DNA of 36,924 bases, taken from positions 1 through 36,924 of the forward strand of contig JAFLLC010000208.1 of assembly GCA_019162745.1 (NCBI GenBank), read 5' to 3'. Both the position numbers and the translations under genes were made by a program. The notes beneath the pieces were generated by a model, which had not been told where the DNA came from, made no database searches, and worked only from the letters and a program-made list of their open reading frames with translations. This DNA is from Deltaproteobacteria bacterium. Its GTDB lineage: Bacteria; Desulfobacterota; Desulfuromonadia; Geobacterales; Pseudopelobacteraceae. Below are positions 1 to 36,924 of this stretch, piece by piece (within the stretch, counting starts at the first letter, position 1; each line of letters opens with the position of its first letter).

Positions 1-424
1 TAACATCGATTATCTCACCAATGAACTGGGTATGCAGGCCAATCTCAATGGTATGCAGCAGGCGGCATTCCAGCACGACTGGAAATTCCTCTGCATAAGG
101 AGCATCAACCAGGTCACTTTTGACAGCAGTTAAGCCGGTAGCGGTGAACTTGTTGACGTCACGACCTGAAGCAATACCGCAGAAATCAGCTTCAGCCATT
201 TTGCTCTGACAAGCGACCCCGACAGTGAATGCTTTACGCTCAACGATGCCGTTGTATGAGTAAGTTGCTTTACGCAGAGATACGGCAACGCATGGTGGTT
301 GCGAACAACAGATGCCCCCCCACGCGGCGTTCATCAGATTTGGTTTGCCGTCTTGGTCATACGTTCCGACCATCAGAACTGGGGTTGGGAAGAGTAAGGT
401 TTTTGCTCCAAGTGATTTTTTCAT
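1..424 (-). CDS. flr: Flavoredoxin / flavin reductase-like FMN-binding protein (3' end outside window)
   Basis: About 141 N-terminal residues are present; the C-terminus runs off the left edge. The start reads [16 protein letters not shown], followed by [23 protein letters not shown] and [13 protein letters not shown]. This is the usual sequence of the flavoredoxin branch of the flavin-reductase-like split-barrel proteins, which bind FMN and serve as cytoplasmic electron carriers or reductases. ATG at 422-424 has AGGAG five bases upstream and matches the family's conserved start. A second in-frame ATG at 461-463 also has its own AGGAG and would add 13 residues ([13 protein letters not shown]). 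The family call is firm; the electron donor and acceptor cannot be told from sequence. Confidence 0.85.
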
Positions 425-669
425 GTGGTCTCCTATGCGGCGTTTTCGTAATGACTCGATCATATTCTCTCCTAAATTATTTCTTTAACGCCTTTTCCCG
501 AGTCTACAGCTTCCACTGTCACAGGCATGTCTCTTTGGCAGGTACGGACGAATGCAAGCGAATCCTTTATAAAACATTCGCCCACCGTGCACCTAAACAC
601 TTCTCAAACGTAGTAAACATGCTGAATGACATAATGAAACCATAAGCACAAAATTAGCACATTGAACAC
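425..669. other. Leader region of flavoredoxin gene; no gene seen
   Basis: Between the flavoredoxin start and the tRNA-fMet terminator I see no convincing gene. The reading frame that spans this region on the plus strand is antisense to flavoredoxin and lacks a ribosome binding site. The region holds the alternative flavoredoxin start (461-463) and a 24-bp imperfect palindrome (558-581). No promoter with good -35 and -10 boxes was found. Confidence 0.5.
558..581. promoter_or_regulatory. Imperfect palindrome upstream of flavoredoxin gene, possible operator
   Basis: Six-base arms GCGAAT and ATTCGC flank an AT-rich centre containing TTTATAAAA. The site lies about 95-120 bases upstream of the possible flavoredoxin starts. 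The arms and the -10-like centre would suit a repressor site overlapping a promoter, but no matching -35 box was found. This is inference from symmetry alone. Confidence 0.25.
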
Positions 670-702
670 AAAAAAGGGGTCAGCATTTAAGCTAACCCCT
701 TG
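670..702 (-). terminator. Intrinsic terminator after tRNA-fMet
   Basis: On the minus strand an AAGGGGTTAGC arm and a GCTGACCCCTT arm (one mismatch) enclose a short AT loop and run into TTTTTT. It starts nine bases after the tRNA CCA end, as expected for a single-tRNA transcription unit. Confidence 0.8.
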
Positions 703-710
703 AAATTATT

Positions 711-787
<77 letters not shown>

Positions 788-801
788 ACAAGTAGAAGGA
801 A

Positions 802-831
802 TTTATAACAGGGTGAGGAGATGTTTGTCAA
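802..831 (-). promoter_or_regulatory. Sigma-70 promoter of tRNA-fMet
   Basis: A perfect -35 box TTGACA (826-831) and a TATAAA -10 box (802-807) are 18 bases apart; TTATAA one base away gives a 17-base spacer. The predicted start is about eight bases before the mature tRNA 5' end. Confidence 0.8.
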
Positions 832-875
832 TAAAAACTTTCACTGCACAGCAATTTAATAGTGCAACAAGAATA

Positions 876-1649
876 TCAATCGCTGTCGGGAGTAGCGATT
901 GCGCCTTTGCCGAGTTTTTCTGCCAGCTCTTTCGCAGCGTCCTGATCAAGCCGTTTGCCGACACGAACACGATACCAGGTACCTTTTTCTCCTAAGTGTG
1001 ATTCGACAATCGCGGTATTAAAGCCTTTGGCCGCCAGTTTGTTGCGCATCGTCTCGGCTTCTGACTTTAGGCTGTAGGAAGCGACCTGAACGGTGAAGCT
1101 GCTGGAATTCTGGCGGGTGGCCGTTTTTGTCGCGACGCTCTGCGGCGCTTGTTTTTGAGGGTTCTCCTCCTTTTGTGGAGGAGTCTGTCTGATTATATTG
1201 GTGGGCATGGCTGCATGGAGCGGTTGCTTTCCGGTTTTGTCATCCGGGGAATTGAAGCCGCTTCCCATAGCATTGTTTTTTTGCCCGCTGGGGAGCGTCT
1301 TGTAAAAACTTAGTTGCGGGTCTGCCGCTGTCTTTGCGCCGCCAGTCCCACTCGGTTGCGGCTGTTGTGTGATGGCAGGTGACGCTGGTTGCTGCTGTGC
1401 CGGTTGGACTTTCTCTTGCTGCGGCGAGTTTTCAAAGCTTTGTTGTTCCATCGCTGCCTGGAACGCTTTTTTAGCGGAACGCTGGGAAAGCATCCAACCG
1501 CTGCCGAAGCCGATACCGAGACAGAGTATACCGGTGATAAAGACACCGGCCACGGCCAGCGTGCCTACGGAAGATTCTCTTCTCGGGCGATTCTGGCTAG
1601 CCTGGGGGGAACTGCATGATTTTTTTGGTTCACTGTAGTCAATGCGCAT
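876..1649 (-). CDS. SPOR-domain inner-membrane protein
   Basis: A 257-residue protein. It has a short charged cytoplasmic N-terminus and one transmembrane segment near residues 30-53 (VAGVFITGILCLGIGFGSGW). A long low-complexity periplasmic linker rich in Q, P and A follows. The C-terminal SPOR domain spans about residues 183-250 (SFTVQVASY ... WYRVRVGK). SPOR domains bind denuded peptidoglycan glycan strands at division septa, so a role in division or cell-wall remodelling is likely. GGAGG lies just upstream of the ATG. It follows argS by 11 bases, so the two are probably cotranscribed, and an FtsB/DivIC gene sits just beyond argS. The exact orthologue (FtsN-like, DedD-like or other) cannot be assigned. 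Confidence 0.85.
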   Translation of the reverse strand: MRIDYSEPKKSCSSPQASQNRPRRESSVGTLAVAGVFITGILCLGIGFGSGWMLSQRSAKKAFQAAMEQQSFENSPQQEKVQPAQQQPASPAITQQPQPSGTGGAKTAADPQLSFYKTLPSGQKNNAMGSGFNSPDDKTGKQPLHAAMPTNIIRQTPPQKEENPQKQAPQSVATKTATRQNSSSFTVQVASYSLKSEAETMRNKLAAKGFNTAIVESHLGEKGTWYRVRVGKRLDQDAAKELAEKLGKGAIATPDSD

Positions 1650-1660
1650 GGTGGCCTCCG

Positions 1661-3352
1661 CTACATCCGTTCCGGTGCTGATATCCCCAGGATGGCGAGG
1701 GCACTTTTCAAGGTCTGGGCGGTCCGTTTCAGCAGGTAGAGACGGGCTGAAGTAAGTTTCTGGTCCTCGCTGATGACTCGGTTTTTGTTGTAGAAACTGT
1801 GGAAACAGCTGGCAAGTTCACTTAAGTAATAAGTCAGGCGATGAGGCTCGAAATGCATGGCGCAGTCATCAACGGTATCCGGCAGCTCTGTTAACAGCTT
1901 TATCATCTGGAGATCCTCTGGGGTAGAGAGGCAGGTCAGATCGGCAGCAGCCGGTTTTTCAGGGGCGGGAAAGCCCTTCTCGGCAGCGTTATCAAAAATA
2001 CTGCAGATGCGGGCGTGGGCATACTGGACATAGTAAACAGGGTTTTCGTTGGTCTGCTGTTTGGCCAGGTCAATGTCGAATACCAATTGGGCATCCGGCT
2101 TGCGCATCAGAAAGAAGAAGCGGGTAGCATCACGCCCGACCTCATCAATCAGATCACGCAGAGTGACATAACTGCCGGCCCGTTTGGAAATCTTGACCTC
2201 TTCGCCGCCACGCATGACTGTCACCATCTGATGCAGCACATATTCCGGCCATCCCTGCGGAATTCCGATATCAAGGGCCTGAAGTCCCGCGCGGACCCGG
2301 GTGACGGTGCTGTGGTGGTCTGACCCCTGCTCGTTGATAACCCGGGTAAAGCCGCGCTCCCATTTGGCCTGATGATACGCGACGTCAGGGACGAAATAGG
2401 TGTAACTGCCGTCGGCTTTGCGCATGACGCGATCTTTGTCATCGCCGAAATCGGTAGAGCGGAGCCAGAGTGCACCGTCCTGTTCGTAGGCGTGTCCGTT
2501 GGAGATCAATTTATTGACGACCGCCTCAACTCTTCCCTCGCTGTAGAGTGACGATTCGAGGGTGTAAACATCAAACTTGACGTCAAATGCCTCCAGGTCA
2601 AGGTCCTGCTCGCGCCGCAGCCACGCGACGGCGAAGTGGCGGATGTCATCGATATTTTCAGGGTCGCCGCAGGCGGTCGTACGCTGGTCGGTTGCCTCTA
2701 CCGTCTCGCGGGCCAGATACGCTCTGGCTACATCCTTGATATACTCCCCCTGATAGCCCCCCTCCGGCCAGCGCGGGTCATCAGGTTCAATACCGAGGCA
2801 GCGCAGCTGCACGGAAAGGGCAAGGTTGCTGATCTGAACACCGGCATCGTTATAATAGAACTCTCGCGTTACATCCCAGCCTGCGGCATCAAGGACCCGA
2901 CAGAGGGTATCGCCGATTGCCGCCCCTCGACCATGACCAATATGCAGCGGACCGGTCGGATTGGCGCTGACAAACTCAACCTGGACCTTTTTATCGGCGC
3001 CGCTGACCGTACGACCATACCGGTCTCCGGCAGATTCAATTTCAAGAAGAGTTGCTTGCCATGCAGCCTCAGATACAAACAGGTTGATGAAACCGGGGCC
3101 GGCGATCTCGCATTTTGCGATCAGACCGGCGCCGTCACCAAGATGTTTGATGATGATCTCAGCCACCTGGCGTGGCGCTTTGCGCTCACCTTTGGCCAGC
3201 TGCATCGCGATGTTGCAGGAGAAATCACCATGTTCGGGTTTGGCAGGATGGCCGATAATAATTGCCGGCAGCGGCGATGTCGTCAGTTCTTGCGCCGCGT
3301 GAGCTTTGCTCAGTGCGGATTCTAGCAGGGGGGCTATTCGGTTTCGCATCAT
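1661..3352 (-). CDS. argS: Arginyl-tRNA synthetase
   Basis: A 563-residue class I aminoacyl-tRNA synthetase that charges tRNA-Arg. The N-terminal Add-1 domain (about 1-90) precedes the Rossmann core carrying the HIGH motif in [13 protein letters not shown] (about residues 133-145). The KMSKS-equivalent region reads [17 protein letters not shown]. The DALR anticodon-binding domain occupies the last 120 or so residues ([10 protein letters not shown] onward). Length is normal for bacterial ArgS. The ATG overlaps the TGA of the upstream cysteine-rich small gene in an ATGA arrangement, which suggests translational coupling. A second ATG follows immediately, so the true start could be one codon later. 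Confidence 0.97.
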
Positions 3353-3519
3353 TTTTTAGGTTGTTCTTTCTGTTCGGTTGTATTAGTGGCGTTTTCAGCA
3401 ACATCTTTGATGCTGACATCCCGGGTAAAATCGGGGCATCTGGCACCTCCGTCGGGGATGCAGAATCGTTTTGAGCAGTTTTCGCGCCAGGCACAGACTG
3501 CGCAGCTTTGTCGTGGCAT
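3349..3519 (-). CDS. Small cysteine-rich protein, unknown function
   Basis: A 56-residue protein beginning [15 protein letters not shown] and ending in a charged tail, TEQKEQPKK. Cysteines at positions 6, 9, 15, 20 and 28 give a C-x2-C-x5-C-x4-C-x7-C pattern followed by PDF, which suggests a zinc or Fe-S site. AGGA lies eight to nine bases before this ATG, which is why I prefer it to a longer 88-residue reading that would run into the upstream ftsB-like gene. Its stop overlaps the argS start by four bases, and the ftsB-like gene ends 16 bases upstream. I do not recognise a named family. Position suggests cotranscription with argS. Confidence 0.65.
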
Positions 3520-3535
3520 GGTGTATGTCCTAAGG

Positions 3536-3832
3536 TTATTTTTTTTGTTGGGGAAACTGGTAGATGACCTCATTGCTGCGTACGAGGCCAAAGTCTTTGC
3601 GGGCGATGCTTTCAAGATAGCGGCGGTCGGATTTGAGAGCTACGATCTCGTATTTCAGTTTTTCATTATCGTCCCTGCTGTCAGCGAGGCGCGCTTCTAT
3701 TTTAGCCTTGTCCTGTTTAAGCTCAAAGATGCGCAGGAGCCCTTTATCACCAAAAACAGTGAAGAAGAGGATGAATGCCAGGCACCCGGCCGGAATGAAA
3801 TACATCCTTTTTTGAAGGGGCAGATTGAACAT
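3536..3832 (-). CDS. Septum formation initiator FtsB/DivIC family protein
   Basis: A 98-residue bitopic membrane protein. It has a short N-terminus, one transmembrane helix at about residues 11-28 (FIPAGCLAFILFFTVFG), then a periplasmic coiled coil (LKQDKAKIEARLADSRDDNEKL, about 38-75) and the family's ending region ARKDFGLVRSNEVIYQF. FtsB/DivIC proteins join FtsQ and FtsL in the divisome and help switch on septal wall synthesis. Its ATG abuts the stop of the UDP-xylose synthase gene (TAA then ATG), which implies coupled translation. Confidence 0.88.
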   Translation of the reverse strand: MFNLPLQKRMYFIPAGCLAFILFFTVFGDKGLLRIFELKQDKAKIEARLADSRDDNEKLKYEIVALKSDRRYLESIARKDFGLVRSNEVIYQFPQQKK

Positions 3833-4768
3833 TTACCCTTTCCTGATCCGCTCTGTAAAATATGCCACTGTGGACCGGAGACCGTCATCCAGTGCGACTT
3901 CAGGTTCCCAGGCCAGTTTCTCAACAGCCAGCGAAATATCGGGCTGACGCTGTTTCGGGTCATCCTGCGGCAGCGGCTGAAAGATGATCTTCGACTTGGA
4001 TCCTGTTATTGTAATGATTTTTTCAGCAAACTCAAGGATTGTATTTTCCACCGGGTTGCCGATGTTGACCGGACCTATGAAACCGTCGCATTCCATCATG
4101 CGGATCAGCCCCTCAACCAGGTCGGAAACATAGCAGAACGAGCGGGTCTGTGAACCGTCACCATAAACAGTGATGTCTTCGTTGCGGAGCGCCTGCAGGA
4201 TGAAGTTGGATACCACGCGGCCATCATTTTCAGCCATGCGCGGACCATAAGTGTTGAAGATGCGGACGATGCGGATGTCTACATTGTTCTGGCGATGGTA
4301 GTCCATCATCAGGGTTTCGGCAACACGCTTTCCTTCATCATAACAGCTTCGTATGCCGATTGTATTGACGTTGCCCCAGTAATCCTCGGTCTGCGGATGC
4401 ACATGGGGGTCACCATATACCTCTGAGGTGGACGCCTGCAGGATGCGGGCTTTGACCCGCTTGGCCATCCCCAGCATGTTTATTACCCCCATAACGCTGG
4501 TTTTGGTCGTTTTGACAGGGTTGTACTGGTAGTGGATAGGGGATGCCGGACAAGCCAGATTGTAGATGCGGTCGACCTCCAGCAGGATCGGCTCGATTAT
4601 ATCATGGCGGACAAGCTCGAAGCGATGGCTGTCCATCAGATGGGTGATGTTGTTTTTGCTGCCGGTGAAGAAGTTGTCCAGGCAGATAACGTCATGTCCT
4701 TCACCCAGAAGGCGCTCGCAAAGGTGTGATCCTACGAATCCGGCACCGCCGGTTACCAGTATGCGCAT
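3833..4768 (-). CDS. uxs: UDP-glucuronate decarboxylase (UDP-xylose synthase), extended SDR
   Basis: A 311-residue extended short-chain dehydrogenase/epimerase. The NAD-binding motif [11 protein letters not shown] is at the N-terminus. The catalytic Y-x3-K is in [11 protein letters not shown], with an upstream TSEVYGDP typical of the family. [19 protein letters not shown] and [10 protein letters not shown] are characteristic of UDP-glucuronate decarboxylases, which convert UDP-glucuronate to UDP-xylose. The start is set at MRILVTGG because GGAGGAG lies seven bases upstream; a longer frame would overlap the ugd gene extensively. The upstream ugd gene makes the substrate, supporting a UDP-xylose pathway for polysaccharide or lipopolysaccharide. 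Confidence 0.88.
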
Positions 4769-4769
4769 T

Positions 4770-6128
4770 CTATTTGACTCCTCCGCAAATTCCACCGCTG
4801 CAGCGTCCGAGCGGGACATAGGTAAATCCTCCGGCCGCCATGCGATCCGGTTTGTACAGGTTGCGGCCATCAACTATATTTGGCGTTTTAAGGGCCGCTT
4901 TTATTCGGTCAAAGTCCGGATTGCGGTATTCGCTCCAGTCGGTGATCACCGCCAGGGCATCGGCGCCGTCCAGTATGTCATACTGATTGTTGCTGTATTC
5001 GATCCGATCGCCGAAGATTTTTCTGGCTTCATTGATGGCTTCGGGATCGTGGGCGCGGACGGTAGCGCCGGCAGCCAGCAGGCGCTCAATGATGGTTATC
5101 GCCGGAGCTTCGCGCATGTCGTCGGTGCGGGGTTTGAAGGAAAGCCCCCAGCAGGCGATTATACGACCGACCAGCGGCAGTTCTTCATCAGGGGAACCGA
5201 GCAGATTGATTAATTTTGCGGCCAGAACTTCCTTTTGAAGTTCGTTGACCTCTTCGACCGCTTTCAGCAACAGGAAATCATAGTTGGATTCCTCGGCGGT
5301 CCTGATCAGGGCCTTGACGTCCTTTGGGAAACAGGAACCGCCGTAACCGGGGCCGGGGAAGAGGAAGTCGTAGCCGATGCGGGAGTCGGAGCCGATCCCT
5401 TCGCGTACAGCCTTTACATCAGCGCCCATCAGCTCGCAGAGTCCTGCTATCTGGTTCATGAAGGAGATGCGGGTTGCGAGCATGGCGTTGGCGGCGTATT
5501 TGGTCATTTCGGCGCTGCGGATATCCATGACGATCATGCGGTTCTGTTTGCGCATGAAGGGGTCGTAGAGCTCTTTCATTATTTCGGCGGTTCGGACGTT
5601 GTCACAGCCGATGACTACCCGGTCCGGCTTCATAAAATCGTCGATGGCCGCCCCTTCTTTCAGGAATTCGGGGTTGGAGACGACGTCGAATTCCATATTT
5701 TCGCCCCGAATGGCCAGCTCTTTCTGAACTGCAGCGCGAACCTTGTCGGCGGTGCCGACCGGGACGGTAGATTTGTCGACGATGATCTTGAAACCATTCA
5801 TGGCACGGCCGATATCCTTGGCGACGCCGAGGACATACTTGAGGTCGGCTGAGCCGTCTTCGCCGGGAGGTGTGCCGACGGCGATGAAGCAGACCAGCGA
5901 GGCCCTGACCGCTTCTTCCATATCTACTGTAAAGGAGAGGCGTCCCTCGGACTGATTACGCAGGATCATCTCTTTCAAGCCCGGCTCATAGATCGGGATG
6001 ATTCCCTGCTTAAGCCCCTCGATTCTTGCCTGATCGATGTCTACTGCAATAACGCTGTTGCCGCTTTCGGCAAAGCAGGCGGCTGCCACAAGGCCGACAT
6101 AGCCGGCGCCAAAAATACAGATTTTCAT
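4770..6128 (-). CDS. ugd: UDP-glucose 6-dehydrogenase
   Basis: A 452-residue enzyme that oxidises UDP-glucose to UDP-glucuronate with two NAD+. The N-terminal Rossmann motif is [13 protein letters not shown]. The active-site cysteine is in [13 protein letters not shown] (about residue 260), and the C-terminal UDP-binding domain contains [16 protein letters not shown]. Length is typical. GGAG lies about seven bases before the ATG. The stop overlaps the leader of the UDP-xylose synthase gene, placing consecutive pathway steps in one transcript. The call as UDP-glucose rather than GDP-mannose dehydrogenase rests on overall similarity and on the adjacent decarboxylase. Confidence 0.93.
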
Positions 6129-6571
6129 TCAATGCTCCAGAGGTTGATGTATGATTGGTACTCTATAACACAATATCCATCTGAAATCCCACTGTTTTTA
6201 TGCGGCAACGTCCATACTGCTAATGCCTCAAATTTAATAGCCGGCGGCAAGCTGCCTTCTTACAGCCCTTGCGATAAGCGGAACATTTTCTCCAGGTCTT
6301 CGAGTGACAACTCTCCATCCCGGTACATTCAGTACCATTCTTTTCTTTCATCAAAGTACGGTTTTATTGAGGTGTCCACACCAACAAATACGCAAGTACG
6401 AGTATGGTAATTTTTTTGATTAAATTAACAGGCGTGTTGTCTTATCCAGAATTTCTGCTACGATAACGTTCGCCAGCAATTCATTGCTGTATTCAAACCT
6501 TTAAAATGCTGTCTAGCCTGATGCTTCGGCGAATAAACGTGCTGTAAAATAAATTTCAGGAGGGAAAAGTC
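6129..6571. other. Divergent intergenic region between ugd and mscL; no gene seen
   Basis: This 443-bp stretch is more AT-rich than its neighbours. I see no coding sequence with a ribosome binding site on either strand. It contains a short palindrome GGTACATTCAGTACC (6322-6336), a possible mscL promoter (6437-6464) and the mscL ribosome binding site. No -24/-12 (sigma-54) element was recognised. Confidence 0.6.
6437..6464 (+). promoter_or_regulatory. Possible mscL promoter
   Basis: TTGTCT (6437-6442) and TACGAT (6459-6464) are separated by 16 bases, each matching four of six consensus bases. It would give a leader of about 100 nt before mscL. Confidence 0.35.
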
Positions 6572-6976
6572 ATGGGCATGATCAAGGAGTTTAAGGAGTT
6601 TGCGGTAAAGGGGAATGTTGTTGACATGGCGATAGGCATCATCATCGGGGCGGCTTTTGGTAAAATAATCACATCTCTGGTCGGAGACGTGATCATGCCG
6701 CCCATCGGCGTCATATTAGGAGGAGTCGATTTTTCAAATCTGTCGATAGTCGTCAAGGAAGCGGTTGTTCAAAAACCGGCGGTGGTAATCAGCTACGGGA
6801 AATTTCTGCAAACGATTATTGATTTCACCATTATCGCCTTCGCCGTATTTATGGGAGTGAAGGGGATGAACGCCCTCAAAAAGAAGGAAGAAGCTGCACC
6901 TGCCGCTCCATCAGCGCCACCTAATCAGGAACTGCTGCTTGCGGAAATACGGGACCTGCTCAGGGACAAAAAGTAG
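6572..6976 (+). CDS. mscL: Large-conductance mechanosensitive channel MscL
   Basis: A 134-residue protein of normal MscL length. The amphipathic N-terminal helix ([18 protein letters not shown]) leads into TM1 (about 18-43, [20 protein letters not shown]). A periplasmic loop and TM2 (about 75-98, [19 protein letters not shown]) follow. The C-terminal bundle helix ends [15 protein letters not shown]. MscL forms a homopentameric pore that opens under membrane tension and protects against hypo-osmotic shock. AGGAGG lies eight bases before the chosen ATG; a second ATG two codons later is less well placed. Confidence 0.97.
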
Positions 6977-6996
6977 TACAGAGTTCGCCCACTACT
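6968..6996 (-). terminator. Weak intrinsic terminator for srkA
   Basis: On the minus strand AGTAGT and ACTACT arms flank a 13-base loop and are followed by TTTTT. The stem overlaps the srkA stop codon and the end of mscL. The short stem makes this a weak call. Confidence 0.35.
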
Positions 6997-7978
6997 GTAT
7001 CTCAAGCGCAGGTTCCGAGAGCGCGCCCAACTGTTCCCGTAATTCCAGGATATGCTCACCCCAGTAACGGGTCGTGTTAAACCAGAAAAACGTGTGCGGA
7101 AAGAGCGGATCCCCCCAGCGCCGGGCGAGCCAGGCGCTGTAGTGCAGCATGCGCAATGTGCGCAGCGGCTCAATAAGGCGCAACTCCCGGGGGTCAAAAT
7201 CATAAAACTCCCGGTACCCCTCCAGCAATGAATCCAGCTGTGCCACCTGCCGGGGGCGTTCCCCGGAAAACATCATCCAGAGATCCTGTACGGCGGGAGC
7301 CATGCGTGCATCATCAAAATCGACAAAATGGGGAGCGTTGTCACGCCAGAGAATATTCCCGGCATGGCAATCGCCATGCGTCCTGATACTGCGGACCGGA
7401 CCGACTTCAGCCAGAATGCTGTCGATTGCCTCCAGCAGCTGCGCTGTCACAGAGACGTAACTGGCCCGGTACTCATCAGGGATAAAACGCTCTTCGATCA
7501 GGCGCACACTGTCACTGCCGAAACTCTGCCGGTCGAGCGTCGGACGATATGCAAACGGCTTGACCGCCCCGGTACCATGAATCCGCCCGAGCAATCGGCC
7601 CAGTATTTTCAGATTGTCAAGATTATCGAACTCCGGGGCATGTCCTCCCTGCCGTGGATAAAGAACAAAGTGAAAACCGTCGTACTCCAGCAGACTCGCC
7701 CCGTCAGGACTTTTAAGCGGTGCAACGATGGGGAGTTCATGTTCGACAAGCTCATAGCAGAAGCTGTGTTCCTCAAGAATCTGCTCCTGGTTCCAGCGGC
7801 CGGGACGGTAGAACTTGGCAATCAGCGGCTCTGCTTCATCGATGCCGACCTGATAGACACGGTTTTCGTAGCTGTTGAGTGCAAATATGCGCCGGTCACA
7901 GGCATAACCCTGACTTTCCACGGCATCCATGACGAAGGTTGGGGTAAGGCGCTGAAACGGATGTTCGCTTTGGGTCAT
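6992..7978 (-). CDS. srkA: Stress response kinase A (YihE/RdoA family)
   Basis: A 328-residue APH/choline-kinase-fold serine/threonine protein kinase. The N-terminal lobe has SYENRVYQVG and a probable ATP-binding lysine in LIAKFYRPGRW. The catalytic loop is THGDCHAGNILW (about residues 200-212) and the metal-binding motif is FVDFDDA, both classic for this family. In Escherichia coli SrkA counters stress-induced death linked to the Cpx response; that role is known for the family but not shown here. It is transcribed divergently from rsgA and converges on mscL. Confidence 0.9.
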   Translation of the reverse strand: MTQSEHPFQRLTPTFVMDAVESQGYACDRRIFALNSYENRVYQVGIDEAEPLIAKFYRPGRWNQEQILEEHSFCYELVEHELPIVAPLKSPDGASLLEYDGFHFVLYPRQGGHAPEFDNLDNLKILGRLLGRIHGTGAVKPFAYRPTLDRQSFGSDSVRLIEERFIPDEYRASYVSVTAQLLEAIDSILAEVGPVRSIRTHGDCHAGNILWRDNAPHFVDFDDARMAPAVQDLWMMFSGERPRQVAQLDSLLEGYREFYDFDPRELRLIEPLRTLRMLHYSAWLARRWGDPLFPHTFFWFNTTRYWGEHILELREQLGALSEPALEIQ

Positions 7979-8143
7979 AGTACAATTCCTATGGATGTAA
8001 GTTAAGTTGATAGTATGGTCTCATTCTGCCGGCTGTGCTAGGTTTATGTGCGTTTGTATGCTAGATTCTCCGCATGTTGTCAAGGTCACCGATGGCCGAC
8101 AACTCACATCTGAATAATTCTTTTAAGAAACGGAATACTCCCT

Positions 8144-9043
8144 ATGGACAGTTTTACGCCTAACGGCCTGATAGTCGCGCATCACGGCATATCGGTTGAG
8201 GTGTTATTTGAAAACGGCCAGCGCAGAATGGTGCGGGTCAAGCGCAACTCCGGGCATGTGGTCGGAGACAATGTTGTCGTTACGGGCGAGGTTTTGAAAC
8301 GCCTGCCACGCCGGACTGAGCTGCAGCGGCGTGACGCAAGGGGTGGTGTCCATCTGGTAGGCGCAAACCTTGATGTCCTGGGGATTGTTGTTGCGCCGCT
8401 GTCGCCGGGCGGCTTCATCGATCGGGCGATTGTTGCCGCTCAGTCGGCGCAGTTACAGCCGTTTTTAGTCGTCAACAAATGTGATCTTGACGGTACGGCA
8501 GAACTGCTGGAAGAGCTGAGGAGGGTTTATGGCGACTCTGTACCGATATTTCCGATCAGCGCCGCCGAGCGGAGCGGTCTTGCTCCACTGGAGGATTTTC
8601 TGAGCGAAGGGCATCGCGGCGCTTTTGTCGGCACGACCGGAGTCGGCAAGAGTTCTCTGCTGAATGCACTCTGCCCGGACATAGATCTTAAAGTTGGCAG
8701 CCTCAGCCTGTACAAGGGGATGGGGCGACACACCACGACCGTTTCCACGCTGCACGCTCTTGCGGGTGGCGGTGAACTGGTTGACACCCCCGGTTTCCGT
8801 GATTTTGGCCTGGTTGACATAACGGTGGAAGAGCTGGCCGAATACTTCCCCGGCTTTGAAGCGCACCGGGACGTACCCTGCAAATTCCGCAACTGTCGGC
8901 ACCGCACCGAGCCTGGCTGTGCCGTGCTGTCGCTTGTCGAGCAGGGGAAAATCGCGGCTGAGCGGTACACAACCTATATGGAAATTCTCAAAGAGGTAGA
9001 AAGCCTGCAGACAGCAGCCCGCAGCAGAGAGTGGAAAAACTAG
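8144..9043 (+). CDS. rsgA: Ribosome small-subunit-dependent GTPase A
   Basis: A 299-residue circularly permuted GTPase that acts late in 30S subunit maturation. An N-terminal OB-fold (about 1-75) precedes the G domain. Its motifs run in the permuted order G4 (NKCD), G1 (GTTGVGKSSLLNAL), G3 (DTPGFRDFGL). The C-terminal zinc knuckle is CKFRNCRHRTEPGCAV, with the expected Cys and His ligands. Only a weak GGA lies nine bases before the ATG. Divergent from srkA. Confidence 0.96.
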   Translation: MDSFTPNGLIVAHHGISVEVLFENGQRRMVRVKRNSGHVVGDNVVVTGEVLKRLPRRTELQRRDARGGVHLVGANLDVLGIVVAPLSPGGFIDRAIVAAQSAQLQPFLVVNKCDLDGTAELLEELRRVYGDSVPIFPISAAERSGLAPLEDFLSEGHRGAFVGTTGVGKSSLLNALCPDIDLKVGSLSLYKGMGRHTTTVSTLHALAGGGELVDTPGFRDFGLVDITVEELAEYFPGFEAHRDVPCKFRNCRHRTEPGCAVLSLVEQGKIAAERYTTYMEILKEVESLQTAARSREWKN

Positions 9044-9076
9044 CTCAACTCTATTAACCAAAAACGGCAGTTCAAT

Positions 9077-9222
9077 AACACGGAGACACAGAGAACACGG
9101 AGAAATCAAAGGCTTAAGGCTTAAAACAAGAAATCCTTTTTGGTGAACTATAATATTTGTTATTTCACCAAGAACTATCTGATTTTACTCCATGTTCTCC
9201 GTGTCTCCGTGTCTCCGTGTTT
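9077..9222. repeat. Inverted repeat of CTCCGTGT-type short repeats
   Basis: Left arm 9077-9102 and right arm 9189-9222 are complementary at about 24 of 26 positions; the right arm carries one extra CTCCGTGT unit. The roughly 86-bp interior holds a second hairpin with arms TTGGTGAA (9140-9147) and TTCACCAA (9164-9171). Translation of such repeats gives SPCLRVS-like peptides, which would extend the pyrophosphatase reading frame artificially. No transposase or coding capacity is present. It resembles dispersed REP/MITE-like elements, but copies elsewhere cannot be seen from this window. Confidence 0.65.
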
Positions 9223-9276
9223 CAAGTGCTTTTTCTAGGATTAATCAGACAATCTTCCCGTAATGGAGAGACCGTA

Positions 9277-10923
9277 ATGAACAAAACCACCTATGTAATC
9301 GGCCACCGCAATCCTGACACCGACTCTATCGCTTCCGCGATCGGATACGCCGCGCTGAAGCAGCGGCAGGGCGACAGCGGCGTCATTGCCGCCATGGCCG
9401 GCACTCCCAATCCCCAGACCCGTTATATCCTCGATCGTCTCGGCATCCCTGATCCACTTTTTCTGGCGGATGTGCATCCTAAAGTGCGCGATACCCTCAA
9501 GCGGCAGCCGGTGACGATCCACCGGCAGGCATCTGCGTACGAAGCGCTGGAACTGTTCAACAAAAGCGGCGTTCGGGTGCTGCCGGTCGTCGATGGTGAA
9601 AACCGGCCGTGCGGTCTGCTCTCACTGCTGCGGCTGTCGGAAAGTTATCTGCTCCCCTGTCAGGACAAACTCCGTCAGGTCAGGACCAGCCTGCCGAGCC
9701 TGGCCAGAACCCTCACCAGTTGTTTAGAAGTCGGAAGTGGTGACGATACCCCGATTACCCTCAACCTGTTTATCGGAGCGATGCTGGAGGAATCTTTCAG
9801 CAGCAGAATCGATGACTATGACCCTCGCCAACTCCTGATAATGACAGGTAATCGCCGCACTATCCAGCTGGCCGCAATTGAACGCGGCGTACGGGTACTG
9901 GTGATAACCGGCGGGCATTCTTTGGAGGATGGCCTGCTTGAACTGGCTCAAAAACAGGGGGTAAGTGTACTGCTGACGCCGCATGATACCGCAACTGCCG
10001 CTTGGCTGGCGCGGCTCTCCACCCCGGTTGCCTGCCTCGCCGAGCAGCAGTTTGCCGAGATCGGCGTTGACAAATCACTTGTCTCTCTGCGCCAGAAACT
10101 GCTTGAGACAAACGTATCGGCCGTGCTGGCGCTGGAGGAGGATGGGAGTCTGGCCGGTGTTGCAACCAAATCGTCCCTCCTCGCGCCACTCCCCTACAGC
10201 CTGATTCTGGTGGATCACAACGAGCTGGGTCAGGCGGTTCCGGGCGCGGAACTGGTGGAAATTGCCGAAGTCATTGACCATCACAAACTCGGCAACGGTC
10301 ACTCAGATTCCCCGATCTCTTTTATCACCTCACCTGTCGGGAGCACCTGTACCCTGGTGGCCCGGCGCTACCGTGAAAACAGAATTGAGCCGGACCGGCA
10401 GATTGCCGCACTGCTGCTGGCCGGGATCCTTTCGGATACGGTTATCCTCAAATCACCGACGACAACCGATACCGACATTCAGACCGTCGCCTGGCTTGAG
10501 GAGCTTGCAGGAGTTGTCGCTGCCGATTTCGGCCGAGATATATTTGCCGCCAGCAGTTCCCTGAAAAACTACGGCTCGGCCGCTCGTGTCGTGGCTGCCG
10601 ATTTCAAGCTCTTTACCCATGAACAATACAGTATCGGGGTCGGACAGGTTGAGGTAATCGGTTTTGATGAGTTCTACCGCATGAAGGAAGAGTTGCTGGA
10701 CGCACTGGCAGAGATCAAACGGCGCGATAATCTCTTTATCGCCGGATTGATGGTGACCGATATAACGACCGAAACGACGCTCTTTCTGGTGGAGGGGCAT
10801 ACCCGGATAGCCCATGTCATGGGCTATCCGCAAATGGAACCGCACCTGTACGAATTGAAGAACGTCATGTCGCGCAAAAAACAGATGGTGCCGCACCTGT
10901 TAAAGATTCTGGCCAAGGTCTGA
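9277..10923 (+). CDS. ppaC: Manganese-dependent (family II) inorganic pyrophosphatase with CBS and DRTGG domains
   Basis: A 548-residue protein that hydrolyses pyrophosphate to phosphate in the cytoplasm. The N-terminal DHH domain starts GHRNPDTDSIASAIGYA with metal-binding His and Asp residues. It is interrupted by a CBS motif (PVTIHRQASAYEALELF), a DRTGG-like segment and a second CBS motif (NVSAVLALEEDGSLAGVAT). The catalytic core resumes at LVDHNELGQAV and VIDHHKLG and ends in the DHHA2 domain. CBS-containing family II enzymes are known to respond to adenine nucleotides. I chose the ATG at 9277 because GGAGAG lies upstream; a 40-residue longer reading is derived from the repeat at 9077-9222 and is not real. 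Confidence 0.9.
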   Translation: MNKTTYVIGHRNPDTDSIASAIGYAALKQRQGDSGVIAAMAGTPNPQTRYILDRLGIPDPLFLADVHPKVRDTLKRQPVTIHRQASAYEALELFNKSGVRVLPVVDGENRPCGLLSLLRLSESYLLPCQDKLRQVRTSLPSLARTLTSCLEVGSGDDTPITLNLFIGAMLEESFSSRIDDYDPRQLLIMTGNRRTIQLAAIERGVRVLVITGGHSLEDGLLELAQKQGVSVLLTPHDTATAAWLARLSTPVACLAEQQFAEIGVDKSLVSLRQKLLETNVSAVLALEEDGSLAGVATKSSLLAPLPYSLILVDHNELGQAVPGAELVEIAEVIDHHKLGNGHSDSPISFITSPVGSTCTLVARRYRENRIEPDRQIAALLLAGILSDTVILKSPTTTDTDIQTVAWLEELAGVVAADFGRDIFAASSSLKNYGSAARVVAADFKLFTHEQYSIGVGQVEVIGFDEFYRMKEELLDALAEIKRRDNLFIAGLMVTDITTETTLFLVEGHTRIAHVMGYPQMEPHLYELKNVMSRKKQMVPHLLKILAKV

Positions 10924-10944
10924 CCAAACCCCCTGCCTAACGCA

Positions 10945-13900
10945 TCAACGGGATACGTCAAAATACCGCCCCTGCGGGTGATGGAATACCAGCGCCGAGA
11001 CACTGGCCTCAGGGTCCATCATGTCTCCCTCGGTCAACTGAACACCGATAGATTCCGGCTCCAGCAAGCGGAACAGCTTCTGCTGGTCGGATAGTTCCGG
11101 ACAGGCCGGGTAGCCGAAGGAAACACGGATGCCGTGGTATTCAGCATTGAACAACCCTTTTATGCTCATGGCCGGATCATCGACAATCCCCCACGAGGTG
11201 CGGATCCGCTTGTGCAGAAACTCAGCGGTCGCCTCGGCAAGTTCTAGCGCCAGCGCCTGCAGCAGGTGAGAATTCAGATAATCTCCCGCTTCCTTCATCG
11301 CTTGACTCTTCTCACGTACACCGCGTCCGCAGCTGACCACAAACAGAGACAAGTTGTCGCGCACGCCGCCGGAAAGCGGGCGGATAAAATCCGCCACACA
11401 GAGACGTTCGCCGGCGGACTGGCGCGGGAAGCTGATACGTAGCGCCTCTTTCTCCGGATTCGCAGGATCGAACAGGATCAGGTCATTGCCGTCGCTGTTG
11501 GCCGGATAGAAACGGTAGAGTGCCTGCGGCTGAATCAGCCCCTCTCGCTCAGCCCTATCGAGCATACCCTCAACTGTGCCATGTAGTTTGAGCGCCTTTT
11601 CATTCCCAGACGCCAGCAGTTTTTCGACCGATCCGATCAACCCGAGGTGTTTCGTGTAGAGCATCTGGCGGTTCAGGAATGGAATCACCTGTTTCAGCGG
11701 GATATCGCGCAGGATGTGACTCTCGAAATCTGGCGGCGGGAGGATCGGCGCATCGTCCTGCAACGCTGAGCGGGCGCTGCTCGCTGCAACTGCGGGAGCC
11801 GCAGCAGCCTTGGCGGCCCTCTCCACGCACGCCGCCCGCTGGCGGAGTGCAGTTTCTTCCAGTAACGCCCCTCGTGTTTCCGGATCGGCCAGGCGGTTTG
11901 CCAGCTCCAGTCCGGCCATGGCGTCCTTGGCGTAGAGTACCGGGGCGCCATATTCCGGGGCGATGCGGGTGTCGGCAAAGGTGCGCGACAGCGCCGCACC
12001 GCCAACCATCAGCGGCACATTGATCCCTGCAGCCTTCAGGTCGGTCGCCGTTATCGCCATCTGCAGGGCGCTCTTGACCAGCAGGCCGGAGAGGCCAATG
12101 AAATCCGGCTGTTCGAGCCTGGCTGCCTCGATCAGCGCTTCAGGGCCGACCTTGATCCCGAGGTTGACCACCTGAAAACCGTTGTTGGAAAGGATTATCT
12201 CCACCAAATTTTTGCCGATATCGTGGACATCACCCTTGACCGTCGCCAGCAGCATCTTCCCCTTGCTGGAGCTTTCCCCCTTTTCCAGATACTGCTGCAG
12301 ATGGGCTACGGCAGCCTTCATCGCCTCGGCCGACTGCAGTACCTCGGCCACTATCAGCTGGTTGTCGTTAAACAGTCGCCCGACTTCGGCCATACCGGCC
12401 ATAAGCGGCCCGTTGATGATATCCAGCGGTTTGTCGCCCCGGGCAAGGGTTGCATCAAGATCGGCGGCCAAGCCATTTTTGATCCCTTCGATGATGTAGA
12501 GCGGCAACCGCTCATCCAGCGGCAGTTCCGCTGCGGGGGCATGGGACACCGGTTTCTTGTCCCGAAAGGCGGCGGCGAAGGCGGCAATTGGATCGTCACC
12601 CCGCCAGAAGATCAGATCGTCCGCCAGGCGAAGCTCTTCAGGGGGAATAGAGGCGTAGCGCTCCAGCTTTTCGGTGTTGACAATGGCATAGGTCAGGCCG
12701 GCCTTGACGCAGTGATGGATGAAGACGGCGTTCAGCACCTCCCGTCCCGCCAGCGGCAGGCCGAAGGAAACGTTGGATATCCCCAGAATCGTGCTGCATT
12801 GCGGGAATTCCTCCGTAATCAGCCGCACACCTTCAATAGTTTCCACGGCAGAACCGATATAGTTGGCGTCACCGCTCCCGACCGGGAATACGAGTGGGTC
12901 GAAGATCAGATCCTCCGGGCGGAGGCCGTATTTATGCACCAGCAGATCGTAAGAGCGCCGGGCAACCTCCAGCTTGCGCTGTCTGGTGACCGCCATGCCG
13001 TGTTGCGGATCTTCGTCGATGCAGCCGACCACAACGGAGCCGCCATAGCGGTGAATGAGATCCGAAACTAACGCAAAGCGCCCTTCGCCATCCTCCAGGT
13101 TGATCGAGTTAAACAGGCATTTCCCCTGCAGCCGCTGCAGTGCCAGCTCCATCACCTGTGGATCGGTGGAGTCAATCATGATCGGCGCCCGCACCTTGCG
13201 CGGCAGGAACTCCAGGATTCGCGTCATGTCGGACGCCTCGTCCCGATCCGGGTTGGCGACGCAGATGTCAATCACCTGAGCACCGCCCTTGACCTGATCC
13301 CTGGCTATCTCGGCTCCCTCCTCGAAGCGCTCCGCCACGATCATATTCTTGAACTTGCGGGAGCCGATCACATTGGTCCGCTCCCCGACCAGCACCGGCC
13401 TTGCGTCCTCTTCAATAACAAGCGCCTCTATTCCGGACACGACCCGCCGCCTTGTGACCGAGGGGCGCCGCGGGGGCTTGCCTGCCACCATGGCAGCGAT
13501 GGCAGCGATGTGGGCCGGTGTCGTGCCGCAGCAGCCGCCGACGATGTTGAGCCATCCCTCGTCGACAAAGCGGGACAGCTTGGCGGCCAGGGAATCGGGA
13601 GATTCGGCATAATGGCCATTTTCATCCGGCAAGCCGGCGTTCGGATAGACCGAGACATGGCAGCAGGCCAATTCCGACAGCGTTCGAAGATGATCGGTCA
13701 TGAACTCCGGCCCAGTAGCGCAGTTAAGGCCGATGCTGATCAGCCCGAGGCTGCCCTCCAGATGGGCCAGGCTCGTATAGAGCGCTTCAACCCCTTGTCC
13801 CGCCAGCATCGTTCCGGTCGGTTCGATCGTGCCGGAGATCATCAGCGGCACCCGTTGGCCGCACTCCGCAAACGCCAGCCGGATCCCCTCGGCGGCAGCT

Positions 13901-14409
13901 TTCAGATTCAGCGTATCCTGCGCCGTTTCAAGGAGCAGCAGATCGACACCACCAGCCAGCAGTCCGAGGGTCTGCCCGCGGAATGCCTGCACCAACTGGT
14001 CAAAGGTGACGCCACCGGTAACGGAGATGGTCCGGGTCGTCGGCCCCATGGAGCCGGCCACCCAGCGCGGTTTGTCAGCGGTGGAGAAGGCATCGCAGGC
14101 CCGCCGGGCGATCAGTGCCGCCTGCCGGTTCAGCTCGAAGACCTGATCCTGCAGGCCATACTCCGCCAGGACGATGTCGGTTGAGCCAAAAGAGTCGGTC
14201 TCGACGATATCGGCTCCGGCGGCCAGATAGGCGCGATGGACATCCTCGATGACATCGGGGCGGGTCAGGGTCAGATATTCATTGCACCCTTCATATTCAG
14301 CGCCGCCAAAATCCTCGGCGGTCAGATTGCGAGCCTGGAGTTGGGTACCCATGGCACCGTCGATAACCAGAATTCGTTCGGAAAGTGCTGCAAGAATGCT
14401 CTGTTTCAT
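10945..14409 (-). CDS. metH: Cobalamin-dependent methionine synthase
   Basis: A 1154-residue full-length MetH that transfers methyl from 5-methyltetrahydrofolate to homocysteine through B12. The homocysteine domain (1-320) has zinc ligands C230 (GLNC) and C293/C294 (GGCCGT). The pterin domain (about 335-600) contains [15 protein letters not shown]. The cap and B12 domain (about 630-870) carries DVHDIGKN with the lower axial His729. The C-terminal activation domain (about 900-1154) carries [22 protein letters not shown] lies upstream of the ATG. No cobalamin or SAM riboswitch was recognised in the short leader. It is last in the folK-to-metH series, 53 bases after a glycosyltransferase gene. 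Confidence 0.97.
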
Positions 14410-14462
14410 GTGGGAAATTCCTCCGCTATAGTTCGTTTTTCATAAATAGATCAAATTTGTTA

Positions 14463-15737
14463 TCATGCCGGACCCTGAACTCTCCGCAGCAGCTCCAGCT
14501 GGCCACCCACCGTGTCAGGGGCGGCATGTCCGGCGCGCTCAAGCAGCGGGGCGACCGCTCCCTCCGGGGGGATGCGGGGATAAATGCGGTCACTTAGTTC
14601 GTGAATCAGCCGCATGGTGCGGAAGGCGTCAAACCAGCAGTGGAACGCTGCCGTTAATTTTGTGCTTTCGCGGTTGTTCTTTCTCAGATTGTCCCACGAA
14701 TTGCTGAATCCCGCCTGCTCCAGAAACTGCTGCAGAACCGGCGAGATACCGGCGGCTTCTTTCAGCAAGGAGGCGGCATCCGCATCCGGATTGTCTGCAA
14801 CGCACGCCAGCCACTCCCCGACTATTGAAAAAACGACCGGCTGATAGAAAAGCAGCCGCTGTTCCCCATCTGCCAGCATGTCGCCCACGGCACGGCCGGT
14901 CCCGAAAGGAACCCGGTGCGATGAGCGGGGGGAGGGGTGGACGGTCGTCCCGGAGAGCGTCGCCACGCCGGATGTTTTGTGCAGCTGCTGCAGAAAATAG
15001 AAATCCTCGCCGGCAAGCCGGCGGTTCATACCGCCCGAGGCAGTATAGGCAGATGCCCGGCAGGCCATGGCGCTGCCGACGGTATGGAAGGCATAAGGGG
15101 AACCGGCCAGCTGGAGCCCCAGCACATAACTGCGCAGGAAAAGTTCGTAGCGGTCAATGGCGCACTGCCCCGCCGGGTCTGCGGCCCGGCGGTGGCGGTA
15201 GCCGATACTTGCTCCGCCCGCTTCTGCGCTGGCAAAATGCCGGGTGATGGCAGGGAGATAGTCCGGCTGCACCAGCGTATCGGCGTCGAGGCAGATCAGG
15301 AGCGGGTCAGTATCCCTGTAGTTGAGATGCTGAAGCGCCAGATCGAGGCCGATCTTGCGTGCCAGCCCGACCCCCTGTTTGGCGGGTAATGCTGCCCCTT
15401 TTGATGCGGCATCTACCCAGAACAGGTTGTTTAAGCGGTACCGCTCCTTCCAGAGCGGCAGGGAGTCGAGAGTCTCACGGCTGTCGGCAGTTTCCTGGTC
15501 CGATACCTCGGCACGCTGATTGACCACGACCAGAATCAGGAAGCGATCCAGCTGATCAGCAGGATTTTGGGAAAGCGTCTGCAATGTCTGCGGAAGAGTG
15601 GCGGCTTCCGCTAATGACGGAATAACTATCGCGCCGGAGAAGGTGCAGGAAGGGGCGGAACTGATCTTCCAAGGCCCGGCAGCAGCCCGCTTGTTCAGAT
15701 AGGCGGCTATATTTGAAGGGATGTAAGAGTCAGACAT
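14463..15737 (-). CDS. Glycosyltransferase family 2-like protein, unknown substrate
   Basis: A 424-residue protein with a GT-A-like fold near the start (GAIVIPSLAEAATLPQTL). A DxD-type motif occurs in LICLDADTLVQPDYL (about residues 147-161). Later elements are GGMNRRLAGEDFYFLQQLHK, which holds a probable catalytic ED pair, and a conserved-looking VHPSPRSSHRVPFGTGRAV. No transmembrane segment or signal peptide is obvious, so it should be cytoplasmic. There is no clear ribosome binding site; it starts 12 bases after ubiX, so coupled translation is likely. Why a sugar transferase sits between ubiX and metH is not apparent. Confidence 0.65.
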   Translation of the reverse strand: MSDSYIPSNIAAYLNKRAAAGPWKISSAPSCTFSGAIVIPSLAEAATLPQTLQTLSQNPADQLDRFLILVVVNQRAEVSDQETADSRETLDSLPLWKERYRLNNLFWVDAASKGAALPAKQGVGLARKIGLDLALQHLNYRDTDPLLICLDADTLVQPDYLPAITRHFASAEAGGASIGYRHRRAADPAGQCAIDRYELFLRSYVLGLQLAGSPYAFHTVGSAMACRASAYTASGGMNRRLAGEDFYFLQQLHKTSGVATLSGTTVHPSPRSSHRVPFGTGRAVGDMLADGEQRLLFYQPVVFSIVGEWLACVADNPDADAASLLKEAAGISPVLQQFLEQAGFSNSWDNLRKNNRESTKLTAAFHCWFDAFRTMRLIHELSDRIYPRIPPEGAVAPLLERAGHAAPDTVGGQLELLRRVQGPA

Positions 15738-15749
15738 ATGCAGGAGCGG

Positions 15750-16355
15750 TTATTCCGTCCCCCAGCGTTTGTAGAGGTCATTATCAACCCCCAGCTGATC
15801 CAGAATCTTACCGACGACAAAGTCAACCAGATCCAGCACAGATTCAGGTCTGCCGTAGAAGGCGGGCATCGCCGGTATGATCCGTGCCCCGGCGCGGGAG
15901 AGCTTCAGCATGTTCTCCAGGTGGATATCGGACAGCGGCGTTTCGCGAGGTGTCAGCAGCAGCGGACGCCGCTCCTTGAGCATGACGTCGGCGCTCCGTT
16001 CGATCAGGTTGCCGGATATGCCGGTGGCGATCCGCGCCAGTGTCCCCATGCTGCAGGGGCAGACAACCATGGCATCCGGAGCTGACGAACCGCTGGCTGC
16101 GCCGCAGAACAGATCATCCGGATGAACCAGAGTTATGCCGGAATTGATTTCAAGATGATTGTACAGGCGCTGCAGCGCTTTGTCGAGATCACCGGAGAGG
16201 TCAAGGCCGGTTTCTTCCAGGCAGACGGCCGTGCCGCTGCAGCTGGCGCTGAACGTTACCTGAAATCCGTTCAGACAGAGCTGCTCTGCCAGCCGAAGTC
16301 CATACATCGAGCCGGATGCCCCGGTCATGGCGACAAAAATATGTTTCTGTATCAT
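15750..16355 (-). CDS. ubiX: Flavin prenyltransferase UbiX family
   Basis: A 201-residue flavoprotein of normal UbiX length. The N-terminal motif FVAMTGASGSMYGLRLAEQL and the VVCPCSMGTLARIATGISGNLIERSADVMLKERRPL block (described here as motif regions near residues 92-127) are diagnostic, with PRETPLS as the downstream signature. UbiX joins a dimethylallyl group to FMN, giving prenylated FMN, the cofactor of UbiD-type decarboxylases. A UbiD-family gene lies two genes upstream, which fits. AGAGG precedes the ATG. In the futalosine menaquinone route the equivalent protein has been called MqnM. Confidence 0.9.
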   Translation of the reverse strand: MIQKHIFVAMTGASGSMYGLRLAEQLCLNGFQVTFSASCSGTAVCLEETGLDLSGDLDKALQRLYNHLEINSGITLVHPDDLFCGAASGSSAPDAMVVCPCSMGTLARIATGISGNLIERSADVMLKERRPLLLTPRETPLSDIHLENMLKLSRAGARIIPAMPAFYGRPESVLDLVDFVVGKILDQLGVDNDLYKRWGTE

Positions 16356-16365
16356 TGTTTACCTC

Positions 16366-17229
16366 TTACTGGCTAAGAACCTCGGCCGCCGTAAACAGCA
16401 CGATAGCGATGCTGATGTATCCGTTCATGTTGAAAAAAGCCGCATCAAGATTGTCCAGATTTCCGTCCTTCAGCAGCCAGTGCTCATACAGCAGCATGGC
16501 GAGTACGGCAAGAATACCGACTAGAAAAACCGGTCCAAGCTGCATGAGATTGAACAGCACAAAAAGCAGCCCGATCATGATCGTGTGGAAAATCCGTGCC
16601 GCCCAGAGAGAACCGTTCACGCCGAGCAGCACCGGGATGGAATGCAGTCCCGCCGACCGGTCGAATTCAAGATCCTGGAGTGAGTAGAGGATATCAAAAC
16701 CGGCCACCCAGAACAGCACGACACCCCCCAGAATCAGAGCCGGTGCGTCAATAGTGCCGCGAATCGCAGCCCAGGCGCCGATCGGGGCCGCTGCCAGACA
16801 GATCCCGAGTACGACGTGAGCCAGCGCGGTGAAGCGTTTGCAGTAAGAATAGAGCAACAGGGCAAACAGGGCGATCGGTGAGAGTTTCAGGCAGAGCGGG
16901 TTAAGCATATACGCGGCGAGCATCATCAATGCTGCGGACGCAACGATAAAAAAAAGTGTAAGCCCCTTGCTGATCAGTCCTGCCGGAATAGCCCTGATTG
17001 CGGTCCGTGGATTGCGGGCATCAATTTCGGCATCGATCAACCGGTTCATCGCCATGGCGGTCGTGCGTGCGCCGACCATGGCCAGGATAATCCAGAACGT
17101 CTGGTAAATTGTCGGCAATCCCCCCGCGGCGAGCAGTGCGCCGGTCAGGGCGAAAGGGAGCGCAAAGATCGTGTGGGCAAATTTGATCATCTCCAGGAAG
17201 ACGCGTATTTTTGCAATGGTGCTGGTCAC
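16366..17229 (-). CDS. UbiA-family prenyltransferase (4-hydroxybenzoate polyprenyltransferase-like)
   Basis: About 287 residues with eight or nine hydrophobic helices. The two Asp-rich motifs that bind Mg-prenyl diphosphate are present: NRLIDAEIDARNPRTA near residue 65, and YSLQDLEFDRSAGLHSIP near residue 185. The enzyme attaches a polyprenyl chain to an aromatic ring in the membrane. With the neighbouring UbiD- and UbiX-like genes it fits quinone biosynthesis. Because geobacters make menaquinone, MqnP (futalosine route) is as likely as UbiA. The start is uncertain: GTG at 17229 lies 11 bases after AAGGAG, whereas a GTG at 17241 overlaps that site. Confidence 0.82.
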   Translation of the reverse strand: MTSTIAKIRVFLEMIKFAHTIFALPFALTGALLAAGGLPTIYQTFWIILAMVGARTTAMAMNRLIDAEIDARNPRTAIRAIPAGLISKGLTLFFIVASAALMMLAAYMLNPLCLKLSPIALFALLLYSYCKRFTALAHVVLGICLAAAPIGAWAAIRGTIDAPALILGGVVLFWVAGFDILYSLQDLEFDRSAGLHSIPVLLGVNGSLWAARIFHTIMIGLLFVLFNLMQLGPVFLVGILAVLAMLLYEHWLLKDGNLDNLDAAFFNMNGYISIAIVLFTAAEVLSQ

Positions 17230-17281
17230 GGGTACGTGCACTCCTTACAACATTCTTTGATACCGGGATTCATCCCGCCTG

Positions 17282-18682
17282 CTACACAATCCCGTATTCC
17301 TGCCACCGCCGTGCAACGAGGAGCGCTGATTCTGCTGATAGTTTCAGCTCGGGACGGGGGGTGCGGCAACCGGTTGCATCAACCGCAACACGTCCGGTAT
17401 CTCCGTCACGGACCATGTCCTCGCTGAAATCGGTCATATTCATTGTTCTCCAGGCTGCACGCGGCAGCCCGACAGGTCCTGTACCGGCAGACACGAACAG
17501 CAGAACCCTTGACGATCTGAACCACGGCAGGGTCCAGAGCTGGCCGACAATGACCCGTACCATGCCGGGCTGAGCGTTTTCAAGGGAAATGATGGCGCTT
17601 TGATGGAAAACCCACTCAAACGGGAAACGGATATCAGCTATTGACGGCACCATCCTCTGCAGAAATGCCAGCAGCAAACGCTCCCACGCCTGCGCCATCC
17701 AGCAGTCCTCCATAGGCGGCGGGCCGACAACGGTCGCAGGGATAATTGCATCCGGGCGGTGGCTGATGGCCGTGACCTTCATCAGGGCCGCTGCTGCAGC
17801 CGGAGAATAAAAGCCGGTGTGATTGCCGAACGGCCCTTCGACCACGCTGTCATCCGGTTCGACATACCCTTCAATGATGACCTCTCCTCCCGTCGGTACG
17901 ATTAAGGGAATGCTCCGGCAGGGGGCCGTGGCAAGAGGGGCTCCACGGAGAAAACCGGCAAAGGTCATTTCGTCAAGGTCACCGGGTAGCGGGAACATGG
18001 CGCTGAAAAGCAGGGCCGGATCTCCCCCCAGGACGATCGCCACCGGCATCGTTTTTCCCGCCAGCCGGTATAATTCAGCGTGCCTTGCCGCACCGCTCCC
18101 CGCTTTCCACTGAATCGCAGCTTCCCGCTCTCCGCGCAGCTGCACCCGGTACACCCCGCAATTACGCGTGCCGCCATCCGGGGCTGTGGTAAAAACCTGC
18201 GGCAGGGTGATGTAGCGGCAATAACCGGAAGCCCCGCCGTCACCCGGCCAGCTCTGCAGAAAAGGAAAGCTGGTCAGATTCGGTGGATTCATCGCCACTA
18301 GTTCTGGATCAGGTACGTCGGCAGTGTGGGGGGAAAAATGTTTAAATTCAGGTAGTGAGGCAATCTGATGGTCGAGTGACTCGATATCAAGCTCAGGAAT
18401 ATGGTTGAGCAGAGCGCGAAGAAGGAATGTCAAATCGTCCAGTTCTGCGACGCCGAGCGCCCGGCAGACGCGCTTCGGTGAACCGAAGAGATTGGTGGCA
18501 ACCTGGAAACTGCAGCCTGCCGGATGCTCGAAGAGCAGCGCTCTCCCCCCCTGAGGCAGCTTGCAGACCCGGTCGGTGATGGCGGCAATTTCCAGAAGGG
18601 GATCAACTGTCACGGATATACGGGCGAGCTCGCCTGTTGATTCGAGCCGGGAGATGAATTGGTGCAGGTCGAAAAAGTGCAT
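17282..18682 (-). CDS. UbiD-family prenyl-FMN-dependent decarboxylase
   Basis: A 466-residue protein. The N-terminus reads MHFFDLHQFISRLESTGEL as in UbiD, followed by ALLFEHPAG. The prFMN-binding segment NCGVYRVQLRGE is present. LRGAPLA, IIEGYVEPDD and EGPFGNHTGFYSP carry the active-site Glu/His block. The sequence GPPPMEDCWMAQAWERLLL resembles the menaquinone-pathway (MqnL, SCO4490-like) branch more than Escherichia coli UbiD; this is from memory of the family. It is slightly shorter than UbiD (about 490). No ribosome binding site is visible; it starts five bases after glgA ends, so coupling is likely. The cofactor would come from the UbiX two genes downstream. Confidence 0.85.
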   Translation of the reverse strand: MHFFDLHQFISRLESTGELARISVTVDPLLEIAAITDRVCKLPQGGRALLFEHPAGCSFQVATNLFGSPKRVCRALGVAELDDLTFLLRALLNHIPELDIESLDHQIASLPEFKHFSPHTADVPDPELVAMNPPNLTSFPFLQSWPGDGGASGYCRYITLPQVFTTAPDGGTRNCGVYRVQLRGEREAAIQWKAGSGAARHAELYRLAGKTMPVAIVLGGDPALLFSAMFPLPGDLDEMTFAGFLRGAPLATAPCRSIPLIVPTGGEVIIEGYVEPDDSVVEGPFGNHTGFYSPAAAAALMKVTAISHRPDAIIPATVVGPPPMEDCWMAQAWERLLLAFLQRMVPSIADIRFPFEWVFHQSAIISLENAQPGMVRVIVGQLWTLPWFRSSRVLLFVSAGTGPVGLPRAAWRTMNMTDFSEDMVRDGDTGRVAVDATGCRTPRPELKLSAESALLVARRWQEYGIV

Positions 18683-18686
18683 GAAA

Positions 18687-20201
18687 TTATTCGAAGCGGT
18701 TGCGGTAATACTCTCCGCCCCGGCGGCGCAGGATGGCAAGGTGGTAGAGCTCATCGTATTTAAGCGCGGCAGCCTCCCAGGTAAAGCGTTTTTTCATGCC
18801 GTTTTTACGGAGAGCGGCCAGCCCCTTGGGATTGTTAAAAAATGTCCAGGCGGCCCAACCGACGGTGTCGAACAGTGCCGTGGCGCTGTGATTCCAGAAT
18901 TTGAAGCCATCGCCGCTCATGACCGCTTCGTTGAAGTTTTCAACGCTGTCATCGAGGCCGCCGGTGGCACGGACGATCGGGGGGGTGCCGTAGGCAAGCG
19001 AATACATCTGATTCAGGCCGCATGGTTCGAAGGCTGACGGCATCACGAAAAAGTCGGACCCCGCCTCAACCTTGTGGGCAAGTTCTTCGTTGTAGCCGAT
19101 ATAGCAGGCAAATTTTTCAGGGTACATGGCGGCAATGTCGCCGAAGTAGAAATGCGCCCACGGTTCGCCGTTGCCGACCACAACAAACTGGCAATCCATC
19201 TCCATAATGCGGTGGATCGCTTCTGCCAGGATATCGGTCCCTTTTTGTTTGACCATGCGTGAAACAATCCCGAACAGCGGCACATCATCACGCTGCGGCA
19301 GCCCCATCGCCGTCTGAAGGTCGCGTTTACAGGCAGTTTTCCCTTTTTTTACGGTGCGCGCCGTATAGTTGGCAGCGATGAAAGGGTCAGTCGCCGGATC
19401 CCACTCCTCGTAATCAACTCCGTTGAGGATGCCGCTCAAATCGGCGGCCCGATCCCGGATTGCCCCTTCAAGCCCCCAGCCGAATGCGGCGGTCTGAATC
19501 TCACGGGAATATTCTTCGCTGACCGTATTGAGCAGGGTGGCGTGGTAGATCCCTCCTTTCAGCAGGTTGACCTGGTCGTCCATTTCCAGCTCAAGATAGT
19601 TGAAATGTTTCCAGCCGATGCCGAGCACATCCATCAGTCCGGGATAGAAATTACCCTGATGCTGCATGTTGTGGAGGGTCAGCAGTGAAGCGGTGTTACC
19701 GACATAACGGTCGTGCAGATAGGAACTGTTCAGCAGAACCGGGATGACGCCGGTGTGCCAGTCGTGGGCATGAATGACGTCCGGTGACCAATCCAGCATC
19801 TTGCAGAGTTCCAGCGAGGCCTTTGAGAGGAAAACGAAGCGGTTGTCGTTGTCGAGGTACCCCTCGCCACCCTGCTGATACAGGCCGGTGCGGCCATAGT
19901 AGGCCTCATGCTCCAGTAAATACACCGGCACATCACATCCCGGCAGTCGACCTTCCCAGACGCCGCAATATTGATAGCCTATGATTCCCATCGGCACAAC
20001 CAGTGTGCCGGGCAACAGTTTCAGCCCGTATTTTTCAGGGTTAACGCTGTAGTAGCGCGGCAGCACAATGCGGACATCATGCCCCATGCGGGCAAGGTAT
20101 TTCGGGAGTGCGCCGACCACGTCGCCAAGCCCCCCCTCTTTGGCAAAAGGGGCGGCTTCGGAGGCGGAGAAGAGTATGGAGAGCGGTTTGACTGGTTTCA
20201 T
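18687..20201 (-). CDS. glgA: Glycogen synthase (ADP-glucose type)
   Basis: A 504-residue GT5 enzyme that extends alpha-1,4-glucan from ADP-glucose. The N-terminal KEGGLGDVVGALPKYL (K-x-G-G-L-G-D) motif binds the nucleotide sugar. IHAHDWHTGVIPVLL and the C-terminal lobe motif FEPCGLNQMYSLAYGTPPIVRATGG (residues about 415-440) are standard for GlgA. The start MKPVKPLSILF is chosen since GGAG lies six bases upstream; a 16-residue longer reading has no support. It follows the transaldolase gene at about 60 bases. Confidence 0.95.
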   Translation of the reverse strand: MKPVKPLSILFSASEAAPFAKEGGLGDVVGALPKYLARMGHDVRIVLPRYYSVNPEKYGLKLLPGTLVVPMGIIGYQYCGVWEGRLPGCDVPVYLLEHEAYYGRTGLYQQGGEGYLDNDNRFVFLSKASLELCKMLDWSPDVIHAHDWHTGVIPVLLNSSYLHDRYVGNTASLLTLHNMQHQGNFYPGLMDVLGIGWKHFNYLELEMDDQVNLLKGGIYHATLLNTVSEEYSREIQTAAFGWGLEGAIRDRAADLSGILNGVDYEEWDPATDPFIAANYTARTVKKGKTACKRDLQTAMGLPQRDDVPLFGIVSRMVKQKGTDILAEAIHRIMEMDCQFVVVGNGEPWAHFYFGDIAAMYPEKFACYIGYNEELAHKVEAGSDFFVMPSAFEPCGLNQMYSLAYGTPPIVRATGGLDDSVENFNEAVMSGDGFKFWNHSATALFDTVGWAAWTFFNNPKGLAALRKNGMKKRFTWEAAALKYDELYHLAILRRRGGEYYRNRFE

Positions 20202-20262
20202 TGATGCTCCGGGGGATGTGCGGCAGTATCGTTCCCTGAGTGTAGCCAAAAGGAACAGGGTG

Positions 20263-20907
20263 TTATTTTGGTACGCTTTCCCAATCCTTCAGGAACTTGG
20301 CAATGCCGGCATCGGTCAGCGGGTGCTTGGCCAGCTGCATCATGACGGAGAAGGGAATAGTCGCAATATCGGCGCCGATCAGGGCCGAGTCGAGGACATG
20401 GATCGGATTGCGGACACTTGCCACGATAATCTCGGCCATGTAGCCGTAGTTGTCAAAGATGGTGCGTATCTCTTCGATGATCCCCATGCCATCCTGGGAG
20501 ATGTCGTCGAGCCGGCCGACAAAGGGAGAAACGTAGGCAGCGCCGGCTTTGGCCGCCAGGAGCGCCTGCATTGAGGTGAAGATCAGTGTCACGTTGATTT
20601 TTACCCCTTTGTCAGAGAGAGCCTTGCATGCTTTAAGCCCTTCAGGCGTCATGGGGAGTTTGATAACGATGTTTTTGTGGATCTTGACCAGCTCTTTGGC
20701 CTCTTTGATCATGCCGGGGGCATCCAGCGAGATAACTTCGGCCGAAATCGGGCCGTCAACAATCGAGGCGATCTCTTTAATGACATCCTTGAATTTACGC
20801 CCTGATTTTGCAATCAGGGAAGGGTTGGTGGTAACTCCGTCAACCAGGCCAAGAGCATGTGCTTCACGAATTTCGGTAACATCGGCGGTGTCGATAAAAA
20901 ATTTCAT
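20263..20907 (-). CDS. tal: Short transaldolase (TalC/FSA-like)
   Basis: A 214-residue TIM-barrel protein of the short transaldolase subfamily, which includes microbial transaldolases and fructose-6-phosphate aldolases. It starts [20 protein letters not shown]. The Schiff-base lysine is in [16 protein letters not shown] (about residue 84). [15 protein letters not shown] and the C-terminal [15 protein letters not shown] are typical. It probably links the pentose phosphate and glycolytic pools. GGAG lies upstream of the ATG. Transaldolase and aldolase activities cannot be told apart here. Confidence 0.92.
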
Positions 20908-20916
20908 TCAGTTCTC

Positions 20917-21183
20917 CTATTTTTGTGTTGAGTTATGGTCAAGTTGTTCACGGTATTTTTCAAGGCATTCCATAGAGCAGAAATAGTGACGTTGACCGTC
21001 CAGTCTTCCGATGACGGCATCTTCCTCTGATACGTAGACCCCGCAGACCGGATCGCGGTGCGTCTCTGTCGCCGGGTTCAGCTGCGGCTCCGGTTTTGGC
21101 CGGTTGTTTTTGCCGGAAGTCAATGAGATAACAATGCGATAACCGATGTAGATCAACAGGCCCACAATTAAAAATCTGATCAC
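20917..21183 (-). CDS. Membrane-anchored YHS/TRASH-like metal-binding protein
   Basis: An 88-residue protein with one N-terminal transmembrane helix (about 2-20, IRFLIVGLLIYIGYRIVISL), a basic, proline-rich spacer and a C-terminal metal-binding module. The module reads HRDPVCGVYVSEEDAV followed by HYFCSMECLEKY, with C-x(n)-C-x3-C ligands. It resembles PP0621/YHS-type small proteins. It starts with GTG overlapping the folK stop (GTGA), so translation is coupled. The 5' partner folK and 3' partner tal do not reveal its job. Confidence 0.75.
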   Translation of the reverse strand: MIRFLIVGLLIYIGYRIVISLTSGKNNRPKPEPQLNPATETHRDPVCGVYVSEEDAVIGRLDGQRHYFCSMECLEKYREQLDHNSTQK

Positions 21184-21686
21184 ACCAGTTCCTCCCTTAA
21201 CAATTTTACAACAGACTCGTCGGATTTTAGCGCGGCGAGAATTTCACACATGCTTTTCCCGATCAGGGGATGCAGCAGATCAGGCGCTATTTCACAAAGC
21301 GGCTGCAGGACAAAGCGGCGTTCCGCCAGGCGGGGGTGAGGGACAACGAGGTCTTCTTCGTTAATTACACTGTCACCGTACAGCAGAAGGTCAAGATCCA
21401 TACTGCGCGGCCCTTGGTGGACTGTCCTGACCCGTTTGAATGTTTCATTCTCGATCCGCAACAGCCGGGTCAGCAGGGAGCGGGCATCGAGACGCGTTGA
21501 GATCCTGAGAACCGCATTGCAGAACAGGTCCTGGTTTACATTGCCAACCGGAGATGTCTCATAAAACGACGACAGTGCTGTCACCCTGCAATCCGGCACT
21601 CTGCCGACCTCCGCAACGGCGCGTAACAGGTTTAGTTCACGGTTCCCGAGATTGGAGCCGAGTGCTATGTAGGCTTCAGTTTCCAC
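21180..21686 (-). CDS. folK: 6-hydroxymethyl-7,8-dihydropterin pyrophosphokinase (HPPK)
   Basis: 168 residues with the chosen GTG start. HPPK transfers pyrophosphate from ATP to hydroxymethyl-dihydropterin in folate synthesis. AYIALGSNLGNRELNL at the start, SSFYETSPVG, and QGPRSMDLDLLLYG followed by VPHPRLAERRFVLQPL are diagnostic. GTG at 21684-21686 puts the conserved segment at the usual distance from the N-terminus. An ATG 24 bases upstream lies inside a strong promoter (21693-21721) whose predicted start site is that GTG, so I treat the mRNA as probably leaderless. The folate made here supports metH at the end of the same gene series. Confidence 0.9.
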   Translation of the reverse strand: METEAYIALGSNLGNRELNLLRAVAEVGRVPDCRVTALSSFYETSPVGNVNQDLFCNAVLRISTRLDARSLLTRLLRIENETFKRVRTVHQGPRSMDLDLLLYGDSVINEEDLVVPHPRLAERRFVLQPLCEIAPDLLHPLIGKSMCEILAALKSDESVVKLLREELV

Positions 21687-21692
21687 CGGATG

Positions 21693-21721
21693 ATTAAAGC
21701 ATAACGGCAACGGTGCGTCAA
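21693..21721 (-). promoter_or_regulatory. Sigma-70 promoter of folK (predicted leaderless transcript)
   Basis: TTGACG (21716-21721) and TTTAAT (21693-21698) are spaced by exactly 17 bases; each matches five of six consensus bases. Seven bases beyond the -10 box lies position 21686, the first base of the preferred folK GTG codon. Confidence 0.6.
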
Positions 21722-21743
21722 CTGTAACACCTGCGGTTTCAGC

Positions 21744-21783
21744 AAAAAAACACCCCGGTAACTAGGAGGGGAAGCTACCAGGG
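21744..21783 (-). terminator. Strong intrinsic terminator
   Basis: An uninterrupted 11-bp stem, a nine-base loop and a U-rich tail with seven consecutive U residues. It ends the epimerase transcript and/or the candidate small RNA and insulates the folK promoter downstream. Confidence 0.85.
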
Positions 21784-21822
21784 CAAATGAGGGCTCGTAA
21801 GGACCCTCGCAAGCATTTCTCT
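21744..21822 (-). ncRNA. Candidate small RNA with CCUCC-bearing terminator loop
   Basis: A predicted 79-nt transcript with its own promoter (21829-21857) and terminator. The first hairpin is GAGGG/CCCUC (21804-21808 with 21789-21793), with an AAAU/AUUU extension across a bulge. The second is an 11-bp stem (21773-21783 with 21753-21763, two G-U pairs) with the loop UCCCCUCCU, followed by UGUUUUUUU. The loop is complementary to Shine-Dalgarno sequences. It fills the gap between the epimerase stop and the folK promoter. I do not recognise an Rfam family. It could also be just the 3' UTR and terminator of the epimerase gene. Confidence 0.45.
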
Positions 21823-21828
21823 ATGTTA

Positions 21829-21857
21829 AATATATACTTTTTCAGAAATATTAACAA
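21829..21857 (-). promoter_or_regulatory. Sigma-70 promoter of the candidate small RNA
   Basis: TTGTTA (21852-21857) and TATATT (21829-21834) are separated by 17 bases. The predicted start is near 21822. The promoter lies nine bases beyond the epimerase stop codon. Confidence 0.5.
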
Positions 21858-21865
21858 GCAATACT

Positions 21866-22762
21866 CTACCCTTTTGGTAGGTGATCTTTGGTGCCGGGGA
21901 GAGACGCTGCAAGTCCATCCGGCAGGGCATCGTAGCGAAGTTTTACTTTGAGCCGGTCCAGCATCCTGCGGTTATCTATAACCCTTGTCTGACTTACATA
22001 GGAAAGCATCAGCGGTGACATGATCAGGCGTGCTTCAGACAGCGATACCTGCGGCTGTCTCGGGAAGCCGAGCGCATCGGCGCAGGCATTGAAATACGAC
22101 GTCATGCTCGAAGGGTGCCCGTCGCTGATATTGAAAATATCGCCCTCCCTTCCCAGTTCAGCCGCTTTAATGCAAATCGCAGCAAGATCGTCGGCATGGA
22201 TGCGGTTACTGGGCCCCGATTCCTCCTCACGCAGCAGCGGCTGTCCCTGGCTGATCTGCATGAGAGGCAACCGTCCCGGACCATAGATGCCGCTTACGCG
22301 GAGAATGACAACGGGGACATTCCTGGCGGCGCCGTATTGGGCAAAAGCACTCTCGGCATCAAGACGGCGCTTTCCCATCGCCGAATCTGAATTTGCAGGT
22401 GATTCTTCCGTTATCAGATCACCGCTAGCACCGGCGTAAACAGAAGTGGCACTCATGTAAACGATCTTTGCCGGTTTTTCAGCTTCCGGAATCTGCCTGA
22501 TAAAGTTTCTGGCGCGGCTGTCGCTAATCCCCCCGCCAGGAGGTGGGATGAGGTAAAGTAGGATGCTGCCGGCCAGATTGAGCGGCGGAGTCTCCGCGCC
22601 ATTGTCGAGCGTGGCGCTAATGGTCGTAAAACCGGTAGATTGCAAACGGGAGGCGTTTTCAACCGATCTGACCATACAGACAGCGCTGCCCCCCGACTCC
22701 TGACACAAACGCGCTATACGTTCACCGATGTAGCCGCATCCGGCGATAAATAGTTGCTGCAT
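21866..22762 (-). CDS. NAD(P)-dependent epimerase/dehydratase-like SDR protein
   Basis: A 298-residue extended SDR. The N-terminal nucleotide-binding motif is FIAGCGYIGERIARL. The central part has KIVYMSATSVYAG and later VILRVSGIYGPGRLPL and NRIHADDLAAICIKAAE, as in YeeZ-like or nucleoside-diphosphate-sugar epimerases. The usual Y-x3-K is not obvious: after SVYAG the sequence runs to MGKRRLDAE, so the Tyr may be replaced by Met. The substrate is unknown and the catalytic class is uncertain. The start is set at MQQLFIAG because GGAG lies seven bases upstream; 29 further residues would overlap the upstream gene. Confidence 0.75.
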   Translation of the reverse strand: MQQLFIAGCGYIGERIARLCQESGGSAVCMVRSVENASRLQSTGFTTISATLDNGAETPPLNLAGSILLYLIPPPGGGISDSRARNFIRQIPEAEKPAKIVYMSATSVYAGASGDLITEESPANSDSAMGKRRLDAESAFAQYGAARNVPVVILRVSGIYGPGRLPLMQISQGQPLLREEESGPSNRIHADDLAAICIKAAELGREGDIFNISDGHPSSMTSYFNACADALGFPRQPQVSLSEARLIMSPLMLSYVSQTRVIDNRRMLDRLKVKLRYDALPDGLAASLPGTKDHLPKG

Positions 22763-22778
22763 GATAATCTCCGGATTT

Positions 22779-23045
22779 TTATGACAAAAACGACTTCGCC
22801 AGCGGAGCCATAACTTCATCGGCAGATCCAATGGCCGCCGTGCGCTCATCCGCAGTCATAAACTTTTTGAGGTATTTTTTTGCCTTCTTCTTGTCGCCGG
22901 CGACTGTCTCAGCCATCTTGAGGAGGATCCCGACCGGCACCCCGTTGCGGAAACCCTGTACCAGTTTTTCAATCTCGTCGCTGCGCTGTTTTTCCGTCCA
23001 GGTTTTGAAGAGTGACGCACCCAGATCATTGTTGTTGTCAAGCAT
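22779..23045 (-). CDS. Small conserved-looking helical protein, unknown function
   Basis: An 88-residue, highly charged, probably all-helical cytoplasmic protein starting MLDNNNDLGASLFKTW. It contains a lysine-rich stretch (AGDKKKAKKYLKKF) and no cysteines. GGAG lies six bases before this ATG; an ATG two codons earlier overlaps the ribosome site. It is located 16 bases upstream of the epimerase gene and just after the por terminator, so its promoter must lie in or near that terminator, or it depends on readthrough. I do not recognise a family. Confidence 0.6.
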   Translation of the reverse strand: MLDNNNDLGASLFKTWTEKQRSDEIEKLVQGFRNGVPVGILLKMAETVAGDKKKAKKYLKKFMTADERTAAIGSADEVMAPLAKSFLS

Positions 23046-23069
23046 ATGCATCTCCGGATAATAGAATTT

Positions 23070-23100
23070 AAAAGCCCCGCAGATTTCTCTGCGGGGCTTG
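23070..23100 (-). terminator. Intrinsic terminator of por
   Basis: A perfect 12-bp stem (23072-23083 with 23088-23099; GCCCCGCAGA core) with a four-base loop, followed on the minus strand by a short T run. It lies 28 bases after the por stop. The stem is symmetrical, so it could also slow plus-strand polymerase. Confidence 0.85.
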
Positions 23101-23127
23101 GATAGTAACATTAAACAAAAACGGTGA

Positions 23128-26100
23128 CTACTTTTTCTCGCAAAACTCGTCGTAGGTGAGAGCTGCCAGTTTCTGGTAATAGGCGAAATGTGATTTGACT
23201 CCCCGGGCTGCTTTTTCCATCAGCTCTTTGGCCTGCTCCGGATTGGCTTTTTTAAGCATCTGGTAACGGTTTTGCCCGGAGGTGTAGTCGCTGAATTCAA
23301 TAGACGGCAGTTTGCTGTCCAACTGTAGCGGGTTTTTACATTCGGCAGTCAGTGCTGGATTGTAGCGATACAGCGGCCAGTAACCGGAGTTAACAGCTTT
23401 TTTCTGTTCGTCAACGGCGGTGGTCATGTTAATGCCGTGGGCGATGCAGTGCGAGTAGGCAATGATAATGGAAGGACCATCATACGCCTCTGCTTCCATC
23501 ATAGCCTTGATGCACTGTGCCGGATTGGCCATGGAAACCTGGGCAACATACACAGAACCGTAAGACATGGCCATCATCCCCAGATCCTTTTTGGACAACG
23601 GCTTGCCGCCTGCGGCAAAAAGAGCTACCGCGCCCATCGGTGTTGATTTAGATGCCTGGCCGCCGGTATTTGAATAGACCTCGGTATCGAGAATAAAAAT
23701 GTTGATATTTCTGCCGCTGGCAATGACATGATCAAGACCGCCATAACCGATATCGTAGGCCCAGCCGTCGCCGCCGATACACCAGACAGATTTATTGACC
23801 AGATAATCAATAAATGGAATCAACTGTTTCGCAGCAACAGCTTTGCTCCCTTTGAGGGCAACCTTGAGTTCATCCACACGGCCACGCTGCGTCTCAATGT
23901 CAGCCTGGGTGATCTGCGGTGCGGTAAGAATTTCCTTGGCAAGTTTCGCAGCAGCAAAACCCTTGGTCTCTGCCAGGTCGGAGAGGAAGTCACGAGCAGA
24001 TTTAGTGAACTGATCAACGGTCAGACGCATACCGAAACCGAATTCCGCGTTGTCTTCAAACAGCGAATTAGACCATGCCGGTCCACGGCCATCGGCGCGT
24101 TTTGCATACGGAGTAGTGGGGAGATTTCCACCATAGATTGAGGAGCAACCTGTTGCATTGGCAACCAGCATTCTGTCGCCAAACAGCTGAGTGAGCAACT
24201 TCAAATATGGTGTCTCGCCGCATCCCTGGCACGCGCCGGAAAATTCAAACAGCGGTCGTACCAGCTGATTGCTGCGCAGCGTTTCAAGCTTCAGCTTGCT
24301 GGCGTCAACATCGGGAAGAGACAGGAAAAAGTCAAAATTTTCTGACTCGGCAGCACGCAGTGGCGGCTGGAAATGCATATCCAGGGCCTTATGCTCAGGA
24401 TTTTGCTTGTCTTTTGCAGGGCAATTGTAGGCGCAGGCGCCGCAACCGGTACAGTCTTCCGGAGCAACCTGAACAGTCAGTTTTTTACCGGCCATCTCGG
24501 TAATTTTGCAATCGACTGATTTGAAAGTTTTTGGGGCTTTCTTAAGCAGATCCGCATCGTAGGCCTTGAGACGAACCGCTGCGTGTGGGCAGACAAATGA
24601 ACAGATGCCGCACTGGATACAGAGTTTTTCATCCCATACCGGGATATCAATAGCGATATTGCGTTTTTCGTACTGTGATGTTGCTGTCGGGAAAGTACCG
24701 TCGGCAGGCATCTTGGAAACAGGCAGATTATCGCCCAGTCCGGCAACGATAACACCGGTAACCTCTTTAACAAATTTTGGCGCCTTGCTGGAAACGGCAG
24801 CAGCCATCTTCAGCTTACTGGTGACTTTGGCTGGGACTTTGACTTCATAGAAGTTGTTCAGACCGGCATCAACCGCTTTGTAGTTCATCTCAAGAACTTT
24901 TTCGCCGGCTTTGCCGTAGGATTTTTTGATAGCCCCTTTGATGGAAGAAACGGCGTCCTTGAGCGGGATGATGTTGGAGATTTTGAAGAACGCAGTCTGC
25001 ATGATGACATTGATACGGGGTCCAAGACCAATTTCGTTGCCGAGTTTAACGCCATCAATGACGTAGAATTTGAGCTTTTTGTCGATGATCTGCTGCTGTA
25101 CTTCCTTCGGAATGGTATCCCAGACTTCTTCGTGGTCAAAAGGAGCATTCAGCAGGAAGGTGGCACCATTTTTGGCGCGGGCAAGAAGATCGTATTTTTC
25201 CAGGAACGAAAAGTTATGGCACGCCACAAAATCGGCTTCCTGTACTAGGTATGGCGCACGGATCGGGTTTTTGCCGAAACGAAGGTGTGAAGTCGTCATG
25301 GAGCCGGCCTTCTTGGAGTCGTACACGAAGTAGGCCTGAGCGTTGTTGTTGGTTTCCTCACCAATGATCTTGATGGAGTTCTTGTTGGCGCCGACGGTGC
25401 CATCTGAGCCGAGACCGAAGAACATCGCCTCGTAGATGCCAGGCATCGGGTTTTTGAAGGAGTAATCAACCTCAAGGCTGCAACCGGTGACATCTTCCAC
25501 AATACCGACTACAAATTTATTTTTCGGCTTTTTAGCCTTCAGGTTGTCCAGAACCGCTTTTGCCATGGCCGGGTTGAACTCTTTAGAGCCAAGGCCGTAG
25601 CGACCGCCGACGATGACCGGATAGCCATCAAACTTGAACTTACCGTCAGCCATCGCTTCGCCGATAGCAGTGCGAATATCAAGGTAGAGTGGTTCGCCGA
25701 GCGAACCTGGCTCTTTGGTACGATCGAGAACGGCAATCTTTTTTACAGTTTTGGGGAGCGCCTTGATAAAGGCGTCAAGCGGGAATGGACGATAAAGATG
25801 AATCTTGATAACGCCGACTTTTTCCCCGGATTTCATCAGATTTTCAACCGTATCCTGCACAACATCAGCACCGGAACCCATGACCACAACCACTCGGTCA
25901 GCGTCCTTAGCTCCGGCATATTCGACCAGCTTGTACTTACGGCCGGTCAATTTACCGAATTTATCCATCTCTTCCTGAACCATTTTTTCGCAGACGGGGT
26001 AATAACTGTTGACCGTTTCGCGACCCTGGAAGTACACATCCGGATTTTGGGCAGTACCGCGCATTTCGGGGCGATCTGGTGAGAGCCCCCGCAGTTTGTG

Positions 26101-26706
26101 CTGGGCAATCAACTTGTCATCTAGCATAAAGCGCATATCATCATATGAAATTTCTTCAACTTTCTGGACCTCGTGAGAAGTGCGGAAACCATCGAAATAG
26201 TGCAGGAACGGAATACGGCTGCGCAGGGTGGATGACTGGGCGATCAGGGCAAAGTCCATGACTTCCTGAACATTGTTGGAACAGAGAAACGCCCATCCTG
26301 TGGCACGACAGGCCATAACGTCTGAATGGTCTCCAAAAATGGAGAGCGCCTGGGCAGCAATAGCTCGGGCAGTAACATGAAAAACCGTCGGGGTAAGCTC
26401 GCCGGCAATTTTGTACATGTTGGGGATCATCAGCAGCAAGCCTTGGCTGGCGGTGAAAGTTGTGGTCAGAGCACCTGCCTGCAGAGCACCATGAACAGCG
26501 CCGGATGCGCCGCCTTCAGACTGCAGTTCAGCAACAGTCGGGACAACTCCCCAGATGTTTTTCTCGTTTGCAGCGCTTTTGGCGTCAGATATTTCGCCCA
26601 TAACCGATGATGGGGTGATCGGGTAAATGGCGATGACTTCGTTGGTGGCGTGGGCCACGTGGGCGGCGGCGGTATTGCCGTCGATGGTAACCATCTTTTT
26701 GCTCAT
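23128..26706 (-). CDS. por: Pyruvate:ferredoxin (flavodoxin) oxidoreductase, single-chain
   Basis: 1192 residues, the normal size of the homodimeric enzyme that interconverts pyruvate plus CoA and acetyl-CoA plus CO2 using ferredoxin. Domain I starts MVTIDGNTAAAHVAHATNE with YPITPSSVMGE. The two-cluster ferredoxin-like domain carries CIQCGICSFVCPHAAVR (about residue 695) and CTGCGACAYNCPAKDKQN (about 752). The proximal cluster region is SGACQGCGETPY with ATGCSSIYGG. The thiamine diphosphate motif GGDGWAYDIGYGGLDHV is near residue 975. The start at MSKKMVT has AGGAGG upstream; a longer reading has no support. In geobacters this enzyme can run in the biosynthetic direction to make pyruvate from acetyl-CoA. 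Confidence 0.96.
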   Translation of the reverse strand: MSKKMVTIDGNTAAAHVAHATNEVIAIYPITPSSVMGEISDAKSAANEKNIWGVVPTVAELQSEGGASGAVHGALQAGALTTTFTASQGLLLMIPNMYKIAGELTPTVFHVTARAIAAQALSIFGDHSDVMACRATGWAFLCSNNVQEVMDFALIAQSSTLRSRIPFLHYFDGFRTSHEVQKVEEISYDDMRFMLDDKLIAQHKLRGLSPDRPEMRGTAQNPDVYFQGRETVNSYYPVCEKMVQEEMDKFGKLTGRKYKLVEYAGAKDADRVVVVMGSGADVVQDTVENLMKSGEKVGVIKIHLYRPFPLDAFIKALPKTVKKIAVLDRTKEPGSLGEPLYLDIRTAIGEAMADGKFKFDGYPVIVGGRYGLGSKEFNPAMAKAVLDNLKAKKPKNKFVVGIVEDVTGCSLEVDYSFKNPMPGIYEAMFFGLGSDGTVGANKNSIKIIGEETNNNAQAYFVYDSKKAGSMTTSHLRFGKNPIRAPYLVQEADFVACHNFSFLEKYDLLARAKNGATFLLNAPFDHEEVWDTIPKEVQQQIIDKKLKFYVIDGVKLGNEIGLGPRINVIMQTAFFKISNIIPLKDAVSSIKGAIKKSYGKAGEKVLEMNYKAVDAGLNNFYEVKVPAKVTSKLKMAAAVSSKAPKFVKEVTGVIVAGLGDNLPVSKMPADGTFPTATSQYEKRNIAIDIPVWDEKLCIQCGICSFVCPHAAVRLKAYDADLLKKAPKTFKSVDCKITEMAGKKLTVQVAPEDCTGCGACAYNCPAKDKQNPEHKALDMHFQPPLRAAESENFDFFLSLPDVDASKLKLETLRSNQLVRPLFEFSGACQGCGETPYLKLLTQLFGDRMLVANATGCSSIYGGNLPTTPYAKRADGRGPAWSNSLFEDNAEFGFGMRLTVDQFTKSARDFLSDLAETKGFAAAKLAKEILTAPQITQADIETQRGRVDELKVALKGSKAVAAKQLIPFIDYLVNKSVWCIGGDGWAYDIGYGGLDHVIASGRNINIFILDTEVYSNTGGQASKSTPMGAVALFAAGGKPLSKKDLGMMAMSYGSVYVAQVSMANPAQCIKAMMEAEAYDGPSIIIAYSHCIAHGINMTTAVDEQKKAVNSGYWPLYRYNPALTAECKNPLQLDSKLPSIEFSDYTSGQNRYQMLKKANPEQAKELMEKAARGVKSHFAYYQKLAALTYDEFCEKK

Positions 26707-26754
26707 GTGTTTCCTCCTCAGTGGGGTGTATGCGTTTAAACAACTGCCTAAATT

Positions 26755-26790
26755 AAAAACCCGGGCAACCACAAAGGATTGTCCCTGCCA
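26755..26790 (-). terminator. Weak terminator-like hairpin between recR and por
   Basis: An imperfect hairpin with arms GGCA/TGCC and inner ACAA/TTGT is followed by CGGGTTTTTAATTT on the minus strand. It begins six bases after the recR stop. The stem is short and broken, so partial readthrough into por is likely if it terminates at all. Confidence 0.3.
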
Positions 26791-26794
26791 AACG

Positions 26795-27388
26795 TTACAA
26801 CTCGTTTCTTCCCTGCAGCGCCCACTGCACGGTAGCCGCATCTACAAATTCAATATCGCTTCCAAGCGGAATGCCATGTGCCAGACGACTGATTTTAACG
26901 CCGGTCGGTTTCAGTAATCTGGCCAGGTAGAGGGCCGTTGCCTCACCCTCGACGGTAAAATTTGTGGCAATCACCACCTCATGAACCGTACCAGCGCCGA
27001 TACGCTCCATAAGCTCCATGATCCGCAGGTTGGAAGGACCGATACCGGACAATGGCGAGATGGCGCCCTCCAGCACATGATAGACACCCTGATAGGCGTT
27101 GCTCCGTTCAAGGGCCATCAGATCCTGAGAATTTTCAACAACACAGATAATGCCGGTATCCCGATTGCCGGAGCAGATGGAACATGGGTCATTCTCTGTG
27201 ATGGCAAAGCAGGTTGAACAGGCTCGTACCCGGTCGCGTACCTCACACAGCGTTTCTGCCAGTGTTGTCATGTTTCCCGGCGATTTGAGCAGATGAAAGG
27301 CCAGACGGAGAGCGGTACGTTCTCCGATGCCCGGCAATTTCTTCAGTTCACCCACCAACCGCATCAATGAGGATGATTTTGTTAACAT
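26795..27388 (-). CDS. recR: Recombination mediator RecR
   Basis: About 197 residues. RecR works with RecF and RecO to load RecA onto single-stranded gaps. The helix-hairpin-helix is LKKLPGIGERTALRLAFHLL, the zinc finger is CSTCFAITENDPCSIC, and the Toprim domain begins ICVVENSQDLMALE with HVLEGAISPLSGIGP. ATNFTVEGEATALYLARLL and SRLAHGIPLGSDIEFVD are typical. The start is ambiguous: ATG at 27388 (weak GGA upstream) or GTG at 27400; I use the ATG. It is separated from ybaB by an unusually long structured gap. Confidence 0.93.
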   Translation of the reverse strand: MLTKSSSLMRLVGELKKLPGIGERTALRLAFHLLKSPGNMTTLAETLCEVRDRVRACSTCFAITENDPCSICSGNRDTGIICVVENSQDLMALERSNAYQGVYHVLEGAISPLSGIGPSNLRIMELMERIGAGTVHEVVIATNFTVEGEATALYLARLLKPTGVKISRLAHGIPLGSDIEFVDAATVQWALQGRNEL

Positions 27389-27434
27389 AAATTCCGGCAC
27401 AAATAAAACATTTTTTTAGTATTATAGCGACGTT

Positions 27435-27492
27435 AAAAAGAAGCTCCCCCGCTCTGGACGGGTCAAACTGTGACCTAAAACCACGGAGGAGC
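27435..27492 (-). terminator. Terminator-like hairpin in the recR leader
   Basis: On the minus strand a nine-pair stem (GCTCCTCCG with CGGGGGAGC, one G-U pair) encloses an inner hairpin GGTCA/TGACC and is followed by TTCTTTTT. It lies about 50 bases upstream of recR. Either it ends ybaB transcription or it acts as an attenuator for recR. Confidence 0.6.
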
Positions 27493-27578
27493 ACTAAAAC
27501 AATGAATCTCTGCCTGCTGTAATACAGCCGACCATCGTACTGCACACGCAGGCTACTATTAGCCGAACTAAAACTTTT
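27435..27578 (-). ncRNA. Candidate structured RNA or recR leader
   Basis: Between ybaB and recR, 252 bp lack a convincing gene. On the minus strand, hairpin A is GGCUA-AUAG-UAGCC (27564-27551). Hairpin B has arms GCCUGC (27553-27548) and GCAGGC (27517-27512). The two share bases 27551-27553 and so exclude each other. The terminator-like hairpin (27443-27492) comes next. A possible promoter is TTGACT (27610-27615) with TTTAAT (27585-27590), though its 19-base spacer is long. The 5' end given here is an estimate. No known riboswitch was recognised. Confidence 0.4.
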
Positions 27579-27652
27579 AGTCAAATTAAAATATAAAACG
27601 GCCTGGCTGAGTCAAGTTATGCCTCAGTCAGCTCTTTAACTAACTGATACTG

Positions 27653-27967
27653 CTAGAAAAGACCAGGTATACTCATGCCGCCGGTTATTTTAGACATTTC
27701 ATCCCCCATCTCAGCATGAACTTTCTTCAAAGCCTCATTGGCTGCGGCTATGACGAGGTCCTGCAGCATTTCAACATCATTCGGGTCGACCGCTTCTTTT
27801 TTTATTTCCAGTGAAATAATCTCGTTTTTCCCGTTCACCTGAATAGTTACGGCGCCTCCCCCTGATGTTGCTACGGCTGTTTTTAAGCTTGCCTCTTCCT
27901 GCAGCTTGGCCATCTTCTGCTGGATCATCTGGGCCTGCTTCATGATATTTGCTAATCCCTTTGACAT
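27653..27967 (-). CDS. ybaB: YbaB/EbfC nucleoid-associated protein
   Basis: A 104-residue protein of typical length: an N-terminal helix (LANIMKQAQMIQQKMAKLQEE), then a beta sheet with VTIQVNGKNEIISLEI, and a C-terminal helix (MLQDLVIAAANEALKKVH). Members form dimeric tweezers that bind DNA nonspecifically. The dnaX-ybaB-recR order is widely conserved in bacteria, which supports the call. It lies 50 bases downstream of dnaX. Confidence 0.93.
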   Translation of the reverse strand: MSKGLANIMKQAQMIQQKMAKLQEEASLKTAVATSGGGAVTIQVNGKNEIISLEIKKEAVDPNDVEMLQDLVIAAANEALKKVHAEMGDEMSKITGGMSIPGLF

Positions 27968-28017
27968 CTTTTCCCCCTAATATTTTTTTGATTATGCTTC
28001 GGTAGCGTCGGGAACGG

Positions 28018-29715
28018 CTAGAATTTCTGTACGTCGGTGATACTGCAGCCGAACACCCGCTCTGCCTCTTTGACGACCGGATGGTTTACGGCCTCCTGCT
28101 TCAGTTCTTCAAGATGCTGCTCGGCATCACTCTTTTTTTTTTCTGCCAGTGACAGTGGCGCGTCGGTGAATCCGGCATCAATAGATTTTACCCGGATGGT
28201 GGTATTCACGCCGGTAAAAGTGCAGGCGAGAGCTGTTACCTCAGCGATAAAGTCGCCATCCTGGGCGGCGATCAGATAGTAACTCCCGGCGGGGAAGCCT
28301 ATTTCAATCAAGCCGGTTTCCCGCTTGAGCGGGCTGCCATGCTCAAGCACAGATCCAAGCTGGCGATCCTTTTCATTGACAAAAACCACAAAACGACCCC
28401 AGTCAGTAACTCCTGCGGCAGATTGAGGGGAGGGGGCGGCAACAGCAACAGCGGCAGGCTGGGTCTGCCGGGACGGGACTGCGTGCGACGGTTCTGTCTG
28501 CTGCGGCACCGGCGCCGGAGCGACTCGGGCGGTCTCCCATGGCAGCGTCGGTGTATGGACCGCAGCCGTTTCCAGCGATTTTATTTTTTCAATCAGCTCC
28601 TGAATCGGCACCAGAGGCGCCAGCAGAGCCGCTTTTAAAAGTGCCATCTCCACAATCAGGCGCGGAAAACTGGCATACCCCATTTCAGACTCAGCCTTTA
28701 TAAGCAGCGTCAAGCGGCGTTGAATGTCCAATGCGGTGATGTGAATTGATTGTTTCTGCAGCTCATCAAGTTCCGCCGCTGTTATATCGAGGATCTCTTC
28801 CGGCTTTTTTACCGAGCGAATCACGAGCAGATTGCGGAAATGCTCGATCAGTTCCTGACAGAACTGGCGCATGTTGTATCCGACCAGATCGACCTGCCTG
28901 ATTCCGGCAAGCACGCCCTGGGTGTCGCCCCCGAATATCGCCGCTGAAATTTCTGCCAGCAGGCGGCGATCGATGGTTCCGAGCAGCGTTCCGACATCCT
29001 CGTCTTTGACGTCGTTTCCGCAGAATGCCAGCACCTGATCGAAAGCGGTCAGCGAGTCGCGCATGCTGCCGTCACCTTTGCGGGCAATGAGTGCCAGTGA
29101 AGTATCAGAAACCGTTACGGACTCTTTTTCGGCAATTTCGCGCAGTCTGGTGATGATCTTTGGCAGCGTAACCCGCTTGAAATCAAAACGCTGGCAGCGG
29201 GACAGAATTGTCACCGGCAGCTTGTGCGGCTCAGTCGTGGCAAAGATGAATTTAACATGCTCAGGCGGCTCTTCGAGTGTCTTCAGCAGCGCATTGAACG
29301 CGTTGGTGGAGAGCATATGGACTTCATCGATGATGATGATACGGTAACGGCTGTGGGAGGGGAGATATTTTATGTTGTCGCGCAGGTCGCGGACGTCGTC
29401 GACGCCGTTATTGGAAGCGCCGTCGATCTCGAAAACGTCGGTTGATGTGCCTTTGGTTATCTCGATACACTGCGGGCAGACGTTGCATGGCTCGTGTGTG
29501 ACCCCCCTTTCGCAGTTAAGGGTTTTGGCCATGATGCGGGCGGTGCTGGTCTTGCCGACGCCGCGGGCTCCGGTAAAGAGGAAGGCGTGGGCAACGCGTC
29601 CTGAATCTATGGCGTTTTGCAGCGTGCGGCTGACATGTTCCTGACCGGCCAGTTCGGAAAAGTTTTGGGGGCGGTATTTCCTTGCCAGGACTTCATAGTG
29701 AGTGTCATTGGACAA
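28018..29715 (-). CDS. dnaX: DNA polymerase III subunit tau (gamma/tau)
   Basis: A 565-residue clamp-loader ATPase. The Walker A motif is GARGVGKTSTAR (about residues 48-59), the zinc-binding cysteines are in CERGVTHEPCNVCPQC, Walker B is IIIIDEVHML, and the sensor/arginine-finger region is ATTEPHKLPVTILSRCQRF. Domain III follows to about residue 370, then a P/Q-rich linker, and a C-terminal domain ending HPVVKEAERVFGCSITDV, the conserved tau tail. No good ribosome binding site precedes the ATG. A run of ten adenines followed by G (minus strand, 28133-28142) sits at codons 525-528, a potential slippage site for a shorter product. Confidence 0.95.
   Translation of the reverse strand: MSNDTHYEVLARKYRPQNFSELAGQEHVSRTLQNAIDSGRVAHAFLFTGARGVGKTSTARIMAKTLNCERGVTHEPCNVCPQCIEITKGTSTDVFEIDGASNNGVDDVRDLRDNIKYLPSHSRYRIIIIDEVHMLSTNAFNALLKTLEEPPEHVKFIFATTEPHKLPVTILSRCQRFDFKRVTLPKIITRLREIAEKESVTVSDTSLALIARKGDGSMRDSLTAFDQVLAFCGNDVKDEDVGTLLGTIDRRLLAEISAAIFGGDTQGVLAGIRQVDLVGYNMRQFCQELIEHFRNLLVIRSVKKPEEILDITAAELDELQKQSIHITALDIQRRLTLLIKAESEMGYASFPRLIVEMALLKAALLAPLVPIQELIEKIKSLETAAVHTPTLPWETARVAPAPVPQQTEPSHAVPSRQTQPAAVAVAAPSPQSAAGVTDWGRFVVFVNEKDRQLGSVLEHGSPLKRETGLIEIGFPAGSYYLIAAQDGDFIAEVTALACTFTGVNTTIRVKSIDAGFTDAPLSLAEKKKSDAEQHLEELKQEAVNHPVVKEAERVFGCSITDVQKF
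28113..28143 (-). promoter_or_regulatory. Putative frameshift/slippage signal in dnaX
   Basis: Ten adenines and a G occur in the reading GAA AAA AAA AAG AGT. Four bases after the run (GAGT) is a GATGC/GCATC hairpin with a six-base loop. A -1 shift reads GAG then TGA and stops at 529 residues; a +1 shift also stops within about ten codons. Escherichia coli uses A AAA AAG plus a downstream stem in dnaX, and Thermus uses transcriptional slippage on an A run; use here is inferred. Confidence 0.5.
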
Positions 29716-29796
29716 GAGCTCTAACCTCGCAGGTAGTCTGACTCTCCACTATATGAAACGGGGAGCAGTATTTGCTTTCAGGGGGATGTGGAAGGG

Positions 29797-29934
29797 AAAA
29801 ATGTTTGCAGACGCAGATGATAGCCGGGTTTACCCGCGGCACACAGCAGGAGCCGCTGCCGTTGCTTCCTTCCGGACCTGGCGGAGTTCACGGCGTGCCG
29901 TTGCGCGAGGCCCGGCTATCATCTTCGCCTGCAA
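29797..29934 (-). ncRNA. ffs: Signal recognition particle RNA (4.5S-type)
   Basis: The conserved apical domain CAGGTCCGGAAGGAAGCA (plus-strand complement near 29864-29881) identifies bacterial SRP RNA, the scaffold for Ffh in cotranslational targeting. The core with GATAGCCGGG/CCCGGCTATC ends spans 29819-29920. Complementarity continues outward to about 25 pairs with one mismatch, beginning at the predicted start near 29934 and ending in CAUUUUU at 29797. The primary transcript is therefore about 138 nt and the helix doubles as terminator. The dnaX-proximal location is common. Confidence 0.93.
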
Positions 29935-29940
29935 ACAGCA

Positions 29941-29969
29941 AACATACGATGTCAAATTTGTGATGACAA
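29941..29969 (-). promoter_or_regulatory. Sigma-70 promoter of SRP RNA
   Basis: TTGTCA (29964-29969) and TATGTT (29941-29946) are 17 bases apart, predicting a start near 29934, where the complementarity to the 3' end begins. Confidence 0.55.
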
Positions 29970-30071
29970 CAAGGCGGCGATGAGAAAGCGAAGGAGGCAT
30001 AGTAAAAACTAGGCCGAGGAGCTTTCAAAGAATCAACGCAGTTAGCGCCCAAAAGTGGCATCGTGAAAAAA

Positions 30072-30162
30072 TGGCGGAGAGACAGGGATTCGAACCCTGG
30101 GTACGCTATTAACGTACACACGCTTTCCAGGCGTGCTCCTTCAACCGCTCGGACATCTCTCC
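30072..30162 (-). tRNA. tRNA-Ser (GGA anticodon)
   Basis: A 91-nt class II tRNA with encoded CCA. The acceptor stem is GGAGAGA/TCTCTCC with discriminator G. The anticodon loop CTGGAAA gives GGA. The long variable arm (GTGTACGTTAATAGCGTAC region) is typical for serine, and the T loop is GTTCGAATC. The encoded CCA runs straight into TTTTTT, which may help termination. It has its own promoter (30179-30207). Confidence 0.95.
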
Positions 30163-30178
30163 ATTTAATCGAACAGGG

Positions 30179-30207
30179 AATATAGTATATGATTTTCTTT
30201 TTGTCCA
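30179..30207 (-). promoter_or_regulatory. Sigma-70 promoter of tRNA-Ser
   Basis: TGGACA (30202-30207) and TATATT (30179-30184) are 17 bases apart, each matching five of six consensus bases. The start would be about ten bases before the mature tRNA. Confidence 0.75.
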
Positions 30208-30273
30208 GCATTTCATAATAAGCTTTGAAATGAGGGTATCATGACTGTACATTCCAGGCGGGAGCATCATACT

Positions 30274-31023
30274 ATGAAAATCGGTATTATCACAGCCATG
30301 CCGGAGGAATACCGTGCCGTGGCGGCAGGTCTCGGCGCCGTTACTGCCATATCGTTAGGAAATCTAAGGGCCGGGCGATCCATTTCTGCCGGGTATGAGT
30401 TCCTTGTTGTGGAGTCGGGGATGGGGTTTGATAATGCCGCCAGAGCCGCAGAGGCGCTTATTAGTGATGATTGCCCCGACCTGCTGATCTCGACCGGATT
30501 CTGCGGCGGGATTGATCCGGAACTGCAGGCCGGGGATGTTGTTGTGGCGGAAAGAATTATTATTGCCAATGCGGAGGGGTTTGAGGAAATACCGGTGTTG
30601 TTTTCTGTAATTGGCCAGAACTTTGTCGCTCGTCAGGCGGGTGAGGGAGAACGGACCGTCGGGGGGGGCTTTGTCAGTACACCGGTCATTACGTCAAAAG
30701 CACGTCTGGCAGCGATGCTGTCTGGCTCTTGCCAGAATCAGGTCGTGGAAATGGAGAGCGGGGCGGTCGCCAACATCGCTGCGGAAAACAACATTCCGCT
30801 GCTGGCAATCCGCGCCGTCAGTGACATAGCTGAAGAGGAGCTCGGATTTTCGCTGGATGAATTTTGCGACCCTGGCCTGCGTCGCATCCGCATAAGCAAA
30901 GTGCTGCTGACAATCCTGCGCAAACCCCATATCATCCCTCAGCTTCTCCGCCTCTCCCGCAGCAGTCGCAGGGCAGCGGAGAGTCTGACGGCGGCGTTGT
31001 CCCGCCTATTTTCCACCCTTTAA
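30274..31023 (+). CDS. Nucleoside phosphorylase / MTA-SAH nucleosidase family enzyme
   Basis: A 249-residue protein of the PNP/UDP phosphorylase fold. MKIGIITAMPEEYRAV opens it. STGFCGGIDPELQAGDVVVAE (about residues 72-92) and the base-recognition block VVEMESGAVANIA (about 160-172) followed by AIRAVSDIAEEE contain the Glu and Asp expected at the active site. Candidate roles are MTA/SAH nucleosidase, futalosine hydrolase or the hopanoid-associated phosphorylase HpnG; the sequence alone does not decide. GGGAG lies nine bases before the ATG. A run of eight G residues occurs at 30661-30668. The 3' end overlaps the convergent membrane-protein gene by 18 bp. Confidence 0.8.
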   Translation: MKIGIITAMPEEYRAVAAGLGAVTAISLGNLRAGRSISAGYEFLVVESGMGFDNAARAAEALISDDCPDLLISTGFCGGIDPELQAGDVVVAERIIIANAEGFEEIPVLFSVIGQNFVARQAGEGERTVGGGFVSTPVITSKARLAAMLSGSCQNQVVEMESGAVANIAAENNIPLLAIRAVSDIAEEELGFSLDEFCDPGLRRIRISKVLLTILRKPHIIPQLLRLSRSSRRAAESLTAALSRLFSTL

Positions 31024-31875
31024 AATGCTTCCCGCCGGTGACCATGGGTAATCGCGCAGATGTTCCCCCAGCTGCTCTTTCGTATAAGAATTAACCCGCC
31101 TCAGCGCCAGTACTACGACGATCAAAATCGGCAGTGTGAACATCAATACGGCGCAGAGCGCCATAAACTGTTCACCAATGACAAGCGCCATGGCGATGTT
31201 GAAGATCAGCACCGACAGATACAACAGTGGTCCCAGCAGCGAACGGAAGGGGAGGTTGACGATACCCTTCGGAGCGTCATGGAGGCGCCTGGCATCGATC
31301 AGCTGCAACGCTGCAATCAGGCAAAAGCTGGTCAGCAGCCACCCACCATAGTTGGAAAGCGGCACACCGAAATGGAGTCCCGCTTCGCGATAGCCGTAAA
31401 TCTGCCCCAGGAACCAGCGCCGTCCCTGCAGCGCCACCGGATCTATCACGATGTCGAGGAACGTTTGCAGGAATGACCCAAGCAGCAGTGCCGCAAATGA
31501 GCGGCGGATGGAGCGGGTTTCCAGGGTGGCAACATTCCAGCGCCACGCCTTGAGCGGTGAGAGGATAAAAAGCGCCGTTGCGTAGCTGCAGTAGGATAGG
31601 AAAACGTAGGAGAGCGAGTCGAAGAACGGCACCCCGGCAATCCAGAGTTCGCGGCAGCTGGTGGTGTCGATGTAATGATACCAGCCGTAGGGGAATCCGG
31701 TATTGATCGAGAGCCACTCCGAGCCGAAGGCGATAAGATAGCCGACGAGCGTGAAGGTGGCAGTCCGCTGCCAGCCGATGTGTGGCACGCATGTCAGCAG
31801 AAATGCCGCGAAGAAAGCAAATACATAGGGGCGCATCGTAACGGTGCCGATGGCGATGTCGAGGAAATGGGGCAT
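31006..31875 (-). CDS. Carotenoid biosynthesis-type membrane protein (DUF422/CruF family)
   Basis: A 289-residue protein with about seven transmembrane helices. FGSEWLSINTGFPYGWYHY (about residues 50-68), a central FLDIVIDPVALQ, and PLSNYGGWLLTSF are the hallmark segments of the DUF422 family. That family includes CruF carotenoid 1',2'-hydratase and bisanhydrobacterioruberin hydratase. It should sit in the inner membrane and act on isoprenoid substrates, though geobacters are not known for carotenoid pigments. Its ATG overlaps the stop of the 1096-residue gene (TAATG), so the two are translationally coupled. The 3' end overlaps the convergent phosphorylase-family gene. Confidence 0.8.
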   Translation of the reverse strand: MPHFLDIAIGTVTMRPYVFAFFAAFLLTCVPHIGWQRTATFTLVGYLIAFGSEWLSINTGFPYGWYHYIDTTSCRELWIAGVPFFDSLSYVFLSYCSYATALFILSPLKAWRWNVATLETRSIRRSFAALLLGSFLQTFLDIVIDPVALQGRRWFLGQIYGYREAGLHFGVPLSNYGGWLLTSFCLIAALQLIDARRLHDAPKGIVNLPFRSLLGPLLYLSVLIFNIAMALVIGEQFMALCAVLMFTLPILIVVVLALRRVNSYTKEQLGEHLRDYPWSPAGSILKGGK

Positions 31876-34800
31876 TATTGAACGAGCCAGAACTGCCCCT
31901 GAGGGGTGCGGGCTATCTTGATCCGTCCGGTTGAATCAACCGTGACAATTTCCATCACGGTTGATTTTTCCTCATGCTTGAGGTTCTCAGCGAAGATGTG
32001 CCCGGTAATTAACAGCTCATACGAGACCAGATAGCCTGCGTTAGGGCCGTTCTGTTCGATGCGTAAATCGCCCATCTTCAATTGAATCTGATCGAACACG
32101 GAAAACATGTTACGGAAATAATCCTGGACATCAGCCAGGGTCGTCCCGTCACCTGCGGACCAGTCGTCGTCGAGGCATCCCATGAGCCCGGAGTCGTTTT
32201 TTGCTTCATAGGCTTCGCTGAATTTCTGATAAAAAGATTGGATTTGCAGCTTGTCGTTCAGGATGTTTCTGACTTCAACGTCCTCCGGGGAAAGTTGCCC
32301 TAATGCCTCAATGTCACGCTTGACAGCCGCGCCGCCACTCTTGGCCAGCTCTTCCAGATGTTCTTTCCACTCATTCTCGTTAGTGGTGATGAAAATTCGC
32401 GCCGCGCTTTTCATGGCGCTTAGCTCGTCTTTGAGCACCAGCATAACCCGGTTGGCTCCTGAACCGGCCAGGTCGAGAGCCCTGTCAAGATCCTTCTCCA
32501 GCGCGTTCATCTTATCAAGCCGGCGGACTGTCGTTGTCTCATCACTGGCAGCCTTGAAGCGCTCCTGAAAAGTTTTCCTCTGGGCAGCGATCTCTCCGGC
32601 AAATAGCGTGAGATCCTTTTTCGCTTTGCTTTCCGCCGCCTCCCAGATGCTGAGCATCTTCGAAAAGCACTTGTACCCCTCCAGTGTAGCGGGACCAATA
32701 GGAGGGCCGCCTTCACGATAATAAATCCCCTTGCCGTAGGACTGGACCAGCTTCTGCAGTGATTCAATGCGGTGCCCATTTTCTTTCCAGGCCTTTTGCA
32801 ATGCTGAATAAATCTTCGTGCCGTCGGATGATCCTGTGGCGTCCGGCGCAATAAGCCAGACGCCATCTTTTTGCATGAACGCCTGAGTTGCCCGGGCCGA
32901 CTCCGCTGCCTCGTCGCCTGTGTACGTGAAATTCTGCAGTCCCTTCGCCGCCAGGGTGCTGCGGCCGATAATAGCCAGAGCCAGCTCATCCATGTCGGCA
33001 TACCACTGGAGGGTAGAAGCTGCATCCTGTATAGCTGCGAGGGACTTGTTGTAATTCTGTACGACATAGGACCGGTTGAGCACTGCGACATGGTCAAAAA
33101 TTTCAGGAGCCATAAAGAGCGGTTCAGCTTGAATGCTGTTGAACTTCCCTGTCAAAAAGAGGGTAACAGCGGCGTCGCCGCTTTCAAAACAGTGAAAAGT
33201 CGCAATGCTGCCGCACCAGTTGTTGCCGGCAATCTGTTCCGCTCCGAGGCGGGCAACAAGCGTGCTGTCTGCCGGCCGAATTTTTTCGGAAAACTTTTTT
33301 TTAAATGCATCCAGAATAGCCCGTGCCGCAATGGCTCTATCAGTAAAGAACGCTTTTTCCTGTCCCAGCAAGACTCCGGCGAGAGAGGCATCCTGTTGAG
33401 CCTTTTTTTCCGCTTTTTTCATGTCCAGCCAGGCTTTTAGATAAAATCCGGGTCGGGCGTCGTAAAATGTGCCTTTTTCCTTCAGCTCGCTGATGGCAGT
33501 AAGATACGTTCCGGCCTCGCTTCCAAACAGGTTGGCGTAGGCCAGCGCCATGAAATCTTTATCACCGGGACGGGAAAAATATATATTGGCGGCGCTCAGT
33601 TGAGCTCCGATCCTCTCTTCGAGTGATTTAGCCATCTGCTTTGACACGGCATTAAAAGCCTTGATCCGGTCGCTGAGGCTCTGCATGTCGCTGTGGGCGG
33701 CGGTGCGCGCCAGTTCCAGTCGGGCCTCAGCCTCCAGACGCATTGCGGCTACTTTCGCATCAAAAAGAGCTTTTCGGGCTTTCGTATATGCCTGGCTTCC
33801 ATCGCTGAAAACCAGCAGGTTGCCAGGCAGCTCAATCAGGGAACCGCTTTCATCATTCGCCAAAGCCGCCGCATGAATAGCACTGCGATATTCATCCGCA
33901 AAAGCATTCTCCTCAAACTCAATCAGTGCCTGGTTGTATCCGTTGGCTGGTGACTCGTTATACTCCTTCAGAGCAATTTCCAAGTGTTTCAGGGCCGGCT
34001 CCATATTGATCGGCTGAAAGATTCGCTTTTTCTGCCCCTCGGCAATTTCCTCGCTTTGCTCCTTTGCCTCTTTCCCCATTTGCTCGACGGCGTCCTTTTT
34101 AAGCACAAGAACCGTCCCCTTAAACTGATTGAAAACCTTCAGCCCCTCGGCTGCCTGGGTGGAGGCCGCTGCAGTCAGGGCGATAACCTGGCTTTCGGCA
34201 AGTTTTTTATCACTCTCTGCCTTATCGACGAGGCTCATGACCTCCTGCTGGGCAATCCTTTCCGTGCGATGCTTCGCCATCAATGAACTGCGCATGTCTA
34301 TAATCTGATCGGCGATTGCCTGTTTCATTTTTTCTTCGCCCGCATCGGTTCCTGTTCCGGCCCACATGCCGCTGTAATCGACCAGTTCCCAATCATTGTC
34401 GATCTTGGCCCGGATGGCCGATGGGGACTTGTCTATCACCCATTCGCCGAAACCCTGGGGGTTGCCCTGGATATCGGGAAAAATGGTATTGATCTTGCCG
34501 GCCAGGGCTGTGTCAAAGGCATATGCCATGACATATTCACCCAGGGCGATAACCGCCCCCTGGGCAAGGCGAAAGGTTCCCCAGCCCGGCACCAGCGCTC
34601 CAAGTACTTCATCGGCCACCGAGCCGCTCAGAGCACGCAGACCCGCTTCGGCCCCTCCGCTGTTCCAGGCCTGATAGGTCGACCAGCCAATTTCCGCTGA
34701 TTTGATGCTTCCGTCCAGGATCTTCATGCTGACACCAAGCTTCACATCGATATCTGCTTTTACACCCGGCCACAGCGCGCTCAGGCTTTTATCTTCAATT

Positions 34801-35165
34801 AGCATCTTGCCGACAAGCAGGGGCGCCTGTTCCTGCAGCAGTCCCAGGCGGATTTGTTTAGCGGCAAAGACCTTGGTCGCCGCCAGCAGTGCCGTTTTGG
34901 TCCGGTCTATTACCGCATCCTGAACTTTGCCCTCCACATGGGTGAGAATGAAGTTCATTTTTTGTTCGGGGGCAGTCAACGCCTGATAGGCAGGATCAAT
35001 GCGGAAAACCACATCATAGGCGGCAATCAGGGTTACCGCCGCCTTCCCTTCAGGCGTCTGATCAAAAGCTATTTTCTCGGCGGCGCAAGAAACTTGCACC
35101 GTCGAAAAAACCAGAAGCATAACGATCATGGCCAAGGCGTAGATGCGGTGTGGCAATCTTTTCAT
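31875..35165 (-). CDS. Large exported protein with C-terminal NTF2-like module, unknown function
   Basis: 1096 residues. Residues 1-30 form a signal peptide (ALAMIVMLLVFSTVQVSCAAE); the Cys lacks a classic lipobox because position -3 is Gln. Residues 30-960 look almost entirely helical. They include a small-residue/glycine-rich hydrophobic stretch (SGSVADEVLGALVPGWGTF, about 180-230) and long charged, coiled-coil-like segments such as LFDAKVAAMRLEAEARLELA. Residues about 975-1096 form an NTF2-like domain (FYQKFSEAYEAKND to GQFWLVQ) resembling those of the two upstream proteins. AAGGA lies seven bases before the ATG. It sits 33 bases after the Ig/NTF2 gene and overlaps the CruF-like gene. I recognise no characterised homologue. 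Confidence 0.7.
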   Translation of the reverse strand: MKRLPHRIYALAMIVMLLVFSTVQVSCAAEKIAFDQTPEGKAAVTLIAAYDVVFRIDPAYQALTAPEQKMNFILTHVEGKVQDAVIDRTKTALLAATKVFAAKQIRLGLLQEQAPLLVGKMLIEDKSLSALWPGVKADIDVKLGVSMKILDGSIKSAEIGWSTYQAWNSGGAEAGLRALSGSVADEVLGALVPGWGTFRLAQGAVIALGEYVMAYAFDTALAGKINTIFPDIQGNPQGFGEWVIDKSPSAIRAKIDNDWELVDYSGMWAGTGTDAGEEKMKQAIADQIIDMRSSLMAKHRTERIAQQEVMSLVDKAESDKKLAESQVIALTAAASTQAAEGLKVFNQFKGTVLVLKKDAVEQMGKEAKEQSEEIAEGQKKRIFQPINMEPALKHLEIALKEYNESPANGYNQALIEFEENAFADEYRSAIHAAALANDESGSLIELPGNLLVFSDGSQAYTKARKALFDAKVAAMRLEAEARLELARTAAHSDMQSLSDRIKAFNAVSKQMAKSLEERIGAQLSAANIYFSRPGDKDFMALAYANLFGSEAGTYLTAISELKEKGTFYDARPGFYLKAWLDMKKAEKKAQQDASLAGVLLGQEKAFFTDRAIAARAILDAFKKKFSEKIRPADSTLVARLGAEQIAGNNWCGSIATFHCFESGDAAVTLFLTGKFNSIQAEPLFMAPEIFDHVAVLNRSYVVQNYNKSLAAIQDAASTLQWYADMDELALAIIGRSTLAAKGLQNFTYTGDEAAESARATQAFMQKDGVWLIAPDATGSSDGTKIYSALQKAWKENGHRIESLQKLVQSYGKGIYYREGGPPIGPATLEGYKCFSKMLSIWEAAESKAKKDLTLFAGEIAAQRKTFQERFKAASDETTTVRRLDKMNALEKDLDRALDLAGSGANRVMLVLKDELSAMKSAARIFITTNENEWKEHLEELAKSGGAAVKRDIEALGQLSPEDVEVRNILNDKLQIQSFYQKFSEAYEAKNDSGLMGCLDDDWSAGDGTTLADVQDYFRNMFSVFDQIQLKMGDLRIEQNGPNAGYLVSYELLITGHIFAENLKHEEKSTVMEIVTVDSTGRIKIARTPQGQFWLVQ

Positions 35166-35198
35166 AGCACTTCCTTCGATTTGTTGGTATCAGCCGAC

Positions 35199-36134
35199 CT
35201 ACCAAATCTGGTGGAACCAAATGTCCTCACCCCCTCCATTGTATGTTTCGTTAACAGGAGCGATCAGGACATTGCCACTGGAGTCAATTTTGATCACCGC
35301 ACTATTCTCAGCGGAATTAACCGTACCAGTGGCCACTTCCGACGCATCGGACAGACCGAACAAAAGCGGATTTTTCATGCTGAATACGAGCGGTCCCTTT
35401 TCGCCGAGAGCAAAGATGAACTCGCTTGCCCCCATGTCACGCAGGGTCTGGCCATTTCTGCTGGAAGTGAGCTTGCGGCTGAAGGTAAAAGATGTGTAAA
35501 TTTTCCCATTGGCAGCAGTGACGTTGTTGATTGTGTAGGTAATGTCGATGTTGTCGAAGGCGCTGAAGTCTTTTCTGACGGCGCGGTCCAGCACCGAGGG
35601 GTCGGCAGCGAAATCCTCGCTCACCATTGCCATAAAGCGCGCTGGGTCTTCTGCCCGATAGGCGGCAATCAGTTCAGCTATGGCCTGACGGACCAGTGCA
35701 GTGATGTTCTGATCGCTGATGGATATCTCCTTACGGGTGGCGTCCACATCATTCGATTTTCCGGTGGTGTCGATGGTTTTGACGAATAGTACGTATGTTT
35801 TTCCCGCTTCCGGACGGAAGCTGTATTCAAAGCTGCCATCGGAACTTTTGCGGGCTTTTTCCCAACTTTCCTTGTTGTTGCTGCTGACCTGCACCGAGCC
35901 GACCGCCGAGGAGCTGGTGGCCGCTTTGCCGCGCAGCACAATCTGACCGTTTTCCAGCGTCTCACGGTAGACCGTGACCTTGTCTCCCAGTTCATCATAG
36001 GAAACGCCGTTCAGGTACAGGTATTTGGTTGATATCTCGTTTTCAGACTGACCGAAGATCCACCATTTGGCCTGGCTGGTGGCCGGCAGCAGGGCCAAAA
36101 GTGTGATGACAATAAAATAACGCAACATATTCAT
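35199..36134 (-). CDS. Exported protein with Ig-like and NTF2-like domains
   Basis: 311 residues. A signal peptide (MNMLRYFIVITLLALLPATS) is probably cleaved after ATSQA. Residues about 48-138 resemble a bacterial Ig-like domain (IVLRGKAATSSSAVGSVQVS, SFEYSFRPEAGKTYVLFVKT, DTTGKSNDV). Residues about 145-262 form an NTF2-like domain (LIAAYRAEDPARFMAMVSE, KDFSAFDNIDITYTINNV, ending NPLLFGLSD). A 50-residue tail follows. AAGGAG lies seven bases before the chosen ATG; a longer reading would run back into the upstream lipoprotein gene. It sits between two NTF2-module genes and is probably cotranscribed. It should be periplasmic or surface located; function unknown. Confidence 0.75.
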   Translation of the reverse strand: MNMLRYFIVITLLALLPATSQAKWWIFGQSENEISTKYLYLNGVSYDELGDKVTVYRETLENGQIVLRGKAATSSSAVGSVQVSSNNKESWEKARKSSDGSFEYSFRPEAGKTYVLFVKTIDTTGKSNDVDATRKEISISDQNITALVRQAIAELIAAYRAEDPARFMAMVSEDFAADPSVLDRAVRKDFSAFDNIDITYTINNVTAANGKIYTSFTFSRKLTSSRNGQTLRDMGASEFIFALGEKGPLVFSMKNPLLFGLSDASEVATGTVNSAENSAVIKIDSSGNVLIAPVNETYNGGGEDIWFHQIW

Positions 36135-36159
36135 AAAAATCTCCTTGAATTGAATTGAT

Positions 36160-36642
36160 TCAATGTAGTCCAAACAGCCGTGGGCCGCGCTGACTGTACA
36201 GTTTATAGACACCATCCTCCAGTACAAAAACCAGAGAGGTCTCTTTTGTTTCGCTCTTGGTTTTACTGGTCTTGATGTCGGTCCAGCCGCGGGTAAAGGT
36301 AATGGCAACAAAAGCCTTGTTACCCTTGTTGTCAAGAGTGATGTTATTGACCGTATAGCGGAGCGACAGGTTATGGTAGGTACTGAAGTCCCGCTGGATG
36401 GCGGTGGTGAGGATTCTTGCCTCGCCTGTGTAGTTGCCGCTTGTCAGTTCTGTGAACTGACGGCTGTTCTTGGCTTCGTAGGCGGAAATGAGTTGGTCAA
36501 GTGACTGTCTGACCTGACTATGGCGCTTCGCTGCAATAGCCGACGGTGAATCACTGCTGCCTCCAATCTGCAGACCGGCGCAGGCGGTGAGTGTGGTGTA
36601 TGGAAGCAGTAAAAGTGATATGGCTATGACAAGTCTGCGCAT
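36160..36642 (-). CDS. Lipoprotein with NTF2-like domain
   Basis: 160 residues. The lipobox is L-T-A-C with Cys21 (LLLPYTTLTACAGL), followed by Ala at +2, so outer-membrane sorting is likely. A 20-residue Ser/Ala linker leads to an NTF2-like domain at about 42-160 (LISAYEAKNSRQFTELTSG, RDFSTYHNLSLRYTVNNI) that ends YSQRGPRLFGLH. The ending matches NPLLFGL in the next gene. GGGGG lies upstream of the ATG. It is 53 bases downstream of a beta-barrel gene and 25 bases upstream of the Ig/NTF2 gene. The NTF2 fold is used both for enzymes and for ligand binding; no catalytic residues are evident. Confidence 0.75.
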   Translation of the reverse strand: MRRLVIAISLLLLPYTTLTACAGLQIGGSSDSPSAIAAKRHSQVRQSLDQLISAYEAKNSRQFTELTSGNYTGEARILTTAIQRDFSTYHNLSLRYTVNNITLDNKGNKAFVAITFTRGWTDIKTSKTKSETKETSLVFVLEDGVYKLYSQRGPRLFGLH

Positions 36643-36695
36643 GTATGCCCCCGTAAAATGCTTGTTAATAACGGAAATTCAGGTGACGGCTGTTT

Positions 36696-36924
36696 TCAGA
36701 ACTGCGTGCTAATGCCGCCGGTGACGCTCGTTTCACGGAAATTCTGGCTGCCGCCGACGGCATTTGGGTCGTAGCGGAAGCTGTTTGATGATGCCTTGGC
36801 GTACACCATTCCCTGCAACTTGCTCAGCATATCCGGTCGCCAGAAAATATTCATATTGGCAAAAAACTTGGCTGTATCAGTGCCAACCTCTTTTTCCAGG
36901 CGGTTTTCGCCTACCTTGAAGTTG
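36696..36924 (-). CDS. Outer-membrane beta-barrel protein, C-terminal fragment
   Basis: Only the last 75 residues lie in the window. They alternate polar and hydrophobic residues as transmembrane beta strands do (KFFANMNIFWRPDM, KLQGMVYAKASS, ETSVTGGISTQF) and end in phenylalanine, the C-terminal signal recognised by the BAM complex. The 5' part lies beyond the right edge, so family and size cannot be given. It is the first visible gene of the run that includes the three NTF2-module proteins. Confidence 0.7.
   Translation of the reverse strand, partial: NFKVGENRLEKEVGTDTAKFFANMNIFWRPDMLSKLQGMVYAKASSNSFRYDPNAVGGSQNFRETSVTGGISTQF

Follow-up and report, generated by a model that had tools for sequence, protein, structure and literature searches.

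A conserved adenine run late in dnaX as a probable programmed slippage site that would yield a second, shorter clamp-loader protein in one bacterial order

Does a run of ten adenines close to the end of a dnaX gene allow this one gene to make two clamp-loader proteins? The gene lies on the minus strand of the window, i.e. the whole stretch of 36,924 nucleotides that was analysed, which is part of a 4.5 Mb draft assembly with 237 contigs. Its product exceeds the curated cut-offs of the full-length DnaX profiles NF011526 (NCBIfam; 844 bits, cut-off 670) and TIGR02397 (459 bits, cut-off 250) and is thus DnaX (gamma/tau); Pfam recognizes gamma/tau domain III and the ATPase domains. Codons 525-530 are GAA AAA AAA AAG AGT GAT (E K K K S D), and the ten A's (28142 down to 28133) are followed by a G at 28132. 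The site is found at 93% of the gene, 37 codons before its end. With one extra A, or when reading moves back by one base, the sequence is read as AAA GAG TGA, so that the protein ends after 529 residues and 37 residues are lost. The initial annotation had described the A10 run with its G at codons 525-528 and a one-base slip that leads to GAG TGA, a 529-residue product and the loss of a tail of 37 residues; both points are borne out by the sequence. Such a run is rare: nine exact A10 runs occur on the two strands of the assembly (runs longer than ten are outside this count), and A10GAGTGA occurs a single time. An SRP small RNA (29819-29917) and a tRNA-Ser(GGA) (30072-30162) are located upstream of dnaX on the same minus strand.

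Table 1 Features of the dnaX gene and of its candidate slippage site. Positions refer to the window.
Feature	Position	Strand	Basis
dnaX, DNA polymerase III gamma/tau, 565 aa, TTG start	28018..29715	-	NCBIfam and Pfam matches
A10 slippery run (spans codons 526-527, with two bases each from the end of codon 525 and the start of codon 528)	28133..28142	-	
In-phase A_AAA_AAG inside the A10 run, identical to the E. coli dnaX slippery heptamer and in the same phase	28132..28138	-	Sequence; heptamer identity as given in PMC3711429 and PMC5009743
TGA in the -1 frame, one codon past the slip	28127..28129	-	
TGA in the +1 frame, about ten codons past the run	28101..28103	-	
Tail that would be lost on slippage (residues 529-565; the whole of helix 546-555 and the greater part of helix 523-543)	28021..28131	-	AlphaFold2; fold like E. 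coli tau domain V
Predicted domain V core that would be retained in the short form (residues 438-512)	28180..28404	-	AlphaFold2
GATGC/GCATC hairpin (28128-28124, 28117-28113), judged to be outside the signal	28113..28128	-	

The run was followed through Geobacter-like relatives of the host organism. The family set consists of the window's genus and family with 76 genomes, 71 of which have 72 readable dnaX tails (G032 has two), while the other five (G010, G013, G045, G068, G070) have no usable tail. Three other families of the order (f2-f4) contributed 33 genes, from the best 30 of 41 matched genomes and from 3 more (44 of 65 queried). Many of the genomes compared are MAGs. A named member of the family is Pelotalea chapellei DSM 13688, assigned by NCBI to Desulfuromonadia, Geobacterales. 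Order and family are used here as groupings of the genome set; NCBI borders differ, and Pelovirga, which is a sister here, belongs to the same family there. Several loci were left out of the alignment: a different AAA+ gene (L031), the window's own locus found again (L041), a fragment at a contig end with an A10 run and a frame broken upstream (L040), two genes with a broken frame (L063 with A9, broken at the run; L073, broken in the linker at G7) and one gene that is distributed over two contigs (L071 and L072). In addition, L076, which was misplaced in the alignment, and L106, which ends at the run, are left out of the counts of synonymous changes, codons and stops. The direct count of the 72 family tails takes in L063, L072, L073 and L076.

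None of the 72 family tails has fewer than nine A's at this place (ten in 67, nine in four and twelve in one), and A9 or A10 is found in 29 of the 33 genes from the three other families, even at up to 68% G+C. The run also occurs in single-contig assemblies (e.g. L077, L079, L080, L094, L097). A run of at least nine A's is thus present in 101 of 105 genes of the order. The four genes without it (L083, L090, L099, L270), for which the scan revealed no replacement site, weigh against the proposal that is made below. The initial annotation had suggested a check of the run at the nucleotide level in related genomes and had named mixed AAG codons as evidence against slippage. When the relatives were examined, the outcome was the opposite. 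The codons that follow GAA AAA AAA vary (AGC, AAC, AAT, AGG, ACT), and in the three other families most genes have Ser, Asn, Thr or Arg in place of the third Lys, encoded by codons with A as their first base. Two further arrangements are GCA AAA AAA AAA C, which results in A10 (L054), and GAA AAA AAA AGC, which results in A9 (L070). As the run is kept under differing codons, the amino acids are not the reason for its presence.

Some individual loci deserve mention. G032 has two different full dnaX genes on separate contigs (L025 and L039), both with A10; this bin perhaps combines two strains. The dnaX frame of L063 and L106 is broken at the A run in the DNA, and the tail is open in another frame; this is either the reversed arrangement that is described for other bacteria by Antonov et al. 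(PMC3711429) or an assembly error. L073 comes from a single-contig genome (G051) and has its frame change in the linker near G7, which represents either a sequencing error or another recoding site.

Synonymous changes were counted by the Fitch method on a tree from the DnaX proteins themselves. Codons 525, 526 and 527 show 0, 0 and 0 such changes in 68 family genes, compared with a mean of 15.2 over 273 conserved columns, and 2, 1 and 0 in 97 genes of the order, compared with a mean of 23.3. Lys columns outside the run have 4 to 22 synonymous changes on the tree, and Glu columns behave alike, with the exception of Glu131. The run is a conserved feature far beyond chance. This bears on the simplest explanation, that nothing is programmed, that EKKK is the ordinary start of a Lys-rich helix and that the A-rich codons reflect drift or mutational bias. 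About half of the E and K codons in the family are indeed GAA and AAA, but from this usage GAA AAA AAA is expected at frequencies of 0.12 and 0.05 and is observed in nearly all genes, and the other Lys and Glu columns change freely, Glu131 apart. We find this explanation barely credible, as the codon counts effectively refute it unless the gene set is badly biased.

The exception, the Walker B residue Glu131 (IDEVHML; codon at 29323-29325, minus strand), has a codon as rigid as those of the run. It is GAA in 101 of 101 matched loci of the order, in 55 of 57 sister loci and in 31 of 36 other loci. By contrast, at other places in the dnaX genes of the order, Glu followed by Val is encoded by GAA 116 times and by GAG 92 times. 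The constancy of GAA at codon 131 likely results from the avoidance of internal starts: GAG GTN CAY ATG would place the Shine-Dalgarno (SD)-like sequence GAGGT in front of an in-frame ATG.

Run conservation at the codon level would, on its own, suit any DNA or RNA element, and the run might be kept as a promoter or A-tract for downstream genes, with slippage being incidental. The stops in the two other frames provide independent information. Their distances were compared with 400 synonymous shuffles for the 68 family genes and for the 26 run-bearing genes of the other families. The -1 stop follows after 1.4 codons on average in the family and after 1.5 in the others, with lowest shuffle means of 8.9 and 10.7; the +1 stop follows after 9.2 and 12.2 codons, with lowest shuffle means of 13.0 and 19.3. 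When cut-offs of 3 and 11 codons are applied, which were picked after the data had been seen, the -1 stop lies within 3 codons in 66 of 68 family genes and 24 of 26 others (shuffle maxima 43 and 15), and for the +1 stop and 11 codons the figures are 62 of 68 and 23 of 26 (shuffle maxima 51 and 15).

These stops can be traced to individual codon choices. The codon that precedes Asp or Glu, the source of GA in TGA, ends in T in 56 of 67 family genes, with about 15-17 expected, and in 24 of 26 other-family genes, with about 4 expected (two of these 26 lack the run). In f2-f4, Leu ahead of this residue is CTT in 17 of 18 cases, although CTG is the commonest Leu codon. At column 539, a frequent source of the +1 stop, Arg is encoded by AGR in 18 of 25 and 8 of 9 genes, compared with 12% and 17% gene-wide. 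As the stops in both frames are set by codon choices outside the run, they are not predicted by a promoter or A-tract element, and we consider such a role highly improbable. From the pattern of codons, selection seems to keep both the slip and an early end in the two wrong frames. One might argue that slippage is real, that its product is degraded, and that the early stops, which shorten the junk tail, only limit the damage from an unavoidable slip. However, synonymous change would easily avoid the slip, yet the run of at least nine A's persists almost throughout the order, and this alternative, too, is very unlikely. That the dnaX tail contains a selected slippage cassette is, on these comparisons, very likely.

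Which machine would slip? In 65 of 68 family genes codon 528 is AAG, which results in the in-phase heptamer A_AAA_AAG and, in most of them, a -1 stop after one codon. This is what -1 frameshifting of the ribosome would call for, as it is known from E. coli dnaX, but here it would have to proceed without the usual stimulators. The initial annotation had pointed to a five-pair GATGC/GCATC hairpin behind the run. The hairpin does exist in the window, but all of its pairs are found in only 3 of 68 family genes, and it does not appear to be part of the signal. We scanned structure and pairing for 69 family genes (including L063), 27 other genes of the order and 30 linker sites of sister lineages. 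For the 60 nt past the tail run, the minimum free energy (MFE) does not differ from that of synonymous shuffles (z of +0.1 in the window, mean of +0.16 for the 69 family genes and +0.17 for the 27 others). On the basis of its poor conservation and of a downstream fold at shuffle level, we reject the hairpin as a stimulator. Sister linker heptamers, treated with the same script, have an MFE z of -1.05 (n = 30).

A similar picture was obtained for pairing with the anti-SD sequence in the 24 nt upstream of the site. The site in the window has -1.5 kcal/mol, and the means are -2.6 kcal/mol for the 69 family genes (z +0.29) and -3.6 kcal/mol for the 27 others (z -0.19); a value of -5 kcal/mol or better is reached by 13% and 30% of the tail sites, respectively. 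At sister linker heptamers the pairing is -6.8 kcal/mol with a z of -0.78, and 70% are at -5 kcal/mol or better (n = 30). The higher G+C content of the linker makes the z values the better basis for this comparison. In the 69 family genes and the 27 others, an upstream SD-like signal beyond the shuffles was not found on average.

Further observations weigh against the ribosome. In f2-f4, 18 of 30 runs consist of A9 followed by GC or GT, which results in A_AAA_AAA and not in A_AAA_AAG. The GAA of codon 525, which is outside the heptamer, is equally invariant, and the conserved +1 stop would be superfluous for -1 shifting. The host's own assembly has a tRNA-Lys with the anticodon CUU, which reads AAG, and this tRNA is linked to weaker slipping on AAG in a review (PMC5009743). 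A tRNA-Lys with UUU was not found in the 237 contigs by a pattern search with one mismatch, which may only reflect the assembly, and we give this argument little weight. Ribosomal -1 frameshifting thus appears unlikely as the main process, but some ribosomal slipping may occur in the window's family, where the run ends in the in-phase heptamer. Run length, the invariant GAA outside the heptamer, stops in both frames and the lack of stimulators beyond shuffle level fit transcriptional slippage, and we consider it likely that slippage in the dnaX tail is mainly of this type.

The preferred reading, which we regard as probable, is therefore that of a programmed, mainly transcriptional slip site through which a single dnaX gene codes for two clamp-loader proteins. 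On A9-A10, RNA polymerase would slip and release some dnaX mRNAs that are one A longer or shorter. The faithful mRNA would be translated into full-length tau, while a slipped mRNA would reach a stop after one to three codons in one frame or after about ten in the other, which results in a DnaX of about 529 residues. This short form would retain the ATPase and clamp-loader domains, the linker and the core of domain V, and would be devoid of the last two helices. It would be able to load clamps without tethering the polymerase, as E. coli gamma does. We infer the slippage and its rate, its transcriptional nature, and for the short form its stability and its failure to bind alpha; that the short form is stable and used we consider quite likely.

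What the slip would remove was analysed at the level of structure. An AlphaFold2 model of residues 430-565, computed with 54 sequences (mean pLDDT 88, pTM 0.73), has a core (438-512), a long helix (523-543) and a short helix (546-555), with the slip point early in the long helix. At the sequence level, no solved structure matched the C-terminal domain in a profile search (best E 0.37), and for this reason folds were compared. Among the Foldseek matches, domain V of E. coli tau ranks 1 and 2 (5fkv_E and 5fku_E, from the polymerase complex) and 6 (2aya, NMR), with E values of 0.014, 0.014 and 0.054, probabilities of 0.99, 0.98 and 0.92 and a best TM of 0.52; no match reached an E value of 0.001 or better. 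VIA-align superposes model residues 9-118 on tau 522-623 in 5fku_E (Z 8.8, 2.3 A over 102 residues). SirA and domain I of DnaA reach a level Z (8.6-8.8), but only with the core, and tau is set apart only by the coverage that extends into the helical tail (to model residue 118). As modelled, the C-terminal fold resembles that of E. coli tau domain V, and the slip point would correspond to about tau residue 604, when counted back from the aligned ends.

For E. coli, alpha binding has been assigned to tau residues 611-636 (PMC11470591). According to the same source, the I618X protein, in which the last 25 tau residues are deleted, binds alpha only negligibly, like gamma, but still stimulates unwinding by DnaB; like gamma, it does not support the passage of DnaB over duplex DNA, and in E. 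coli a chromosomal I618X allele could not be recovered. The homology thus supports the view that the two helices that would be lost are those where tau binds polymerase alpha. The initial annotation had named the polymerase or the helicase as presumed contacts of the tail; for the polymerase, this gains support from the tau-like fold of the model and from the loss of alpha binding in I618X. Its statement that the slip removes exactly the conserved tail while the rest of tau is retained is supported as well. As I618X fails in DnaB translocation over duplex DNA, the interplay of the 529-residue form with the helicase may likewise deviate from normal. I618X resembles the proposed short form in that the alpha-binding end of domain V is lost and the rest is kept. 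It is, however, an engineered protein, while the short form proposed here would arise beside tau by slippage and would end earlier, close to where the tail helix begins.

Sister lineages have their sites elsewhere. From a larger class, we took 59 genomes of sister families, with 57 dnaX genes (L211-L267; G149 and G185 were left out). In 29 of these 57, an in-phase A_AAA_AAG with an early -1 stop is found in the linker, in most cases at a distance of 144-150 codons from the end and typically in the context CCA AAA AAG CCT GAA GCC. One further gene has a linker A10, and L256 has an A10 at a different position of the tail. In f10, which is outside the order, three of five genes (L241, L261, L263) have a tail run of A9-A10, 43-44 codons before the end, which points either to a second lineage or to an older origin. 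In 23 of the 57 sister genes, a slippage site of any of the scanned kinds was not found. A linker heptamer was not detected in the 105 dnaX loci of the order (L071, L073 and L076 were scanned in part). As about half of the sisters have such a heptamer, the short form may take the place of gamma, being a DnaX that is unable to hold the polymerase. The absence of a linker site is, however, not unusual in itself, as the 23 sister genes without any site illustrate, and this weighs against the argument. The initial annotation had stated that the product is "not a classic gamma"; this is correct with respect to size, but may miss the point with respect to function.

Yet another arrangement is found in six records that carry the labels Desulfurivibrio, Desulfobulbaceae or only Deltaproteobacteria/Proteobacteria (L166, L167, L169, L170, L176, L179). 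They have a linker run of A9-A10 with an immediate -1 stop (CAA AAA AAA A.., codons 419-423 of the part read). This is probably a slippage cassette at the classic place of gamma. Judging from these sequences, dnaX truncation sites within the phylum seem to differ in where they lie as well as in the cassette that they use.

Recoding of dnaX as such is already known. In Thermus thermophilus, tau and gamma result from transcriptional slippage at an A9, with stops 2 and 16 codons downstream (PMC4320859, PMC1088944, PMC5009743). As here, this is a sense-strand run late in the gene, the zero frame codes for tau and both other frames stop soon; by place in the gene alone, the Thermus run is at seven-eighths compared with 93% here. 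The E. coli gene shares with ours the in-phase A_AAA_AAG with an early -1 stop, and its short DnaX does not bind the polymerase. However, E. coli gamma stops at residue 431, shortly into domain IV, and its site has an SD-like sequence and a hairpin as stimulators, whereas the site described here is located after the core of domain V and no counterpart of these two stimulators was detected. The phenotypes of gamma in E. coli concern UV survival and mutagenesis (PMC5009743, PMC13220808). Antonov et al. (2013, PMC3711429) assigned two-ORF dnaX genes with A runs of 7-10 to transcriptional realignment, and nine dnaX genes with A10 are said there to align with the Thermus motif. In such two-ORF genes recoding is needed for tau, while here the zero frame codes for tau in all but L063 and L106.

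In the literature (open-licence papers), no paper was found on a slip site in the dnaX tail in this order. As far as this literature shows, three points are new: the presence of the site throughout the order, its place behind the core of domain V and its exchange for the linker site of the sisters. On balance, we lean towards the view that the whole order has moved programmed DnaX truncation from a linker site, which apparently is ribosomal in many sisters, to a transcriptional slip in the tail, with a product that is tau without its polymerase-binding helices.

From the codon-level comparisons, cells of this order probably produce, besides tau, a truncated clamp-loader protein in which only the presumed polymerase-gripping part is missing. 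If this is true, one dnaX gene sets how many polymerases each clamp loader holds. For E. coli, it was disputed whether a short DnaX truly belongs to the replisome (PMC5009743), and comparative evidence for truncating slippage has been called difficult to get (Baranov et al. 2005, PMC1088944). The evidence from this order would be of that kind, as selection seems to keep a slip that shortens DnaX, at the very point that parts polymerase binding from the rest of tau. The locus would thus represent a natural separation-of-function system. As the machinery and the place of DnaX shortening seem to differ between neighbouring lineages, the role of the short form would become testable.
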